Source: Phormidesmis priestleyi ULC007
GTDB taxonomy: Bacteria; Cyanobacteriota; Cyanobacteriia; Leptolyngbyales; Leptolyngbyaceae
Assembly (NCBI RefSeq): GCF_001895925.1
Contig: NZ_MPPI01000023.1
Span: forward strand, 1-64,000
Length of the DNA stretch: 64,000 nt
Direction of reading: 5' to 3'
The stretch's first letter is position 1. The number at the start of each line of letters is the position of its first letter. Below the pieces are notes generated by a model. It did not search any database and had not been told where the DNA came from. It worked only from the letters and a program-made list of their open reading frames with translations. The position numbers and the translations under genes were made by a program. Below are positions 1 to 64,000 of the stretch, one piece after another.

Positions 1-2
1 TA

Positions 3-3000
3 GGCATCAAGAACAAGCGACTGCGAGCAGGCTGGGATGAGAATTACTTACTCAAGATTCTGACCGAATAAGATGCGTTTGCCCTGGAGTTTTCGGCTCC
101 TAGTGGCACTGCGGCTGCGTTTGAAACTGCGATGAATACTTCTACTAGCCCATTGCGGACTGCACTGCAAAACCTCGCTAACTTTGCCGGAGATCCAGAT
201 GGGGTGTTTCCACTTAAGCCGACTAAGGCCGCAGTCGTTCATCCTTACCCAGCCTTGAGCATGTGGGGAAATTATTCTAAGCTGCGACAAGTGTTAGCCA
301 AACTCACATCAGGCACGGCTTACGCAGACCTCAGCATTGCTGATAAAACCTATCTGCAAACGGCTTCCTGCACGATCGGGGTCTTGGCATACAACATCGA
401 CCAAATTCAAAAGTTTGACCCGACCAACGTAAATAATGATTATGACTACTTTGGCAACAACACATTCGTTCTAACGCAGTTAGCCGAGGAGCTTCAGGGG
501 CTGATGAATGGTGACGAGAGTGATGGAGAAGTTTTGCCGAAGGGTCAAATGGCCAGTAGAGACTACGACCCTAACAGTCCTCGAACGGGACTCACCGGAC
601 TACCCAAGGACATAGATTATAGAGACGTTCCTCCAGAGGCTTGGATTGGTGCCCTAAAGCAACGAATTTTGTTGAAAGACCCAGCCTTCACCGCATTACC
701 TACTACTCAAGAAGCGTTAGCCAAGGTGATGACTGATCCAAGGGTGAGAATGGCAGAGCTAATCATGCTCAAGTATCAGATTCGCCGCGATCGAGCGTTT
801 GGCTTCCGTTCTTCTCCTGCCTTTGGCTCCTATGTGGGTCAAGCAAATAGCAAGAAGTACGTATTGCCATCTGCTTGTAACCCAGACGATTTTAAGTTTG
901 CCAGTTTAACTCAACCTAATGCTGCGGGCCAAACGGTAGGAGACGAAGGTAGATATCGATTAGCCCTCTCTCGCCTATGTGGTGCTCTAGATACCACTAA
1001 CTACAACCCTGATGATCCCACTAAGAGAGCATGGGTGCTTCCTAAGTTTCCTGCCCTCTACTACATCTTTCCAGAAACAGATCACAAGTTAGCGGGTGCA
1101 TTAGAGCCAGGAACTCCGATCTACGATCACAGGCAACCCGGATCTGTTTTAAAGGCCGAAGTTTTAGCTGCTGCGACACCTGCGGATATTCTGGCAAAAA
1201 GCGACAGTAGAGCCACAACTGATGAAGAACCCTATGTCAAAGATGCCTATGTCAAAGATGCGAGTGTTAATGGGGATGTGACGTTTAAGGTAGTTGGCAC
1301 TTCAACGCTCCTTAGAACTCCCGATTACACGCTAAATGTCTCGCCGCCTACGCCTACTGCCGCGGCTGCTAGTGCGACACCTGTACTCAGCAGCTACCCA
1401 TACACAGACACGACTCCATTCCCAGTAGCTGACTATGCGCTGGGGTCAGCGATCGCCCTCACTCCTCAGCCATTAGCTAGTTGGAACCTGCCTCACACAG
1501 CGCCACTGAATAAATCTGAACCACCTGTAAGCGGTGGGCCTAATGTTTCGCCAAACATTATCTTGTCAACCAATGGCGATAAGGTTGCGGTTCCATTCCT
1601 CGATCGGGCCTTCTTTGACGGTCGCCAAGTCATGCTGATGCGATCACTTGACATCGATTTAGGAATGCTCCGCAACAGTGGCATTGGCTCAGATGTTTGG
1701 TTGCCCGAAAGCGGCATCATCTATGCTTTCCGCGAAGATGCAATTCGTGAAGACGCGATCGTCCGTCCGGTTGGCACAGACACAGACTTGAGAAACCCAG
1801 CCAAGCCCACAGATCCCGATTTCACCAGTGGCATTTCTACCAAGGCAGTAGACTTTAGACCTGACCCTGAACGGCGAGTGCATGGCTTCCGCCTACGCAA
1901 CGGCTCCGAGGTCAAGCGCAAAGACTCGCTCTTAGAATCCGCTAAAAACATTCGTGGGTTGTCCTTCTTCACCGATCAACCTGTCTATATCCAAGGAGAC
2001 TTTAATCTTCATCAAACAACTGGCTCAGAAGATGCAAAAGGCGATCGGTTAGAAGAGTTTGTTGAACAGTTGCCCGATAACGCTCCCTATGACGAGGGCA
2101 AATTTTACGGACGCAAAACAACTAACTACGCTAACTTCTCGGCTTCAGCCAAAGACCGTTGGCGACCTTCTGAAATTTTGGCAGACAGCATTGGTATCCT
2201 CTCGAATGACTTCTGCGATGGCAGCATTGCTGACACCTTCGTCGGGCCCGACTTGAGCAAGAAAACTGCAAGTCCGATCGCTGACTTCAGCCTTCTTCCT
2301 GATAATGCTCAACGACAAAATTATTTCCGCGATCAGTATGGCGACGCTGCTAAGTCTGGGCTATTCGGTCCTGGCTGCACGGGCAAAGGTTACACTTCAT
2401 TCCACAACCGCAACATTTCTCAGAAAGAGTTACCTGTTCCAACGGTACTGGGTAAAAGTGTGAGTTGGGATTGGGTACGCGAAAACTCCTCTAATGCAAC
2501 CTTGCCTCAGCGAAATTTCACTGCCGCCGCTAACTACTGGGCTGACTTCACCTCACCCATCAAAATCTCTCGCGCAGGTCAACCTTTAATCGAGGCTCCT
2601 CAATCCACCATTGGAGCGGGCAAAAAGCCTGCCTTACCTCGTCCTGTCCTTTATGGAACTAGGTTTGGTGTTAATAGTTACTATCCGCTCAGTGACAATG
2701 GCGAAAAGTTGATGTCAGCCAAGCAAACTAGAGTTAACGCTACTGTGGTGAGTGGCATTGTTCCATCTCGCAAAGATCAATCTTATGGCGGGTTACACAA
2801 CTTTCCGCGTTTCCTTGAGACATGGAACAACAGTGTCCCGTTGAACTTCAGTGGCTCTTTCTTACAGCTTAGTTTTAGCAACTATGGAACCGCCCCCTAT
2901 GACCTTGAAGGTTGGGAGATTACTGATACTGATCTCAGTAAGGAGAACATCAAGTACTACATCGCCCCCGCTCGGATTTGGGGTTATGACGTGGGTCTGC

Positions 3001-3194
3001 AATTAAGTCCGGCAGGCCCTGCTGCCACTCGTTTCGTTACCTCTAGCAAGAGCCGCAACGAGTTCTATAACGAACCTGCTGTCAACGACCCTTACATCAA
3101 CATGCTTTGCAACGCTGCTAAAACCGTCGCAGATCCAAATTTTGGTCCTCCTAAACCTGCTGAAGTCAACTGTCCCAAACAATCAGGAGCATGA
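3..3194 (+). CDS. hpsA: HpsA-like hormogonium polysaccharide secretion protein, 3' part, with in-frame stop
   Basis: The clear open frame runs from ATG 132 to 3194 (1020 aa). The same frame is also open and coding-like from position 3 to 68, then meets TAA at 69-71. The ATG at 132 has no ribosome binding site, and its product has no signal peptide, although a secreted protein is expected. So 132 is probably not a native start and this is the C-terminal part of a longer protein. The assignment to HpsA rests on general resemblance (low-complexity Asn/Asp/Pro-rich text, a VHPYPALSMWG stretch near residue 37) and on three to four pilin-like genes directly downstream in the usual hps order. In Nostoc, hps genes are needed for hormogonium polysaccharide secretion and gliding. 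Small in-frame duplications occur (YVKDA twice, REDAI twice). The stop could be a real nonsense mutation, a sequencing error or the true end of an upstream gene. Confidence 0.6.
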
Positions 3195-3195
3195 C

Positions 3196-3990
3196 ATGTC
3201 AGTAACACCTACAAAAAAATGGCTTGCTCCCGGTTTTGCCCTCAGCTTCAGCTTGAGTCTGACCCAAAAAATAGCAGCCTCTAGGCAACGATCGGATCAG
3301 GGTCTAACCCTGATCGAAGGGTTGGTGGCGATCGTGGTAGTCTCTATCACGCTCGTCAGCATCACCCCTCCGATCTTTTGGGCAACAGGCACCCGTGTTC
3401 AAAATCGCCGAGCCGAACAAGCCTTACAACTCGCTCAAGGTGAAATCGATCGCGTCCGCACGCTTGTCGATCAGGGACAAGCCACTATCAAGCTATTACC
3501 TCCTGTCGGTGCAGACAACATTCGCGTTGCCAATAGTGTTCCTGCCCCCACCAGTGCCAAAAGTGGTCTTGTAACTGTGAATCCGAGCTGTAAAACAAAT
3601 CCAGATAATGGCGAGTCACCCGCACTGGGTGAATACATCCAGATCAACACCGATCCCAATCCTGAGAATCCTAATGACTGCAAACCTAACTTTCTGATGC
3701 AAACCTTCCGCAGCACTGGGCTTGATGGTGATGGAAACCCAGTGACAGGCAGCGCTATTCCTGAAGGATTTGTGATGGGGGTTAGAGTCTACTCGATCGT
3801 GGCTGAACCTAACTTAATCGGCAGCAAAGCTGAGACAACGCAAGCTAGCTTAAAGGGCACTAATGGGCTTGGAAACCAACTAACTCGCCCTCTGGCGGTG
3901 CAATACTCCACGATCGTTCGCAGCAACGCCAGCAAAAACTTAGATCTTTACAGGAAGCTTTGCCCAACTGCTGGTGCAGGACAGTGCTAG
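3196..3990 (+). CDS. hpsB: type IV pilin-like protein, HpsB-like
   Basis: Pseudopilin expected in the inner membrane or periplasm as part of a type IV pilus-like assembly for polysaccharide secretion. The prepilin motif is near residue 38: QGLTLIEG followed by a hydrophobic stretch (LVAIVVVSITLVSI), with the Glu at +5 that pseudopilins need. A long leader precedes the motif. The start at 3196 is preferred to an upstream in-frame ATG at 3142, because AGGAG lies 8 nt before it and because 3142 lies inside the upstream coding frame. The start follows the upstream stop by one base, so translation is probably coupled. The remainder is a soluble domain with paired Cys residues and no recognised enzymatic motif. 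The gene name comes from its order behind the hpsA-like gene. Confidence 0.7.
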   Translation: MSVTPTKKWLAPGFALSFSLSLTQKIAASRQRSDQGLTLIEGLVAIVVVSITLVSITPPIFWATGTRVQNRRAEQALQLAQGEIDRVRTLVDQGQATIKLLPPVGADNIRVANSVPAPTSAKSGLVTVNPSCKTNPDNGESPALGEYIQINTDPNPENPNDCKPNFLMQTFRSTGLDGDGNPVTGSAIPEGFVMGVRVYSIVAEPNLIGSKAETTQASLKGTNGLGNQLTRPLAVQYSTIVRSNASKNLDLYRKLCPTAGAGQC

Positions 3991-4048
3991 AGGTTCTTAC
4001 ATCACTTGTTTACACATAATCAGAAGGCTTGAATCAGGTTGAAAAACA

Positions 4049-5134
4049 ATGGCTAGAAAATGGTTTAAACAAGGAAGTCAGCGCCTCCGTCTATCTTCTA
4101 AGAGGCGTAAATCAGCAGGGTTTACACTGATAGAACTTTTAGTCGCAATGTTTATTGGCGGCGTTATTACCAGCATTTTGCTCTTTTTGGTGGTGCAGCT
4201 ATTGCAGACTAGCCAGCGAGAATCTGCCCGCAGTGACACCCAGCGCGAAATGCAGATGGCACTCGACTATATTGGGCGCGATCTGCGTGAAGCTGTCTAT
4301 GTCTACGATGGCAACTGTCTAACTAATAGCGCTTATAGCTATCCATCGGGTAGCACGTGTTCAGGCTTACTTAAATATCTGCCTACTGCCGGGGCTGACA
4401 ATCTTCCAGTCCTGGCATTTTGGCGTGTTGATCCTCTACCTCCAGACATTGACAAGCTTTGTCAAAAGAACGCCACAGCATTCTCCGAGCAAGACAAGGC
4501 AAAGCAGGATGCGGCGCTCATTCCGATTAGTGGGATTCCCTGTGTTTCTCGTCGAATGTATACGCTAGTTGTTTATTCCTTAGACTCGAAGGAAAATGAC
4601 AAACCCTGGAGCGGTAGAGCCAGAATTAAGCGCTATCAACTTCCTCAATATATCTATAGCGCAGACACCAAGGACAAAGTGACATCTGGCTGGAGTTTTC
4701 CAGCAGGCGGTGATGTCTCTTTCATGAGTTGGCCCCTTGATGCCAAAGGCAAAGAAGCTCCAACCAGAGGAACCCCAATTTCTAACAGCAGCAATACTCA
4801 GGTACTCGTCGATTTTGTGGATCAAAAAGGCTTATCTGTCGATCAACAAGGCTTACCCAACGGAACTCTTACTACCAATGCTGTTTGTCCATCGGTTCCA
4901 GTCACAAACCCAGTCACGCCTGGATACGTACTCACGCCAAGCTCGACTGACAATAGAGGCTTTTATGTCTGTGTCAAAGGTGCAGAAAGCAACGGCAACT
5001 TAAACCAGGAGGTTTCTATTTTCCTGCAAGGCAACGCGGCTGGAAGACCGGGACTTCCGCTCACTACGAGTAATGTTCCTATTTCAATGCAAACCCGTGT
5101 GATGACACGCGGCTCTTTAGACAAGAGAATTTAG
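4049..5134 (+). CDS. hpsC: type IV pilin-like protein, HpsC-like
   Basis: Larger pseudopilin of the hps locus (361 aa). After a basic leader of about 25 residues comes the prepilin cleavage motif GFTLIELLVAMFIGG and a membrane helix (ILLFLVVQLLQ). Next is the amphipathic segment SQRESARSDTQREMQMALDYIGRDLREA, typical of PilW/GspJ-like minor pilins. The C-terminal domain has several Cys residues and no catalytic motif. It is separated by 58 bp from the gene before and 38 bp from the gene after, on the same strand, so one operon is likely. In hps clusters three pseudopilins follow hpsA. The hpsC name is by position and size rather than by diagnostic residues. Confidence 0.7.
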   Translation: MARKWFKQGSQRLRLSSKRRKSAGFTLIELLVAMFIGGVITSILLFLVVQLLQTSQRESARSDTQREMQMALDYIGRDLREAVYVYDGNCLTNSAYSYPSGSTCSGLLKYLPTAGADNLPVLAFWRVDPLPPDIDKLCQKNATAFSEQDKAKQDAALIPISGIPCVSRRMYTLVVYSLDSKENDKPWSGRARIKRYQLPQYIYSADTKDKVTSGWSFPAGGDVSFMSWPLDAKGKEAPTRGTPISNSSNTQVLVDFVDQKGLSVDQQGLPNGTLTTNAVCPSVPVTNPVTPGYVLTPSSTDNRGFYVCVKGAESNGNLNQEVSIFLQGNAAGRPGLPLTTSNVPISMQTRVMTRGSLDKRI

Positions 5135-5172
5135 TCATCTGCTGCTTTCGTGCCTCAACTGAGAGAAGGAAC

Positions 5173-5757
5173 ATGAAAAAGAGGAACCGTTCAAAACGAT
5201 CGATCGCAGGCTTCACCTTAATCGAAGCGCTAGTTGTCATTATCATGGCTGGCATTTTGTTTGCGATCGCTGCCCCAAGTTGGGTGGGCTTTCTAAACCG
5301 CCAACGCCTCTCAACCGCACGAGGGCAAGTGTTTGAAATATTGCGATCGGCTCAAGCTGATGCAAAACGAACCAAAGTCAGTCGAGCGATCGTCTTTGAC
5401 AACACAACCACCACAAATCAGCAGCCGAGAGTAATCGTCGTTCCTGTGCTTGACAACACTTCAACCCCAAGTGGTGTCATTACTGGTGTCAACACTTCAG
5501 ATGGAAGATGGCAAGTTTTGGGGAATGGTGACATCAAGGCAGGAGCCATTAAGATCGCTGGAAAACCAGACAAAGGCACTGAAACCGATAAGGGCGCGAT
5601 CATCTTTGACACCTACGGCAATGTCAATCCAAACATAGGTGCTACGCCATATACGATCACGATTCAAGCCGCAACACTTAAAAGCCCTAAGCGTTGTGTC
5701 AAAGTTACAACGCTGTTAGGGGCAATGACTTCAGCAGAAGATGGTGACTGTAATTAG
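5173..5757 (+). CDS. hpsD: GspH/FimT-type pseudopilin, HpsD-like (copy 1)
   Basis: A 194-aa pilin-like protein with a basic leader (KKRNRSKRSIA), the prepilin motif GFTLIEALVVIIMAGILF and the segment AIAAPSWVGFLNRQRL characteristic of GspH/FimT-like minor pilins. AAGGA lies just before the ATG. The C-terminus (KRCVKVTTLLGAM) closely matches that of the gene at 6018, so the two are tandem paralogues. The TAG stop at 5755-5757 lies at the left edge of a 171-bp MITE: the 7-bp duplicated target GTAATTA covers 5750-5756, so the insertion left the reading frame intact. It is probably the last gene of the hps operon proper, with the MITE separating it from its paralogue. Confidence 0.72.
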   Translation: MKKRNRSKRSIAGFTLIEALVVIIMAGILFAIAAPSWVGFLNRQRLSTARGQVFEILRSAQADAKRTKVSRAIVFDNTTTTNQQPRVIVVPVLDNTSTPSGVITGVNTSDGRWQVLGNGDIKAGAIKIAGKPDKGTETDKGAIIFDTYGNVNPNIGATPYTITIQAATLKSPKRCVKVTTLLGAMTSAEDGDCN

Positions 5758-5927
5758 CGTGAATCGATAGAAGTGGTTCACTCCGATGATGAATTCGGGA
5801 AGCCCCCTAAATCCCCCAAAATTGGGGGACTTTGAACCGAAAATTTTGGCTGGAAGTCCCCCAAATTGGGGGATTTAGGGGGCAGAAGCCGCTGAGAACG
5901 AAGCGAAAAAACTCGTCGAACTCACGT
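5757..5927. mobile_element. MITE copy 1 (7-bp TSD, CCCCCTAAATCCCCC core)
   Basis: A 171-bp non-coding element flanked by a perfect 7-bp direct repeat GTAATTA (5750-5756 and 5928-5934). Its ends are imperfect inverted repeats (GCGTGAATCGAT on the left; on the right the complement reads ACGTGAGTTCGA). Its centre is made of strong inverted repeats: CCCCCTAAATCCCCC at about 5803, GGGGGATTTAGGGGG at about 5868, and inner copies of the CCCCCA/TGGGGG type. It has no open frame for a transposase, so it would have to be moved in trans. Copies with the same ends are at 53881 and 63818. Confidence 0.8.
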
Positions 5928-6017
5928 GTAATTAGCGATCGCATCCACAATTAATCAAAACTAAAGATAATTTTTGGGAACTCTAAGCCAGACGATCACA
6001 GCGCTTAGAGTTTTTCT

Positions 6018-6545
6018 ATGAATTCCCATATCCATCGTTTTAGTAGAGCTAAAGGCTTCACACTGATAGAACTTCTGGTTGTTCTGATTATTGTTGGAAT
6101 TCTCTTTGCGATCGCGGCACCTTCTTGGATATCGTTTCTCAACCATCAGCGCTTAAACACCGCTCAAAGCCAAGTTTTTGACATTCTACGTCAAGCGCAA
6201 ACTACCGCGAAATTAAAGGGCGTTGACCAACAAGTCAGCCTCCAATCTAAAGGCGGCAGAGTCGAGTGGGCAATTCACCCAGCTACTCTCACGGCTTCTG
6301 ACAGTCTGCCGTGGAACAGCTTGGGCGAAGGCGTTCAACTCAATGAGGAGACCACCTTACTCAAATCGAACGAAATTTACAGAGTTCGATTTAGCCATTA
6401 TGGTGAAGTAAAGGGGAGTCTAGGAAGGGTTACGCTCTCTGCCCCAAACAGTCAAGTCAAGCGGTGCGTTATCGTCTCAACATTACTTGGAGCCATGCGA
6501 ACTGGAGAAAACCGTCCGGGGCGGGCAGGCAACCCTTGTGATTAG
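6018..6545 (+). CDS. GspH/FimT-type pseudopilin, paralogue of the HpsD-like gene (copy 2)
   Basis: A 175-aa minor pilin-like protein with motif GFTLIELLVVLIIVGILF and segment AIAAPSWISFLNHQRL, nearly the same as the preceding pseudopilin. The shared C-terminal motif is KRCVIVSTLLGAM. It is therefore a tandem duplicate, now diverged in the middle domain. No convincing ribosome binding site precedes ATG 6018, and the 83 bp between the MITE and the start may hold a separate promoter. Its stop overlaps the stop of the convergent glgB by four bases (TTAG, 6542-6545). Role inferred: an extra minor pilin of the polysaccharide-secretion or type IV pilus machine. Confidence 0.7.
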   Translation: MNSHIHRFSRAKGFTLIELLVVLIIVGILFAIAAPSWISFLNHQRLNTAQSQVFDILRQAQTTAKLKGVDQQVSLQSKGGRVEWAIHPATLTASDSLPWNSLGEGVQLNEETTLLKSNEIYRVRFSHYGEVKGSLGRVTLSAPNSQVKRCVIVSTLLGAMRTGENRPGRAGNPCD

Positions 6546-8839
6546 CCTTGCGCTTTGAGTGCCGCTTGAGTTTTTGCCCGATCGAGCTTCAAAACTAGCG
6601 TAGACATCGGGGGCAAACAGAGGTCGATCGAGTAAGGTCGCTCATGATAGCTCCATTCCTCAGTCCATTTTCCTCCCAAGTTACCCATATTGCTGCCGCC
6701 ATACTCACGAGCATCACTGTTTAAGAGTTCTGTGTAGAACCCGGCTTCTGGGACACCGACTCGATAGTGACTATGAGGCTGCGGGGTAAAATTGCAAACT
6801 GTAATCACAAATTCATCAGAGTCTTTAGCCCGACGAATGAACGCAACCACACTATGCCGATTGTCGCTACAGTCAATCCATTCAAACCCTGGCTCTGCAA
6901 AATCTTGCGTGTAGAGAGCGGGTTCACTGCGATAAGTGGTGTTGAGAGCTTCCATAAAATGCTTGAGCTTTTGGTGTGGCTCAGATTGCAAAAGCTGCCA
7001 ATCCAAGTCGCCCCAGACATTCCACTCACTCCACTGCCCAAACTCCATACTCATAAACAGCGTTTTCTTGCCGGGATGAGTAAACATAAAGGCATAAAGG
7101 CAGCGCATATTTGCCAACTTTTGCCACTCGTCGCCGGGAATTTTACCGATGATGTTGCTCTTACCATGCACTACTTCGTCATGGGAAAGCGCCAGCATAA
7201 AATTCTCGCTGTGGTTATACCACATGCTAAACGTGACGTTGTTTTGATGAAATTGCCGGAACCATGGATCCATGCTGAAGTAATCGAGCATGTCGTGCAT
7301 CCAGCCCATGTTCCACTTCAGGTTAAAGCCTAAGCCACCAACGTAGGTGGGCCACGAAACCATCGGCCAAGACGTGGATTCTTCAGCGATCGACAGCACC
7401 CCCGGAAAGTAGCTGAAAATTGTATGGTTCATCTGACGCAAAAAGTCTGCGGCTTCAATGTTTTCTCGACCGCCATATTGATTCGTCACCCACTCGCCGG
7501 GTTCGCGGCAATAGTCAAGGTAAAGCATCGACGCAACGGCATCCACGCGAATTCCGTCAATGTGATATTTGTCGAACCAGAAGAGCGCGTTAGAAACCAG
7601 GTAGTTGCGAACTTCGTGACGAGCGTAGTTAAAAACGAGCGTGCCCCACTCTTTGTGTTCGCCTTTGCGAGGATCAGAGTGTTCATAAAGGTGACTGCCG
7701 TCAAAGAAGGCCAGACCATGACCGTCTTTAGGAAAGTGACCCGGAACCCAATCGACAATCACTCCAATGTCGTTGGCGTGACACTGATCCACAAAGTACA
7801 TGAAGTCTTGGGGGGTGCCATAGCGAGACGTGCAGGCGTAGTGACCGACGACTTGATAGCCCCAAGAACCATCAAAAGGATGCTCGGCGATCGGCATCAA
7901 CTCGATATGAGTGAACCCCAGATCTCTAACATAGGGAATCAGCTTTTCTGCCAGTTCTCGATAGGTGAGAAACCGCGCTCCGGGCTGGAGTTCTGAAACC
8001 ACGACGACGGGTTCAGTTTCTCCGTTGGGGAGTTTGGCAGGCTCGGCAGAAGACGCATGGAGCCAAGAGCCGATATGCACCTCATAGACCGAGATGGGAT
8101 GCATCAAAGGCTCAGTGTTGCGGCGACGCTCCATCCAGTCTTGGTCTTGCCACGTATAGGAATCTAGATCGGTGACGATCGACGCAGTTTTGGGTCGCGG
8201 CTCTTGCTGAAACCCATAGGGATCAGACTTCTCATAGATATGCCCGTCCTGATTTTTAACTTCGTATTTGTAGTGAGTGCCAATTCCTAGCTCTGGAATG
8301 AAAAGTTCCCATACCCCAGTCTTACCGCGCCGCATCTGGTGTTTGCGTCCATCCCAGTGGTTAAAATCGCCAATCGCTGAGACGCTGCGGGCGTTAGGTG
8401 CCCAGACTGCAAAGTAGACTCCTTTAACGTTATCAACCTGAACCGCATGGGCACCCAGTTTCTCGTAAATGCGGTGATGGTTGCCTTCAGAGAATAGATG
8501 AACATCAAAGTCAGTTAGAAAGGGAGAGCGAAATGCGTAGGGGTCGTAAATGACGCGATCGTGATCCCCTTCTTTGATTCTCAACTGATAATTGCTGAGT
8601 TCGGGCGTGTCGATCGTGCATTCAAAAAAGTGGGGATGATAAACCGACTGCATTGGATATTCTTCTCGCTGTTCGGGCAAGATCACCCAGGCAGCATCAG
8701 CAGTAGGTTGATAAACTCGCACGACCCAGACCGTTTTGCCATCCCGCTCTACTGGATGCGGCCCCAACACCTCAAAAGGATCTTGATGTTGGTTCCAAAC
8801 AATCCGTTCTACCTGATCGGGGGCAATGGTCATAGACAT
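6542..8839 (-). CDS. glgB: 1,4-alpha-glucan branching enzyme
   Basis: GlgB forms alpha-1,6 branches in glycogen, the carbon store of cyanobacteria. The 765-aa length is typical of the GH13_9 enzymes with a full N-terminus. Two beta-sandwich (CBM48-type) modules occupy roughly residues 15-110 and 130-240. The second contains FAVWAPNARSVSAIGDFN. The barrel follows, with the nucleophile Asp in DGIRVDAVAS (about residue 433), the acid/base Glu in SIAEEST (about 486) and the third carboxylate in LSHDEVVHG (about 554). A C-terminal all-beta domain closes the protein. It starts MSMTIAPD, and a second ATG two codons on is also possible. It stands alone on its strand with 250 bp of upstream spacer. 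Confidence 0.97.
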   Translation of the reverse strand: MSMTIAPDQVERIVWNQHQDPFEVLGPHPVERDGKTVWVVRVYQPTADAAWVILPEQREEYPMQSVYHPHFFECTIDTPELSNYQLRIKEGDHDRVIYDPYAFRSPFLTDFDVHLFSEGNHHRIYEKLGAHAVQVDNVKGVYFAVWAPNARSVSAIGDFNHWDGRKHQMRRGKTGVWELFIPELGIGTHYKYEVKNQDGHIYEKSDPYGFQQEPRPKTASIVTDLDSYTWQDQDWMERRRNTEPLMHPISVYEVHIGSWLHASSAEPAKLPNGETEPVVVVSELQPGARFLTYRELAEKLIPYVRDLGFTHIELMPIAEHPFDGSWGYQVVGHYACTSRYGTPQDFMYFVDQCHANDIGVIVDWVPGHFPKDGHGLAFFDGSHLYEHSDPRKGEHKEWGTLVFNYARHEVRNYLVSNALFWFDKYHIDGIRVDAVASMLYLDYCREPGEWVTNQYGGRENIEAADFLRQMNHTIFSYFPGVLSIAEESTSWPMVSWPTYVGGLGFNLKWNMGWMHDMLDYFSMDPWFRQFHQNNVTFSMWYNHSENFMLALSHDEVVHGKSNIIGKIPGDEWQKLANMRCLYAFMFTHPGKKTLFMSMEFGQWSEWNVWGDLDWQLLQSEPHQKLKHFMEALNTTYRSEPALYTQDFAEPGFEWIDCSDNRHSVVAFIRRAKDSDEFVITVCNFTPQPHSHYRVGVPEAGFYTELLNSDAREYGGSNMGNLGGKWTEEWSYHERPYSIDLCLPPMSTLVLKLDRAKTQAALKAQG

Positions 8840-9088
8840 GAAGCTACCTACCTAATAAATGGCGATCGTTAAAGAATTCTCAGAATGAGGCTTGAAGATC
8901 TGTAATTAGATTATTAAATCATTATAAAAGTCTCATTTTATTTACATTTTGCCTGATTTGGGAGCCAAAAACCATTTAATCCCAATCATAGAACAAGCCC
9001 CAACCTGTGGCATTCACGATCGGGGCTGTTTAAGCTAATTTAATTTAGACGACTAATCTAAAACTCAAGCTCTGCCACGAGGCAAAAC
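8840..9088. other. glgB upstream spacer, including a weak terminator-like hairpin
   Basis: About 250 bp between glgB and the PSRP-3 gene, both on the minus strand. The part next to glgB is AT-rich and should carry its promoter, but I see no clear sigma-70 consensus. At 8996-9027 there is an interrupted hairpin: AGCCCC pairs with GGGGCT, with an inner GTG/CAC pairing. It lies just downstream of the PSRP-3 gene in the sense of its transcription and is followed by only a weak T-rich stretch, so it may be an inefficient terminator. Confidence 0.35.
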
Positions 9089-9388
9089 TCAAGCGCTTCC
9101 GGTGAACGTCACTTCTGGAAACTTCGACTGAGCTTCTGCCATCGGACGGCGTTTGCCCTCTTCTTGCCAGTAGTTGATCACTTCAGTTGCTTTGTTGAGC
9201 AACTCAACACGGTCAACCTCAGCAATCCAGTGTTTCTTCTCTAACTCAGTTTTGAGTTGCTCCCAGGCATCATTACGAGGCCAGAAAAAGTAAGAAGTTA
9301 GAGGACTCGTGCCTTTACCAACCACCTGATCGACTGCTAATGCGACGTTCTCATCTAACCAAAGAACCTTTAAGATAAACTTCGACAA
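9089..9388 (-). CDS. ycf65: 30S ribosomal protein PSRP-3 / Ycf65-like
   Basis: A 99-aa protein of the PSRP-3/Ycf65 family, a small-subunit ribosomal protein found in cyanobacteria and plastids. The sequence keeps the family hallmarks: [34 protein letters not shown] and [15 protein letters not shown], ending in FPEVTFTGS. The start is TTG at 9388, supported by GGAGG seven bases upstream and by family length. It acts in the cytoplasm on the ribosome, probably as a structural component. It is divergent from the HAD gene at 9474, with only 85 bp between them for both promoters. Confidence 0.93.
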
Positions 9389-9473
9389 TCCAAAACCTCC
9401 AGCGCGATCCCAAGCTTGATTACAATCAGTTATTCTATCGTACTGTTCTATAGATGGGAGAGATTACTAAATT

Positions 9474-10307
9474 TTGGATCATTGGGAGAGAGGCGTGTTG
9501 AATCAAGAACTGGATGCCGAATTGAAGAGATTAGCGGCGATCGTGGTGTTTGATATTGATGGCGTTGTGCGGGATGTCAGTGGTTCTTATCGTCGTGCTC
9601 TAGCTGACACTGTGGAACGTTTTACTCAAAATGCCTATCGTCCGACCTCTCAAGAAATCGATCTCCTCAAGTCAGAAGGGGCATGGAATAACGACTGGGA
9701 GGCATCTCAGGAGCTAGTGTATCGATATTTTGAGGCACAGGGAACTCTACGCAGTTCGATCGATCTCAACTATCAAGAATTAGTAACATTCTTTCAGTCT
9801 AAATATCGCGGCACTGATTCTGAACACTGGACGGGCTATATCTGCGCTGAGCCTCTGCTTTTAGAACCTGCCTATCTAGATTCGCTGACTCAATCAGGAA
9901 TTCGCTGGGGCTTTTTTAGCGGAGCGACGAGGGCCTCTGCAAATTACGTGCTAGAAAAGCGATTGGGATTGCAATCTCCTGTTTTAATCGCGATGGAGGA
10001 TGCTCCGGGCAAGCCTAACCCTGCCGGACTACTGGATAGTGTGCAACGGCTTGAGAATGAGCCTGAACAGATGACTCCAGTGATTTATGTTGGAGATACG
10101 GTCGCGGATATGGTTACGATCGAGCGATCGCGAACCCTGCAACCCGATCGGATCTGGATCGCAGTCGGAGTTCTACCACCCCACGTTCAACAAAACGCCG
10201 AGCAAACTCATTATGTCAACACCCTCTTTCAAGCAGGAGCCGATGTCGTTTTAAACAACGTGCAGGAACTCACGCCTGAAAAAGTTTTTGAGTTGACGAG
10301 GCTTTAA
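9474..10307 (+). CDS. HAD-superfamily hydrolase (TIGR01548-like)
   Basis: Predicted phosphatase of unknown substrate. Motif I is VVFDIDGVVRDV (about residues 24-35), with the nucleophile Asp and the second Asp two residues on. The cap region follows. Motif II is probably FFSGATRA, and the end of the core has IYVGDTVADM, the acidic motif IV. The 277-aa length fits the cyanobacterial TIGR01548 group of subfamily IA hydrolases. The start is uncertain: TTG 9474, GTG 9495 and TTG 9498 are all in frame. GGGAGAG lies before the first and another GGGAGAG before the last two. Neighbours give no pathway clue. Confidence 0.8.
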   Translation: MDHWERGVLNQELDAELKRLAAIVVFDIDGVVRDVSGSYRRALADTVERFTQNAYRPTSQEIDLLKSEGAWNNDWEASQELVYRYFEAQGTLRSSIDLNYQELVTFFQSKYRGTDSEHWTGYICAEPLLLEPAYLDSLTQSGIRWGFFSGATRASANYVLEKRLGLQSPVLIAMEDAPGKPNPAGLLDSVQRLENEPEQMTPVIYVGDTVADMVTIERSRTLQPDRIWIAVGVLPPHVQQNAEQTHYVNTLFQAGADVVLNNVQELTPEKVFELTRL

Positions 10308-10318
10308 GCCTTTAACTG

Positions 10319-11155
10319 CTACTGAAGGTTTAAGAATTTGTCAAGCGCGGTGGCAATTTTGGGCGGCCAGCGACGAGTTGTTTTCACCCAGTTGATGTCT
10401 TTGTAGCGGCGATCGAGTCCGACCGCAGACACCCACTGACTTTCGGCTTCGCCCTGCTTGCCCTGCACCCAGAGTGCCGCAGTCAAGGCTGCCCGCATAT
10501 CGGCAAACTTGGGATATTTGCGAACTAAGTTTTTCATCGTGCGGACTGCCTCATCAGTTTGCCCAATTTGATACTGAGCGAGAGCATAGTTCGCACGGGC
10601 AAAGGCATATTGGGGTGCAAGGTTGGAGGCTTTTTGGAAGTCAGCGATCGCCCGTTCCCAGTTGCCCAAACCCGCTTCAGCATTGCCGCGATTATTGTAG
10701 GCTGCCGGATCGTTCGGCTCAAGCTCTAAAACATGGTTGTAGTCAGCGATCGCGGCTTCCCACTTGCCCAAGCCTTCTAAAGCCGCACCTCGGTTTAGAT
10801 ACGGATCGGGGGCACTGGGGGCAAGCTCCATCGCTTTGTTAAAATCTGCGATCGCGTCATCTAGCTTGTTTTGGCTAACTCTGGCATTGCCTCGATTGCT
10901 CCAAGCAGCGGGATTGTCAGGGAAGCGATCAATGATTTGAGTCCAATAGCCCTCAGCCGTGGCAAAATCGCCTTTATTTGTTGCTTCAAACGCTTGCTCT
11001 CTGAGAACCCCCAATTGCTCAAACAGATCGATCGCCGAGGGCTGAGACGGAGCGACTTCTTCAGCCGCCCAAACGGGAGAGATACCTAACCCGATCAGCC
11101 CGACCAGCAAAAAAGCCAAAAAAGCCAAAAAAGATTTCAGCAGCAAGCCACGCAT
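10319..11155 (-). CDS. exported TPR protein
   Basis: A 278-aa protein with an N-terminal signal peptide: basic MRGLLLK, hydrophobic FLAFLAFLLVGLIGLGI and a cleavage-like VWAAEE. This suggests the periplasm or thylakoid lumen. Four or five tetratricopeptide repeats follow (about residues 55-225), recognisable by NRGNARVSQNKLDDAIADF, LNRGAALEGLGKWEAAIADY and NNRGNAEAGLGNWERAIADF. TPRs bind other proteins, so it is probably an assembly factor or scaffold, but the partner is unknown. The C-terminal 50 residues (WPPKIATALDKFLNLQ) are not TPR. It ends the strand that also carries ruvB, 15 bp downstream of it, so the two may be co-transcribed. Confidence 0.8.
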   Translation of the reverse strand: MRGLLLKSFLAFLAFLLVGLIGLGISPVWAAEEVAPSQPSAIDLFEQLGVLREQAFEATNKGDFATAEGYWTQIIDRFPDNPAAWSNRGNARVSQNKLDDAIADFNKAMELAPSAPDPYLNRGAALEGLGKWEAAIADYNHVLELEPNDPAAYNNRGNAEAGLGNWERAIADFQKASNLAPQYAFARANYALAQYQIGQTDEAVRTMKNLVRKYPKFADMRAALTAALWVQGKQGEAESQWVSAVGLDRRYKDINWVKTTRRWPPKIATALDKFLNLQ

Positions 11156-11170
11156 TCGATCACTCCAGAT

Positions 11171-12307
11171 TCACGACATGAGAGAAAGTTGACTGTCGGG
11201 GGGCTGATAGCCCAGGTGTTTCCACGCCGCCGCCGTCGCAATGCGCCCACGCGGGGTGCGGCTGAGATAGCCAATTTGCATCAGATAGGGTTCATAGACT
11301 TCTTCGATCGTCTGCGAGTCTTCCCCAGTTGAGGCAGCGAGAGTTTCAAGTCCGACAGGGCCGCCATTGTGCCGCTCGATCATAAAGCTCAGAAGGCGGC
11401 GATCAGTCCAATCCAGCCCACATGGATCGACATCAAACAATTCCAGCGCTTCTGCCGCAATTTCTTGAGTCACTTCTCCAGATGCCTTGACTTGAACGTA
11501 GTCTCTGACTCGTTTTAACAGGCGATTGGCGATTCGGGGTGTGCCACGAGAGCGACGGGCAATCTCACAGGCACCCTCGGTCGTGATCGGCGTATTCAGC
11601 AGAGATGCTGTCCTGAGAACGATGTACGCCAGTTCGTTGAGTTCATAAAAGCGGAGTTTTTGAATCAGACCAAAGCGATCGCGCAAGGGTGAAGTCAAGG
11701 CTCCAACGCGGGTCGTTGCCCCCACTAAGGTAAAAGGGGCAAGCTTAATCGACTGGGTTCGGGCACTCCGCCCTTTGCCCCCAATGATATCGACCCGAAA
11801 ATCTTCCATTGCCGGATAGAGCAACTCTTCAGTAATTCTGGGCAGACGGTGAATTTCGTCAATAAACAAAACGTCGCCCGGTTGCAGCGTCACGAGCAAG
11901 CCCATAATGTCACGAGGACGCTCTAAAGAGGGGGCACTGGTAATTTTGCAATTCACCCCCATCTCAGAGGCCAAAATCAGCGACATGGTGGTTTTGCCTA
12001 AACCTGGAGGCCCATAGAGCAGCAGGTGGTCTAATGGCTCTTTGCGAACTTTGGCCGCTTGAATCGCAATATCTAAGACATCTTTTAAGTCTTTTTGCCC
12101 CACATAATCACTCAACTTCTGAGGTCGAAGCCCTTCTTCGGGTTTGCCGTGTTCTTCTGGCTCTGACTCTGGGCGCACCAACTCAACCCCAGATTGTCTG
12201 CGGCGCTGACCCGATTCAGAGATCTGCAAGGGCAAAGAGAGATCCTCCAACTGGGCATTGGAGCGGTCTGGCTCTGATGGCTGTTTCTTAGAAGAGATAA
12301 TCGCCAT
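11171..12307 (-). CDS. ruvB: Holliday junction branch migration helicase RuvB
   Basis: ATP-driven motor of the RuvAB complex, which moves Holliday junctions during recombinational repair. Walker A is [15 protein letters not shown] and Walker B is [10 protein letters not shown]. Sensor region [17 protein letters not shown] and the C-terminal winged helix ([23 protein letters not shown]) are all present. A variable N-terminal extension of about 65 residues, common in cyanobacteria, precedes the core. The start is placed at ATG 12307 (MAIISS) rather than at an ATG four codons upstream. RuvA is not adjacent but lies about 21 kb away at 33450, so the two subunits are made from separate loci. Confidence 0.97.
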
Positions 12308-12344
12308 AATTGAGTACAATCATACCCGTAGACCTTGAAAAAAG

Positions 12345-12896
12345 ATGACGATCGACGTGACTTTTCCAGTTCCTGACGCGATTTCTTTTGAAGATGCCAT
12401 TGAGCTGACTCAATCTCTTTTGGCTGAGATGGAGCAGGGGAGCCTGTCTGATCCTGAAATTGAACGGACGATCGCGGCATTGGCTGCCAGTGAAAATGGC
12501 GCACGAGGGTTCTTCGTCACTTATTTAACTGACCCGCGATCGTTGGCAGATCATCCTTCTTCTGTGGTGGTGGAGGGGTTGCGATCGTCGCCAGAAATCG
12601 TATCTGAATTGCTGGTGAAAAATCTGGCGATGTCTACCGCGATGATTCTTGCCCATACACGCAATCAAAATCTAGACATGGCGCAAGGGTCAGAACGAGT
12701 ACAGCGGCGAACCACTCACCTGATTCAACAAATTCAGCTTGCACAGGTTCAAACCAAAACTCACAGTCTGTTAGAGAGCATTGCATCTGGGGCGGGGCAG
12801 TATCAAAGCTTTTTGGAACGCTGGGGATATGATGCTGCCCAGAGACAGGCGATCGCTCAAGCCCTACAAAGTATCGTTAAGCGTGCCATCACCTGA
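12345..12896 (+). CDS. conserved cyanobacterial protein of unknown function
   Basis: A 183-aa soluble, largely helical protein with no signal peptide or membrane segment. The start ATG is 38 bp from the ruvB start on the opposite strand, so the two divergent genes share a very short control region. The N-terminal third is acidic (ISFEDAIELTQSLLAEMEQGSLSDPEIE), and the middle carries a VVVEGLRSSPEIVSELLVKNLAMSTAM-like helical stretch. No catalytic motif is visible and I do not recognise a named family. Base composition, HIP1 sites and codon use are like the neighbours, which supports a real gene. Confidence 0.7.
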   Translation: MTIDVTFPVPDAISFEDAIELTQSLLAEMEQGSLSDPEIERTIAALAASENGARGFFVTYLTDPRSLADHPSSVVVEGLRSSPEIVSELLVKNLAMSTAMILAHTRNQNLDMAQGSERVQRRTTHLIQQIQLAQVQTKTHSLLESIASGAGQYQSFLERWGYDAAQRQAIAQALQSIVKRAIT

Positions 12897-12919
12897 TATC
12901 CTGTCTACCATTAAGGAGA

Positions 12920-12957
12920 TGAGCAAATCTAGTTATTTTGAGCAAATCTAGTTATTT
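12920..12957. repeat. two tandem copies of a 19-bp unit upstream of the glycan-export genes
   Basis: The 19-bp unit TGAGCAAATCTAGTTATTT occurs twice without a gap (12920-12938 and 12939-12957). It lies in the 142-bp spacer between the unknown gene and the ABC permease, about 80 bp before the permease start. The position suits a duplicated regulator site or a simple slippage duplication; nothing in the sequence decides between them. Confidence 0.75.
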
Positions 12958-13038
12958 GTAGTTCAGATAAATTCACGATTTGATCAGCATCTCCACTCAC
13001 AATTTAGCAGAGTTGCTTCAGCCAAGGGGAACGATTAC

Positions 13039-13887
13039 TTGTTGAAACCAGTCAAAGCATTTGCCCGCAACGCTATCCGGTTGCTTCCCGTCCGTCATCC
13101 GTGGTGGACGAAGCTTGACCTACTCAAAACGCTTGTACAACGAGATCTAGAGGCTCGCTACAAGGGTTCGATTTTGGGCAACTTGTGGTCACTGATTAAC
13201 CAACTGGTGCAACTACTGGTTTACACCTATCTGTTCTCGATCGTGCTTCAGGTAAAACTCAGCATTAAGGGGCTACCTGCCAACAACTTTACCTACGGAC
13301 TCTGGCTATTCGCGGGGCTAGTTCCCTGGACTGCCTTTTTGATCGGGCTTATGCAGTCATCTACCTCTGTCATTACACAGCCTAACCTGGTCAAAAAAGT
13401 GGTTTTCCCTCTGGTTTTGCTGCCTCTGGTGCCCGTTTTATCCGCTTTTGTCGAGAGTTCGCTCGGCTTGATGGCGTTGATCACCTTTGTGGCATTTACG
13501 GCTAAGACGATTCACAGTACACTTTGGTTACTTCCATTGGTTTGGGTGCCACAATTGCTGCTGACCGCAGGGTTGGGGTATCTTACGGCTGGACTGACAG
13601 TATTTCTGAGAGACATTCCGCAGACGATCGGCGTTATTCTCAATCTTTGGTTTTACGTCACCCCCATTATTTACCCGGTTTCGCTGATTCCAGAGTCTGT
13701 GCGGTTTTGGGTCTTTTGGTTAAATCCTTTGGCGGTGATCGTCGAAGTTTACCGCGACTTAGTATTAGTTGGAGAAGTTCACCACTGGGCACAATGGGCA
13801 GCGACTTCAGTGTTTTCCTTGGCCATTTTTGGTGTGGGCTTATTTGTGTTTAAGCGGTTGCGTCCTGCCTTTGCGGATGTAATCTAA
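13039..13887 (+). CDS. ABC-2 type polysaccharide export permease (Wzm-like)
   Basis: Inner-membrane channel of an ABC exporter for a lipid-linked glycan. The 282-aa protein has the ABC-2 layout: a cytoplasmic amphipathic start (LKTLVQRDLEARYKGSILGNLWSLINQL) and then about six membrane helices. The family signature YVTPIIYPVSLIP lies before the last helices, with NPLAVIVEVYRDLVL after it. The start is TTG 13039, supported by AAGGGG nine bases before it. The ATP-binding partner follows at 13945 and a methyltransferase and glycosyltransferases come after it, so this gene heads the glycan island. A tandem 19-bp repeat lies upstream. Confidence 0.9.
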   Translation: MLKPVKAFARNAIRLLPVRHPWWTKLDLLKTLVQRDLEARYKGSILGNLWSLINQLVQLLVYTYLFSIVLQVKLSIKGLPANNFTYGLWLFAGLVPWTAFLIGLMQSSTSVITQPNLVKKVVFPLVLLPLVPVLSAFVESSLGLMALITFVAFTAKTIHSTLWLLPLVWVPQLLLTAGLGYLTAGLTVFLRDIPQTIGVILNLWFYVTPIIYPVSLIPESVRFWVFWLNPLAVIVEVYRDLVLVGEVHHWAQWAATSVFSLAIFGVGLFVFKRLRPAFADVI

Positions 13888-13944
13888 TCTGAAAGGATAA
13901 GCGGCTAAATACCGCGGTGTGATCGTGAGGATGAACGGCAAGAT

Positions 13945-15231
13945 ATGGGTGAGATGGCTATTTCTCTCAAAAATGTCTCGAAATGTTTTAAGCGGTATGA
14001 TCGTCCGGTCGATCGCTTGAAAGAACTTTTGCTGCCCGGAAGAAGTAGAGCAACCGAATTTTGGGCACTGCAAAATATTAGTTTAGAAATTGGTCAAGGA
14101 GAAACTTTAGGAATTGTTGGGCAAAACGGGGCCGGCAAAAGTACACTGCTGCAAATCATTGCTGGAACGTTAACGCCCACCACTGGCACCGTAGAAGTCA
14201 AAGGTCGAATCTCTGCACTGCTCGAACTAGGAAGTGGTTTCAACCCAGAATTTACGGGGCGGCAGAACGTATTTTTTAACGGGCGACTTTTGGGTTTGAG
14301 TCGCGCAGAAATCGAAGATAGATTCGACGATATCGCTAAATTTGCAGATATTGGAGACTTTATTAACCACCCTGTCAAAACATACTCAACCGGGATGTTT
14401 ATTCGCCTGGCGTTTGCAGTAGCGGTGAGTTCTGATCCTGATATTTTGATTGTCGATGAAGCATTAGCTGTTGGAGACATCTACTTTCAACAGAAATGTT
14501 TTGAAAGAATCAGAAAACTGCAAAATTCGGGGACGACACTACTTTTCGTTTCTCACGATCCTACTTCTGTTTATAAGCTCTGCGACTCAGCAATCTTGTT
14601 TGAGTCAGGAAACGTAATTTTGAAGTCCACACCTAGACAAGTATTGGATTTATATGAAGCAAATTTGCTCAAGAGAAGTGATACCCGTCCTGATGCGTTA
14701 GAGATTCAAACTTCTCCTCTTAGCGCCTCGCTGGAATTGATCAATGACTCTTCTGAGGAAGAGGTTGCGGTGGTCACTCCTGAAGTCAAAATTCAGTCAG
14801 TTAAACTGTTAGATGCTGACGATCGCCCTACTGAGTCGATCGTCAGTGGGCAATTCGTTCAAGTCTCCATCAACATTTTGTTTCTTCAAGCTTTTGACGA
14901 CCCGATCGTTGGCTTCAAAATTAGAGATAAAACAGGAGCAACTATCTTTGTTGATCACACTTTCAACATGGATCAGCATATTGGACAGGTCAGCAAAAAC
15001 ACTTCTATCAACGTGCGGTTTCAGTTTCAAGTGCCATTGAGTGAAGGCGAATATACGGTCACAATTGGAATTGCAGATAGCGGATATGGTGAAGGGCAAT
15101 TTGAGCGTGCTTTAGCTTATGTCCACAACACTGCGGTTTTGAAAATACTTTGTGACAAAGAGGCAAGTCGTTGGGGAGGAATTGTAAACCTTAACCCAAC
15201 TGTGAAGATTTACAGGCAGGCCCATGTTTGA
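13945..15231 (+). CDS. polysaccharide ABC transporter ATP-binding protein with C-terminal glycan-binding domain (Wzt-like)
   Basis: ATPase subunit driving export through the preceding permease. Residues 1-240 are the nucleotide-binding domain: Walker A GIVGQNGAGKST, a YSTGMFIRLAFA signature, Walker B ILIVDEALAVGD and the H-loop in LLFVSHDP. A further domain of about 150 residues (roughly 270-428, VKIQSVKLLDADDR onward) looks like the Wzt C-terminal beta-sandwich, which in some exporters recognises the modified end of the glycan. That fits with the methyltransferase gene directly downstream, which overlaps this one by 8 bp. ATG 13945 and ATG 13954 are both possible starts. Confidence 0.92.
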   Translation: MGEMAISLKNVSKCFKRYDRPVDRLKELLLPGRSRATEFWALQNISLEIGQGETLGIVGQNGAGKSTLLQIIAGTLTPTTGTVEVKGRISALLELGSGFNPEFTGRQNVFFNGRLLGLSRAEIEDRFDDIAKFADIGDFINHPVKTYSTGMFIRLAFAVAVSSDPDILIVDEALAVGDIYFQQKCFERIRKLQNSGTTLLFVSHDPTSVYKLCDSAILFESGNVILKSTPRQVLDLYEANLLKRSDTRPDALEIQTSPLSASLELINDSSEEEVAVVTPEVKIQSVKLLDADDRPTESIVSGQFVQVSINILFLQAFDDPIVGFKIRDKTGATIFVDHTFNMDQHIGQVSKNTSINVRFQFQVPLSEGEYTVTIGIADSGYGEGQFERALAYVHNTAVLKILCDKEASRWGGIVNLNPTVKIYRQAHV

Positions 15232-17812
15232 AGCGATTATTGAGCAATTTCAACAGGCAACGTACGACTTTCGAGACACGGCGAATCCTCAAGATCCGCT
15301 AATTCATTTATTTGATGAGTGGTTAGAGTATTATCGGTTGAAATGGGCGATCGCCCACGTTCTGAAGCCCACTTCAATTTTAGAAGTCGGCGTGCGGTTT
15401 GGCTATTCTGCTGCGGCATTTTTGCAGGGCAGTCCTGAAGCAACCTTTGTCGGCATTGATCTAGATACCGATACTTTTGGCGGCACAAAAGGCGCAGTCC
15501 AATGGGCAGAAAAAATTACGCAGTCCTTTAGGGCAGAGTTTGTAATTGCCGACAGTCAGCAGATGGATCGGTTTCCGGGCGGCATCTACGACTTGATCCA
15601 TGTCGATGGTCAGCAAGACGGGGCTGGGTCGTTCCACGATTTGCGACTGGCTATCAAGCAAGCCCATTATGTTTTAGTGGATGGCTATTTTTGGACTCCT
15701 CAAAACTATACCGCTGTCAGTGATTTTCTCTACCGCTATGCAGGCGTTCTAGAGTTTTATGGGGTGATTCCTGGCTATGCAGGTGAACTGTTGATCAAAG
15801 TTTCTGACCAGTATTTGGCAGAGGTCAGTCAGGGCATTCACGACTCGGTGAGAGAAAGTACAACCATTCGCCAAACCTACACCAGCGACTATTACACCTT
15901 GGACTGTGGCGGCTATGACTCCTACAAACAATACCAGGGCAAAAAACTCGCAGATCCGAGACTTCAGGCAGTGGCTGCGATCGCAGGCATCAAGACCCAG
16001 GGCAGATTTCTAGATTTGGGCTGCGGACGAGGTGAACTTGCCTACCACTTCGCTCAAAAAGGTTTCACTGTCACCGCAATTGATTATTCACAAGCTGCGA
16101 TCGACCTGGCAGAAAACTGCTTCGTTGGAGAACCAGAACTGAGAAAAAACGTCGAGTTTCAGTGTGATGATGTCTGCACTGCCCCGCTCAAAGGTCACTA
16201 CGATGTGGCGATCGCCTCCGATGTGATCGAGCATCTTTCTGTCGCGGAGGTCGATCAACTCTATCAACGAGTTTCAGAGCATCTCACCCCAGACGGACTG
16301 TTTATTCTGCACACCTATCCCAACCTCTGGTACTACAAATACGACTACCCGCGTAAAAGAAAAATTGCGGCTTCAGTCGGGGCTTATTTGTCGATCGAAC
16401 CCCGGACTCGCTACGAAATGCTGATGCATATTAATGAGCAGTCTCCCCAAAGTCTCAAGCGACAGTTGCAGCAGCAGTTTCAGTATGTTCTGCTCTGGTT
16501 TGGCAATCCGGCTGATCCGGGCGGCAGTCTGTTGAGCAAGTTTTCGATCGCTCAGATGCGATCAGCTCCCAGTTTGTTTGCGATCGCTTCCCATCAACCC
16601 ATTTCCCCAGAGCAGGTGAGGGCTTGCTTACAAGGTCGCTCTGTGACTCCAACAGGATCTCCAGCCATGAACACGACATTGCCAGCAGCCACCCCGATTG
16701 AGAGTGACTCCTCAAGTGCTTTAGTTAGCGTAGGCGAAATGACAGACAGTCAGTCTACCCAAGCACTCCACTTGGGGGACCACCTCAGCACTGCCACGGT
16801 CAGCCATCTAGAAGCAGTGCTCGACAACGCCGAGTCCAAATCTCAAATTCGCACAGCGCTTCCGACTCGGTTCAATCATTTTCCATTCAACATCAGCCAA
16901 CCGCTTCAGAAATTTGCCTTAAAACTCTACTCATTTCTATTCAAAGAACAACGAGCTATCAACTTTTCTCTAGTTGAAGCGCTTAGAGAATCTTTGAGAA
17001 TGAATCAGCAGTTCAGCAAACAATTGACTGCTCTAGAAATGGAATCAAGAGAAACGTCTCAGAATTTAGCCGTTCTTGATTCTCAACTTTCTTCTCTCAA
17101 CGCTAGTCTCAAGGAAACCGCAGATGAAGAACGCTCTCTTGATACGTTCTATGCCGTTTTTGAAGACAACTATCGAGGCAGCCGCGAAGAAATTTCGAGA
17201 CGGCTGGAGGTGTATCTCCCGTTAGTTGAAGCCGCAAATATCGGCAGCGATGATTCTGCAATTCTGGATGTCGGCTGTGGGCGCGGCGAGTGGCTAGAGC
17301 TGCTTCAAGAAGCTGGACGGAAAGCGCGAGGCTTAGATATTAATCAGATCATGGTTGGTCAGTGCCGATCGAGAGGATTGGAAGTTGCAGAAGGAGATCT
17401 GATTGAATATTTGGAGAGCTTGCCCGATGGTAGTTTGGGTGCAGTCACCGGATTTCATATTATTGAACATCTCCCTTTTCCAGTTCTCATGAAGCTGTTT
17501 CGGGAAACGGTCAGAGTGCTCAAACCTGGAGGATTGGCGATTTTTGAAACGCCAAATCCCCATAACTTTTTCGTCAGCACCCACAATTTTTATCTTGACC
17601 CGACCCATCTCAAGCCTCTGCCTGCTTCTTTAATGAAGTTCATCGCCGAGCAACAGGGATTGACAAATGTGCAGATCATGGAGCTTCGCCCTCACCCCGA
17701 AAGTGCCCACATTGTTGAGAAATATCAGGCGATCGGGGTAGAGTTGGCAGAGATTTTGGGTCAGCATTTCTATGGGTCAGGAGATTACGGAGTGATCGGC
17801 TACAAACCGTAA
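15224..17812 (+). CDS. large protein with three methyltransferase-like domains and a coiled coil
   Basis: An 862-aa protein with three Rossmann SAM-binding-type domains. The first (about residues 50-195) has ILEVGVRFGYS and DLIHVDGQQ. The second (about 258-400) has FLDLGCGRGELA and IASDVIEHL. The third (about 678-830) has ILDVGCGRGEWL and GFHIIEHLPF. A low-complexity linker (about 470-555) and a predicted coiled coil (about 575-635) separate the second and third. The start overlaps the ATPase gene by 8 bp, so translation is coupled to the exporter. By analogy with WbdD, which methylates the end of E. coli O9a O-antigen and measures chain length with a coiled coil, this protein may cap the glycan and set its length; that is inference. 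The first domain lacks the usual GxGxG pattern and may be degenerate. No kinase domain is visible. Confidence 0.8.
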   Translation: MFEAIIEQFQQATYDFRDTANPQDPLIHLFDEWLEYYRLKWAIAHVLKPTSILEVGVRFGYSAAAFLQGSPEATFVGIDLDTDTFGGTKGAVQWAEKITQSFRAEFVIADSQQMDRFPGGIYDLIHVDGQQDGAGSFHDLRLAIKQAHYVLVDGYFWTPQNYTAVSDFLYRYAGVLEFYGVIPGYAGELLIKVSDQYLAEVSQGIHDSVRESTTIRQTYTSDYYTLDCGGYDSYKQYQGKKLADPRLQAVAAIAGIKTQGRFLDLGCGRGELAYHFAQKGFTVTAIDYSQAAIDLAENCFVGEPELRKNVEFQCDDVCTAPLKGHYDVAIASDVIEHLSVAEVDQLYQRVSEHLTPDGLFILHTYPNLWYYKYDYPRKRKIAASVGAYLSIEPRTRYEMLMHINEQSPQSLKRQLQQQFQYVLLWFGNPADPGGSLLSKFSIAQMRSAPSLFAIASHQPISPEQVRACLQGRSVTPTGSPAMNTTLPAATPIESDSSSALVSVGEMTDSQSTQALHLGDHLSTATVSHLEAVLDNAESKSQIRTALPTRFNHFPFNISQPLQKFALKLYSFLFKEQRAINFSLVEALRESLRMNQQFSKQLTALEMESRETSQNLAVLDSQLSSLNASLKETADEERSLDTFYAVFEDNYRGSREEISRRLEVYLPLVEAANIGSDDSAILDVGCGRGEWLELLQEAGRKARGLDINQIMVGQCRSRGLEVAEGDLIEYLESLPDGSLGAVTGFHIIEHLPFPVLMKLFRETVRVLKPGGLAIFETPNPHNFFVSTHNFYLDPTHLKPLPASLMKFIAEQQGLTNVQIMELRPHPESAHIVEKYQAIGVELAEILGQHFYGSGDYGVIGYKP

Positions 17813-17896
17813 TTGGGTGAAAATATCTGAGCAGGGAACAGGTAAAGGATCTTGATTGCAGATGTAGCGACCATTAGTTATTAACATCAACTATCG

Positions 17897-19153
17897 GTGT
17901 GTGAGGGTATGGGCACCAAATCATCTTTGAGAATTGCTGTGGATATGCTTTCTGTGCTTTCAAATGGCGAAAATGGAGGTTCTAAAGTCTTAGTCTTGAC
18001 TCTCTTTAAGCAACTGCAAACCTTGGCTCCCCAATATAGGTTCTTTTTACTCACGGCTCCTTGGAATCATGCAGAACTGCTGGAGTATGAGACTGCCAAC
18101 ACCCAATGTATTCCGATTGGCTCTTCAGCTCCGCCTGCTGATTCTCCGCCTAGCGATCTTAGGGCTATTCGGTTTCTAAACAAGGTAAAGCGTAAAATTC
18201 GAGGCAAGCTGAAACGATTTTATCCAAAGAAATCTCTGCTAAAAGAGTACGAAATTGACTTACTTTTTTGTCCTTTTTCAGCCACAAATTCCGCAGAGAA
18301 GGGTATTCCAACCGTTGCGATTGTCTATGATTTGCAGCATTTAGACTACCCCAGTTTTTTCACCGATGAAGAACGGCAGCAGCGAGATCTCTTTCTCGGT
18401 AATCTACTGAAAGTCGCTCAAAAGTTGATCTGCATTTCAGAGTTTAGCCGTCAATCTTTTTTGACCAAGCTGAATGCGCCCGCTGAGAAATTATCCGTTA
18501 TTCATATCTCGGTTCACGATCGTTGGGCAGGTTTAGACCCAGCAACTGTCATGGAAAATCTTCAGGAATTGGGGTTGGACGATCGCAATTATGCCTTCTA
18601 TCCGGCTAACTATTGGCCCCACAAAAATCATCGAATGCTGTTGGCTGCCTACGAAATTTATCAGAAGAATTTTCCAGACAACACGCTGAATCTAGTTTTC
18701 ACCGGGGCACTCAAGCAGGAAGAACAAAAGCTTCGAGAGATGGTTGCAGAAGCTGGACTGAGCGATCGCGTTCATTTTCTCGGATACTTGGGTGAAGCTC
18801 AACTAGAATCAGTTTGGAGAGGATGTCAATTTTTGGTCTTTCCGTCGCTGTACGAAGGCTTCGGAATTCCTATTTTGGAAGGAATGGTTTTTGGTAAACC
18901 AGTGCTGTCGAGTACTGCGGGAAGCCTGCCAGAAGTCGGAGGCGATGCCGTGATTTATTTTGATCCAAAAAACCCTGAAGAATTGGCAGATTGCTTATCT
19001 CAAATTGATCGTAACGAAGCTACTGCGATCAATTTGATTGACAAAGGCTACGAACGGCTAAAACTGTTTGAATCAGAAAAAATGGTGCAGGAATATCTCG
19101 AAGTATTTTCGGAAGTTGTCCGCAAGCAGACGCACAGGAATAGACTGACATAG
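17897..19153 (+). CDS. glycosyltransferase, GT4/GT1-like
   Basis: Retaining GT-B fold glycosyltransferase expected to add a sugar from a nucleotide donor to the growing surface glycan at the cytoplasmic membrane face. The N-terminal half has AVDMLSVLSNGENGG, typical of the acceptor side. The C-terminal half has FYPANYWPHKNH, VHFLGYLGEAQLESVW and the donor-binding motif YEGFGIPILEGM, with Glu at the conserved EX7E positions, then SSTAGSLPEVGGDA. It has 418 aa counted from GTG 17897, and ATG 17909 is also in frame. It lies 84 bp after the methyltransferase gene. The sugar cannot be told from sequence. Confidence 0.88.
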   Translation: MCEGMGTKSSLRIAVDMLSVLSNGENGGSKVLVLTLFKQLQTLAPQYRFFLLTAPWNHAELLEYETANTQCIPIGSSAPPADSPPSDLRAIRFLNKVKRKIRGKLKRFYPKKSLLKEYEIDLLFCPFSATNSAEKGIPTVAIVYDLQHLDYPSFFTDEERQQRDLFLGNLLKVAQKLICISEFSRQSFLTKLNAPAEKLSVIHISVHDRWAGLDPATVMENLQELGLDDRNYAFYPANYWPHKNHRMLLAAYEIYQKNFPDNTLNLVFTGALKQEEQKLREMVAEAGLSDRVHFLGYLGEAQLESVWRGCQFLVFPSLYEGFGIPILEGMVFGKPVLSSTAGSLPEVGGDAVIYFDPKNPEELADCLSQIDRNEATAINLIDKGYERLKLFESEKMVQEYLEVFSEVVRKQTHRNRLT

Positions 19154-19203
19154 TATATACTCATTCAGGTACTTTTTCGATTCGTCAACACCCTTCATCA
19201 CCT

Positions 19204-20451
19204 GTGAGCTTAAAATTCAGCGTTATTACCCCTTCATACTCCCAAGGTCGTTTCATTGAACGCACCATTCAGAGCGTCTTAAAACAAGATGCTGATATTG
19301 AGTATGTCATCTGTGACGGTGGCAGTAAAGATGAAACGGTGGAGATTTTGAAGCGGTATGAAGATCGACTGCGCTGGGTGTCGGAACCCGATCGCGGGCA
19401 GTCAGATGCCGTTAATAAAGGCCTTGCTATGACTAAGGGCGAGATCATCGCCTGGATCAACTCCGATGACGTTTACTATTCAGGTGCTTTTAGGCAAGTT
19501 CAAGCAGTTTTTGAAGCGCATCCAGAGGTAGAAATTATCTACGGAAACGCCGATTATATTGATGAATACGATCGCCTGATTGAGCCTTATCCAACAGAAG
19601 CTTGGAACTATAAACGACTCACTAGAGTCTGTTATCTCTGTCAGCCTGCTGTGTTTTTCCGACGGAGTTTAGTCGAGAAGTATGGAAACTTAGATGTTGC
19701 CTTAGACTACTGCATGGATTATGAGTTGTGGTTGCGTTATGGAAAGCACATCAAATTCTACTATTTGCCTAAAAAACTAGCCGCTTCAAGACTGTATAAG
19801 ACCAACAAAACTCTAGGACAAAGACTCGCCGTTTGTACCGAAATCAACGATATGCTGCGTCGTGAGATTGGCATTGTTCCGAGCCACTGGATTTTCTGCT
19901 ACTCTCATGTGAAGTTAGATCAAACGTTGAAACTGGATCGAACCCAACCAGAACAGGAACGGCAGTTCATCAACGAATTAGTCAAAATTAGCTTCTGGTC
20001 ATACTGGCACTGGAAAAGTTTGATTTCTCCCAAAGCAATCACCAAAATTTTTCTTTGGTGGGTTGCTGCTAATGCGATCGTCCTCAAAACTCCAATTCGG
20101 AAGGGGCGAAGTGTGCTGAAAAGAGTTGCTCAACCCGTTTACGAAACTTTGACAAATCCTCTATATAAAAGAATCAAAAGCGAAGTAGTAAATGAAGTTC
20201 ATAATGAAGTTCATCAAGAGCTAAAACGGATTCGTCAAAATAATTTGGAGGCTCAGAAAACCCATTTAGAACTGCAAAGTCAACTTGCTCAAAAGCTAGC
20301 AGACGAATTAATTCACATTTATATGATCGTCATTGATGTAAAGCATCAACAATCAAACGAAAAGTTGAATGTCACTGTTCTCGATGAGTTAGCAAAGCTT
20401 CGTGAGAGCATTCAAGATTTGAGTATGACAAAGAACAATGACAGAGAATGA
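19204..20451 (+). CDS. family 2 glycosyltransferase with C-terminal coiled coil
   Basis: Inverting GT-A fold enzyme. FSVITPSYSQGRFIERTI opens the fold, EYVICDGGSKDETVE carries the nucleotide-binding Asp, and IAWINSDDVYYSG holds the metal-binding DxD-type motif (NSDD). The acceptor side follows, with DYCMDYELWLRYG as the likely catalytic-base region (ED-like). Beyond about residue 300 is a basic region and then about 90 residues of heptad-like sequence (SEVVNEVHNEVHQELKRIRQ), probably a coiled coil. The start is GTG 19204. The gene overlaps the next glycosyltransferase by 14 bp. The coiled coil may hold it in a complex with other glycan enzymes, which is inference. Confidence 0.88.
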   Translation: MSLKFSVITPSYSQGRFIERTIQSVLKQDADIEYVICDGGSKDETVEILKRYEDRLRWVSEPDRGQSDAVNKGLAMTKGEIIAWINSDDVYYSGAFRQVQAVFEAHPEVEIIYGNADYIDEYDRLIEPYPTEAWNYKRLTRVCYLCQPAVFFRRSLVEKYGNLDVALDYCMDYELWLRYGKHIKFYYLPKKLAASRLYKTNKTLGQRLAVCTEINDMLRREIGIVPSHWIFCYSHVKLDQTLKLDRTQPEQERQFINELVKISFWSYWHWKSLISPKAITKIFLWWVAANAIVLKTPIRKGRSVLKRVAQPVYETLTNPLYKRIKSEVVNEVHNEVHQELKRIRQNNLEAQKTHLELQSQLAQKLADELIHIYMIVIDVKHQQSNEKLNVTVLDELAKLRESIQDLSMTKNNDRE

Positions 20452-21370
20452 TCGTCTTCCAAAAGTTAGTATCGTTACGCCTTCTTATAACCAGGGAAAG
20501 TTCATTGAGAAAACGATCGCCAGCGTTGTAGCCCAGAGTTATTTGAACATTGAGTATGTTGTGGTAGATGGTCTCTCAACAGACGAAACGATATCGATTC
20601 TTGAGCGATATCAAGAATTAATCGACACCACAATTATTGAGGCAGATGAAGGTCAAACAGATGCTTTAAATAAAGGGTTTAAGTATTGCAGTGGTGATAT
20701 TATTGCCTATCTCAATTCTGATGATTGCTACGCCAACTCAGACACTATTGCCACCGTTGTAAACTACTTCAATCAGCACCCCGACGTTGACGTTCTCTAC
20801 GGGCAAAGGCATTCGATTGACGAAGACGGCTGTTTCCTTCACTGCGATCCTTATCGACCTTTCTCAGAGCAAAATTTTTATTTGAGCGACTTTATTCCCC
20901 AAGAATGTACATTTTGGAGAAGAAGCATCTTCGAGAAGGCGGGTGCTTACGTAGATACTGAATTTAAGTTTGCAATGGACTATGAACTATTTCTACGCTT
21001 TCTCAAGAACGGGGCGAAATTTCTAGCTATTCAAGAAGTGGTGGGATTGTTCAGAGAGTATCCCTCCCAAAAATCAGCTCACTTATGGCATTCAACAGGG
21101 CTTCCTGAAATTGCCAAATTGCATCAGCTTTATCTAGGAAGACAACTAGAAGAAACTGAAATGATTAACTATAATAAGGAGCATTTCTATAGAGTGAATC
21201 CAGGGCACTTTCCAGAAATTTTTGAGTTTTACGAAAACTTTTGGCACGTTCTGATTGCTCACAGAATCAATGTTCTTAAGCACAAGCCCATTGATGAATG
21301 GATGTTTCATATACAGGAAGTTCACCAAATTTTTAGCGATCGCAAAGCGCACAAACTTCTGGCTTTTTAG
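20438..21370 (+). CDS. family 2 glycosyltransferase
   Basis: A 310-aa GT-A glycosyltransferase closely related to the one upstream. It begins VSIVTPSYNQGKFIEKTIAS, has EYVVVDGLSTDETISIL, the IIAYLNSDDCYANSD metal-binding motif and KFAMDYELFLRFLKNG as the likely catalytic region. Its start lies inside the preceding gene (14-bp overlap), so the two are probably translated together. The pair looks like an old tandem duplication followed by divergence, with the coiled coil kept only in the first. It probably acts in assembly of the glycan exported by the ABC system at 13-15 kb. Confidence 0.88.
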   Translation: MTENDRLPKVSIVTPSYNQGKFIEKTIASVVAQSYLNIEYVVVDGLSTDETISILERYQELIDTTIIEADEGQTDALNKGFKYCSGDIIAYLNSDDCYANSDTIATVVNYFNQHPDVDVLYGQRHSIDEDGCFLHCDPYRPFSEQNFYLSDFIPQECTFWRRSIFEKAGAYVDTEFKFAMDYELFLRFLKNGAKFLAIQEVVGLFREYPSQKSAHLWHSTGLPEIAKLHQLYLGRQLEETEMINYNKEHFYRVNPGHFPEIFEFYENFWHVLIAHRINVLKHKPIDEWMFHIQEVHQIFSDRKAHKLLAF

Positions 21371-21385
21371 TCGATCGTTCAATCC

Positions 21386-21455
21386 GACGGGGCACGGCCT
21401 GCCATGCCCCTACGCTTTTTGTACAGGCATGGCACGGCATTGCCCTCATGCGGAT
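21386..21455. repeat. GGGGCACGGC..GCCATGCCCC-type intergenic repeat
   Basis: Palindromic intergenic repeats: a GGGGCACGGCCTGCCATGCC-like unit at about 21389-21409 with an inverted partner (GGCATGGCACGGCATTGCC) at about 21427. Related units are at 38811, 39490, 41423 and 44014. They lie outside genes and can form hairpins. Function is unknown; they look like REP-type sequences. The rest of the 185-bp spacer before the dehydratase gene shows nothing recognisable. Confidence 0.55.
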
Positions 21456-21555
21456 TTGTTACAGGAAGGTCGATCGCGCCCAAGTTTGAAGTTTTGGTAA
21501 AGAGGTCTGAATGTTGTACGTTTATGTGTAAACAGCTAAGTAGAGTTCAGCAAAC

Positions 21556-22536
21556 TTGAAAAAAGTGCAAAAAAAAGCTCTCATCACAGGACTCACAGGT
21601 CAAGACGGTTCATATCTAGCTGAACTTCTTTTGAGCAAAGGCTATCAAGTTTTTGGTCTGGTTCGTCGCTCTAGCTCTGGGAAGGTCGATCGCATTCGTC
21701 ATCTCTCTGGCGAAGTCACGATTCTCTCTGGCGATTTGCTCGATCAATGTTCGCTGATGGATGCGATCGAACAGTCTCAGCCCCACGAAATTTACAATCT
21801 GGCTTCTCAAAGTTATGTGCCCATCTCTTGGACTCAACCCGCACTCACGGCAGAATATACGGCTTTGGGAGTTTCTCGATTGTTAGAGTCGATTCGTCGC
21901 TGCCACCCTAGCTCACGGTTTTATCAGGCTTCGAGCAGTGAGGTGTTTGGCCAGCCCGACGAGTCTCCTCAAACTGAGCGAACAGCGTTCCGTCCTCGCA
22001 ACCCCTATGGAGTCGCTAAAGCCTACGCTCACTGGATGACCATCAACTACCGCCAGCAGTATGGTTTGTATACTTGCTGTGGAATCACCTATACTCACGA
22101 GTCGCCTCGCCGAGGCACAGAATTTGTGTTTCGCAAAATTACGCAGGGAGCCGCTCGGATCAAACTAGGGCTGGCAAGTGAGTTAAAACTGGGCAACTTA
22201 GAAGCGCGGCGCGATTGGTGTTATGCCAAAGATGCCGTTCATGCGATGTGGCTCATGCTTCAACAAGATCAGCCCGACGATTACATTATTGCCAGTGGTG
22301 AAACGCACTCGGTTAAAGAGCTTGTAGAGTGTGCGTTTGGATGTGTTGGGCTGCGCTGGCAAGACTATGTTTCGGTTGACCCGTCTTTTTATAGACCCGA
22401 CGAAGCCGTGCAATTGGTCGGTTCGATCGACAAAATCTGTAAGCAATTAAGCTGGCAGCCTCAATATCCGTTTGAGCAGTTGGTGGAGTTGATGGTTGAC
22501 CACGATCTCAAAGAACTGACAGACCGCAAAGCCTAG
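21556..22536 (+). CDS. gmd: GDP-mannose 4,6-dehydratase
   Basis: Short-chain dehydrogenase/reductase converting GDP-mannose to GDP-4-keto-6-deoxymannose, precursor of GDP-fucose, GDP-rhamnose and related sugars. NADP-binding glycine motif ALITGLTGQDGSYLAELLL is at the N-terminus. FGLVRRSSSGKVDRI is typical of Gmd, ASSSEVFG holds the catalytic Ser/Thr and Glu, and NPYGVAKAYAHW holds the Tyr/Lys pair. ESPRRGTEFVFRKI and YRPDEAVQLVGS complete the family pattern. At 326 aa it is slightly short. The start is uncertain: TTG 21556 or GTG 21565. No GDP-fucose synthase or GDP-rhamnose reductase gene lies in the window, so the final sugar is not known. Confidence 0.9.
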   Translation: MKKVQKKALITGLTGQDGSYLAELLLSKGYQVFGLVRRSSSGKVDRIRHLSGEVTILSGDLLDQCSLMDAIEQSQPHEIYNLASQSYVPISWTQPALTAEYTALGVSRLLESIRRCHPSSRFYQASSSEVFGQPDESPQTERTAFRPRNPYGVAKAYAHWMTINYRQQYGLYTCCGITYTHESPRRGTEFVFRKITQGAARIKLGLASELKLGNLEARRDWCYAKDAVHAMWLMLQQDQPDDYIIASGETHSVKELVECAFGCVGLRWQDYVSVDPSFYRPDEAVQLVGSIDKICKQLSWQPQYPFEQLVELMVDHDLKELTDRKA

Positions 22537-22568
22537 AATGGTGACTTGATCAGAAAGTTTTTTGAACG

Positions 22569-23720
22569 ATGTTGAAGATTACGATCGATGCCACTCCGTT
22601 GTTGCCAAAACCCAGTGGCATCGGGTTATATGTTGCGGGGTTAGTTCAGGCATTAGAGAGCTTGAAATCTGAGGAAGCTTTTGAGCTAGATGTAGTTTAT
22701 CAACCAGGGCTAAAAAACTGGTTGAAGGGTAATCTTTCGTTTCCAGAACATCTTAGAAGTTATTCAAACCTCCGATTATTTCCGTTTCCGGTCAGACTAA
22801 CCAATTCTTTTGTTCAATTTCCTGGCTTATTCATTCCTTATTTTGAACGCTGTTTTGGCGCTCCAGATATTGTGCATGGAACAAACTACACTGTTTTTCC
22901 GTTTCGGCACAGTCAGCGAGTGATGACTATCTATGATTTGACGTTTATTCGCTATCCTCACTACACAAATTCGACGGTTGGCGCTTATGCGGAGCGAGTT
23001 AAAAAATGTCTCCAGTGGACAGATTTAATCTTCACGATCTCGCAAAGTTCTAAAAACGATATTGTCGATTATCTAGGAGTGAATCCTGACAAAATTTGTG
23101 TAACTCCTTTAGCAAGTCGATATAGCGTTGATCCTAGCTTTAATTGTTCGCCAAAAGAGTCTATCCATTACGATTTTTCAAAGCCTTATATTTTATTTGT
23201 GAGCACGATCGAGCCTCGCAAAAATATTATTAATCTGATAGAAGCTTTCGATTATTTAAAGCAAAAATACCGCCTTGATCATGACCTGATATTAATTGGT
23301 CAGAAAGGATGGTTATATGAGCCAATCTTTGAGCGAATGGCGCGATCGCCCTACCAAAAATCAATTCATCATTTGAGCTATCTCTCTGATCAGCTAGTTG
23401 CTTTGTTCTATTCTAAAGCGGATGTTTTTGTCTACCCTTCTTACTATGAAGGGTTTGGAATGCCTGTTTTAGAAGCCATGACTCTAGGCGCACCCGTGGT
23501 CACTGCAAACACTTCTTCACTGCCTGAAGTTGCAGGCGATGCGGCGCTTTTTGTTGAGCCAAATGATGTGACTGGTTTAGCAGAGGCAATTTTACGGGTG
23601 GTCAGCGATTCTCACCTGCGGAATGAGTTGATCCAGAAGGGGCGCGATCGAGCGAGGTGCTATTCTTGGGAAAATACTGCCAGAGAAACGCTAAAAGCTT
23701 ATAAACTGCTAATGTCGTAA
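22569..23720 (+). CDS. glycosyltransferase family 4 (mannosyltransferase-like)
   Basis: A 383-aa GT-B enzyme. The N-terminal acceptor domain starts ITIDATPLLPKPSGIGLYVAG, the loop form common in GT4 mannosyltransferases, and VMTIYDLTFIRYP follows. The donor side has ILFVSTIEPRKNI, the hallmark LFVSTxEPRKN stretch, then YYEGFGMPVLEAMTLGAPVV with the EX7E pair and SSLPEVAGDAALFVEP. It lies 32 bp after gmd and 12 bp before the next GT4 gene. Because gmd precedes it, a deoxyhexose or mannose donor is plausible, but this is inference. Confidence 0.9.
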   Translation: MLKITIDATPLLPKPSGIGLYVAGLVQALESLKSEEAFELDVVYQPGLKNWLKGNLSFPEHLRSYSNLRLFPFPVRLTNSFVQFPGLFIPYFERCFGAPDIVHGTNYTVFPFRHSQRVMTIYDLTFIRYPHYTNSTVGAYAERVKKCLQWTDLIFTISQSSKNDIVDYLGVNPDKICVTPLASRYSVDPSFNCSPKESIHYDFSKPYILFVSTIEPRKNIINLIEAFDYLKQKYRLDHDLILIGQKGWLYEPIFERMARSPYQKSIHHLSYLSDQLVALFYSKADVFVYPSYYEGFGMPVLEAMTLGAPVVTANTSSLPEVAGDAALFVEPNDVTGLAEAILRVVSDSHLRNELIQKGRDRARCYSWENTARETLKAYKLLMS

Positions 23721-23732
23721 ATTGTTCAGGTC

Positions 23733-24806
23733 GTGTTTGATCAGCTACTCATCAACCTGTCTTTTTTAGCAGATAAACCCACAGGCCACACCGTCTATGC
23801 CAAAAATTTACTTCCTGGCTTGAGAAGTTTAAACCCGATATTGCTAACTTCGCAAAGTTTTCCTGATCATCGTTGTTACTCAATTCCTGATAATTTGACC
23901 CCCGATCAAGGAAGTAAAGGGCATCTTTCACGGCTTTTGTGGACTCAACTTAAGCTACCAAACCTTTACAAAAAGCTGAAAGCGAGTCTGTTATTTTCTC
24001 CCATTCCTGAAGCTCCACTTTTCACCAATCTTCGTTATGTGGTCACATTGCATGACTTGATTCCGCTTCGGTTTCCAAGGGCTTCATCTCCTCTAACGCC
24101 TTATTTCAAATATTATGTTCCTCAGGTGTTATCTCAAGCCGAACAGATTATTTGTGATTCTGAAGCGACTGCAACAGATGCCATAAATTTCTTTGACATT
24201 TCCGTTAAAAAAACCACGGTGATTCCCTTAGCTTATGATGCTGATCATTTTCGCTGTTTAGATTTACCAACGCGCAATTATTTCTTATATTTGGGTCGCC
24301 ATGATGCTTATAAAAACCTGCAACGAGTGATCAAAGCCTTTTCAAAACTGCCCAATCACTCTAGTTACGAGCTTTGGATCGCAGGGCCCTCTGATCAGCG
24401 CCACACTCCAATTTTAGTGAATCAGATCGCTAGCTTGGGTTTGACCGAGCAAGTTAAGTTTTTGAGTTATGTCCCTTATGACGAGTTGCCGATCGTGTTA
24501 AATCAAGCGATCGCGCTCGTGTTTCCAAGTTTGTGGGAGGGATTTGGTTTGCCGATTTTAGAAGCTATGGCCTGTGGAACCCCGGTGATCACCTCAAATC
24601 TGTCATCAATGCCAGAAGTCACGGGAGAAGCCGCGCTGTTGGTTGATCCCTATAATGTGGGAGCGATCGCCGATGCTCTACGCCAAGTCAGTAGCGACTC
24701 CAACTTGAGAACCCACTTACGTCAACTCAGCCTCGACAGAGCCAGTCAATTTAGTTGGGCAAAGACCGCAGACGCAACGGCTACCATTCTCAAGCAATTT
24801 CTGTAA
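23733..24806 (+). CDS. glycosyltransferase family 4
   Basis: Second GT4 enzyme of the tandem pair (357 aa), starting at GTG 23733. It keeps [54 protein letters not shown] with the EX7E residues, and [16 protein letters not shown]. It is the last plus-strand gene of the glycan island; the next two genes are on the opposite strand. It probably transfers a sugar to the same glycan as the neighbouring enzymes. Donor and acceptor are unknown. Confidence 0.9.
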
Positions 24807-24832
24807 ATAGGTTTTAGAACTGAACCGCCGCT

Positions 24833-25201
24833 CTAATCTCGTGAGATTAAAAGAATAACGCCACAAATAATCAACCCCATACCTGCAACGCGAGTCAGCG
24901 GAATTGGCTCGTCAAAAATAAATTTGCCCATCAGAACGGCAAAGATATATTGCAGAGCCACCGCCGGGCCCAAAACGCTTAGTTTCACACGAGTCAGCAG
25001 CAAGATATAGAGAACTGCGCCAACCCCATAGAAAACCAGACCGATCAAAAGTTCAGGCGTTGTGGCAATGCTAAGGACGTGACCCAGAAAGTTTCCAGTG
25101 TTTACTCGTCCTAGCTTTTGCGCTCCTGTCTTTAAAAAAAACTGTCCGGCTGTGCCTGCGGCGATCGACATCAAAAAGAAAGCAAACTCTTGAAAGGTCA
25201 C
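24833..25201 (-). CDS. small EamA/SMR-like membrane protein
   Basis: A 122-aa protein with four membrane helices, the size of a half-transporter in the drug/metabolite superfamily. Helix 1 carries SIAAGTAGQFFLKTGAQKLG and the C-terminal part has LQYIFAVLMGKFIFDEPIPL and VAGMGLIICGVILLI, both typical of EamA/SMR proteins. Such proteins work as dimers. Some (ArnE/ArnF) flip undecaprenyl-linked sugars, which would suit a gene next to glycosyltransferases, but a general metabolite or drug exporter is equally possible. It is 99 bp from the alcohol dehydrogenase on the same strand. Confidence 0.78.
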   Translation of the reverse strand: MTFQEFAFFLMSIAAGTAGQFFLKTGAQKLGRVNTGNFLGHVLSIATTPELLIGLVFYGVGAVLYILLLTRVKLSVLGPAVALQYIFAVLMGKFIFDEPIPLTRVAGMGLIICGVILLISRD

Positions 25202-25300
25202 GAGAAATCCTTCGGTGAGACTTTATTGAATGGGTTCGAGTCAGAGATTTCAAGACCTAGGAAAATATCTTAAAATCTCCGAGAACTATAACTCAAACAG

Positions 25301-26347
25301 TTAGGGAAAAATCAGAATTTTGTAGGTTTCTGGCGTTGGAGTGATTGCCCGATCGACCGCCATTGCCAAATCTTTGAGCGGGTAGCGATCGCTGATCAGC
25401 GCATCGACATCAATTCGACGGTTAAACACAATCTCTGCCGCCAGTGATTGCACTCGATAAGACGAACTATAGCTGCCCATCAAATCAATTTCTCGGCGAT
25501 ATAAAATATTGGGATTAATCGGAATCTCCAACTCATCAGGAAACTCTGCAAAAAAGAGAATTTTGCCGCCTTTACGAGTGCAATCCAATGCTTGAAAAAA
25601 AGCTTTGTCACTGGGAACCGCCAGCAAACTGACATCTACGCCCATGCCCTGAGTCAGTGAGTGAATTTTATTCACTAGATTTGGGTCACGAGCATCGAAT
25701 GCGGCATCGGCTCCGACATTGAGGGCTTTTTCCATCCGAGAGGGCATCAGATCGGTGGAGATTGCCCGCGCTCCAAAATATTTCACCAACATGATGAACA
25801 TGAGTCCGATCGGGCCTGCACCCGTCACCAAAACGGTTTGACCTGGAGCAATTTGCGCTTTTTTGACGGCCTTTAAACAGCAATTGGTCGGTTCTACAAA
25901 ACTGGCTTGCTCAAAGGTCACATCGTCGGGAATGATCATCAGTCCCCCGTTGCGAACAATGTGACCGGGGACTTTCACATACTCGGCAAAGCCGCCACCG
26001 CTGGGCGCAAATCCGGCTGTGGTCGTGATGTTTTTGTAGACCTCACACATTGAGAAATTTTCGTTAAGGCAGTAAGCGCAGTGCATACAGGGAATGTGAT
26101 GTAGGACGACGACACGATCGCCCATCTGCCATTTTTGCACCTCAGACCCGATGGCAGCGATCGTGCCAGCAGTCTCGTGTCCAAAAATTCGCGGCGGCTC
26201 ATAAAGCGGATATTTGATCTTCTTAATATCCGACTGACACAAGCCTACGACCTGAACCTGCACTAAAACCTCATCTGCTCCGATCTCTGGCAGTGGCACC
26301 TCTTCATAACTTAGTTGGTCAACTCCCCGAAATACCTGCGCTTTCAT
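25301..26347 (-). CDS. zinc-dependent alcohol/polyol dehydrogenase (MDR family)
   Basis: A 348-aa medium-chain dehydrogenase. Catalytic zinc ligands are suggested by GLCQSD (Cys about 37), GHETAG (His-Glu about 57) and FVEPTNC. The structural zinc loop has four Cys residues in CMHCAYCLNENFSMC. The Rossmann motif is VLVTGAGPIGLMF, followed by STDLMPSRM. This pattern is closest to sorbitol, threonine or galactitol-1-phosphate dehydrogenase-like proteins acting on a sugar alcohol or secondary alcohol with NAD(P). The substrate is unknown. Being beside the glycan island it might act on an activated sugar, but no motif supports that. Confidence 0.88.
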   Translation of the reverse strand: MKAQVFRGVDQLSYEEVPLPEIGADEVLVQVQVVGLCQSDIKKIKYPLYEPPRIFGHETAGTIAAIGSEVQKWQMGDRVVVLHHIPCMHCAYCLNENFSMCEVYKNITTTAGFAPSGGGFAEYVKVPGHIVRNGGLMIIPDDVTFEQASFVEPTNCCLKAVKKAQIAPGQTVLVTGAGPIGLMFIMLVKYFGARAISTDLMPSRMEKALNVGADAAFDARDPNLVNKIHSLTQGMGVDVSLLAVPSDKAFFQALDCTRKGGKILFFAEFPDELEIPINPNILYRREIDLMGSYSSSYRVQSLAAEIVFNRRIDVDALISDRYPLKDLAMAVDRAITPTPETYKILIFP

Positions 26348-26430
26348 CAGTCAAATCCCTTGAATAACTCTCCGATAGTGACTTTACCATTAGCGAGAGA
26401 GCCGCATGAATATGAGGTAATAAAGAGAAG

Positions 26431-26577
26431 ACCCTCATCCCCAACCCTGTTCCTGCATTGGCATAGTTTCCCGGACATTCAAGATAATCGCTTCTCCCCA
26501 AGGAGAAGCGAGAAGGGAGAAAATTAGGCTCTGGTCCCCCTCTCGCCCTTGTGGGAGAGGGGCTGGGGGAGGGGTAA
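26431..26577. repeat. CCCTCATCCCCAACCC / GGGAGAGGGG-type repeat
   Basis: A 147-bp intergenic repeat between the dehydrogenase and Pnkp genes. It contains hairpin arms such as CTTCTCCCCAAGGAGAAG and CCCCTCTCGCCCTTGTGGGAGAGGGG, and starts ACCCTCATCCCCAACCC. A related copy, interrupted by a MITE, is at 62706-62960. The start of the repeat is separated from the first hairpin by about 40 bp of unrelated sequence (26452-26490), so this copy may itself be interrupted or degenerate. No coding frame here looks real. Confidence 0.6.
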
Positions 26578-26632
26578 AGTCTCTCGCGACAATGAAACTG
26601 CCCTACGTCGGATTGAACTATCTCGGCTTGGC

Positions 26633-29218
26633 TCAAAGACGAGGATCAACGGGTTCGCTTTCTAGTGCCAGAATGCCAAACACGCATTCGTGAACGCGAC
26701 GGAGCGGCTCTTTGGCAACAAATCGTTCTAGTGCCTCAACACCGAGGGCAAATTCTCTCAGCGCCAGCGATCGCTTCGCCGACAAGCCACGCTGCCGCAA
26801 TCGCTCTAAGTTTGCAGGCATCGAATACTCTGCGCCATAGATAATTCGCAAATATTCTTGACCTCGACACTTCACCGCAGGCTGAATTAAGCCCCGATCG
26901 CGCTGAACCACAAAATCCAGTGGTTTGATCACCATTCCTTCTCCACCTTGCTGGGTGAGGGTTTGCCACCAATTTTCTCCTGCCTCTTGGCTCGTCGGGT
27001 CGTTCAGATCCACAACCTGATAGGCGGTTGCTATTAATAGCTGTGGATCGGCTTGAGCAATCTTAGCAATGTGGTGCAAATGCCAAAGGTGAGTTTTGTC
27101 TAGATGCACGGCTCCCTCGGTGGCGAGAATGTGGAAGGGAGCCAACTTGAGATCGGCGATCGTGTTAACTGACCAGCAATAGCGACGATAAGCCGCTACA
27201 TAGCGATCGGCGAGGTGCGATCGCTGCTGATAGTGTTGCAGATGAGACTCGACCTCTACGCCTCGCTGTTGGGCTTGTTTGAGCAGCGCCACGGCATCAG
27301 TGAGCGCAACTCGTGCTGCCCGTCCAACCGGAGCGTATTGCTCTCGCAGAAGTCCTTGGGCTTTTGCTGACCAGGGCATCAGTTCGCAGTCGAGACACAC
27401 CCAATCGGTTTGAAATTCTTCCCAAAAGCCACTATTTGAGAGGGCGGTTTGTACGCGGGTCAAAAATTCGGCTTCTAGGGCGGAGTTGTCAAAAAATTGC
27501 CGTCCGGTGCGGGTGTAGCAGATGCCTACACTGCCATCGGTGACTCCAAAGCGTTTGCTGGCAGCTTCGATGTTTTGACAGACGATCGTGACTGCTCGTG
27601 ACCCCATGTGTTTCTCTTCGCAGACCACTTGGGCGATGCCTTGCTTGCGATAATAGGCAAACGCTTGGGCAGGATGCTCTAAAAACTCAGGTTGAGTGGA
27701 AGTCTCGACGGGCGACATGGTAGGCGGCAAATAAATCAGCCATTTTGGATTGGCGGCGAATCGACTGATCACTTCTAAAGCGGCGATCGCGTTCTCTTCT
27801 CGAATCGTGATGTTGCGCTGCAATCGGGTGGAAATGATCCGTTTGCCCAACACATCGGTAATGTCTAACACGCCATCGACTTCTTGTTGAGGCGTTAATT
27901 CACCCGCGGCTTGAGGAACGATGAGCGGTCGGATCGGTTCGCAGTAGACGCGATCGGCAGGAACCGACACCAATTGTTTTTCGGGATAGCGCAACGCCGT
28001 TAGTCTTCCGCCAAAAACGCAGCCCGTATCAATGTTGAGGGTGTTGTTTAGCCAAACAGGTTCGGGAATCGGCGTGTGTCCATAGACTACCATTGCGGTG
28101 CCCCGATATTCAGATGCCCAGTTATAGCGAACGGGCAGCCCAAATTCGTCGATTTCTCCGGTGGTTTCTCCATACAGCGCAAATTCTCGAACTTGCCCCG
28201 AACCGCGTCCTTGATAGGCTTGCTTCATGCCAGCGTGGGCGACGACCAGACGGCCTTCGTCTAGCACGTAATGACTCACGAGCGAATCGAGAAATTTTTG
28301 AAGGTCTTGCACAAAGGGCGATCGAGTTTCCTCTGATAACGCCTCAATTTCGGCGAGGCTTTGCTCTAACCCGTGATTAACTCGAACGTTTTGACCTTTG
28401 AGCTTTCGCAGCAGCTTGGAGTCGTGATTGCCAGGAACGCAGAGCGCATCGCCCGTAGCAACCATGTTGGCAACGAGTTTTAAAGTATCGAGAATTCGGG
28501 TGCCGCGATCGACCAAATCTCCTAAGAAAACAGCTTTTCGTCCCTGCGGATGCCGATAGCTGGCAAAGTCCGCAAATTGGCGACTTTCTGCGGTGGGTAT
28601 CGGATCGTATCCCAGCGTTTGCAACAGCGCTTCTAATTCATCGCAACATCCATGCACGTCACCGATGATGTCAAAGGGCCCGTGTTCGTGTTTGCGATTA
28701 GTCCACAGAGGTTGACGCTCGATCCTTGCTGATTGAATGTCTTCTAGCGTTGACAGAATGTGGACGTGACGAAATCCTTCCCGTTGTAATCCTTTCAACG
28801 ATCGCTGAATATTTTGTACATGACGACGCACTACATGAGCACCAAAAGCACGATCGGGGCGTTGCTGATTGCGATCGTGGCAGAGTTTCTCAGATAAATT
28901 CAGCACGATCGCGACGGGAATGCAGTGATATTCACGAGCGAGTTTAATGAGCGTTTTACGATCGTCTGCCTGAGTGTTGGTGGCATCGATCACAGTCAGC
29001 TTTCCAGCGGCTAGTCGCTTTGCCGTAATGTAGTGCAGCACATCAAACGCATCGCGGGTGGCATCTTGGTTCGTTTCGTCGTCTGAGACCAGTCCGCGAC
29101 ACGTATCCGAGGAGATAATTTCGGTCGGCAAAAAGTGGCTGCGGGCAAACGTCGATTTACCAGAACCCGATGCGCCAATCAGCACGACTAAAGAAAGTTC
29201 AGGAACGGTTAATTTCAT
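26633..29218 (-). CDS. pnkp: bacterial polynucleotide kinase-phosphatase-ligase Pnkp
   Basis: RNA end-healing and sealing enzyme. Domain 1 (residues about 1-165) is the 5' kinase with Walker A GASGSGKST and VIDATNTQADDRK. Domain 2 (about 180-440) is the metallophosphatase with IIGDVHGCCDE, VFLGDLVDRG, VPGNHDSK and VYGHTPIPEP. Domain 3 (about 475-861) is a nucleotidyltransferase whose KxxG motif is in CEEKHMGSRAV (Lys about 536); DCELMPW and GGEGMVIKP supply later ligase motifs. The 861-aa length is typical. Its start overlaps the stop of hen1 by ATGA, so the two are translationally coupled. In known systems Pnkp needs Hen1 for ligation, and the pair repairs and methylates broken tRNAs cut by ribotoxins. 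Confidence 0.96.
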   Translation of the reverse strand: MKLTVPELSLVVLIGASGSGKSTFARSHFLPTEIISSDTCRGLVSDDETNQDATRDAFDVLHYITAKRLAAGKLTVIDATNTQADDRKTLIKLAREYHCIPVAIVLNLSEKLCHDRNQQRPDRAFGAHVVRRHVQNIQRSLKGLQREGFRHVHILSTLEDIQSARIERQPLWTNRKHEHGPFDIIGDVHGCCDELEALLQTLGYDPIPTAESRQFADFASYRHPQGRKAVFLGDLVDRGTRILDTLKLVANMVATGDALCVPGNHDSKLLRKLKGQNVRVNHGLEQSLAEIEALSEETRSPFVQDLQKFLDSLVSHYVLDEGRLVVAHAGMKQAYQGRGSGQVREFALYGETTGEIDEFGLPVRYNWASEYRGTAMVVYGHTPIPEPVWLNNTLNIDTGCVFGGRLTALRYPEKQLVSVPADRVYCEPIRPLIVPQAAGELTPQQEVDGVLDITDVLGKRIISTRLQRNITIREENAIAALEVISRFAANPKWLIYLPPTMSPVETSTQPEFLEHPAQAFAYYRKQGIAQVVCEEKHMGSRAVTIVCQNIEAASKRFGVTDGSVGICYTRTGRQFFDNSALEAEFLTRVQTALSNSGFWEEFQTDWVCLDCELMPWSAKAQGLLREQYAPVGRAARVALTDAVALLKQAQQRGVEVESHLQHYQQRSHLADRYVAAYRRYCWSVNTIADLKLAPFHILATEGAVHLDKTHLWHLHHIAKIAQADPQLLIATAYQVVDLNDPTSQEAGENWWQTLTQQGGEGMVIKPLDFVVQRDRGLIQPAVKCRGQEYLRIIYGAEYSMPANLERLRQRGLSAKRSLALREFALGVEALERFVAKEPLRRVHECVFGILALESEPVDPRL

Positions 29219-30609
29219 AGGACTGATTGCTCAAAAACTGCCATTTGGGTCGGTGAACCGACGATCGGATCGTTGCTGCCAATTCCTTCAAACCTAACGG
29301 TATATCCGAACTCTTGACCAACGCGATTTGCCCAAGTTTGAAGCTCCTGCCGAGTCCATTCAAAACGGTGATCTTTGTGACGTAGGGTGCCATTAGCGAG
29401 GGCAATAAATTTAACGTTATATTCCACATTTGGCGTGGTGACGATCGCGACTTTAGGGCGAGAAAACTCAAAAACTACGCGCTCAAGGGCTGCTAGTCGA
29501 GGCAAGTCTAAATGTTCAATCACTTCGATCAGGGTTGCGCCTTCATAGCCATCCCATCGGCGATCGCGGTAAGTCAGCGCCCCTTGCATGAGTTGAATTC
29601 GCTCTCGCTGTTTGGAGCCTAGCAATAATTGGTCAAGGCGTTTTTGGGCGGTTTCGAGCGATCGATACGAGACATCGATTCCAGTGATCTGCTCAAAGAA
29701 ATTGTCTTTTGCTAAAACTCGCAGAAGGTTTCCTTCTCCACATCCTAAATCAATGACTCGTTTCACAGCACACTGTTTTAGCGTTGACGTAACCATCTCA
29801 AGTCGTTGCTGATTTAGACTAACCGATTTCTCAATATCAGCTTCTTCCTGATTGTGAGTGTCTTCAGCAACGTCTAAATTAGGTGTTTCCTCAACGATTA
29901 ACTGAGCTAATGCAGCTTGTGTAAGAGTCCGTTCTCGTTTGAGATATTGTCGCGTAATCTGCACTTTCTCAGGATGTGTTGCTAACCATCCGTCTCCATG
30001 TTGCAACAGCTTCTCAATTTCTTCTTCTCCTACCCAATAGTGCTTATCCTCATCCAACACCGGAATCAGTACATAAAGATGACTCAATAGTTGTTTTAAC
30101 TGTATTTTTGCATCTAACTCAACGCTAAAATAGCGACTCTCGCCCCATTCAGAAAACTGTTCGTCTAGCGAATGCTGTGTCGTCTTAACAGTGTATCCCA
30201 AAGGTTCAAATAGCTGATGCAAAAAATTCTGTCCTTGACGACAGGGCACCATCGATAGCGTTGCCTTTAGCGGAATTGCACGAGTCACCAAATCGGGGCG
30301 ATCGTGACTTCGACCCGACAGCGCCGAGCCAAATATTTGAGCGATCGCCACACTCAAAAAAGATGACGCGACATAAGGGCGATCGTTGACATACTGATCC
30401 AGCGAAAAACCCGATTTACCTCGCACCAATCGTACCGGATCGATTTCTAACAGCAAAACGGCTGTGCAGCGATCGACCGTTGCTTCTGAATAAAAAACTT
30501 GTGCCTGCCCAAAAGACAAATCAAAAGTTTGACAACGATCGGGGTGTTTGTGCAGCAAATATCCTAAGTCGGTTGCTGGAGAATGGGTGGTGCTAATCGT
30601 CAGAAGCAT
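29215..30609 (-). CDS. hen1: 3' terminal RNA ribose 2'-O-methyltransferase Hen1
   Basis: A 464-aa bacterial Hen1. The N-terminal half (about 1-240) is the region that in the known system binds and activates the Pnkp ligase domain. The C-terminal half (about 270-460) is the methyltransferase: VIDLGCGEGNLLRVL binds SAM, and the Mg-dependent 2'-O-methylation site is seen as IEVIEHLD with a later His in HKDHRFEW, matching the Glu-Glu-His-His set of the family. It marks the 3' end at the repair junction so that the same toxin cannot cut again. It is the first gene of the two-gene operon. About 280 bp of AT-rich spacer precedes it. Confidence 0.95.
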   Translation of the reverse strand: MLLTISTTHSPATDLGYLLHKHPDRCQTFDLSFGQAQVFYSEATVDRCTAVLLLEIDPVRLVRGKSGFSLDQYVNDRPYVASSFLSVAIAQIFGSALSGRSHDRPDLVTRAIPLKATLSMVPCRQGQNFLHQLFEPLGYTVKTTQHSLDEQFSEWGESRYFSVELDAKIQLKQLLSHLYVLIPVLDEDKHYWVGEEEIEKLLQHGDGWLATHPEKVQITRQYLKRERTLTQAALAQLIVEETPNLDVAEDTHNQEEADIEKSVSLNQQRLEMVTSTLKQCAVKRVIDLGCGEGNLLRVLAKDNFFEQITGIDVSYRSLETAQKRLDQLLLGSKQRERIQLMQGALTYRDRRWDGYEGATLIEVIEHLDLPRLAALERVVFEFSRPKVAIVTTPNVEYNVKFIALANGTLRHKDHRFEWTRQELQTWANRVGQEFGYTVRFEGIGSNDPIVGSPTQMAVFEQSVL

Positions 30610-30892
30610 GAGAGGTTTAGTGTCCGTTTTCAGTCTCGCTTTTTCGACTTTACTCTAGAATCTCTAACTTTAGGAATACTTAATCTTTATAACTTCTATC
30701 TCGGTCTATTCCTATAGATACTTTTTAATTATTTAGAACGCTGATCAAAAAGTGTTTTTCGTGGCGATCGTCACTCGATTAATCTCACATTTCATTCCTA
30801 ACAAAAAAACGCTGTTCCCCCACAGTGCAGATACTAAGCTGGTTATACATTAATAGACTAGTAATCAATACAACGAATGTAGGCAGCCACCC

Positions 30893-31636
30893 ATGTCAGA
30901 TCAACCTAAATTAGAAGAGCAAGCCCTTTCAGAAGCACTCAAACTCGGACTGTCTAGCCAACTAGACGAAGCTGAAAATATAGGGGTGCGTATCGAAACT
31001 GATCTCCTAAAAGTGGTTCAAGGGAAAGTAGATTTTGTTGTGGTAGAAGGGCAAGGATTAACTATTCAAGAAAACATTCGTTTAGAGTCAGTAGAACTGC
31101 ACACAAACCAGATTTCAATTAACCCTTTGAGTGCGCTTTTAGGAAATATAAAACTCGATCAACCCGTCGATACAACCGCACGAATTGTTCTCACCGAAGC
31201 AGATATTAATCAAGCTTTAAACTCAGATTATGTGAAAAGTAATCTGCCTCCTGTAGAACTTGATGTTGAAGGAAAACGAGTGACGATCGCCCTAGACTTC
31301 CCCCTGGAGATGCGTTTGCAAAGTGTTGGAAAAATTCATTTTAGTGGAGCAATCAGCATAAGCGAAGTGGGCGAAACCCGCTCAGTTACGTTCGCTGCCG
31401 TTGCGTGCCCTCGCACTGACACCCAGCCAATTTTGCTAGAAACCTTCTGCTGCGCCCCCGGACAGGGAGTTTCAATTCCCTTCATGATCGTCTTACTGAG
31501 CAAAGTTCAAGAACTCGTTCGTCAACCGTATTTTCAACTAGAAGGGGTTTCACTGCAAATCAAAACCATGCAAGTCGAACCGGGAAGTTTAACGGTAGAA
31601 GCTCAAATTCACGTCAACCAAATTCCTAATCTTTAG
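30893..31636 (+). CDS. DUF2993 (LmeA-like) protein
   Basis: A 247-aa protein of the DUF2993 family, widespread in cyanobacteria and actinobacteria. Actinobacterial LmeA is a phospholipid-binding lipoprotein, but no lipobox or signal peptide is present here, so location is unclear. Features seen: EENIGVRIETDLLKVVQGKVD-like opening, LESVELHTNQISINPLSALLGNIKL, and a repeated beta-rich pattern through EGVSLQIKTMQVEPG. No catalytic motif. It is separated from hen1 by 283 bp in divergent orientation; the spacer is AT-rich and should hold both promoters. Confidence 0.8.
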   Translation: MSDQPKLEEQALSEALKLGLSSQLDEAENIGVRIETDLLKVVQGKVDFVVVEGQGLTIQENIRLESVELHTNQISINPLSALLGNIKLDQPVDTTARIVLTEADINQALNSDYVKSNLPPVELDVEGKRVTIALDFPLEMRLQSVGKIHFSGAISISEVGETRSVTFAAVACPRTDTQPILLETFCCAPGQGVSIPFMIVLLSKVQELVRQPYFQLEGVSLQIKTMQVEPGSLTVEAQIHVNQIPNL

Positions 31637-31766
31637 ATTTGAGAAAAATTAAGCTTTCCTCGCTTTTTCTTCACCCGATTTTATAAATTTTCTTTGCATT
31701 GGTGGGAATCGGCACCGTGTCCTGGGAATCTTAACGAAGACACTTTAGGTAAGATAAACTTAGGCG

Positions 31767-32603
31767 ATGAGCCAAACCCAAGACGTTGAGATGACCTTCT
31801 TCTTTCAGAAGGGTCTGTATCTAAACAAGACAAAAGCTTACGAAACTGCAATCCACAGTTACGAAGCTGCTCTCGATCTAAAACCCGACTACTCTGATGC
31901 CTGGTATAACCGGGGCAACGCTCTATATCACCTCAAAAAATACGAGGAGGCGATCGCCAGCTACGACCAAGCCCTTGACTATCAACCCGGTTTCCCAGAA
32001 GCCTGGAACAACCGCGGCAACGCCTTGGATGAACTCTTTCGTTATGAAGAAGCCATCCACAGCTATGACCAGGCGACCAAATTCAGGCAAAACTACTACT
32101 GGGCCTGGTATAACCGGGGCATCTCATTGAGAAACCTGGGGCGCTATCAAGAAGCGGTAGATAGCTACGATCGGGCCATTGAGTTTAAGCCTGATTATCA
32201 TTGGGCGTGGTATGGTCGCGGGTTGGCTCTTCGCAAACTGGGTCAGCTTGAAAAAGTGATTGCCAGCTACGACAAAGCGATAGAGTTTAAGCCCGATTTT
32301 GAAGAGTCTTGGACAAACCGAGGCAACGCCCTCTATCACTTGGGGCACATTGAAGCGGCGATCGCCAGCTATGACAAAGCCTTAGAACTCAAGCCAAACA
32401 CCGCCACCCTCTGGTATAACAAAGCCTGTTGCTACGCCATTCAGGGCGAACTAGATCTGGCGTTTGAGCACCTAGAACGTGCGCTCGAATTCAACCCTCG
32501 TGAATATCGTGAGATTGCTCAAGCCAACGCCGACTTTGACCCACTCCGGCAAGATGAACGCTTTCTATCTCTGTTAGCGGCTCGATATCCAGGCGAGGCG
32601 TAA
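31767..32603 (+). CDS. TPR-repeat protein (first of a tandem pair)
   Basis: A 278-aa soluble protein built almost entirely of tetratricopeptide repeats: six or seven 34-residue units such as AWYNRGNALYHLKKYEEAIASY and AWNNRGNALDELFRYEEAIHSY. It ends with a family-specific tail (CCYAIQGELDLAFEHLERAL, then ADFDPLRQDERFLSLL). The same tail pattern is seen in the next gene. No signal peptide. It is expected to be a cytoplasmic protein-binding scaffold; the partner is unknown. The 130-bp spacer upstream shows no obvious promoter. Confidence 0.85.
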   Translation: MSQTQDVEMTFFFQKGLYLNKTKAYETAIHSYEAALDLKPDYSDAWYNRGNALYHLKKYEEAIASYDQALDYQPGFPEAWNNRGNALDELFRYEEAIHSYDQATKFRQNYYWAWYNRGISLRNLGRYQEAVDSYDRAIEFKPDYHWAWYGRGLALRKLGQLEKVIASYDKAIEFKPDFEESWTNRGNALYHLGHIEAAIASYDKALELKPNTATLWYNKACCYAIQGELDLAFEHLERALEFNPREYREIAQANADFDPLRQDERFLSLLAARYPGEA

Positions 32604-32614
32604 GACAGCGCGAT

Positions 32615-33460
32615 ATGCAACTTGAGGAATCGCGGGAGGCTAGATATCGCTGGGGGCGATCGTTAGGGTTGCTCATGGCTTATGGACAGCAGGCTGCTAA
32701 ATATGAGCAGATTTTGACGGTTGAGCCTGACAACGTTGATGCACTAGTTTGCCGAGGATATGCGCTGGAAAAGCTAGGACGCTATGAAGACGCGATCGTC
32801 AATTTTGAACGGGCGATCGTCCTGCGTCCTCAGTGGGCGCTGGCGTGGCAGGGGCGAGGTCTCGCGCTGGGTAAACTCGGTCACCCTGAAGAAGCCTTGA
32901 CCAGCTTTCGTCAAGCGCTCAAGTTTGAGCCAAATGACTATCGCACCTGGCAGAATCACGGCAAAATTTTGCTCAATCTTTCTCGCTACCAAACAGCGAT
33001 CGCTAGCTTCGATCGAGTGTTGGCGCTCAACCCAGATAGCCACAAAGCCTGGTATAACCGGGGCATTGCACTTTCGTGTCTAAATCGCCAGCAAGCGGCT
33101 CTGCTCAATGTGGATATGGCGCTAAAAATCAAACCGAACTGCGACTATGTTTGGAACTATCGAGGCGTAATTCTCAATAAACTGCGCCGCTATGCTGAGG
33201 CGTTGGTCAGTTTTGACAACTGCTTAAAAATCAACGATCGCAATGCCAGCGCTTGGTATGGCAAAGCCTGCACCTACACGCTCCAGGGAGAGCTTGACCA
33301 AGCCTTAGAGAATTTGGATCGAGCTATTCAGTTGTCACGCTGTATCATTCAAGGCATGGCGACCACCGAATTGAGTTTTCAAACCCTTCGAGGAGACGCA
33401 AGATTTCAGGCACTAATTAGAGAAGAGATCAGTGTCCTACGGGCATTGGTTATTGACTGA
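32615..33460 (+). CDS. TPR-repeat protein (second of a tandem pair)
   Basis: A 281-aa TPR protein 11 bp after the previous one and clearly related to it. It has six repeats ([64 protein letters not shown] and so on) and the same C-terminal tail pattern ([20 protein letters not shown], then [16 protein letters not shown]). The two genes are an old tandem duplication and are probably co-transcribed. Its 3' end overlaps the stop of the convergent ruvA gene by 11 bp. Function beyond protein binding cannot be inferred. Confidence 0.85.
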
Positions 33461-34073
33461 GCCACGCGATCGCTTGACGAATCCAGGCTTCAGCGTCATC
33501 TGATTTTGAGAGCGTGGTGCTTTGTCCGACGGCTTGCAAGGCTTGAGTGATTTCTCGATCGGTGTAACCCAATGCGAGTAAGGTCATCTCGACATCTTCA
33601 AGAATATTAGTAGCAGGCCCGGCTCCGGGGGCGATGGCAATGCCTGCTTGTTGTCGCCATTCGGCAAGTTTAGTTTTTAACTCTAAAGCGATGCGCTCGG
33701 CGGTTTTGCTGCCAACGCCGGGAGTGCGAGAAAGTAGGCGTGTATTGCCCGTCACGATCGCCTGAACGAGATCTTGCAGTCCCAGCGTGTCGAGCAAGGC
33801 TAACGCCAGTTGCGGGCCGATGCCGCTGACGCTCACGAGTTGCCGAAACAGATCGCGTTCGGCAGATGAGCTAAACCCAAACAGCGTCACCTGATCTTCT
33901 CGCACATTGAGATGCGTAAAGATTTGAGCGTCTTCCCCAACTTCAGGAAGTTGTTGCAGCAATCGCGGCACGACTTGCAGGTCATAGCCAATTTGATTTA
34001 CCTCAAGGGTGAGGGTGACGTGCTTGCTGCTTTTTTGAATGCCTGCGATCGTTCCTTTGAGATAGCCAATCAT
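33450..34073 (-). CDS. ruvA: Holliday junction DNA-binding protein RuvA
   Basis: Tetrameric Holliday-junction binding subunit that loads RuvB. The 207-aa protein starts [12 protein letters not shown]. Its OB-fold N-terminal domain has [16 protein letters not shown]. The two helix-hairpin-helix motifs are [15 protein letters not shown] and [18 protein letters not shown]. The C-terminal domain that contacts RuvB is [20 protein letters not shown]. It is not next to ruvB, which is at 11171-12307. The two genes are usually apart in cyanobacteria. It overlaps the convergent TPR gene by 11 bp. Confidence 0.96.
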
Positions 34074-34107
34074 GAAGATGAAGTTTAGAGTGCAGACGGT
34101 CTTACTT

Positions 34108-34848
34108 CTATTGTAGGAAGCCGAAGTATTGTAAGCCTTCTAAGATTCCGGCGGCACAAAACCCTTGGGCGAGATAGCGATCGTCACTCAAATTTTTGTG
34201 ATGCCATTGCAATAATTCTGGTTGAGCGTTGCCCATAATTACGCCCAAAGTTTTTTGCTCAAAGAGTGCAATATCGTTGCCCGAATCGCCACACGCGATC
34301 GTGCGATCGAACTCAAACCCTAGCACTTGCTGAATATAAGCGAGCGCGTTTCCTTTATTAGCTCGGCTAGACAGAATATCGAGATCTTGATTGCTGCTGT
34401 AAATCAGTTGAGCGTCAACGCCTTGATGCTTAATTTTGGCTTCGAGGTCTGGCAAAATGTGCGCGTCTTCTGCGTCAAGCAAAAAGCTGACTTTAAGAGA
34501 ACGCTGCTCAGACTCTGGTTGCGGCACAAGCTGAGGAAATTGTTGAGTAATCGCAACGATCGCGTCTCGATTCCACCCGGCTGAAGACTGGGTTGTCCAT
34601 TTCTGGTCTAAAACCTTGCCGGGGTAATAAATCTCAGTCCCGACGGCGGTAATCAACACATCTGGCTCTAGTAAGTTCACTTCGGTTGATAGTTTCTGAT
34701 AAGACGTGATCGATCGTCCGGTTGAATAAACCAGCTTTACGCCGTTGACTTGACGACATTGCGTTAAGCGTTGATTGAGTTTGTCGAGGGCACGATCGTC
34801 GCCGACTAAAGTGTTATCTAAATCCGTCACTAATAGAAATTGGGTCAC
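34108..34848 (-). CDS. spp: sucrose-phosphate phosphatase (HAD family)
   Basis: HAD phosphatase that removes phosphate from sucrose-6-phosphate, the last step of sucrose synthesis, used in salt and drought acclimation. Motif I is [14 protein letters not shown] (DxDxT with the two catalytic Asp residues). Motif II is [11 protein letters not shown], Lys is in [10 protein letters not shown], and motif IV is [14 protein letters not shown]. The 246-aa length suits a stand-alone enzyme without the synthase-like domain. The start is GTG 34848. It lies 34 bp before ruvA on the same strand. It could instead be a related mannosyl- or glucosyl-glycerate phosphatase, but the motif set fits sucrose-phosphatase best. 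Confidence 0.85.
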
Positions 34849-34878
34849 AGCTATCTCACAAACTCGCCGCTTCTGAGT

Positions 34879-35484
34879 TTAGCGATTGTCACGACTAAAA
34901 TCTTCTAAATCTTGGGGAGTGTTGCAGTTGAATAAAATTTCTCGGTTTTCTAAACGTAATTCTTGAACCTGCTGATTGGCTAACCAAGATTGAAACGATC
35001 GTCCGCCTTGATCAATAAACTGCTGCAATTCAGATAAGCATTGACGGCGATAAAATCCGCAGAGCGGTTCCCAGCCTTTTTGACTGTGGGGCAACAGCGC
35101 GATCGTATCGGGTGAAATTGTCTCTAACTCGGCTGTCCATGATTGCAAAGTTTCGCCCCGCAATCGAGGTAGATCACACGCCAACAGCAATACCCAGTCG
35201 GTTTGAATGTACGTTAATCCTTGAGCAAAGCCCACTAACGGCCCTTGTTGAATATCTACGATCAGATGACAATGAGGAGGCACAACTGCACGATAGCGAT
35301 CGCTCCAAGCCGTCACCACATAAATTTGATTAGTGCAGTGTAGTGCCGCTTCGCAAACTCGTCTCAGCAGAGGAACGCCCGAAATTTTAATCAGCGCTTT
35401 ATCGCGGCCCATACGAGTACTTTGTCCCCCAGCCAGAACGATCGCGCTCAAAGAAACTTGGGAAATTGTAGGCGTTGAATCCAT
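34879..35484 (-). CDS. mobA: molybdenum cofactor guanylyltransferase
   Basis: Transfers GMP from GTP to molybdopterin to give the MGD form of the cofactor needed by nitrate reductase and similar enzymes. The 201-aa protein has the nucleotidyltransferase signature SAIVLAGGQSTRMGRDKALI, then LLLACDLPRL (metal-binding Asp) and the end motif FNCNTPQDLEDF (NxNTPxD). It acts in the cytoplasm. It is followed by the sucrose-phosphatase gene and preceded by a YggU-like gene three bases away, so the three may form one transcript. Confidence 0.92.
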   Translation of the reverse strand: MDSTPTISQVSLSAIVLAGGQSTRMGRDKALIKISGVPLLRRVCEAALHCTNQIYVVTAWSDRYRAVVPPHCHLIVDIQQGPLVGFAQGLTYIQTDWVLLLACDLPRLRGETLQSWTAELETISPDTIALLPHSQKGWEPLCGFYRRQCLSELQQFIDQGGRSFQSWLANQQVQELRLENREILFNCNTPQDLEDFSRDNR

Positions 35485-35487
35485 ACT

Positions 35488-35712
35488 CTAGCGATCGAGT
35501 TCGACCCACTTATTTTTAGACAATAAACCGGACTTGATAGTGATGTGAGATTTAGGGATATGAAAGCGATCGGACAGCAGCTTGATTAGCTCTTTGTTGG
35601 CTTTACCGTCAACAGGTGGCGATTTCAAATGCACAGTCAAGCTTCCATCTGGCTGCTGTTCGATCTGTTGCTGTTTAGAATTTGGCTTCACCTTGACCCT
35701 TAAAATTTCCAC
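35488..35712 (-). CDS. DUF167 / YggU-family protein
   Basis: A 74-aa protein of the DUF167 (UPF0235) family of unknown function, found across bacteria and archaea. The motifs seen are [34 protein letters not shown] and the [12 protein letters not shown] end, which match the family well. It is three bases upstream of mobA, hence probably co-transcribed. The structural fold in the family is a small alpha/beta domain; no activity is established. Confidence 0.88.
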
Positions 35713-35742
35713 TCATCCAAATCCCAAAACCGTTCTATAACT

Positions 35743-36183
35743 CTACTTTAGTGACTCAACGATCGAGGCAAGGGCAACTATGCAAAACGTCATTGCAGCG
35801 AGTGGCATTAGCCAAACTGATATCAGAATCCGCAAAACCTCCGTGACGGGCGAAGCGCCAAGGCTTCCAGCGATAATGTAAACTAACGCAAAACCTACCA
35901 GAAACAGAAACAATAGCTTCATCGCTTTAAAGGAAAGTTTAACGATCGGGCTATAGTTTGTGTTCTCAGGCTCAGGGGCACGATATCGACGATTGATTGG
36001 GTTAGCCATCGTCTCTAGTTCATCCAGTCGATACTGCATGGTGTGCAGTTGGGCTTGAAGTAGGTTGATCTGCGTCGTCAGGATTGCGATCGCGGGTGCC
36101 ACTTCTGAAGAAATAACCTGAGGAGAAGGAATACCAGCCTGAAAAGGGGATGAGGGCATTGTTTGGGGGCTTAGATGACGCAT
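35743..36183 (-). CDS. membrane protein of unknown function
   Basis: A 146-aa protein. The start ATG 36183 is chosen because AGGAG lies 8 bases upstream; an in-frame TTG at 36216 is less likely. A Ser/Pro-rich N-terminus is followed by a helical stretch (AIAILTTQINLLQAQLHTMQ), which looks like a short coiled coil. Two membrane helices lie near the C-terminus (LLFLFLVGFALVYIIAG and ISVWLMPLAAMTFCIVALA). I do not recognise the family. It lies 30 bp upstream of the YggU-like gene on the same strand. Confidence 0.6.
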   Translation of the reverse strand: MRHLSPQTMPSSPFQAGIPSPQVISSEVAPAIAILTTQINLLQAQLHTMQYRLDELETMANPINRRYRAPEPENTNYSPIVKLSFKAMKLLFLFLVGFALVYIIAGSLGASPVTEVLRILISVWLMPLAAMTFCIVALASIVESLK

Positions 36184-36494
36184 AGGTGCAACTCCTAAAT
36201 GTTTGAAGCGAGACAAAAAATCTCCTCACCTTGGCTTAATTGAGGCGTTTGAGGCACCTCCACCGCTATCATCTCGCAAGCCTAATATTTACGCCGTTTG
36301 ATTATGTGTGATGCAGGTTTATCTGTCTGTGTCGGAATCGATCGATTTGTTGGAAAAAGTTGGATGTTCTCTATCTGCCTATTTAGTCATAGAGCGCTAA
36401 AGCGATGATTGATCGAAAATCACCCCCTTCAGCTTCCTGATTTAGCTTCACTAAATCATTACAATAGAGAGAAAAAATAATAACTGGCTGGCAA
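36184..36494. other. spacer upstream of the STAND ATPase
   Basis: A 311-bp AT-rich spacer between two divergent genes. No gene is seen in it. The left part contains the ribosome binding site of the membrane protein. At 36439-36457 there is a perfect inverted repeat, GATTTAG-CTTCA-CTAAATC, directly followed by TACAAT at 36460-36465, which could be a -10 box for the STAND gene. No good -35 box is seen. The palindrome is a possible operator. Confidence 0.35.
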
Positions 36495-38801
36495 ATGGGT
36501 GATGACGAAGCATTGGAGTTTGCAGATGAATGGGTTTTTGCAGCGATCGGGGAGCATTTTGACGACTTAACACGAGACATTTTTAAAGGAGTCTGGAATG
36601 GGCAAACCTATGAGCAGATAGCCCAAGCTTTGTGCTACGACGAAAGCTATATGCGTTATCTGGGTTCGTGCCTGTTTAGGCAACTCTCGAAGGCGCTCGG
36701 CGAAAATGTCAGCAAATCAAACTTTAAGGCAGCGCTCATCCGGCGACATCGCGCCAATCAAGCACCCGCTTCTGAGCCTTTGACGATCGCGGTCAATGCA
36801 AATTTTGTGGGTCGCGAACGGGCGATCGCCGACCTCAATCAGTTTGTCAGTCAGGGCGCAAAAATCATTGTCATTCAAGGAGAGGGCGGGTTAGGAAAGA
36901 CAACTCTCGCCCGAAAATATCTTGACACTCAAGGGTTTGACCTGCAATTAGAACTGTGGATGCCCACCGAGCAAGAGAGCATTACCCCGGCTGAAAACAT
37001 GGTCGAAGAATGGCTACGCAAAAATTTTAACGAGGAAACCGAACGAGATTTTGGCATTAACCTAGAGCGGCTGCGGCGCAAACTACGAGAACCCGATCGT
37101 CGCATTGGGGTGCTGATTGACAATCTAGAACCTGCTTTGAATGGGGAAGGCAGATTTATCGATACTCGTCGCCCCTATGTCGATTTGCTGCGAGTGTTGG
37201 CAGATTCTTCAGTGCGATCGGTGACGCTGATCACGAGCCGAGAGCGCTTATATGAACCCAGCGTGAGTGTCCAACCTTATCGCCCCGACAGCTTAAGCGA
37301 AGAGGATTGGAAACAGTTTTTTAGCAGCCGTCAAATTCGCACCGAGTCTGGGGCTTTGTCTGAGATGTGGCGCTCTTATGGCGGCAACGCTAAAGCGATG
37401 AAGATTCTCAGTGGCGCTATCTTGACCGACTCCGATGGCGATATCGAGACATATTGGCAAGAAAACAAAGATGATTTGTTAATTGAGCAAGAGCTAAATC
37501 ATTTAGTTGCCAGTCAATTTACGCGATTGCAAACGGTTGATCTAGATGCTTATCAATTGCTGTGTCGATTAGGGTGTTATCGCTATCAAGATATTTCTTA
37601 TATCTCAACAGAAGGCGTATTGTGTCTGTTGTGGGATGTGCCTTTAGAACGACGCAGACGAGTGATTAAATCACTGCAAGAACGATCGCTGCTCGAAGGG
37701 CGACGCGAACAAAAATATTGGCTGCATCCAGTAATCAGGGCAATGGCGATCGCGAGACTTAAAGCAAGTGATGAATGGACAACCACTCATCAAAATGCTG
37801 CCGAGTTTTGGATGCAGAGTGTCCAAATTGTGAACACGGTAGAAGATGCTTTAAGAGCGCTAGAAGCCTATCATCACTATCTAGAAATTAGTAACTTTGA
37901 GCTTGCCTGTAATGTCATTGTTGAGTTTAGAAACAGCCAGTGGGGTGAAGAAATTCCGTTAGGGTGGCTGTTTTATCGATTGGGCTTAATGGAACAAATG
38001 GTTTCTGCCATTAATCGAATTATCGATAACGTCACCTCAGATCACCGATCGGGAATGCTCTATAACTTACTGGGCTATATCTATCGCCTTGCTGGAAATT
38101 TTCAACAAGCGATCGAGTGTCACCAAAAAGCAGGAGACATTGCAGAAGCGTTTAACCAAGATCAATTCAAAGTTTCAACCCTGCTGAATTTAGGACTTTG
38201 CAAAAAAGACTTATGGGAAGTTGAGTCAGCGATCGGATATTTTAACCAGGTTTATTCGCTGAGTCAGCAAGATACGGTTCACTCAGGCTATCTCGTTTAT
38301 TCTCAGTGCTGTCTGGCTTATTTATATTCCAGTACTGGGTTTGAGCAACCCGCTTTAGAGTTTGCTAATCAAGTTAATTCTGAAACCTTACTGAGTCAGC
38401 TTTCGACTTGGGGGGCGGGCTATAGCCTTCTCTATTTAGCAGCTACATATCGAAATGTGGGAGAGACGGCGCGATCGCTAGCGCTCTACCAAAAAACCAT
38501 GTTGTATTCTGAAGAAAACCACTTCACCCAAATCAAAGCCAACGCCCTTCACGGCATCGCTCAACTCTATCGGGATCAACAAGCCTTTGAACCTGCGATT
38601 TCGCATCACCAGCAAGCGATTAAACTCTTGGGCAAAATTGGGGCTAAATGTGACCTCGCTGAAGCTTATTTGCAGCTTGGCATCACCTATCAAACGATGA
38701 GCCAAGCTGAAGAAAGTCGCATCCATTTCTATCGAGCCATGCGATTATTTACCGAGATGGAAGCCCCCAAGCGGGTCGAGCGAGTGCGCGGCTACATGTG
38801 A
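36495..38801 (+). CDS. STAND NTPase (NB-ARC-like) with TPR repeats
   Basis: A 768-aa signal-transducing ATPase. Residues about 15-90 form a helix-turn-helix-like N-terminal domain (TRDIFKGVWNGQTYEQIAQA, LSKALGENVSKSNFK), which in cyanobacteria is fused to many STAND and vWA-associated proteins. The NB-ARC core has FVGRERAIADL, Walker A VIQGEGGLGKTTLAR, a Walker B-like VLIDNLE and VTLITSRERLY. A winged-helix region (YWLHPVIRAMAIARL) follows, and six or more TPRs fill the C-terminus (about 510-760). The TPRs would sense a ligand, ATP-driven oligomerisation would follow, and the N-terminus would pass on the signal. Some STAND proteins act in phage defence, but no effector domain is visible here. 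The start ATG has a weak ribosome binding site. Confidence 0.82.
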   Translation: MGDDEALEFADEWVFAAIGEHFDDLTRDIFKGVWNGQTYEQIAQALCYDESYMRYLGSCLFRQLSKALGENVSKSNFKAALIRRHRANQAPASEPLTIAVNANFVGRERAIADLNQFVSQGAKIIVIQGEGGLGKTTLARKYLDTQGFDLQLELWMPTEQESITPAENMVEEWLRKNFNEETERDFGINLERLRRKLREPDRRIGVLIDNLEPALNGEGRFIDTRRPYVDLLRVLADSSVRSVTLITSRERLYEPSVSVQPYRPDSLSEEDWKQFFSSRQIRTESGALSEMWRSYGGNAKAMKILSGAILTDSDGDIETYWQENKDDLLIEQELNHLVASQFTRLQTVDLDAYQLLCRLGCYRYQDISYISTEGVLCLLWDVPLERRRRVIKSLQERSLLEGRREQKYWLHPVIRAMAIARLKASDEWTTTHQNAAEFWMQSVQIVNTVEDALRALEAYHHYLEISNFELACNVIVEFRNSQWGEEIPLGWLFYRLGLMEQMVSAINRIIDNVTSDHRSGMLYNLLGYIYRLAGNFQQAIECHQKAGDIAEAFNQDQFKVSTLLNLGLCKKDLWEVESAIGYFNQVYSLSQQDTVHSGYLVYSQCCLAYLYSSTGFEQPALEFANQVNSETLLSQLSTWGAGYSLLYLAATYRNVGETARSLALYQKTMLYSEENHFTQIKANALHGIAQLYRDQQAFEPAISHHQQAIKLLGKIGAKCDLAEAYLQLGITYQTMSQAEESRIHFYRAMRLFTEMEAPKRVERVRGYM

Positions 38802-38810
38802 CAAGACGCT

Positions 38811-38838
38811 GTAGGAGCATGGCACTGCCGTGCCCATT
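38811..38838. repeat. GTAGGAGCATGGCACTGCCGTGCCC-type repeat
   Basis: A short copy of the intergenic family with GGCACTGCCGTGCC-like palindromes, 9 bp after the STAND gene stop and ahead of the convergent L,D-transpeptidase gene. It may act as a bidirectional transcription end, but there is no T-tract. Confidence 0.45.
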
Positions 38839-38876
38839 GTCCTGGCAAACAACCAATATTATTCAATGCACGATCG

Positions 38877-39410
38877 TTAGTTATGCACCACGATCGGAGT
38901 CCCTACCGAGGCCCAATCAAATAGCCGCTCGGCGTGATCGACTGCCACATTCACACATCCATGACTCACCGGAGTGCCAAAACTGTGATGCCAATAAGCG
39001 CCATGAATGGCATAACCGCCCGAATAATACATCGTAAATGGCACATCTGAAATGTCGTAATCGTCTCCTTGCATCCTTGCAATTTGCAGCTTTGACTGAA
39101 TCTGAAAGACTCCGGTTAGCGTTGGCGTAGCTGCTTTGCCAGTTGAGACAATCACGGCACTAAACGGGGTTTTTCCTTGCCAAGCAATCAATCGCTGTCG
39201 AGTTAAATCGATTTCAATCCAGCGTTGATTTGACTTCTTTAACTTCGTCATCGCACTCTTAATCGGATTGGTTGCCTGTGCGATCGCAGTGGGTGGTATT
39301 TGCGTTGAAGCAGGTGCTGCAAAAACACTAAAAGAAATCATCATCAGTGTGGCACTTGCCACAGTTCCAGCGTTGTGTAACCAACGACGATTGATGAGGC
39401 ACTTGATCAT
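38877..39410 (-). CDS. exported L,D-transpeptidase (YkuD domain)
   Basis: Periplasmic enzyme forming 3-3 peptidoglycan cross-links or anchoring proteins to peptidoglycan. The N-terminus holds a signal-like segment (ASATLMMISFSVFAAPAS). The YkuD domain begins WIEIDLTRQRLIAWQG, includes TPTLTGVFQIQSK and YAIHGAYWHHSFG, and has the catalytic SHGCVNVAVDHAE (Cys nucleophile, with His and Arg/Asn around it). At 177 aa it has only the catalytic domain and no LysM domain. It is a single gene between two repeats of the GGGGCACGG family. Confidence 0.92.
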   Translation of the reverse strand: MIKCLINRRWLHNAGTVASATLMMISFSVFAAPASTQIPPTAIAQATNPIKSAMTKLKKSNQRWIEIDLTRQRLIAWQGKTPFSAVIVSTGKAATPTLTGVFQIQSKLQIARMQGDDYDISDVPFTMYYSGGYAIHGAYWHHSFGTPVSHGCVNVAVDHAERLFDWASVGTPIVVHN

Positions 39411-39489
39411 CAGTCCCTCCCATCCTTAATAATTTAATAATGTTTGAATATTAGTAAATGCAACCTTGCACCAACGCTTAGATCTCAGG

Positions 39490-39555
39490 CGGGGCACTAC
39501 TATCGGGGCATGGCACCGGGACACGACCGAGACGCGGCAGTGCCATGTCCCTACC
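39490..39555. repeat. GGGGCATGGCACC..GGCAGTGCCATGTCCCTAC-type repeat
   Basis: A 66-bp member of the GTAGGGGCACGGCATGCC family. The left arm GGGGCATGGCAC and right arm GTGCCATGTCCC pair with each other. It lies between the L,D-transpeptidase and the KDPG aldolase gene, both on the minus strand. Nothing else is seen in this spacer. Confidence 0.5.
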
Positions 39556-39595
39556 GTTCGTCAATCAAATTGGTATGAGATTAGCTACACTGCTC

Positions 39596-40252
39596 TTAAA
39601 TCACATTCCGCATTGGCGAGATGTTTAACAACTTCATCAGAGTTTTGGCTTGCTGCGTCACTGCCTCCCAGTTCTGAGATTGCATCGCCTGTTGAGGAAA
39701 CAAACTCCCGGCTAGACCGATCGCCACCGCTCCCGCCTCGATCAACGCTGGAGCATTCTCAAAAGTCACGCCCCCCGTAGGAATTAAAGGAATCTGCCCG
39801 ATCGGAGCTTGCAGACTGCGAATATAGTTAGCGCCGCCTAGCGCCTGAACCGGAAACACCTTGACGCTGCTGGCCCCGGCTTGCCACGCTGTCACAATCT
39901 CAGTCGGAGTCAACGCACCCGGAATGATCGGAATGTCGCGATCGACCGCCATGCGAATCAGATCGACATTAATATGAGGCGTAAAAACAAACGCCACTTT
40001 TGCGGCGATCGCGCCTTGCAATTGTTCTAACGTTAATACAGTTCCGGTGCCGATCGTGCAGTCTGGCAACTCTGACTGAAGTTGGTGAATCAGCTTGGCA
40101 GGGCGATCGCTATCCCACGTAATTTCGATTAGCTTCATTCCCCCGGCTGCGACAGCTTTTGCCATTTGTCTGCCGAGTTCAAAGTCAGAGGCACGAATTA
40201 CGGCGATCGCCCGTTGCTGACGCACGACAGTTAACCAGGATTGAATCTTCAT
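39596..40252 (-). CDS. eda: KDPG/KHG aldolase
   Basis: Cleaves 2-keto-3-deoxy-6-phosphogluconate into pyruvate and glyceraldehyde-3-phosphate, the last step of the Entner-Doudoroff route, and can also act on 4-hydroxy-2-oxoglutarate. The 218-aa class I aldolase has IAVIRASDFELG, catalytic Glu in KLIEITWDSD, GTGTVLTLEQ, and FTPHINVDLI. Its Schiff-base Lys is in ASSVKVFPVQALGG, and PLIPTGGVTFENAP is the phosphate-binding loop. The matching 6-phosphogluconate dehydratase (edd) is not in the window. It is a single gene. Confidence 0.93.
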   Translation of the reverse strand: MKIQSWLTVVRQQRAIAVIRASDFELGRQMAKAVAAGGMKLIEITWDSDRPAKLIHQLQSELPDCTIGTGTVLTLEQLQGAIAAKVAFVFTPHINVDLIRMAVDRDIPIIPGALTPTEIVTAWQAGASSVKVFPVQALGGANYIRSLQAPIGQIPLIPTGGVTFENAPALIEAGAVAIGLAGSLFPQQAMQSQNWEAVTQQAKTLMKLLNISPMRNVI

Positions 40253-40442
40253 TTCTTAAATATGTCCGAGACAAAAGTTAATTACGGCTTAACTAATGGA
40301 TTCAACAATAAGCTGTTTTGTCCTAAAAATTGCAGAAACTCAGCCATTAGAAAGAAGCTGATTAAGTCGCTAGAAAGAGGAGATTTAAGAAATAAGTATC
40401 TAACATCATAAACAAAGCGAAAGATAGCTTGAGGAAATTAAC

Positions 40443-41393
40443 ATGGCACTCTATAAGATTAAAGACTTCGATCCAAACTATCGTGATCATTTTGATGGTC
40501 AAGATGTCAAAGATTTGGATCTCTACTCGGGTGATGAAAGAATCGGATCAGTCAACGACGTTTTAGTTGACGAAGAAGGACGCTTTCGCTACCTGATCAT
40601 CAGCACAGGCGCATGGATCTTTGGCAAAAAAGTCATGCTTCCGATCGGACGTGCCCGCATCGACTACAACGCTCGTCGTGTTTATGCAGACGGTTTGACC
40701 AAGCAGCAAGCCGAAGCCCTACCAGAATTGACGGATGATCTCAAAATCGACCGCACCCACGAAGAGCAAGTGCGTAACGTCTATCGCCCTTCTGCCACAG
40801 GTGCTGCCAATGCTCTGGGTTCCACTCCCCTAGACACCCCGGTTGGATTAGAGTCCCCAACTCCCGTTGAAGGCATGGCCTATGCAGGCTCTTCGATGGG
40901 TGCGGTTGACACCACCTCTGATCGTCTAGACTACGATCGCGACACCTATGACTATGGTATGGATGCCGATCTCTACGACATTGACGAGAGCACAAACCCC
41001 AGTCTCAAACTCTATCAAGAGCGCCTCGTAGCCAATAAGAGCCGCCAGAAAACGGGTGAAGTCGCGATCGGCAAGCACGTCGAAACAGACACCGCCAGAG
41101 TTTCTGTGCCCATCGAAAAAGAGCGGGTCGTGATTGAGCGCAGCACTCCAACGGGTGGTACTGCTGTAACTCCTGGTAGCGCAACCTTCCAAGAAGGCGA
41201 AGTGGCACGCATGGAAGTCTACGAAGAAACGCCTGATATTCACAAAGAAGCGTTTGTGCGAGAAGAAGTGCGGGTGACGAAAGTCGTTGATCAAGACACC
41301 GTGGATGCTGAAGAGCAAGTTCGCCGCGAAGAACTCGACATCGACACTCAAGGTCGTCCGGTTGTTGAAGGCGATGCTAAGTCGCGAATCTAA
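40443..41393 (+). CDS. PRC-barrel and DUF2382 protein
   Basis: A 316-aa acidic protein. The PRC-barrel domain covers about residues 15-95 (GQDVKDLDLYSGDERIGSVNDVLVDEEGRFRYLIIS-type, with VMLPIGRARID). The C-terminal DUF2382 domain (about 185-305) begins KLYQERLVANKSRQKTGEVAIGKHVETDTARV, has IEKERVVIERS and ends VRREELDIDTQG. DUF2382 proteins are stress-associated in cyanobacteria and actinobacteria (YsnF/AvaK-like), and the molecular role is unknown. A good ribosome binding site (GAGGA, spacing 7) precedes ATG 40443. A related gene follows at 41562. Confidence 0.87.
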   Translation: MALYKIKDFDPNYRDHFDGQDVKDLDLYSGDERIGSVNDVLVDEEGRFRYLIISTGAWIFGKKVMLPIGRARIDYNARRVYADGLTKQQAEALPELTDDLKIDRTHEEQVRNVYRPSATGAANALGSTPLDTPVGLESPTPVEGMAYAGSSMGAVDTTSDRLDYDRDTYDYGMDADLYDIDESTNPSLKLYQERLVANKSRQKTGEVAIGKHVETDTARVSVPIEKERVVIERSTPTGGTAVTPGSATFQEGEVARMEVYEETPDIHKEAFVREEVRVTKVVDQDTVDAEEQVRREELDIDTQGRPVVEGDAKSRI

Positions 41394-41422
41394 TCCCAAT
41401 TTGATTGATGCGACAGATTCGG

Positions 41423-41451
41423 GTAGGGGCACGACCTGTCGTGCCCTCTAC
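41423..41451. repeat. GTAGGGGCACGACCTGTCGTGCCC hairpin repeat
   Basis: A near-perfect palindromic member of the GTAGGGGCACGG family, located 30 bp after the PRC-barrel gene stop. The stem GGGCACGA/TCGTGCCC could act as a terminator or mRNA stabiliser, but no poly-T follows. A second small inverted pattern (CGGGCAGGGCTGGC) lies at about 41500. Confidence 0.5.
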
Positions 41452-41561
41452 AATCGTTCGATCAGTCGTAATTTTTTCTGAAGTTGGCACAACATCCAAG
41501 CGGGCAGGGCTGGCTAACGGCTCTGTCCGCACCTCTATAAAAATCTGCCCCTATTAGATCT

Positions 41562-42494
41562 ATGAATCGTGAAATTTCTGCAAAAGCACAGCCAGTTGAT
41601 GATGCAACTCGTCGGTTAGCCCCTAGGTTGGACCAATTAAAAATGAAGCTACAGGGCTTTGCGGTGATCGACTCTGAGGGGCGATTGATTGGTGAGGTCA
41701 GTGATTTAATGCTCAACGACGAACAGCACTTGCACCTGGTCGTTTCTCAGCCAGATGTCAATTATGGACAGCGTTCTTTCTGGATTCCGAGTCGAGTGGT
41801 GAGTCGGGTGCGATCGCGCTCCAACACGCTTTCTGTCACACTCACTCAAGCCGACATCCAACACTTCCCGGAATATCAATCGTCTATGCAATCTTCAAAT
41901 GAGTCGGATTCTGACGCGATCGCAACCAACCAACAAAGCCAAGAACTTGATCTAACTTCTTTAGAAGGGTTAGAAAATCAGCCTACTGTTGCTAGGGCAC
42001 AGGGATTAATTGATCCTACAAACCTACCCAAAGCAGTTTCGCGAGAAGTGGTGCAAGAAGAGACCATTCGACTTTTAGAAGAACGATTAGCGGTTGACTA
42101 TAACAGACATAAAATTGGCGAAGTAATCATTCGTAAAGAGGTTGAAATTCGCATCATTGAAGTTCCAGTTCGGCGTGAAAAACTGATTGTTGAGCAGATT
42201 AGTCCCGACTATAGACAGTTAGCAGAAATCGATCTAGGGCAAGGCGAGATCGAGGGTGTAGAACTGAGAAATTATCAATCGAATGGTTCACAAACTAAGG
42301 GCAATCACTTAACCGTTAGCGGTGAGTTTAATTCGCCTAAAACGGGTGCCTGGTTGCTTGACTCGATCGCACATCAAGCGCACCATAGCTGCAAAAAGAT
42401 TCGCATCGAAATTGAGGTAGAAGACCCTACTCATTTTGATTTATATCAAGGCTGGTTCGATCGCTGCTCAATTCGTGAAGAACAGCCCGATTAA
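41562..42494 (+). CDS. PRC-barrel and DUF2382-like protein, paralogue
   Basis: A 310-aa relative of the preceding gene with the same domain order. The PRC-barrel-like part (about 25-105) has FAVIDSEGRLIGEVSDLMLN and SFWIPSRVVSRV. The DUF2382-like part (about 170-235) has RLLEERLAVDYNRHKIGEVII and VRREKLIVEQI. The C-terminal 70 residues (LDSIAHQAHHSCKKIRIEIEVEDPTHF) are not shared and have no recognised domain. It lies 168 bp after its paralogue with a repeat hairpin between them. Its stop overlaps the stop of the convergent amidase by four bases (42491-42494). Confidence 0.8.
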   Translation: MNREISAKAQPVDDATRRLAPRLDQLKMKLQGFAVIDSEGRLIGEVSDLMLNDEQHLHLVVSQPDVNYGQRSFWIPSRVVSRVRSRSNTLSVTLTQADIQHFPEYQSSMQSSNESDSDAIATNQQSQELDLTSLEGLENQPTVARAQGLIDPTNLPKAVSREVVQEETIRLLEERLAVDYNRHKIGEVIIRKEVEIRIIEVPVRREKLIVEQISPDYRQLAEIDLGQGEIEGVELRNYQSNGSQTKGNHLTVSGEFNSPKTGAWLLDSIAHQAHHSCKKIRIEIEVEDPTHFDLYQGWFDRCSIREEQPD

Positions 42495-43906
42495 TCGGAT
42501 TTGTTCCCAAAATTGGGACGATTCTCAGCCCACGGCTGCACCGCTTCGATCTGTGCCGCCAATGAGAGAATCGTCACCTCATCGGCAGGGCGACCCACTA
42601 GCTGAATGCCGACGGGCACCCCATTGTTATCAAACCCCGCAGGTAGCGAGATGGCGGGCTGTCCGCTGACGTTAAACGCGGGGCAAGGGGCGATCCATTG
42701 ACTGATCCGCTCGATCGTCGCTGCCGAACTGAGCTTTGCCCACGCTCCGACTCGAATGGCGGGGTGAAAATAAGTGGGCGTTAACAGCACATCAAACGGT
42801 TCGATCATCTGGACGACTTGCCGAGCAAAGCGCTGAAGTTGATGAACCGATCGCACATACTGACTCGCCCTCGTAAACCGTGCTCTCAGCCACAGCCAGC
42901 GATTCACGCGCTCTAAAAAAAACGGGGGAATGCCAACATCCGTTTGGGTGCGCCAAGTTGTCACAAAGGGTTCTATCAAATCGCCAAAATCGGGGATTAT
43001 TGACTCGACTTCATGACCTAGCCCTTCGAGCAGACGCGCCACTTTTAGGGTGGCATTTTGACAGATTGGATCAGCATCTCCGATCGGCAAAATTGATGTG
43101 ATGCAACCAATTTTTAGTTTGCCAGGAGCCTTCTGAGTCGCAGCTAAAAAAGACGGGTCAGGGTTAGCAAGCCAATAAGGATCTCCAGTCACATAGCCTG
43201 CCGTCACATCTAAAAATGCAGCAGCATCTGCAACGGTGTGTGTAAGCGCCCCATTGACCGCACAGCCGCCTAAATAGTCGCCCACTGGCGCATTAGAGAT
43301 TCTGCCGCGCGAAGGCTTTAGCCCCACAAGACCGCAACAAGCCGCCGGGCCGCGAACCGAACCGCCTCCATCAGAGCCTTGCGCGATCGCACAAAAGCCT
43401 GCGGCAACGGCGGCGGCCGATCCCCCACTTGACCCACCCGGCGTATAGTCTAAATTCCAAGGGTTGCGGGTCGGCGGAAAGCCAGGTGGTTCTGTGTAAG
43501 GAAATGAGCCAAGCTGAGAGGTTGCCGTCTTGCCTAAAATGATGAAGCCCGCCTGCTTGATTTTTGTAACGACTGAATCATCGTGTTTAGCAACGTTTTT
43601 TTGCAGGGCAATCTTCACCCCAAATGAAAGTGGAACATCGGCAACAGGATTGAGATCTTTAATGCCGATCGGAACGCCAAAAAAAGGCGGTAACTCTGAG
43701 ATATCACCCGTTAGCTGCTCGGTTTTGGCTTTAGCATCTGCGATCGCGCGATCGGCTATTACGGTAAAAAAGCTGCCTAACTGCGAGTCTAGCTGCTGAA
43801 TGCGTTCTAAATAAAGTTGGGTGAGTTCGAGAGGAGACACGTCTCGATCGCGAATCAGCCGCGCTTGGTCTAGGGCTGAAGTAAAGGCTAAGTCAACTAA
43901 ATCCAT
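42491..43906 (-). CDS. amidase-signature family protein
   Basis: Amidase of the Ser-cisSer-Lys type, hydrolysing amide bonds of an unknown substrate. The catalytic Lys is in [13 protein letters not shown]. The glycine/serine-rich signature is [18 protein letters not shown] (with cisSer), and the nucleophilic Ser is in [13 protein letters not shown]. The start is set at ATG 43906 ([10 protein letters not shown]), giving 471 aa; a 23-codon upstream extension to 43975 looks untypical. It is distinct from GatA, which has other family residues, but the pattern alone does not exclude a Glu-tRNA amidotransferase-like role. It stands alone, convergent with the PRC-barrel gene. Confidence 0.85.
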
Positions 43907-44319
43907 GCCGATGATCTCAGAGAAAAGGGCCAAAAGAACTGCCGCCGATCGTACCTTCAGTTTAAAAGACTGCAAAAGGAAACGTTAGCATTGCTGCACA
44001 TCGGGATGATTTGGGTAGGGACAATCCCCCCGTGGTGCCCTCCGTCAGGGATAGGCACGGGGCGCTACCCCTACAGCCATTTTATCCCCTCATTCTGCAA
44101 CACCAAAACGTTCTCACACTGGTAGGGTTCATCAACACAAAATTCGTTCTATTCTCTCTTGAGAAATCATTCAAAAGGAGAGTCAGCGAATCTTGAGAAT
44201 TGCTTAAGCTTAACTCAGCGATCGCGCTAAACTTTGTTAGAAACACGAAGTCGCACGCTTTCTGTCTTAGCACTCAGAGGTATGCAGTGGATTTAGGGAT
44301 CATCGAAACGCTCACTCCA
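43907..44319. other. spacer with repeat between amidase and MFS genes
   Basis: About 410 bp between the divergent amidase and transporter genes. At 44014-44075 it carries a GGTAGGGACAATCCCCC..GGGGCGCTACCCCTAC-type member of the intergenic repeat family. The rest is AT-rich with no clear promoter. An in-frame upstream extension of the transporter frame exists from 44200 but lacks family-like sequence. Confidence 0.4.
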
Positions 44320-45780
44320 ATGTCTCAAGGGTCTCCAGAACCGATTACTGGAACCGAATCTTTATTTCCCCTGGTGACTGAGCCAGATCCTAAAATTCCT
44401 AAAGATGCGCTTCGGACTAGCTTAAAAGCTTCGACGATCGATGGCGTGTTTGCAACAGTTTTCTCCAACATTGTCGGGGGTGTGCTGCTCAGTAACTTTT
44501 TAGTCGAGTTACACGCCAGTCCGGTCGAAATTGGGCTGTCGGCATCGATTCCCATGTTGGCAAACTTGGTTCAGCCTTTGGGCGCTTATTGGGGTGATCG
44601 TACTCGCAGCCGCCACATGTATTGCTTTTGGATTTATACCCCGGCTCGTCTGATCTGGCTGCTGCTGGTGATCGGCATCGCGATCGCGAGTTGGGGGCAG
44701 TTAGATTCACATCTGCTCGTGCAGTGGACGCTGCTGATCGTCTGTGTCACTTACGCGTTAGGAGCCTTGGGCAGCGCTGCCTGGTTGAGTTGGCTGGCGG
44801 CGTTAGTGCCTCGACGACTGCGAGGGCGATATTTTGGGATTCGTAACAGCGCTGCCAGTTTAACCTGTCTGATCTCAGTGCCGATCGCCGGAGTGATTGT
44901 CTCTACTTATCCGCGTGGCACCATTGAAGGTTATGGCTTTGTCTTGCTGTTGGGCATCATTATGGGGCTGGTAAGTTTGGGCTATCAGTGTTTGATGGTG
45001 GATGTCAATCCGCAAACTCAAAAACGATTGGCCGGGGTCACTGTTCAAGATGTCACTGCGCAAGAAGGGACGATCGCGCCCGATCAGCCTTCGGGGATTA
45101 AATCTGTGTTCGCCTCACCAATTCTACAAGACGGAAACTTTTTGCGCTTTTTGGTCTACTTTGGCGTGTGGATGTTTGCCGTCAATCTGAGTGCGCCATT
45201 TTTCAACTTATATATGTTGGATAATCTGTCGATCGATGTCGCTTGGGTGACGGCTTATAACAGTCTGACGGCGGGGGCAAACCTGGTGATGCTGCTTTTT
45301 TGGGGCAAACTCGCCGATCGCTTTGGCAACCGAGCTTTGCTGCTGCTAGTCGGAATTCTGGTTGCTGTCACGCCGCTCTTTTGGCTGGCAACTGGGGCAA
45401 ACGCGATCTCGATCTGGCTGTGGCTGCCGTTGCTACATATTCTAGGGGGCGGAACCTGGGCTGCGATCGACCTATGCAACAACAACATTCAACTGGGTAT
45501 TGCTCCGGTTAAACATCAAGCGGCTTACTTTGCAGTGGCGGCAGCGATCGCGGGTGTCAGTGGTGCGTTAGGAACCACTGCGGGCGGATATCTTGCCCAA
45601 TTTGCTGATTATGGTGGCATACCGGGGCTATTTGCGCTCTCTAGTGTGGTGCGGTTAATTGCGCTGTTGCCGTTGGTGTCTGTGCATGAGGAGGGAGGGC
45701 AATCGATCGGGCAAGTCATCAAAGCACTGCTGCCATCAAAAACAGAGCCGATCGACCTACAACTCTCTGAGGAGCCTTGA
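44320..45780 (+). CDS. MFS transporter
   Basis: Integral membrane transporter of the major facilitator superfamily, 486 aa from ATG 44320 (an upstream in-frame ATG at 44200 would add 40 untypical residues). About twelve hydrophobic helices are visible, split into two groups by a polar middle loop (QKRLAGVTVQDVTAQEG). MFS-type loop motifs appear in GAYWGDRTRSR after helix 2 and GKLADRFGNRALLL after helix 8. The substrate is unknown; general cyanobacterial relatives are unassigned. It is the only gene on its strand here, with no linked regulator. Confidence 0.87.
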   Translation: MSQGSPEPITGTESLFPLVTEPDPKIPKDALRTSLKASTIDGVFATVFSNIVGGVLLSNFLVELHASPVEIGLSASIPMLANLVQPLGAYWGDRTRSRHMYCFWIYTPARLIWLLLVIGIAIASWGQLDSHLLVQWTLLIVCVTYALGALGSAAWLSWLAALVPRRLRGRYFGIRNSAASLTCLISVPIAGVIVSTYPRGTIEGYGFVLLLGIIMGLVSLGYQCLMVDVNPQTQKRLAGVTVQDVTAQEGTIAPDQPSGIKSVFASPILQDGNFLRFLVYFGVWMFAVNLSAPFFNLYMLDNLSIDVAWVTAYNSLTAGANLVMLLFWGKLADRFGNRALLLLVGILVAVTPLFWLATGANAISIWLWLPLLHILGGGTWAAIDLCNNNIQLGIAPVKHQAAYFAVAAAIAGVSGALGTTAGGYLAQFADYGGIPGLFALSSVVRLIALLPLVSVHEEGGQSIGQVIKALLPSKTEPIDLQLSEEP

Positions 45781-45808
45781 AGTTAGATACCTTGTTCAAC
45801 TTACTGCA

Positions 45809-46027
45809 TTAGGTTTCACGCATCCACTCCAACGACGGTTTTCGCTGTGATTTTACACAGTCCTGCAAATATAAATTAATCAAACTTTGATAAGAAACAC
45901 CTGTTTCCTCAGCTAAAGCCTTAAAGTACTCGACCACTTCCTCTTCAAGCCGAATTGTCACTTGCTTCTTAAGCTTTTTGATGTACGGATTCTTCACAGA
46001 TTGAGAGAAATCATACTCATCTTTCAT
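45809..46027 (-). CDS. BrnA-like antitoxin (orphan)
   Basis: A 72-aa protein with a basic region and ribbon-helix-helix-like core: NPYIKKLKKQVTIRLEEEVVEYFKAL, then EETGVSYQSLINLYLQDC. This pattern is that of BrnA/CopG-type antitoxins, which bind DNA and neutralise a BrnT RNase-like toxin. No BrnT gene is next to it: 95 bp upstream is a different protein, and the other side is the MFS gene. It is therefore an orphan or acts with a partner elsewhere. ATG 46027 is preferred for family length; ATG 46057 would add ten residues. Confidence 0.75.
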   Translation of the reverse strand: MKDEYDFSQSVKNPYIKKLKKQVTIRLEEEVVEYFKALAEETGVSYQSLINLYLQDCVKSQRKPSLEWMRET

Positions 46028-46152
46028 AAAAGAAAACTCTGATGTAAATGTCGTCATTAAGTTAGATGCGCTGGGAAGTGAGAGGCTTCTGACCTACCAA
46101 GAATCTCACTTAAAGCGATCGGCTAGATCATTACGTGCTGAAAAAATCAGAG

Positions 46153-46860
46153 TCACACTCTTTTCACGCTCACCTGCCAATCATTATCCACTTTTTGGAC
46201 GTGAAGGCTAGGAACACTCTGAAGTAGCTCAATCAATTTGATACCAGGACATATACTTCGCATTGAAACCCGTATCGGTTGCTTGTAATAATCGCAAAAC
46301 TTTTTGCTCAATACCGCAATCGTCACAAATTTCTTCGGATTATTTGCTGTCAAACTTCTGATGATCTCTGCCAAAGCTATCTCTAAATCATTTGCTGATT
46401 CGATCTCAGGAACCAAGTTTAGTTGATGTTCTGAAATCTTTTGAGCGTGGCAAGGAACGTTCTCTTCAGCGCCTTCAGCTTTCAACATTGTCAATAAACG
46501 CCCGTCAACTTTCCAAGGTCGCTTAATTCTGTACTGGATTAAGATTGCCTGAGACTGTTGAAGATCAGGGACTATTGCTTGAAGAAGAGCCACATAAAAC
46601 TCTTGGGGTACTTGAGTATCGTAGATTGAAAAACGTCTGCTACTTCTGAGAAAACCTCTCAAACCGTCACTACAGCCTTGAACTTTTGCCACTTCTTCAG
46701 GTGACACTTCATACTTTTCATAAAATAACTCGGTGAGCCTAATCACCCTAATCCAGGGACTGCCGTTCCTTTGAGATTCAAGGACGATAAAGTTTTCCAG
46801 TTCTTCGAGTAGCTGTTGTAACGATAAAAATGAGGACGAATTTTGGTTAGGCTCATCCAT
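46153..46860 (-). CDS. protein with two possible LOTUS/OST-HTH domains
   Basis: A 235-aa soluble protein with two similar segments, about residues 12-95 and 160-232. Each resembles the LOTUS/OST-HTH RNA-binding winged helix: a leading helix (LLEELENFIVLESQ; LEIALAEIIRSLT), a middle part with basic and aromatic residues (RVIRLTELFYEKYEVSP; TIAVLSKKFCDYYKQP) and a final leucine-rich helix plus strand (GLRGFLRSSRRFSIYD; KLIELLQSVPSLHVQK). The assignment is by pattern only. Such domains bind RNA, often G-rich or structured RNA. It is next to a BrnA-like antitoxin on the same strand. It could also be a two-copy domain of another winged-helix type. Confidence 0.45.
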   Translation of the reverse strand: MDEPNQNSSSFLSLQQLLEELENFIVLESQRNGSPWIRVIRLTELFYEKYEVSPEEVAKVQGCSDGLRGFLRSSRRFSIYDTQVPQEFYVALLQAIVPDLQQSQAILIQYRIKRPWKVDGRLLTMLKAEGAEENVPCHAQKISEHQLNLVPEIESANDLEIALAEIIRSLTANNPKKFVTIAVLSKKFCDYYKQPIRVSMRSICPGIKLIELLQSVPSLHVQKVDNDWQVSVKRV

Positions 46861-47092
46861 TGTGCTGAACTAAACTCAAATGACGATATTAATGACCTAT
46901 AGCTACAGGCGCAGTGCTGAGTATTCCATGATTCTCCGAGTGCGACTTTCCTCACCGAAAAAACCCTGATCTATTCAGGTGACTTTACAAGCAAAGTTTC
47001 CTTGAAAGCTCTGACGATCGCGCTCCAAAACCGCTCCAACTTTTAGCATCCTGAGTATGATGAGGAAAGCGTTCAGGGGCAAAACTTTAGAT

Positions 47093-48001
47093 ATGAGAGA
47101 TCGCATTGAGCAACTGACGCAGAATCTCAGCCAAACGATCGTCGGTAAATCTGAGGCAATTCGCCTAGTGTTGGTTGCCTTGCTATCGGGAGGTCACGCC
47201 CTTCTAGAAGATGTCCCTGGGGTCGGCAAAACCCTGCTGGCCAAGTCTTTGGCGAAATCGATCGACGGTCGGTTTCAGCGCGTGCAGTGTACGCCCGATC
47301 TGCTGCCTAGTGATGTCACAGGCACCAATATTTGGAATCCTCGATCGGGTGAGTTTGAGTTTATGGCGGGCCCTGTCTTTGCCAACATTCTGCTGATGGA
47401 TGAGATCAATCGCGCCACCCCTCGCACCCAATCTGCGCTGCTAGAAGTGATGGAAGAGAAACAAGTGACAGTCGATGGCGTGTCTCGATCGGTGCCCCAA
47501 CCATTTTTTGTGATTGCGACTCAAAACCCGATCGAATATCAAGGCACCTTCCCGCTTCCAGAAGCTCAGATGGATCGCTTTGCTCTGTCTTTATCGCTCG
47601 GATATCCAACTGAACGCGAAGAGTTGCAGATGTTGCATCGACTTCAAGACGGGCACACGTTTCAAGAACTCCAGTCCTGTATCTCGCTGGCAGAGGTGCA
47701 AGAGCTTCAGCGTCTCTCTGGTCTGGTGAAGGTTGAAACCTCGATTCAGCAATATATTCTTAACTTGGTGAGAGCGACGCGAGAAGATGAAGAAATTACG
47801 CTAGGGGTCAGTCCTAGAGGCACAGTAGCGCTGCAAAAAGGGGCACAGGCGCTAGCGTTTTTAGATGGCAGAGACTACGCAATTCCTGATGATGTGAAAG
47901 AACTTGCGCCTTGTGTGCTGGCACACCGAATGATTCCGACCGGAGGCAGGAGAGCGAGGGGAATTGTCGATCGTCTCCTGCGATCTGTTGCGATTCCCTA
48001 A
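47093..48001 (+). CDS. MoxR-type AAA ATPase
   Basis: AAA+ chaperone-like ATPase of the MoxR family, which helps assemble or activate protein complexes, often with vWA-domain partners. Walker A is EDVPGVGKTLLAKSLA, Walker B is ILLMDEINRATPRTQSALLE, with FFVIATQNPIEYQGTFPLPEAQ as sensor and RFALSLSLGYP. The C-terminal lid has VSPRGTVALQKGAQALAF and DDVKELAPCVLAHRM. The start is set at ATG 47093 (MRDRIEQL); ATG 47057 is 12 codons upstream and also possible. No vWA or DUF58 gene follows; the next gene is convergent with a 4-bp stop overlap. Confidence 0.92.
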   Translation: MRDRIEQLTQNLSQTIVGKSEAIRLVLVALLSGGHALLEDVPGVGKTLLAKSLAKSIDGRFQRVQCTPDLLPSDVTGTNIWNPRSGEFEFMAGPVFANILLMDEINRATPRTQSALLEVMEEKQVTVDGVSRSVPQPFFVIATQNPIEYQGTFPLPEAQMDRFALSLSLGYPTEREELQMLHRLQDGHTFQELQSCISLAEVQELQRLSGLVKVETSIQQYILNLVRATREDEEITLGVSPRGTVALQKGAQALAFLDGRDYAIPDDVKELAPCVLAHRMIPTGGRRARGIVDRLLRSVAIP

Positions 48002-48450
48002 TCTTCGTCGGTTGGGCGCATGGCTTCTCGTGCTAACACAGCCAAACCCGCTACCCCCATACTGACAAACCAGACATACTGATACCAATAATGTTGGATC
48101 TGAGCGGTTGGGGTCAATTCAGGGTGCAATGTGCAGAGATAAAATAGCAGAAAGATCATCGTCAGACCGCCAAACCCGGTGAAGGTCAGCCCCATCAAAA
48201 TCCGAGCGGGTCTGAGGTCGTCGTCGGTGATGTCGTCAATGTCAATTTCTGCCAGTCGATCGAGAGACTCGTCTGCAACTTGCGAGGCTTCACCCAAATT
48301 CATCGCCATCTCTGACGGCAGCAGAGGGGCGATCGCGCTCACGGTTTTGACGCGCAGCGATCGCTCAGTATCCCGCAAAAGCTCTAAAGGTTTGCGCGCT
48401 AGGGGTTCAGCAAACTCAACTCTATCGGACATTTTAGGATCAAAATCCAT
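47998..48450 (-). CDS. two-helix membrane protein of unknown function
   Basis: A 150-aa protein with an acidic cytoplasmic part (ADESLDRLAEIDIDDITDDDL) and two membrane helices at the C-terminus (FGGLTMIFLLFYLCTL and YQYVWFVSMGVAGLAVLA). The start ATG 48450 follows a GGTGAG-like site; an in-frame TTG at 48534 would overlap the peroxiredoxin gene by 26 bp. I do not recognise the family with certainty. It is downstream of prxQ on the same strand and convergent with the MoxR gene. The topology would place both ends outside the bilayer on one side. Confidence 0.55.
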   Translation of the reverse strand: MDFDPKMSDRVEFAEPLARKPLELLRDTERSLRVKTVSAIAPLLPSEMAMNLGEASQVADESLDRLAEIDIDDITDDDLRPARILMGLTFTGFGGLTMIFLLFYLCTLHPELTPTAQIQHYWYQYVWFVSMGVAGLAVLAREAMRPTDED

Positions 48451-48508
48451 ATCGCTCACCGAATCAACTTTTATCAATTCTAAAGGAGTCAGAGACTTTG
48501 GTTGAGAT

Positions 48509-49060
48509 TCACCCTTGTTTTTGCAGTTCGTCAAGTTTGGCGAGAACTTCTCGACTGTGAACGATCGGATTCACCCCGGTAAAAGTGGCTTTAAGGATTC
48601 CTTGCGGATCGATGATGAACGTGTGCCGAGATGAAACAATGCCCATCCAAGAACCGTAGGCTTTGCTGATTGCGCCAGTGGTGTCGGCGAGAAGCGGAAA
48701 TTTTAGCCCTTCAGAGTCACAAAATTCTGCGTGAGACTCAACATCATCAGCGCTGATGCCAGCGATTTGGGTATTGCGATCGAGATACTGCGGCATATCT
48801 TGCTGAAACTTGCGGGCTTCGATCGTGCAACCCGACGTAAAATCTTTGGGGTAGAAGTAGACGACGAGCCATTTTCCGCGATAGTCTGCCAGCGAGACGT
48901 TGCCGTCGCCCGTGTTGGTTGGCAGCACAAATTCTGGAGCGGGTATATCGACGAGAGGTAACTTACCGCCTAAAGCCAGCGCATTGGGTGTAACGGTAAA
49001 GGCAGTAAGCAGAGTCAAGCAGCAAACTAATAAAGCTTTAAGCAGGGTTCGGCGAAGCAT
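48509..49060 (-). CDS. exported peroxiredoxin (PrxQ/BCP type)
   Basis: Thiol peroxidase reducing hydroperoxides. A signal peptide is seen (MLRRTLLKALLVCCLTLLTAF, then ALALGG), so the protein probably works in the periplasm or thylakoid lumen. The peroxidatic Cys is in YPKDFTSGCTIEARKF. A second Cys, the likely resolving one, is in AEFCDSEGLKFPLL, though the spacing is longer than in the classic CX4C BCP type. WMGIVSSRHTFIIDPQG and the C-terminal helix complete the fold. The 183-aa length is typical of the exported form. Confidence 0.92.
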   Translation of the reverse strand: MLRRTLLKALLVCCLTLLTAFTVTPNALALGGKLPLVDIPAPEFVLPTNTGDGNVSLADYRGKWLVVYFYPKDFTSGCTIEARKFQQDMPQYLDRNTQIAGISADDVESHAEFCDSEGLKFPLLADTTGAISKAYGSWMGIVSSRHTFIIDPQGILKATFTGVNPIVHSREVLAKLDELQKQG

Positions 49061-49294
49061 GAGATAAATTTAAAGACTCTTAATAAAAGTTTACCTTAGT
49101 AGTTAACGCTTACCAAATTCTGCTTGAACACTTGATACAACTCAAATATGTTGCGGGGCGATCGTCAAATTTATACCAGTGATGGGTTGAATACGGTTTC
49201 AGAAAAAGTAACGATCGCTAATTTACTCTGTCTGATCTGATATAAATTGACCATAAATTGAGCTACCAACGGTGTAGAAGCTGAGGAGTGATTT

Positions 49295-51793
49295 ATGAGT
49301 CAGAGTTGGCGTGGATTGGATTGGTTGCCAGGAGTGCTTGCAGGAACCGCAACAGTTGCGATCGTGGTCAGTTATCAACAGGCTGCCTCAGCCTTGACCT
49401 TCGCTGAGGTTCGCAAAATCGCAGTTCCCGTTACGGTGATGATTAGCGATCAAACTGGTGGCGGATCTGGAGTCATTGTTGCCAAACAGGGAAACACTTA
49501 CACAGTTTTAACCAACCGTCACGTAGCTGATAAGGATACCGCTTACCGCATTCAAACTTCTGATAGCGATGTTCATGAGGCAGCCAGAGTAGTTAAGCGC
49601 TTTCAGGATGTTGACTTGGCTGTTTTACAGTTCGATAGTGCCAAAAACTATCCAGTTGCCACTTTGGGAAACTCTGGTCTAAGTAGTGTGGGCGATACAG
49701 TTTTTTCCTTTGGCTATCCTGGAATTTACGATCGCAAGGCTAATACTTTTGAGCAAAGGTATCGTGATTCTGAAGGCATCGTTCTAGATCTCAATGCACA
49801 AAATGGTCAAGGATATCTTATTAAACACCGTGCCGATACTCCACGCGGTATGAGTGGCGGTCCTACGTTTGATGCGAAAGGTCGGTTGATTGCAATCAAT
49901 GGCTTGGTTGGTACAAGCAGTATCTCTAAAGACATACCGCCTGAAATCGATGAGAAAGGTCAGATTCCTATCTACGAGGGCAAAGTTGAACTTAGAATTT
50001 ACACTGGTGAGTATTTCTCAATTCCCATCAATACAGCGATCGCCCAGCTAACCAAGGCGGGAATTAATGTTTCAAACCTGAAGATAGACAAAACCCCACC
50101 GCCGAATAATAGTGAACGCATAGCTAATCCTAAGAATGCTGGAGATTTCTATCTTCGCGCCAGCATTTCTCGTCAAAAGGGAGATGTTCGCTCCGCGATT
50201 AATGATTACAGCAAAGCGATTGAGTTAGACTCGAATTTTATTGATGCTTATTTTAGTAGGGGCGTAGCTTTTGCGGAAGTGGAAGACTGGTCAAAAGCTA
50301 TTGCTGACTTTGAGGAAATCATTGCTCGCCCTTCAGGTGATCTCAAGATATATGCCTACAGCAACCGAGGGGCAGCCCGTGCTGCATTGGGTGACAGACA
50401 GGGTGCGATTGAAGATTACACCCAAGCCATCCGCCTTAACCCCAAAGAAGCTTCTGCCTATTACAACCGAGGGGTAGTACACTCCGACTTGGATGACAAA
50501 CAGGGTGCGATCGAAGATTACACTCAAGCCATCCGCCTTGACCCCAAAGACGCTTCTGCCTACACCAATCGAGGGGTAGTCCGCGCCGAATTGGGTGACA
50601 AACAGGATGCGATCGAAGATTACACCCAAGCCATCCGCCTTGACCCTAAAAACGCTCTTGCCTATTACAACCGAGGTAGAACGCGCTCAGAGTTGGATGA
50701 CAAACAGGGTGCGATTGAAGATTACACCCAAGCCATCCGCCTTGACCCTAAATACGCTGCTGCTTACAACAACCGAGGGGTAGTGCGCTCTGACTTGGAT
50801 GATAAACAGGGTGCGATCGAAGATTACACTCAAGCCATCCGCCTTGACCCTAAAGACGCTTCTGCCTACATCAATCGAGGGATATCCCGTGTCAACCTGG
50901 GTGACAGACAGGGTGCGATTGAAGATTTTACTCAAGCCATCCGCCTTGACCCCAAATCTGCTTCTGCTTACTACAACCGAGGGAACGTGCGCTCAGAGTT
51001 GGATGACGAACACGGTGCGATTGAAGATTTTACTCAAGCAATCCGCCTTGACCCCAAATCTGCTTCTGCTTACCACAACCGAGGGGTATCCCGTGTCAAC
51101 CTGGGTGACAGACAGGGTGCGATCGAAGATTACACTCAAGCAATCCTCCTTAAGCCTAAATACGCTGCCACCTATTACAACCGAGGGAAAGTGCGTTTCG
51201 ACTTGGGTGACAAACAGGGTGCGATTGAAGATTACACCCAAGCCATCCGCCTTGACCCTAAAGACGCTGTTACCTATTATCACCGAGGGAAAGTGCGCTT
51301 CGACTTGGGTGACAAACAGGGTGCGATCGAAGATTTCGCCCAAGCAGCCCGCCTTGACCCCAAACTTGCTACGGTTTACTACAACCTAGGTAGAGTGCTC
51401 TTCAATCAGGGCAACAGACAGGGTGCGATTGAAGCTTACACTCAAGCCATCCGCCTTGACCCTAAATCTGCTACGGCTTACTACCACCGAGGGAAAGTGC
51501 GCTCAGAGTTGGGTGACAAACAGGGTGCGATCGAAGATTACACTCAAGCCATCCGCCTTGACCCTAAAGACGCTTCTGCTTACAACAACCGAGGGAAAGT
51601 GCGTTCAGAGTTGGGTGACAAACAGGGTGCGATCGAAGATTACACTCAAGCCATCCGCCTTGACCCTAAAGACGCTTCTGCTTACAACAACCGAGGGAAA
51701 GTGCGTTCAGAGTTGGGTGACAATCAAGGCGCGCTTGAAGATTATATTCAAGCCATGCACCTTGAAGCCATCGAAAAAATTCAACTGTACTAG
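49295..51793 (+). CDS. trypsin-like serine protease with about 16 TPRs
   Basis: An 832-aa exported or membrane-anchored protein. The N-terminus holds a hydrophobic segment (LPGVLAGTATVAIVVSYQQ). The trypsin-like domain (about 35-230) has the triad His in LTNRHVADKD, Asp in FQDVDLAVLQFD and Ser in PRGMSGGPTFDA. Two degenerate TPRs (about 285-350) and fourteen near-identical TPRs (about 355-830) follow; the typical unit is GDKQGAIEDYTQAIRLDPKD. The TPRs are encoded by 102-bp tandem DNA repeats with identical units, so copy number may vary. Similar protease-TPR proteins are common in filamentous cyanobacteria and the role of the TPR part is unknown. The start is ATG 49295 after GAGG. Confidence 0.87.
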   Translation: MSQSWRGLDWLPGVLAGTATVAIVVSYQQAASALTFAEVRKIAVPVTVMISDQTGGGSGVIVAKQGNTYTVLTNRHVADKDTAYRIQTSDSDVHEAARVVKRFQDVDLAVLQFDSAKNYPVATLGNSGLSSVGDTVFSFGYPGIYDRKANTFEQRYRDSEGIVLDLNAQNGQGYLIKHRADTPRGMSGGPTFDAKGRLIAINGLVGTSSISKDIPPEIDEKGQIPIYEGKVELRIYTGEYFSIPINTAIAQLTKAGINVSNLKIDKTPPPNNSERIANPKNAGDFYLRASISRQKGDVRSAINDYSKAIELDSNFIDAYFSRGVAFAEVEDWSKAIADFEEIIARPSGDLKIYAYSNRGAARAALGDRQGAIEDYTQAIRLNPKEASAYYNRGVVHSDLDDKQGAIEDYTQAIRLDPKDASAYTNRGVVRAELGDKQDAIEDYTQAIRLDPKNALAYYNRGRTRSELDDKQGAIEDYTQAIRLDPKYAAAYNNRGVVRSDLDDKQGAIEDYTQAIRLDPKDASAYINRGISRVNLGDRQGAIEDFTQAIRLDPKSASAYYNRGNVRSELDDEHGAIEDFTQAIRLDPKSASAYHNRGVSRVNLGDRQGAIEDYTQAILLKPKYAATYYNRGKVRFDLGDKQGAIEDYTQAIRLDPKDAVTYYHRGKVRFDLGDKQGAIEDFAQAARLDPKLATVYYNLGRVLFNQGNRQGAIEAYTQAIRLDPKSATAYYHRGKVRSELGDKQGAIEDYTQAIRLDPKDASAYNNRGKVRSELGDKQGAIEDYTQAIRLDPKDASAYNNRGKVRSELGDNQGALEDYIQAMHLEAIEKIQLY
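50355..51783. repeat. 102-bp tandem DNA repeats encoding TPRs, about 14 copies
   Basis: Fourteen units of 102 bp coding for the C-terminal TPR array of the protease. The units at 51511-51612 and 51613-51714 are identical over 102 bases, which points to recent duplication or gene conversion. Because the period is a multiple of three, the other five frames stay open for long stretches; those frames are not genes. Confidence 0.93.
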
Positions 51794-51869
51794 CCGAACT
51801 GTCTACAGCTATTGTCTTTGTCTTACGATGGACTCAGAAAGCAAAAATCTGGAGGAGGAAACTGCTCTC

Positions 51870-52142
51870 ATGCCTCATCCCAACCTCAGCAGCGAGGAAA
51901 TCGCTCAACGTGGTGAAGAACTATACCAGAAGCATATTCGTGCTCAAGTCGAAACAACGGAGAATATCGGCAAAATCATTGCGATCAACCTCACCACAGG
52001 CAATTACGAGATTGATAAAGACCTGCTTGTGGCTTGTCATCGCTTAAAAGCCAACCAACCCGATGCCGTCACCTGGGTAGAGCGAATCGGCTATGATGCC
52101 GTCTATGCGATCGGTGGCACATTAGTTAAGACAGCAGAGTGA
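51870..52142 (+). CDS. small conserved cyanobacterial protein
   Basis: A 90-aa protein starting at ATG 51870, chosen because GGAGGAGG lies 11 bases upstream (51851-51858). An in-frame ATG at 51828 would add 14 residues. It begins MPHPNLSSEEIAQRGEEL and contains VETTENIGKIIAINLTTGNY and WVERIGYDAVYAIGGTLV. It resembles small cyanobacterial proteins usually encoded just upstream of a clan AA aspartic protease, and indeed the start of such a protease follows with a GTGA overlap, but that gene is broken here. No catalytic motif is seen. The pair may be toxin-antitoxin-like or a regulator and protease; this is unresolved. Confidence 0.7.
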   Translation: MPHPNLSSEEIAQRGEELYQKHIRAQVETTENIGKIIAINLTTGNYEIDKDLLVACHRLKANQPDAVTWVERIGYDAVYAIGGTLVKTAE

Positions 52143-52190
52143 TCAGCGGGACAGTGGTTGGGCTTCAGGCACGCATGGTCATCATTTTGT
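52139..52190 (+). pseudogene. 5' remnant of a clan AA aspartic protease gene
   Basis: GTG 52139 overlaps the upstream stop. The first 16 codons (ISGTVVGLQARMVIIL) match the start of the small aspartic proteases normally paired with the upstream gene. The expected continuation, including the VDTGF catalytic motif, is missing. The frame continues open to 52399, but its text beyond about 52190 is not protease-like and runs across the coding frame of the next protein. So the protease has probably been deleted except for its 5' end. Confidence 0.5.
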
Positions 52191-52257
52191 ATTCTTCCGA
52201 ACGTGCAGAAGTAGGAGATGCGAAAATAACTATGGCAGAATTGAGGGATGAGCTATC

Positions 52258-52434
52258 TTACCGACTACCGAACAAAACTTCACCAGTGTTTACGTCTGCC
52301 AGATGCTCTCTAACTTTTATCGAAGCGTTGAACTGTTTCGATTTAACGATCGAACTGGTGAAATATACATCTTTGCTGGTGAAGAACTGCAAGTCGTAAT
52401 TTCTCGTGATGGAAAGTGGAGATTCATATTATGA
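52258..52434 (+). CDS. DUF6888-like protein, start codon missing or unusual
   Basis: A 58-residue frame reading LPTTEQNFTSVYVCQMLSN, then FRFNDRTGEIYIFAG and VISRDGKWRFIL, which matches the DUF6888 family. Members are short and are encoded next to DUF6887 proteins, as here. Upstream, a TGA at 52249-52251 closes the frame and no ATG, GTG or TTG lies between it and the conserved start: the first codons are GCT, ATC, TTA. Either ATC (52255) or a mutated TTG now read as TTA serves as start, or the gene is dead. A GAGGG site at 52243-52247 is well placed. The stop overlaps the next start by ATGA. Function is unknown. Confidence 0.55.
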   Translation, partial: LPTTEQNFTSVYVCQMLSNFYRSVELFRFNDRTGEIYIFAGEELQVVISRDGKWRFIL

Positions 52435-52646
52435 AGCCAAATTATGACGTGATGAGCAATGCAGAACTGAGAGCCTACTGCCTTGAGCATCGAGAAGATA
52501 TGAGTGCGCTAGAAGCTTTCTTTGCTCGTCGCAGTCCTGATTCTGAGGCGGTTTGGTTTTCTCCACCTAAAACACTAGAAGAATGGAAGCAGCAAGAAGA
52601 AGTGTTTCGAGCAGAGATTGAGAAGCGATCGCAGAAACCTAATTGA
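52431..52646 (+). CDS. DUF6887-like protein
   Basis: A 71-aa acidic, helical protein starting MKPNYDVMSNAELRAYCLEH and running to EEVFRAEIEKRSQKPN. The opening MKPNxxxMSxxELRAYxLxxR is the hallmark of the small cyanobacterial DUF6887 family. ATG 52431 is used because it overlaps the stop of the DUF6888-like frame by ATGA; a GTG five codons upstream is less likely. The two-gene unit resembles toxin-antitoxin modules in size, overlap and copy-number behaviour, but no activity is known to me. It is followed by a flavoprotein gene 15 bp downstream. Confidence 0.7.
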   Translation: MKPNYDVMSNAELRAYCLEHREDMSALEAFFARRSPDSEAVWFSPPKTLEEWKQQEEVFRAEIEKRSQKPN

Positions 52647-52661
52647 CCCGAAGAAATCTTA

Positions 52662-53876
52662 ATGGAAAAATTTGATGTGGTAATCGTGGGTGGTGGCCCT
52701 GCTGGTGGACAATGTGCCCGCATTTTGGCTCGATCGGGTCGAAAAGTTTTGTTGATCGAACGCTTTAAAGACTTTACTAAAAATAGTTTTTCTAGCGCTG
52801 GAACGCCTCTTGAAACATTAGAAAAATTTGATCTACCTGAAAAAGTGGTGGGTAGTTTTTGGAATCAATTAGTGATTGTTACGTCTAATAAACGTGGAGT
52901 TTGGCAATCTGAGAAGACTCTAGGAAGTGTTTTAGATTTCACGAGACTACGAGAATTTTTAGCTGAAGAAGTGACTAATCACGGCGGCGAAGTTTGGATG
53001 GGATGTCGATATGTTAGTCATTTAACTAACGACAACGAGAGTTTAGTAACGATTAAAAATAATTTAATAGACGAAGAGATTTCAGTTACTACAAAAGTTT
53101 TAGTTGACGCGACCGGGCCTAACCGATCGCTGATCCTTCAAAAAGGTGATCCTCAACCTAAATTCACAACTGGAACTGGAGTTGAATATTTGATCGAAGT
53201 TGACGATGAATCTTATCAAAAGCGCTCTAAAGCATTAACGTTTTTCTTAGGTCATAAATGGATTCCTAAAGGCTATTCTTGGATCTTTCCAATGGAAGCA
53301 AACAAATTAAAAGTGGGGGCAGGAATCGTTCAAGGTGAACATAAAGTAGTCAAAGAAACTGAACCTCTAAAACACTATATCGAACTGATTATTCATGACT
53401 ATATTAAGCCAGAATTCTACAAAATTACTGATATTCACGGTGCAACTGTTAAATATAGTATGGGATTGAATGATGTCTATAGTCGAGACAATTTAATCGC
53501 GATCGGAGACACCGTTTCAACCATCAATTTTTTGGGTGGCGAAGGGATCAGACACGCGATGCTCAGTTCTGAGATTGCTAGTCGATATATTGCAGAGTAT
53601 TTAGAAGGTCAAAGAAAAGACTTCAACGGCTATCAAGAAGAGATGCACAAAACATTCTTGGCGAAGTGGAAAGTCTCAGAAAAATTGGGTATGAAAAAAT
53701 ATCTAGAAGACACTGATACTTTAATTGATAAAGTCGTATCTTATCTAGAGCCGATGACGCTAGAAGACATTGTAGATGTTCTGTTCTATTACAAATTTGA
53801 GAAAGTTTCTAAAGGGTTTTGGCCCTATTTGTTGAGGAAAATTCGCTCGTTTTTTAAGCCTTTTAAGAAGGTTTAA
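52662..53876 (+). CDS. FAD-dependent oxidoreductase, geranylgeranyl-reductase-like
   Basis: A 404-aa flavoprotein of the geranylgeranyl reductase / UbiH-like group. The dinucleotide motif is VVIVGGGPAGGQCARILA. TRLREFLAEE and VLVDATGPNRSLI follow, and the second FAD motif is NLIAIGDTVSTINFLGGEGIRHA. Such enzymes reduce or hydroxylate isoprenoid chains or lipids, and the substrate here is unknown. Codon use is noticeably AT-rich compared with the neighbours (many TTA, AAA), which hints at horizontal acquisition. Its TAA stop (53874-53876) lies inside the 7-bp target duplication of a MITE. It begins 15 bp after the DUF6887-like gene. Confidence 0.8.
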   Translation: MEKFDVVIVGGGPAGGQCARILARSGRKVLLIERFKDFTKNSFSSAGTPLETLEKFDLPEKVVGSFWNQLVIVTSNKRGVWQSEKTLGSVLDFTRLREFLAEEVTNHGGEVWMGCRYVSHLTNDNESLVTIKNNLIDEEISVTTKVLVDATGPNRSLILQKGDPQPKFTTGTGVEYLIEVDDESYQKRSKALTFFLGHKWIPKGYSWIFPMEANKLKVGAGIVQGEHKVVKETEPLKHYIELIIHDYIKPEFYKITDIHGATVKYSMGLNDVYSRDNLIAIGDTVSTINFLGGEGIRHAMLSSEIASRYIAEYLEGQRKDFNGYQEEMHKTFLAKWKVSEKLGMKKYLEDTDTLIDKVVSYLEPMTLEDIVDVLFYYKFEKVSKGFWPYLLRKIRSFFKPFKKV

Positions 53877-53880
53877 GTCA

Positions 53881-54028
53881 ACGTGAATTCGATGAAGCTT
53901 TTCGCTATCCGGGCTGCCCCCTAAATCCCCCAATTTGGGGGACTTCAAGCCAAAATTTCCGGTTCAAAGTCCCCCAGAATTGGGGGATTTAGGGGGCTGA
54001 AGCGCTGAAGAACGCAGCGAACTGACGT
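53881..54028. mobile_element. MITE copy 2 (7-bp TSD) between two convergent genes
   Basis: A 148-bp element with the same ends as copies 1 and 3 (left ACGTGAATTCGATGA) and the CCCCCTAAATCCCCC core. It is flanked by perfect 7-bp repeats TAAGTCA at 53874-53880 and 54029-54035. The left repeat contains the stop codon of the flavoprotein gene. On the right, the last base of the element plus the repeat supply the stop of the convergent recG gene. Removing the element and one repeat restores a sequence in which both stops overlap within TTAA. Confidence 0.85.
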
Positions 54029-56496
54029 TAAGTCAAAATCGCACCGCCCATTAAACGCTGATAGCGATATTCAAGTTCGGCTTTCATCGCTGCCCATTTT
54101 TCTAGAGTGGGGTCTTTCTCGATCGTTCTCTCTGCCGCATCTCTCGCAAGTTCCAACACTTCTTGATCTTCGACTAAACTTGCCAGCGCAAAATCTGGTA
54201 AACCTGATTGTCGAGTTCCCAACACTGCACCTGGGCCTCGAAAGCGCATATCCATTTCTGAGATGAAAAACCCGTCTTGAGATTGCTCTAACACCTTGAG
54301 CCGTTGACGAGCCGTTTCGGTTTTAGAACTGCTCATCAGCAGACAAAATGACTGAGCTGCCCCTCGACCGACTCGACCGCGAAGCTGGTGTAGTTGTGAC
54401 AGCCCAAAGCGATCGGCGTGTTCGATCAGCATGACTGACGCGTTGGGCACATCAACCCCCACTTCGACCACTGTTGTAGACACCAGAATTTGAGTTTGGT
54501 TCTCTCGAAATTGAGTGATTGACTCGTCTTTCTCAGCAGAGGTCATTCGCCCATGCAGCAAGCCGACTTTGAATTCGGGAAAGACCTTTTCTTGAAGTTC
54601 TTGATGTTCGTCGATCGCAGATTTCAAATCCAATTTTTCTGACTCTTCAACTAAAGGCAAGACCACATAAATCTGGCGACCCTGCGCGACTTCACGACGC
54701 ATTAGCTCATAGGCTTTTAACCGTTCTCGCCCCACTAGAACGGTGGTTTTAATCGCCTTTCGACCCGGCGGCAGTTCATCAATTTGACTGACATCTAAAT
54801 CGCCGTGAAGCGTCAACGCCAGCGTTCGAGGAATGGGTGTTGCAGTCATCGTCAACACATGAGGATGCTCACCTTTTTGCTGAAGTTTCGCGCGTTGCTG
54901 AACGCCAAAGCGGTGCTGTTCATCAATCACCACTAACCCCAAACGATTGAAGTTCACCGTGTCTTGAATCAGTGCATGAGTTCCGACGAGCAAGGGCAAT
55001 TCTCCGGTTTCAAGCTGGGCGTGAATTTCGCGACGTTTTGCTGCTTTGGTCGAGCCTGTCAGCAACTCCACAGGCAGATTCAGCAAGTTAAACCAACTGA
55101 CCAATTTTCGATAGTGCTGTTCTGATAAAACTTCAGTTGGAGCCATTAATGCGCCTTGATAACCCGACTGAATTGCGGCTAGAAGAGCGATCACGGCAAC
55201 CACGGTTTTTCCTGATCCCACATCGCCCTGAACTAAGCGATTCATTGGGACGGGTTTTTGCAAATCATTCAGAATGTCGTTGACGACTCGATTTTGAGCG
55301 TTTGTGAGTTCAAAAGGCAATTGTTTGTAGAAATCATCAATCAGCTTTCCGGTTGGGGCAACTACGGCACTGGCTTGGATTTGCTGCTGATTTTTGCGAC
55401 GGTTGAGCAAGCCCAGTTGCAGATAGAAAAATTCATCAAACACGAGGCGACGACGGGCAGATTCTAGCGCGTCACTGTCTGGCGGGAAGTGAATTTGAGC
55501 AATTGCCTCGGCGATGCCAATCAAGCCATATTCGTCACGCAAGCCTTTGGGAAGCGCTTCTTGAAGTTGCTCGATCGCTCCCAGCGCCGTGATCATCGTC
55601 CGTCGAACTAATTCTGCGCCAACACCCTCTGTTAGGGCATAAATGGGTACAATTCGCCCTACCGTAAACGAATCGATCGCATCATCAGCCTGACCTAAAA
55701 TCTCTAAATCAGGCGCGTCTAAGGTCATCCCAAACTTGGTTTCTTTGACCAATCCTGATGCTGCGATCGTTGCCCCGACGGGATATTGACGCTTCTGTTG
55801 TTCTTGCCAACCGCGATTGCTGTAGCGGGTTCCGGCAAAAAAGCGGCTGATTTTCATCTGTCCGGTCGAGTCGCGAATCACGAGTTCGACGATCGTCAAC
55901 TTACTATTGCGTGGGCTGGTAAAGCAACTACAGCTTTTGATGGTGCCGATCAGGGTCACGGTTTCACCCGCTTGTAGCTCTCTAATCGTCACCTGACGAG
56001 CATAGTCAAGGTGATCGCGTGGATAGTAATAGAGCATATCTCGCACAGTGAGCAGCCCTAATTTTGCCAGCTTCTCACCGCTTTTGGTGCCAACTCCGGG
56101 GAGATAGGTGAGGGCTTGATCGAGCGAGATGCTGCGGTTGGATTCGACGATCGGACTCGTGCGAGGAGCAGCAACCACTTTTTTAGCGGCAGGCTGGACT
56201 GAGGGTTCTATCGATTTTTTTGCTGTGTCATCGGCTGCCTTTTTGACCTGGTAGAGGAACCGTCGCGTCTCTGCAACCAAATGCTGACGCTGAGAAAATG
56301 TCAGATCACCATATTTGGCAAACTGCGAGGCGATTTCTTGACAGCGTTCTCGATCGGGGCTAGGCAATGCCGCATCCGGTTGACTGAAATTGAGATGCAA
56401 AAATTCGCCGAAGTGGTATTGATTTCCCTCCAGGTTATTAAATCCATGCTCTGCCTCAACCGACAAAGCTTTTTGCAATCTCACCAGATCCATCAT
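54028..56496 (-). CDS. recG: ATP-dependent DNA helicase RecG
   Basis: RecG regresses stalled replication forks and processes D-loops. At 822 aa it is longer than the E. coli protein (693 aa) because of a cyanobacterial N-terminal extension of about 130 residues. Features: helix-hairpin-helix-like YLPGVGTKSGEKLAKLG at about 150, the wedge OB-fold with ETVTLIGTIKSCSC, Walker A LVQGDVGSGKTVVAV, DEQH box LVVIDEQHRFGVQQR, and motif III MTATPIPRTLALT. The helicase C domain has VSTTVVEVGVDVPNAS and HQLRGRVGRGAAQSFC. Its stop codon includes the edge of MITE copy 2. Confidence 0.97.
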   Translation of the reverse strand: MMDLVRLQKALSVEAEHGFNNLEGNQYHFGEFLHLNFSQPDAALPSPDRERCQEIASQFAKYGDLTFSQRQHLVAETRRFLYQVKKAADDTAKKSIEPSVQPAAKKVVAAPRTSPIVESNRSISLDQALTYLPGVGTKSGEKLAKLGLLTVRDMLYYYPRDHLDYARQVTIRELQAGETVTLIGTIKSCSCFTSPRNSKLTIVELVIRDSTGQMKISRFFAGTRYSNRGWQEQQKRQYPVGATIAASGLVKETKFGMTLDAPDLEILGQADDAIDSFTVGRIVPIYALTEGVGAELVRRTMITALGAIEQLQEALPKGLRDEYGLIGIAEAIAQIHFPPDSDALESARRRLVFDEFFYLQLGLLNRRKNQQQIQASAVVAPTGKLIDDFYKQLPFELTNAQNRVVNDILNDLQKPVPMNRLVQGDVGSGKTVVAVIALLAAIQSGYQGALMAPTEVLSEQHYRKLVSWFNLLNLPVELLTGSTKAAKRREIHAQLETGELPLLVGTHALIQDTVNFNRLGLVVIDEQHRFGVQQRAKLQQKGEHPHVLTMTATPIPRTLALTLHGDLDVSQIDELPPGRKAIKTTVLVGRERLKAYELMRREVAQGRQIYVVLPLVEESEKLDLKSAIDEHQELQEKVFPEFKVGLLHGRMTSAEKDESITQFRENQTQILVSTTVVEVGVDVPNASVMLIEHADRFGLSQLHQLRGRVGRGAAQSFCLLMSSSKTETARQRLKVLEQSQDGFFISEMDMRFRGPGAVLGTRQSGLPDFALASLVEDQEVLELARDAAERTIEKDPTLEKWAAMKAELEYRYQRLMGGAILT

Positions 56497-56505
56497 TAAA
56501 AGAGC

Positions 56506-56679
56506 AGACCTCCTGCATGAATAAAATTCTCGATATAAGCTCTCTCAGATTTCGCTCCGTTCAGGTCGGTTTGTGCCCCCTAAATCCCCCATTCTGGGGA
56601 ACTTTGAGAAGACTTGCGGTTTCAAAGTCCCCCAGAATGGGGGATTTAGGGGGCGTTTCCGAATTCGTGCAGGAGGTCT
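56506..56679. mobile_element. MITE-like element with AGACCTCCTGCA ends
   Basis: A 174-bp element downstream of the NUDIX gene and upstream of recG, both on the minus strand. Its ends are inverted repeats AGACCTCCTGCATGAAT (56506) and the complement of ATTCGTGCAGGAGGTCT (56663-56679). Its core is the same CCCCCTAAATCCCCC / GGGGGATTTAGGGGG hairpin as in the other elements. I could not find a convincing target duplication around it. No open reading frame is present. Confidence 0.7.
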
Positions 56680-56714
56680 AGTGAGGGATTAAAAATAGAG
56701 TCTATGGACTATTT

Positions 56715-57176
56715 TTAACCATTTATTGAACCATTTGCTTCGATGAAGTCTAGCAAAATTTGTTGATGAGTTGCGCCCATCGGTCGAACTTGGTTAGCTC
56801 GATCGGAGAAACATTCTCCTCGCACAATATCATCTCGCGAAAGCAATCCCAGATCCCACCCTTCCATTAAAACAAGCTTCTCCAGCCCAACCGTCAGCGG
56901 TGCGTGGAAGACGTGACGAATCACTTTTTCATCGGCGTAGTCCTTGAATCTAGTCACACTCGGCATCGTGTAGCCAATTTCTTCAATCAATTCTCGCACA
57001 ACGGCGACTTCTGAGCTTTCTCCTGGCTCAATGTGTCCCCCAAAAAAGCCCCAACAACCTGGATGGACAATGCGGGGATCGTTGTCTCTAAGCTGCATCA
57101 AAAATCGGTTCTCTCGATAGAGAATGGCGATCGCCACCTGAATCCGATCGTCGCTCCCATTATCCATGCGATTCAT
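56715..57176 (-). CDS. NUDIX hydrolase
   Basis: A 153-aa nucleotide-diphosphate hydrolase. The complete Nudix box GGHIEPGESSEVAVVRELIEEIGY (catalytic Glu residues in REL-EE) is present at about residue 46, after VAIAILYRENRFLMQLRD. The substrate cannot be predicted: the N-terminal shape resembles MutT-like enzymes, but the extra C-terminal part (GWDLGLLSRDDIVRGECF) suggests a specialised role. It is separated by 10 bp from a lipoprotein gene upstream on the same strand. Confidence 0.9.
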   Translation of the reverse strand: MNRMDNGSDDRIQVAIAILYRENRFLMQLRDNDPRIVHPGCWGFFGGHIEPGESSEVAVVRELIEEIGYTMPSVTRFKDYADEKVIRHVFHAPLTVGLEKLVLMEGWDLGLLSRDDIVRGECFSDRANQVRPMGATHQQILLDFIEANGSING

Positions 57177-57185
57177 CCCGGCACA

Positions 57186-57614
57186 CTACACTTTATTGGC
57201 TGAAACGGGTTCGGTGGCTCCTTCTTGCTCAATATAAACTGACCCTCGATCCTGACCATTCAATAGAATACTCTGATAGCGGACTTTTCCGGTGACTTTT
57301 ACCTCAGTTCCGGGGGCGAGGGGCGCACTTTTTGCCACCACCCAAACTTTGCCCGTTGCGTCTTGAAGCTCATAGGCACTCAGACCTGCTAGCGGCGCTT
57401 GAGCACCAACTTTGCCCTGTAAGTGAACTGTAAAATTTGTTTTCTGCTTTTGCAAATCGCTGATTTTGGTGGTGCTAAGGTCTAGGGTCGAAAGCATCGC
57501 TTCAGGACGAAGCTGCGTCTCATCAGCCTGTAAAATCGGACGACTACAGCCCAATAACCCAACCAAAAGAGACAGCCCAAACCCGCGTGTGAGAATTGAG
57601 AAGTGCGATCGCAT
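57186..57614 (-). CDS. lipoprotein with OB-fold-like domain
   Basis: A 142-aa exported lipoprotein. The N-terminus has a basic start, a hydrophobic stretch (GFGLSLLVGLLGC) and the lipobox LLGC (Cys about 23), then a charged region. The C-terminal part (VGAQAPLAGLSAYELQDATGKVWVVAKSAPLAPGTEVKVTG) has the layout of a small OB-fold nucleic-acid-like or tOB domain (DUF4920-like), but this is by shape only. It would be tethered to the plasma or outer membrane. No catalytic motif is visible. It is 10 bp upstream of the NUDIX gene. Confidence 0.75.
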   Translation of the reverse strand: MRSHFSILTRGFGLSLLVGLLGCSRPILQADETQLRPEAMLSTLDLSTTKISDLQKQKTNFTVHLQGKVGAQAPLAGLSAYELQDATGKVWVVAKSAPLAPGTEVKVTGKVRYQSILLNGQDRGSVYIEQEGATEPVSANKV

Positions 57615-57861
57615 GGCTCACCTAACTGCTTTAAAGAACGTCTGCTTCACCATTAGAGTTTGATTTAGCCGCGTTGAAGGACTAGCCGAAAGGCATTACA
57701 AGGTAGACTGAATTTGCGAAACTAGGACAAGTTTGTTGATGTGCTAACACACATCTCCCTATTTTTGCTCAACGATCGTACTCTTCCCTGAACTAAAAGA
57801 TACCCGAAGTATTCAGAATTTTGGATTCGGTCTTTTAACTCAAAATTTATCGCTCACCTTT

Positions 57862-58755
57862 ATGACAGCCCAACTTCTCGACGGCAAAGCTCTGGCTCAA
57901 CGAATGCAGGCAGAGTTAGCCCAACAAGTCAAAGTTTTGCAAGCAAATCACAAGCGTCCGCCAGGTCTAGCAGTTCTGATGGTGGGCGACAATCCAGCGA
58001 GTGCTGCCTATGTGCGAAATAAAGAACGGGCTTGCACGATCGTCGGGATCGCTTCTTATGGCAAACATTTTCCAGCCGATGCGACTCAAGCCGAGTTAGA
58101 ACAGACTATCCACGAACTCAACCAAGACGATCGGGTAGACGGCATTTTAGTCCAGTTACCCCTCCCCGCTCATCTCGATTCTGTAGCGCTGCTCAATCAA
58201 ATCGATCCCGATAAAGATGCAGATGGGTTACACCCCTATAATCTTGGGCGTTTGGTGCGCGGCGAACCCGGCTTGCGAAGCTGCACGCCTGCGGGTGTGA
58301 TGCGGCTTTTAGAAGAATATCAAATTGATCTCAGCGGCAAACAAGCCGTGGTCATCGGTCGGAGTCTTTTGGTCGGCAAACCGATCGCGCTTTTGCTGCT
58401 CGAAGCAGACGCGACGGTGACGATCGCGCACTCTCGATCTCACGATTTGGGGGCGATCGCTCGCAGTGCCGACATTTTAATTGCAGCCGTGGGTCGCCAA
58501 GGGCTAATCACGCCTGAGATGGTTAAACCGGGCGCTGTTGTCGTCGATGTCGGCATTAATCGCATCACCGACGCAACGGGCAAAAGTCGATTAGTGGGAG
58601 ACGTTGACTTTGAGGCAGTCCAACCCGTTGCCGGATATTTAACCCCAGTTCCAGGCGGAGTTGGCGCGATGACTGTGACCATGCTGTTGCACAATACAAT
58701 ATGGAGCTATTCTCAAAAGTTTGCGGGGTCAGTCAGATTGAATTCTGGAACCTGA
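57862..58755 (+). CDS. folD: methylenetetrahydrofolate dehydrogenase/cyclohydrolase FolD
   Basis: Bifunctional enzyme of one-carbon metabolism making 10-formyl-THF from methylene-THF. At 297 aa it fits the family. Key parts seen: [23 protein letters not shown] with the catalytic Tyr/Lys pair (YxxxK form), [26 protein letters not shown], and the NADP loop [25 protein letters not shown] and [18 protein letters not shown] complete the fold. The start is ATG 57862 after a 247-bp spacer that shows no clear promoter. It is 29 bp before crtE on the same strand. Confidence 0.96.
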
Positions 58756-58784
58756 AACCCAGAGAAGATGTTAGGAGGGAACCT

Positions 58785-59711
58785 ATGTTAGTGACAGATG
58801 AAACACAATTTTCAAAACGAGCCTCTCAATTTGACTTATGCGCTTATCTATCGACTCGGCAAGAACAGGTAGAAGCTGCCCTCGATCGCTCCCTCCCGGT
58901 GATCTACCCTGAGCAGATTTATGAGGCGATGCGCTATTCGCTGCTGGCAGGTGGCAAGCGGTTGCGTCCGATTCTTTGTCTAGCAACGTGTGAATTGATG
59001 GGCGGCACGATCGAGATGGCCATGCCAACTGCCTGTGCGCTTGAAATGATTCACACCATGTCGCTGATTCACGACGATCTCCCCGCGATGGATAATGACG
59101 ACTATCGGCGGGGCAAGCTGACCAATCACAAAGTTTTTAACGAAGCCGTCGCGATTTTAGCCGGAGATGGCTTGCTGGCATACGCCTTTGAACACATTGT
59201 TGAAGAAACTCAAAACGTTCCGCCCGATCGCTTGATGAAGGTGATTGCCCGTCTCGGTCGCGCAGTGGGTGCGGCTGGGCTGGTCGGTGGGCAGGTCGTC
59301 GATCTGCACTGTGAAGGCGCGTGTGATGTGAAAATTGAAACGTTAAACTTTATTCATGCTCACAAAACGGCTGCCTTACTCGAAGCGTCGGTCGTGAGTG
59401 GCGGCATTATTGCAGGCGCATCAGACGCAGACGTGCAGCGATTGTCTCAATATTCTCAAGCGATCGGGCTGGCTTTTCAAATTGTCGATGATGTGTTAGA
59501 CATCACCTCGACTCAAGAAGAGTTGGGCAAATCGGTCGGAAAAGATTTGCGCGCTCAAAAAGTCACCTATCCTAGCTTTTGGGGCATTGAAGAGTCAAAA
59601 CGCCAAGCCCAACAATTGATCGAGCAAGCCAAATCAGAAGTCGCAGGATATGGCGATCGCGCCTTGCCTCTGATGGCGATCGCCGACTTCATCACCGCCC
59701 GCACTCACTAA
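58785..59711 (+). CDS. crtE: geranylgeranyl diphosphate synthase CrtE
   Basis: Trans-prenyltransferase condensing IPP units to C20 GGPP, the precursor of carotenoids, chlorophyll side chain and quinones. Two aspartate-rich motifs bind the Mg-diphosphate: [12 protein letters not shown] (first DDxxxxD) and [11 protein letters not shown] (second DDxxD). [12 protein letters not shown] and [21 protein letters not shown] also fit. The start is placed at ATG 58785 because AGGAGG lies seven bases before it; an ATG at 58701 falls inside folD. 308 aa is normal. It is followed by a DUF212 membrane protein gene, a common arrangement in cyanobacteria. Confidence 0.95.
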
Positions 59712-59733
59712 AAAACGCGTCACGCTTTAAACC

Positions 59734-60195
59734 ATGCAGGACTTTGGCGATTTATTGAATAACAGAGTGCTGCTAGTTGCGATTTTTGCTTGTTTATTGA
59801 CTCAAGCAACTAAGCTCATTGTTGAACTGATTAAAAATCACAAGTTAAATTTTCGCGTTGTTGTCGAAAGCGGTGGCATGCCGAGTTCTCACTCTGCGCT
59901 AGTGACCGCGCTGGCGGCTGGCGTGGGACAAACTTCAGGATGGGCCAGCAGTGAGTTTGCGATCGCCACGATCGTCGCCATTGTTGTAATGTATGACGCA
60001 GCAGGCGTTCGTCAAGCTGCCGGAAAGCAAGCTCGAATTTTGAATCAAATCATTGATGAGTTCTTCCAGGGAGAGCATCAATTTGCTGAAGATCGTCTCA
60101 AAGAACTACTAGGACATACGCCCGTTCAAGTCATTGTTGGGTCGATTTTAGGCATCGCTATCTCATTTGGCGCAGAATTTGTATTTGGTCAGTAG
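59734..60195 (+). CDS. divergent PAP2 / DUF212 membrane protein
   Basis: A 153-aa integral membrane protein with about four hydrophobic segments. The motif GGMPSSHSALVTALA carries the Ser-His residues of acid phosphatase (PAP2) type enzymes, and MYDAAGVRQAAGKQARILN contains the second conserved part. This DUF212 family is thought to hydrolyse a phosphate ester of a lipid, but activity is not established. Its position 22 bp downstream of crtE suggests a link to polyprenyl-phosphate metabolism; that is inference. Confidence 0.85.
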   Translation: MQDFGDLLNNRVLLVAIFACLLTQATKLIVELIKNHKLNFRVVVESGGMPSSHSALVTALAAGVGQTSGWASSEFAIATIVAIVVMYDAAGVRQAAGKQARILNQIIDEFFQGEHQFAEDRLKELLGHTPVQVIVGSILGIAISFGAEFVFGQ

Positions 60196-60318
60196 GGCGC
60201 GGTCAAGGGTTGACGAACGGGTTCTTCGCAGCGTAGTTGTTCGCTTGCCCGTGATGCTGGGCACTTCAATCAGGTGCCCTTTGATGTCCGATGAACTGTT
60301 CGCTATCTCCACGAGCCT

Positions 60319-60540
60319 CTACGCAGCTTGAAAAACTTTCGGCTCTGGCAGAGACTTGCCTTCATCCTGAAACATCTCAATCAGTGACTCAATCACTTCT
60401 TGACCGTGCGTTACCGCCTCCTGATAGGTTTTGCCATCGGTGCAAGGTTGCTTCACCACATCGGCAAAATCGGGCAGTATCACCACAAAGCATTGATCAA
60501 CCTCAGACCACTGAATCACCATGCCATACTGTGCGCTCAT
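60319..60540 (-). CDS. hicB: HicB-type antitoxin
   Basis: A 73-aa antitoxin with the HicB fold: QYGMVIQWSEVDQCFVVILPDF, then GKTYQEAVTHGQEVIESLIEMFQDEGKSLP. It would bind HicA and block it. There is no C-terminal DNA-binding extension, which is the short form. Its start overlaps the stop of the upstream hicA by ATGA (60537-60540), so translation is coupled. The 123-bp spacer between it and the DUF212 gene contains nothing recognised. Confidence 0.9.
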   Translation of the reverse strand: MSAQYGMVIQWSEVDQCFVVILPDFADVVKQPCTDGKTYQEAVTHGQEVIESLIEMFQDEGKSLPEPKVFQAA

Positions 60541-60752
60541 TCGTTTCCCTCCTGCGGTTTCTCTAGCTCTGATAAGGCATCTTTGACCTGTTGCTCCAAA
60601 TAGTCTGGGCTATCGTCGCCATCCTTTCGGGCAATAACAATGCGCCCATCCCAATCGGGGTGAAACCAAACCGTGTGGCTCCCTTTTGCCTGTCTGTAGT
60701 CAAACCCAGCTCGTCTCAGAATTTTCTTGAGTTCTCTAATCTTTCTGGGCAT
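60537..60752 (-). CDS. hicA: HicA-type mRNA interferase toxin
   Basis: A 71-aa toxin of the HicA family, double-stranded-RNA-binding fold, which cleaves mRNA when not bound by HicB. It has RELKKILRRAGFDYRQAKGSHTVWFHP with the catalytic His in GSHTVW, and ends with the HicA-typical VKDALSEL. It is the first gene of the hicAB operon, with HicB following and overlapping by four bases. A GGAGGG lies about 20 bases before the ATG, further than is usual. The module is probably a plasmid-like stabilising or stress element in the chromosome. Confidence 0.92.
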   Translation of the reverse strand: MPRKIRELKKILRRAGFDYRQAKGSHTVWFHPDWDGRIVIARKDGDDSPDYLEQQVKDALSELEKPQEGNE

Positions 60753-60803
60753 CGTTGCTCACTATCATTTACCCTCCTTACATTTTGATATTGAATCGAT
60801 CGC

Positions 60804-61538
60804 CTATCGTTCTCCGACCGCAGATGGAGAAATCTGGACGCTAGACTTCAGCAGAGTGACGCGGCGACTGTCTACGACCATGACAGAGAAACCGCGATCG
60901 CTCAAACTCTGCAACATAGAATTTGCTGCCTTTTGATCAGGGGTATGTACGGCTAACAGATAAGGACGCTGCCCGTATGACACTAATCCCACGTCTTTTT
61001 TAAGGGCCTGCTGTAGCTGAGTGGCTAACTCTGGCTTGTTAAAATAGCTCACCAAAACTGCGTAGCCTGCGCCGAGCGGCTGAGGATTATATTTCGAGGA
61101 ATTAGAAGGATTTGTGACCCCTGCTGAGGGGGGATTCGCAATTCTAGCAGGACTTTGAGACGCATTTCCGATCGCAGGTCGTGCCACAAACGCTTGCAGT
61201 CCCACAGTTTCAGTCAGATATTGCGCCCAAGAACTGGCAGTTTCTACGGTGTTAAACCCACTGACGCGAGTCACCACATCATCTAAATAGCGACAAACTG
61301 TGGTGCTGGCGCTGGTGGGCAACACTTTGCGTAACTTGTCTTGAACGTCTGGCGTTTTGCTCACCACCAACAGCAAATATTCGCCAGAGTTGGGGGGCTG
61401 ACACTGCGGATTGGCTTGGGCGATCGCTCCCGATGGGAACTGCAAAGCAAGCGCGTGTGGAATCGCCACCAACAGCCCGACGATCGCGGGGAGTGCCTTC
61501 AATCTAAGCCAATCAGAGCGCACGATCGTCGGGTACAT
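60804..61538 (-). CDS. exported protein of unknown function, SPOR-like pattern
   Basis: A 244-aa protein with an N-terminal hydrophobic segment (ALPAIVGLLVAIPHALALQF) and AIAQANP, a signal peptide with a likely cleavage site. The mature part contains two related segments of about 70 residues (GEYLLLVVSKTPDVQDKLRK and GYAVLVSYFNKPELATQLQQ). In each, a beta-hairpin plus helix shape recalls SPOR-type domains. No catalytic motif is visible. A role in cell-wall or division processes is only an analogy. It lies 51 bp upstream of hicA and 50 bp downstream of ycf54 on the same strand, so an operon is possible. Confidence 0.65.
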   Translation of the reverse strand: MYPTIVRSDWLRLKALPAIVGLLVAIPHALALQFPSGAIAQANPQCQPPNSGEYLLLVVSKTPDVQDKLRKVLPTSASTTVCRYLDDVVTRVSGFNTVETASSWAQYLTETVGLQAFVARPAIGNASQSPARIANPPSAGVTNPSNSSKYNPQPLGAGYAVLVSYFNKPELATQLQQALKKDVGLVSYGQRPYLLAVHTPDQKAANSMLQSLSDRGFSVMVVDSRRVTLLKSSVQISPSAVGER

Positions 61539-61588
61539 AGATTTTTTAGCTGCGAAAAACTAGGTCGGATCAGGAAGTTCGTCAATTA

Positions 61589-61915
61589 TCACGAAACGGC
61601 AGCCAGAGAAGCCAACGGCTGAGGAATCGTTTCTGAAACCTGGAACTCACCTGTGATCACATATTCTAGCCTCAGCTTTAGCCAGGTAATAAATTGTTTA
61701 TTGGTTGACACGATCGCCGCCGCAGGTTGAGGACATTGGACTTTGATCGCCGCTAATTCCGGCGCTTCGAGAAATGCAGGCTGTTTGACGAGCCAGAAAT
61801 CGATTTCTTTTTCGTTTTCCTGATAGTTGCGAGTCCGTTCTTTAAAAATTTCGTCGATCGGTTCGTCTTCGGTCAGAAATTTCTGGCTGGCTAAAACGTA
61901 GTAATAAGTCGTCAT
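61589..61915 (-). CDS. ycf54: Ycf54, factor for the Mg-protoporphyrin monomethyl ester cyclase
   Basis: A 108-aa protein required with AcsF/CycI for ring E formation in chlorophyll biosynthesis, a reaction in the thylakoid membrane or soluble fraction. The start [14 protein letters not shown] and the sequence EIDFWLVKQPAFLEAPELAAIK plus FITWLKLRLEYVITGEF match the Ycf54 family closely. ATG 61915 is the correct start, because it overlaps the pdxJ stop by ATGA; the open frame continues upstream but its text is not family-like. It is found in plants, algae and cyanobacteria. Confidence 0.95.
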   Translation of the reverse strand: MTTYYYVLASQKFLTEDEPIDEIFKERTRNYQENEKEIDFWLVKQPAFLEAPELAAIKVQCPQPAAAIVSTNKQFITWLKLRLEYVITGEFQVSETIPQPLASLAAVS

Positions 61916-62637
61916 CACACTTTCCCTTGAATCACTTGTTTCATTTCTCGGACGGCACGTTCTAACCCCACTAAGGCAGCCCGGCTGATGATTGTATGTC
62001 CAATATTCAATTCTTCCATGCCTGTGAGACATGCGATCGGATAAGCGTTCCAATAAGTAAGTCCGTGTCCGGCGTTGACCCGCAGCCTAGAGGCGATCGC
62101 GTGTTCACATCCTTCTGCTAAGATTTGCAACTCTTTGGCGCGGCTGTCTTCGGTGTGAGCCTCGGCATACTGTCCGGTGTGCAGTTCGATAAATTTAGCA
62201 CCCGTTGCAGCAGAGGCATCGATTTGATGACGATCGGCATCAATAAACAAACTAACCGGAATCTGTGCGTCCTGAAGTTGACTGACCACAAATTTCATGC
62301 GGTCTAGCTGTCCGGCGATATCTAAGCCGCCTTCGGTGGTGACTTCTTCGCGCTTTTCGGGCACGAGCGTCACATAATCGGGTTTGATGGTGAGGGCGAT
62401 CGCCACCATTTCATCAGTCGCTGCCATTTCTAGATTTAAATGCGATCGCACGGTTTGCCGCAATAGTTGCACATCGCGATCTTGAATGTGTCGCCGATCT
62501 TCGCGCAGATGAACGGTGATGCCATCGGCCCCGGCAAGTTCTGCTAAGACAGCCGCCGCGACGGGATCAGGTTCTACCGTGCGTCGGGCTTGCCGAATGG
62601 TGGCAATATGGTCGATGTTGACTCCGAGTGTAGGCAA
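61915..62637 (-). CDS. pdxJ: pyridoxine 5'-phosphate synthase PdxJ
   Basis: Condenses 1-deoxy-xylulose-5-phosphate with 3-amino-2-oxopropyl phosphate to pyridoxine phosphate in the DXP-dependent vitamin B6 pathway. The 240-aa TIM barrel has [15 protein letters not shown] with the conserved His, [27 protein letters not shown] and [16 protein letters not shown]. The phosphate loop is in [14 protein letters not shown]. It is the first gene of an operon with ycf54 (ATGA overlap). The spacer upstream holds nested repeats. Confidence 0.97.
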
Positions 62638-63030
62638 GACGGTTGTTCTCCGAAGCTTTCGACCCTGATTTTAACGTGTCTAAGGGGTTGTGATGTTGCT
62701 GAAGTCGCCCTCTCCCCAAGGAGAGGGAACAAGATTGTTAGCTCCCCTCTCCTGCGGCTACCGTGTATGCACAAAGTGATTTAAGTTCAGATTGCTGGGG
62801 GTTTGCCCCCTAAATCCCCCATTCTGGGGGACTTTGACCCAAAACGTTCAGTTTCAAAGTCCCCCAATTTTGGGGGATTTAGGGGGCAAAAGCCGCTCTT
62901 AACGAAGCGAAAGGACTCATGCATACACCGTAGCTCCTGCGGGAGAGGGCTAGGGTGAGGACAGATCTGGCAGTTCACAAATCAGCGGTCAACGATAAAA
63001 TCCTGATGGTGACTTTGTAAAAAATTAAGT
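62638..63030. other. spacer with nested repeats between pdxJ and the DUF62 gene
   Basis: A 393-bp spacer between divergent genes. It contains a CCCTCTCC..GGGAGAGGG repeat at about 62706-62960, interrupted by a MITE at 62758-62933 (next entry). No open frame here resembles a gene. The last 60 bases before 63031 are AT-rich and should hold the promoter of the DUF62 gene. Confidence 0.6.
62758..62933. mobile_element. MITE with CTACSGTGTATGCA ends, nested in another repeat
   Basis: A 176-bp element. Its ends are inverted repeats CTACCGTGTATGCA (left) and the complement of TGCATACACCGTAG (right), differing at one position. Its core is the same CCCCCTAAATCCCCC hairpin as in the other elements. It is flanked by a perfect 9-bp direct repeat CTCCTGCGG (62749-62757 and 62934-62942). 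Removing one repeat and the element rejoins a CTCCTGCGGGAGAGGG sequence of the host repeat. Confidence 0.85.
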
Positions 63031-63813
63031 ATGTATATTAGCCTGATTGCAGATTATGGAACGGGCGATCCTGCCTTTTCAGAAGTGACTCAACGCCTGT
63101 CGATCGGCATTCCTCAAGCGCAAATCAATCTGCTCTCAGTTCCCCCATTTAGCACGTTGGCAACGGGCTTTTGGATCGCGCAACTGGGTTTGAATCCGGG
63201 TCCGGCAGAGCGATTGATTTATCACAACTGCGCCCCGCGTCAAGACGACCCCGAAGCCCGACAAAACAACGAAGGTGAAGGATTAACTTACGCGCTGTTA
63301 AACAACGGCGTAAAAGTGGTTGGCGTAAATGCTGGATTCACACTTTCGTTTATTAAGCATCACGCTCAGTTACAAGTTGTGAATGTTTCGAGAGGCGGCT
63401 CGCAGTTTCGATCGCGTGATGTTTTCCCCCCGGCTGCGGCTGCGATCGCGAATGGAGATCTCAGCTTGCTAGGCGAGGCCCTCAACCCAGAGCAAATTTT
63501 GGATGTGCCTAACGATCGGGTTGCCTGGGTCGATGGCTATGGCAACATCAAAACCACAATTCCGGCTCACACACTGAAGTTAGAGCCAGAAGCCAAGGTC
63601 GTGATTCGGATTGGCGATGTGGTGAGCGATGCGATTTACTCGGATGGGAGTTTTCGCGTTCCTGAAGGCACTTTGGCGTTTGCTCCCGGCAGTTCTGGCT
63701 GGTCGGCTGAAGCTGGCGAGATTCGCTGGATGGAGTTGTTTTTGCGCGGTGGCAGTGCTTGGGAACGGTTTGGTAAACCTCGCGTGAATCAAAAGGTCGC
63801 GCAGATTGGTTAA
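63031..63813 (+). CDS. SAM hydroxide adenosyltransferase (DUF62 family)
   Basis: A 260-aa enzyme of the DUF62 group, related to the fluorinase and chlorinase, which uses hydroxide to convert S-adenosylmethionine to adenosine and methionine. It starts MYISLIADYGTGDPAFSEVTQ, matching the family's LITDFG-like opening with the conserved Asp. GFWIAQLGLNPGP, FPPAAAAIANG, and AWVDGYGNIKTTI with Asn-Ile-type residues follow, ending FRVPEGTLAFAPGSSGW. The physiological purpose is not settled in any organism. Its TAA stop (63811-63813) lies in the 7-bp duplication of the last MITE. Confidence 0.9.
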   Translation: MYISLIADYGTGDPAFSEVTQRLSIGIPQAQINLLSVPPFSTLATGFWIAQLGLNPGPAERLIYHNCAPRQDDPEARQNNEGEGLTYALLNNGVKVVGVNAGFTLSFIKHHAQLQVVNVSRGGSQFRSRDVFPPAAAAIANGDLSLLGEALNPEQILDVPNDRVAWVDGYGNIKTTIPAHTLKLEPEAKVVIRIGDVVSDAIYSDGSFRVPEGTLAFAPGSSGWSAEAGEIRWMELFLRGGSAWERFGKPRVNQKVAQIG

Positions 63814-63817
63814 TTTA

Positions 63818-63989
63818 ACGTGAATTCGATGAAGCTTTTCGCTGCGGTTGCAAATCCGGGTTGCCCCCTAAATCCCCCAAAATTGGGGGACTTTGAACCT
63901 GAATTCTGGGCTTGAAGTCCCCCAGAATTAGGGGATTTAGGGGGCTGAAGCGCTGAAGAACGAAGCGAAAGAACTCATCGAGCTGACGT
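63818..63989. mobile_element. MITE copy 3 (7-bp TSD) at a stop codon
   Basis: A 172-bp element with ends ACGTGAATTCGATGAAG (left) and the complement of ACTCATCGAGCTGACGT (right), and the shared CCCCCTAAATCCCCC core. The target duplication is TAATTTA (63811-63817) and TAGTTTA (63990-63996), one base different. The left copy begins with the TAA stop of the DUF62 gene. It is the best-preserved of the three copies in its ends. Confidence 0.8.
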
Positions 63990-64000
63990 TAGTTTAGGAT

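Follow-up and report, generated by a model that had tools for sequence, protein, structure and literature searches.

Initiation factor IF3 discriminates against near-cognate start codons, and in Escherichia coli its own gene, infC, is autoregulated through an AUU start. To our knowledge, very few genes are described in which an AUU/AUC start is conserved. HigBA and HicAB are type II toxin-antitoxin modules with reverse gene order, and we know of no AUU/AUC start as a feature of families of this type. According to the excerpted text of PMC5472188, infC starts with AUU or AUC, a codon which is retained since weak initiation is useful. In the same excerpts, the closest described two-gene system is found, that is, sigR-rsrA of Streptomyces, whose second protein is in excess, partly through the repression of the first start by IF3 (PMC5472188).

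Segment 51870-52646 of the window (the window being the whole stretch of 64,000 nucleotides that was analysed) contains a pair of small genes which can be compared with these systems. The features of the segment are the following:

51870..52142, plus strand: intact gene of a 90-aa small protein (ORF from ATG to TGA, with homologues in its own genome and in relatives)
52139..52224, plus strand: 5' remnant of an aspartic-protease gene, with a GTG start overlapping the TGA of the small gene and about 25 homologous residues
52212..52224, no strand: junction of two modules, placed by DNA homology to the protease on one side and to the DUF6888 leader on the other
52241..52247, plus strand: Shine-Dalgarno sequence TTGAGGG of DUF6888, seen in the sequence and conserved in relatives
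52255..52257, plus strand: putative ATC start codon of DUF6888, based on ATT/ATC in the nearest relatives and on the family-wide pattern
52255..52434, plus strand: DUF6888 gene, 59 aa, by profile match to PF21828
52417..52422, plus strand: TGG AGA codons of the G-x-W-R motif, forming the candidate GGAGA Shine-Dalgarno sequence of DUF6887, from the sequence and the Arg codon bias
52431..52434, plus strand: ATGA shared by the end of DUF6888 and the beginning of DUF6887, seen in the sequence
52431..52646, plus strand: DUF6887 gene, 71 aa, by profile match to PF21826

Both genes of the second module belong to their families. DUF6888 scored 87.9 bits with PF21828, whose cut-off is 27, over positions 2-55 of the 55 in the profile, and DUF6887 72.6 bits against PF21826 (cut-off 24.2; positions 1-62 of 62). 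These Pfam families carry no function. The coupling of the two frames by a 4-bp overlap, which had been pointed out in a preliminary description of the segment, is the ATGA at 52431-52434. Elsewhere in the window, positions 49295-51793 encode a protein of 832 aa in which a trypsin-like peptidase domain precedes an extended series of TPR repeats. DUF6888-DUF6887 is read here, with a probability of about 0.7, as an intact two-gene module in which DUF6888 is kept scarce by its ATC start and DUF6887 is in surplus, the two being likely a toxin-like protein and its neutraliser.

The frame of DUF6888 is closed by an in-frame TGA (52249-52251), which is followed by GCT, by ATC (52255) and by TTA CCG ACT, the beginning of the conserved PTxxQ motif. 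As had been stated in the preliminary description, there is no ATG, GTG or TTG at the beginning of the frame at 52255-52434. Within the frame, a canonical start codon is offered only by the ATG at 52303. The sequence TTGAGGG lies 7 bases before the ATC, with an anti-Shine-Dalgarno duplex energy of -6.1 kcal/mol, and the 22-base start region occurs a single time in the window, where 0 occurrences are expected by chance. In the nearest relatives, the same codon is ATT in the two copies of genome G004, ATT in G037 and ATC in G033, and TTGAGG or a close variant is kept in front of the start. In G033, a TTG comes directly after the ATC and therefore its start is ambiguous. Two marks of a functional non-canonical start of the infC/sigR type, a conserved near-cognate codon in the absence of a canonical one and a Shine-Dalgarno sequence at working distance, are found in the window. 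A local sequencing error was rejected because relatives carry the same kind of codon. Such an error had earlier been expected to show itself by an ATG in relatives; the nearest kin have ATT/ATC, whereas more distant members of the family do use ATG or TTG. The suggestion that the start may be ATC was supported by the comparison with the nearest relatives and by the recurrence of such codons in the family, and the ATC at 52255 is very probably the start of DUF6888.

This recurrence was examined in DUF6888 loci gathered by profile and translated searches, regardless of their start codon. AUH stands for AUU, AUC or AUA, and P-1 and P-2 for the first and second codon before the conserved Pro of PTxxQ. 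For the discovery set, listed matches with E values up to about 5.6e-20 were taken, together with two others; one locus at a contig end (G062:C101) was skipped. Before counting, 24 duplicates and 28 frames in which no P-T motif could be recognised were dropped. The remaining 163 distinct loci all carry the P-T motif, and a canonical start was sought up to 12 codons upstream of the Pro. The second set consisted of the first 80 matches listed in other genomes of the phylum, with the previously sampled ones left out (the same species may recur among the named loci), and was reduced to 75 loci by the removal of two frames without the motif and three duplicates. Starts were called in both sets by one rule, which had been settled before the second set was obtained. 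The motif model applied to the second set derives from the first, and the lineages of the two sets are not independent.

In the discovery set (n = 163), ATG was found in 59 loci, so that the weak codon is not obligatory, only GTG/TTG in 41 and no canonical start in 63. An AUH codon stands at P-1 or P-2 in 60 of these 63, compared with 0/63 and 4/63 at the same places of the other two frames and with an inside-codon AUH rate of 0.106; on the counts of the other frames, a chance ATC was rejected. When an in-frame stop is also present within the 12 codons, so that no start can lie further away, AUH is found in every case (34/34). In the second set (n = 75), 30 loci are without a canonical start and 26 of them have AUH at P-1 or P-2; with a stop nearby the proportion is 18 out of 19, the exception being locus L295, with a stop codon at P-1. 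Overall, three of the 63 and four of the 30 loci do not fit. Apart from L295, these have either ATT at P-3 (L303 and L314) or other codons instead of AUH (L065, L179, L217, and L300). In L065 the codon is ACG where close relatives have ATG, and in L217 and L300 a CTG is located at P-1.

The 93 genes without a canonical start in both sets collapse to only 20 clusters at 60% identity, which means that the above counts are not independent. AUH is present in at least one member in 17 of the 20 clusters and in all members in 14. A canonical codon is located 13-61 codons further upstream in 15 of the 93 genes. AUU makes up 75 of the 86 AUH starts, compared with 244 of the 506 Ile codons inside the same genes, an enrichment indicating that it is the codon which is kept and not isoleucine. 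In other members, ATG and TTG replace AUH in the same alignment column. On a tree of 198 rows, which rests on few columns, AUH and canonical codons must have replaced each other at least 19 times, and five of these replacements are forced by well-supported branches.

As to the second gene, a DUF6887 frame is located directly after DUF6888 in 160 of the 163 loci. ATG is the start codon of each of the 155 resolved ones, in 99 of them as part of ATGA. The Arg of the C-terminal GxWR motif of DUF6888 is encoded by AGA or AGG in 91 of 96 genes, whereas these two codons account for 110 of 540 Arg positions in the rest of these genes; in the second set the respective values are 43/43 and 91/252. The W codon of this motif begins 11-14 bases before most DUF6887 starts. 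Judging from these positions and codons, TGG AGR would supply a GGAGR ribosome-binding site for DUF6887. In one locus of the genome studied here (L022, C10), DUF6888 is followed by two DUF6887 genes in tandem.

The strength of the Shine-Dalgarno sequences varies with the start codon. The duplex energy is -4 or lower in 59 of 60 AUH starts (median -7.0), a level reached by only 10 of the 59 DUF6888 loci that start with ATG (median 0.2), with a Mann-Whitney p of 1.5e-16 for AUH versus ATG in the discovery set and of 5.9e-7 in the second set. The same threshold is passed by 11 of 14 TTG starts at P-1 and by 123 of 155 DUF6887 starts. Weak codons are thus paired with strong sites and strong codons with weak ones, a pattern which fits selection for low initiation, although it is no proof of it.

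The upstream context was also compared. Users of ATG are located directly behind a small upstream ORF in 15/59 cases of the discovery set and in 6/26 of the second; in AUH loci, an upstream ORF terminates at the start in 6/59 and 0/26. A -10 box was found in 28 of 60 and in 18 of 26 AUH loci, where shuffling gave means of 11.3 and 6.0, respectively, a result which is only moderately positive. In several loci (L076, L081, L084, L092, L103, and others), a conserved ribbon-helix-helix-like gene of about 61 aa lies directly upstream of DUF6888. It ends at or over the ATG-started DUF6888, giving a three-gene operon in Nostocales-type loci; in L076 its match to RHH_1 has an E of 0.0012 and 19.2 bits, under the cut-off of 20.5. 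On plasmid pGLO7428.04 (L320), a helix-turn-helix gene occupies this upstream position. On plasmid pC052_H of Nostoc sp. C052 (L317, 798-971), DUF6888 has an ATG directly before the PT motif, and no gene is listed for it in the table of this plasmid, a table with known gaps.

From these comparisons we infer the following mechanism. Ribosomes would bind the good Shine-Dalgarno sequence in the leader and start DUF6888 at ATC (at ATT in most relatives), at a low rate, the codon being a near-cognate one against which IF3 would discriminate. DUF6887 would initiate at the ATG of the ATGA overlap with its own Shine-Dalgarno sequence, provided by the W-R codons of DUF6888, and owing to this site it would be made partly independently and in excess. 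The purpose would be to hold the first protein, likely active and toxin-like, below its partner, the likely neutraliser. By analogy, the architecture shared with sigR-rsrA suggests the same stoichiometry, that is, scarce DUF6888 and surplus DUF6887, and it is probable that the weak ATC start throttles the former relative to the latter.

Paired small genes with such overlaps resemble toxin-antitoxin units, as the preliminary description had remarked. Toxin-antitoxin logic would be the most economical reason for keeping DUF6888 scarce, in view of the patchy and multi-copy occurrence, the plasmid copies, the greater number of DUF6887 genes, and the state of G001, a genome of the same genus in which the first gene has been lost and the second is decaying. 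In detail, the family occurs in 65 of the 386 genomes of the phylum sample, the genome studied here has 8 copies of DUF6888 and 11 of DUF6887, and plasmid-borne copies also exist. In the same 39 genomes, DUF6887 outnumbers DUF6888 by 125 to 90 (summed by hand from tables). No DUF6888 was detectable in 15 of 23 DUF6887 loci, 20 of which had been picked because no DUF6888 was listed beside them, the other three being from the same genome as the window. The action of the pair as toxin and antitoxin is considered possible, if somewhat doubtful.

Alternatively, the start and the stoichiometry may be read correctly while the pair is not a toxin-antitoxin but a small regulator with its partner, or subunits of another complex, and this has a real chance of being the case, at rather less than even odds. 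Such a role agrees with the searches in Pfam, NCBIfam, and PADLOC, where no toxin, antitoxin or defence model matched the pair, with the weak fold matches described below and with the literature searched, in which no published function was found under the names DUF6888 or DUF6887. It accounts less well for a family which is patchy, present in 8 copies here and carried on plasmids, whose second gene outnumbers the first and which in a group of loci has the ribbon-helix-helix-like gene directly upstream.

The AlphaFold2 model of DUF6888 (pLDDT 92.7) consists of a helix and four strands, and that of DUF6887 is all-helical, of low confidence (pLDDT 69.7). Fold searches with the DUF6888 model returned weak rows only, and no toxin fold stood out among them. 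The highest-ranking VIA-align match, 8f69_A (Z of 6.0 with 59 aligned, at 3.3 A), does not exceed what unrelated models yield. The structures 2nvm, 2nwv, and 3d7q of XisI-like cyanobacterial proteins gave weak Z values of 3.5-3.8, and a link to this fold, first in rank in Foldseek but with an E of 0.6, is too weak to claim. Next to lone DUF6887 genes, a PIN gene was seen once (in L325, which is the same place as L343) and a ParE gene once (in L329). A swapping of partners between DUF6887 and known toxins showed no recurrence, with three PIN-like and three ParE-like frames among all loci. No phage record matched. In the literature searched on unusual starts combined with toxin-antitoxin systems, nothing describing a pair with an AUU/AUC start was found by title and abstract, and the AUU/AUC start of the family is therefore called undescribed, as far as the searches reach. 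The fullest version of the proposal, an undescribed cyanobacterial toxin-antitoxin-like family whose toxin-first order is made safe by an AUU/AUC start policed by IF3 and whose antitoxin ribosome-binding site lies inside the W-R codons of the toxin, is speculative and rather unlikely. If it is true, the module would read out initiation fidelity or the state of the ribosome, and a looser selection of starts would produce more of the first protein.

The left part of the segment bears on the integrity of the module. It had been described as a broken pair of small protein and protease, fused, as it seemed by a deletion, to the DUF6888-DUF6887 pair. The protease is indeed truncated to about 25 residues, whereas the gene of the small protein is intact. 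This protein is the usual partner of the aspartic protease and adjoins the DUF6888-DUF6887 module without being a member of it; it has 8 matches in its own genome, the window copy counted, and homologues in loci L026-L029 and L033 of relatives. The comparison with relatives recovered intact 122-aa proteases in G005 and G027 (L026 and L027), beside the same small gene. The frame from the GTG at 52139 resembles their first 25 or so residues, and the homology stops before their VDTGF stretch, so that the catalytic D-T-G region of retropepsin-like aspartic proteases is absent. At the DNA level, the homology to the protease loci continues up to 52224, while from 52213 onward the sequence is homologous to the DUF6888 leader of G001, which indicates that two modules meet there and that the junction is real. 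The abutment near 52212-52224 is therefore upheld, and its cause may be a deletion, an insertion or another rearrangement. The view of the missing ATG as a by-product of the junction is not supported.

With a truncated protease adjoining it, the DUF6888 of the window could be a decaying relic whose real start was lost by deletion, DUF6887 being still used or decaying as well. Such decay is seen at this place in G001 (L030, reverse strand, about 1501-1796), a syntenic locus that likewise precedes the FAD-dependent oxidoreductase gene and has lost DUF6888, while its DUF6887 is broken by TGA and TAG in-frame stops and a 23-base gap; an ORF further upstream at L030 is presumably an IS110-type transposase. 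The -10-like box, 33 bases before the start, also differs, being GAAAAT in the window (52222-52227) and TAAAAT in relatives, and as a result the promoter of the window copy may be weakened and the copy weakly transcribed. On the contrary, the leader with its Shine-Dalgarno sequence and ATT/ATC is common to intact relatives in other genera, the window DUF6888 has no internal stop, and its dN against kin (0.13-0.25) is well below dS (2.4 or more, or saturated). For DUF6888 genes with an AUH start, dN/dS pooled over 21 non-overlapping pairs comes to 0.10, and these genes are under purifying selection. A relic is thus improbable, and the earlier remark that the gene may be dying is not supported, given the ATT/ATC and TTGAGG of its nearest kin, the recurrence of the trait in the family and the low dN.

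Initiation at the internal ATG 52303, with the upstream frame untranslated, would make use of the sole canonical in-frame start. The product would be a protein of 43 aa without the PTxxQ motif, which is conserved across the family, and the spacing of the Shine-Dalgarno sequence suits ATC and not 52303. Moreover, 19 of the 93 genes have no ATG, GTG or TTG within 20 codons after the Pro, and five have none at all, which makes this start very unlikely.

Frameshifting or read-through from the upstream frame 52139-52399, which overlaps the start region, is hardly credible as the source of DUF6888, given that this frame derives from the truncated protease and is not shared, that an in-frame stop lies within 4 codons of the Pro in 10 of the 63 discovery loci without a canonical start (the window included), and that an upstream ORF ending at the start is rare in AUH loci, as counted above.

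The preferred reading, an intact module with a scarce first and a surplus second protein, can be set against the known systems. Like the type II toxin-antitoxin modules of reverse order, DUF6888-DUF6887 consists of two small, overlapping and co-oriented genes with a patchy, multi-copy distribution on chromosomes and plasmids, and some of its loci have a ribbon-helix-helix- or helix-turn-helix-like gene upstream. Unlike them, it matched no toxin or antitoxin model of Pfam, NCBIfam or PADLOC. With infC it shares the AUU/AUC start (as given in the excerpts of PMC5472188). However, infC is autoregulated by its own product, and DUF6888 is no initiation factor. In the genome studied here, infC (L322, about 1456) starts with ATG, so that an autoregulation of the E. 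coli AUU type is not seen at its own start.

The closest likeness is to sigR-rsrA, as far as the excerpted text of PMC5472188 describes it. In both systems the first gene has a non-canonical start (GTC in sigR) behind a strong and conserved ribosome-binding site, the genes overlap by ATGA, and the ribosome-binding site of the second gene lies inside the coding sequence of the first (PMC5472188 for sigR-rsrA), an arrangement seen in the window as well. Annotation pipelines misplace the start of sigR (PMC5472188) as they do that of DUF6888, and gene callers that accept only ATG, GTG or TTG must truncate, extend or miss DUF6888 genes, which creates a blind spot of annotation. The differences are that sigR-rsrA encodes a sigma and an antisigma factor, proteins unrelated to DUF6888 and DUF6887, that its start is GTC/GTT and not AUU/AUC, and that the repression by IF3 is demonstrated there (PMC5472188), whereas for DUF6888 it would hold by analogy. 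For the DUF6888-DUF6887 module, the pattern of start codons suggests which partner must stay scarce. While the excerpts treat sigR-rsrA as one locus per Streptomyces genome (PMC5472188), DUF6888-DUF6887 is a multi-copy family spread over a phylum, and its switching among AUU, AUC, AUG, and UUG in a single alignment column offers a natural test bed for the setting of protein ratios through the start codon.
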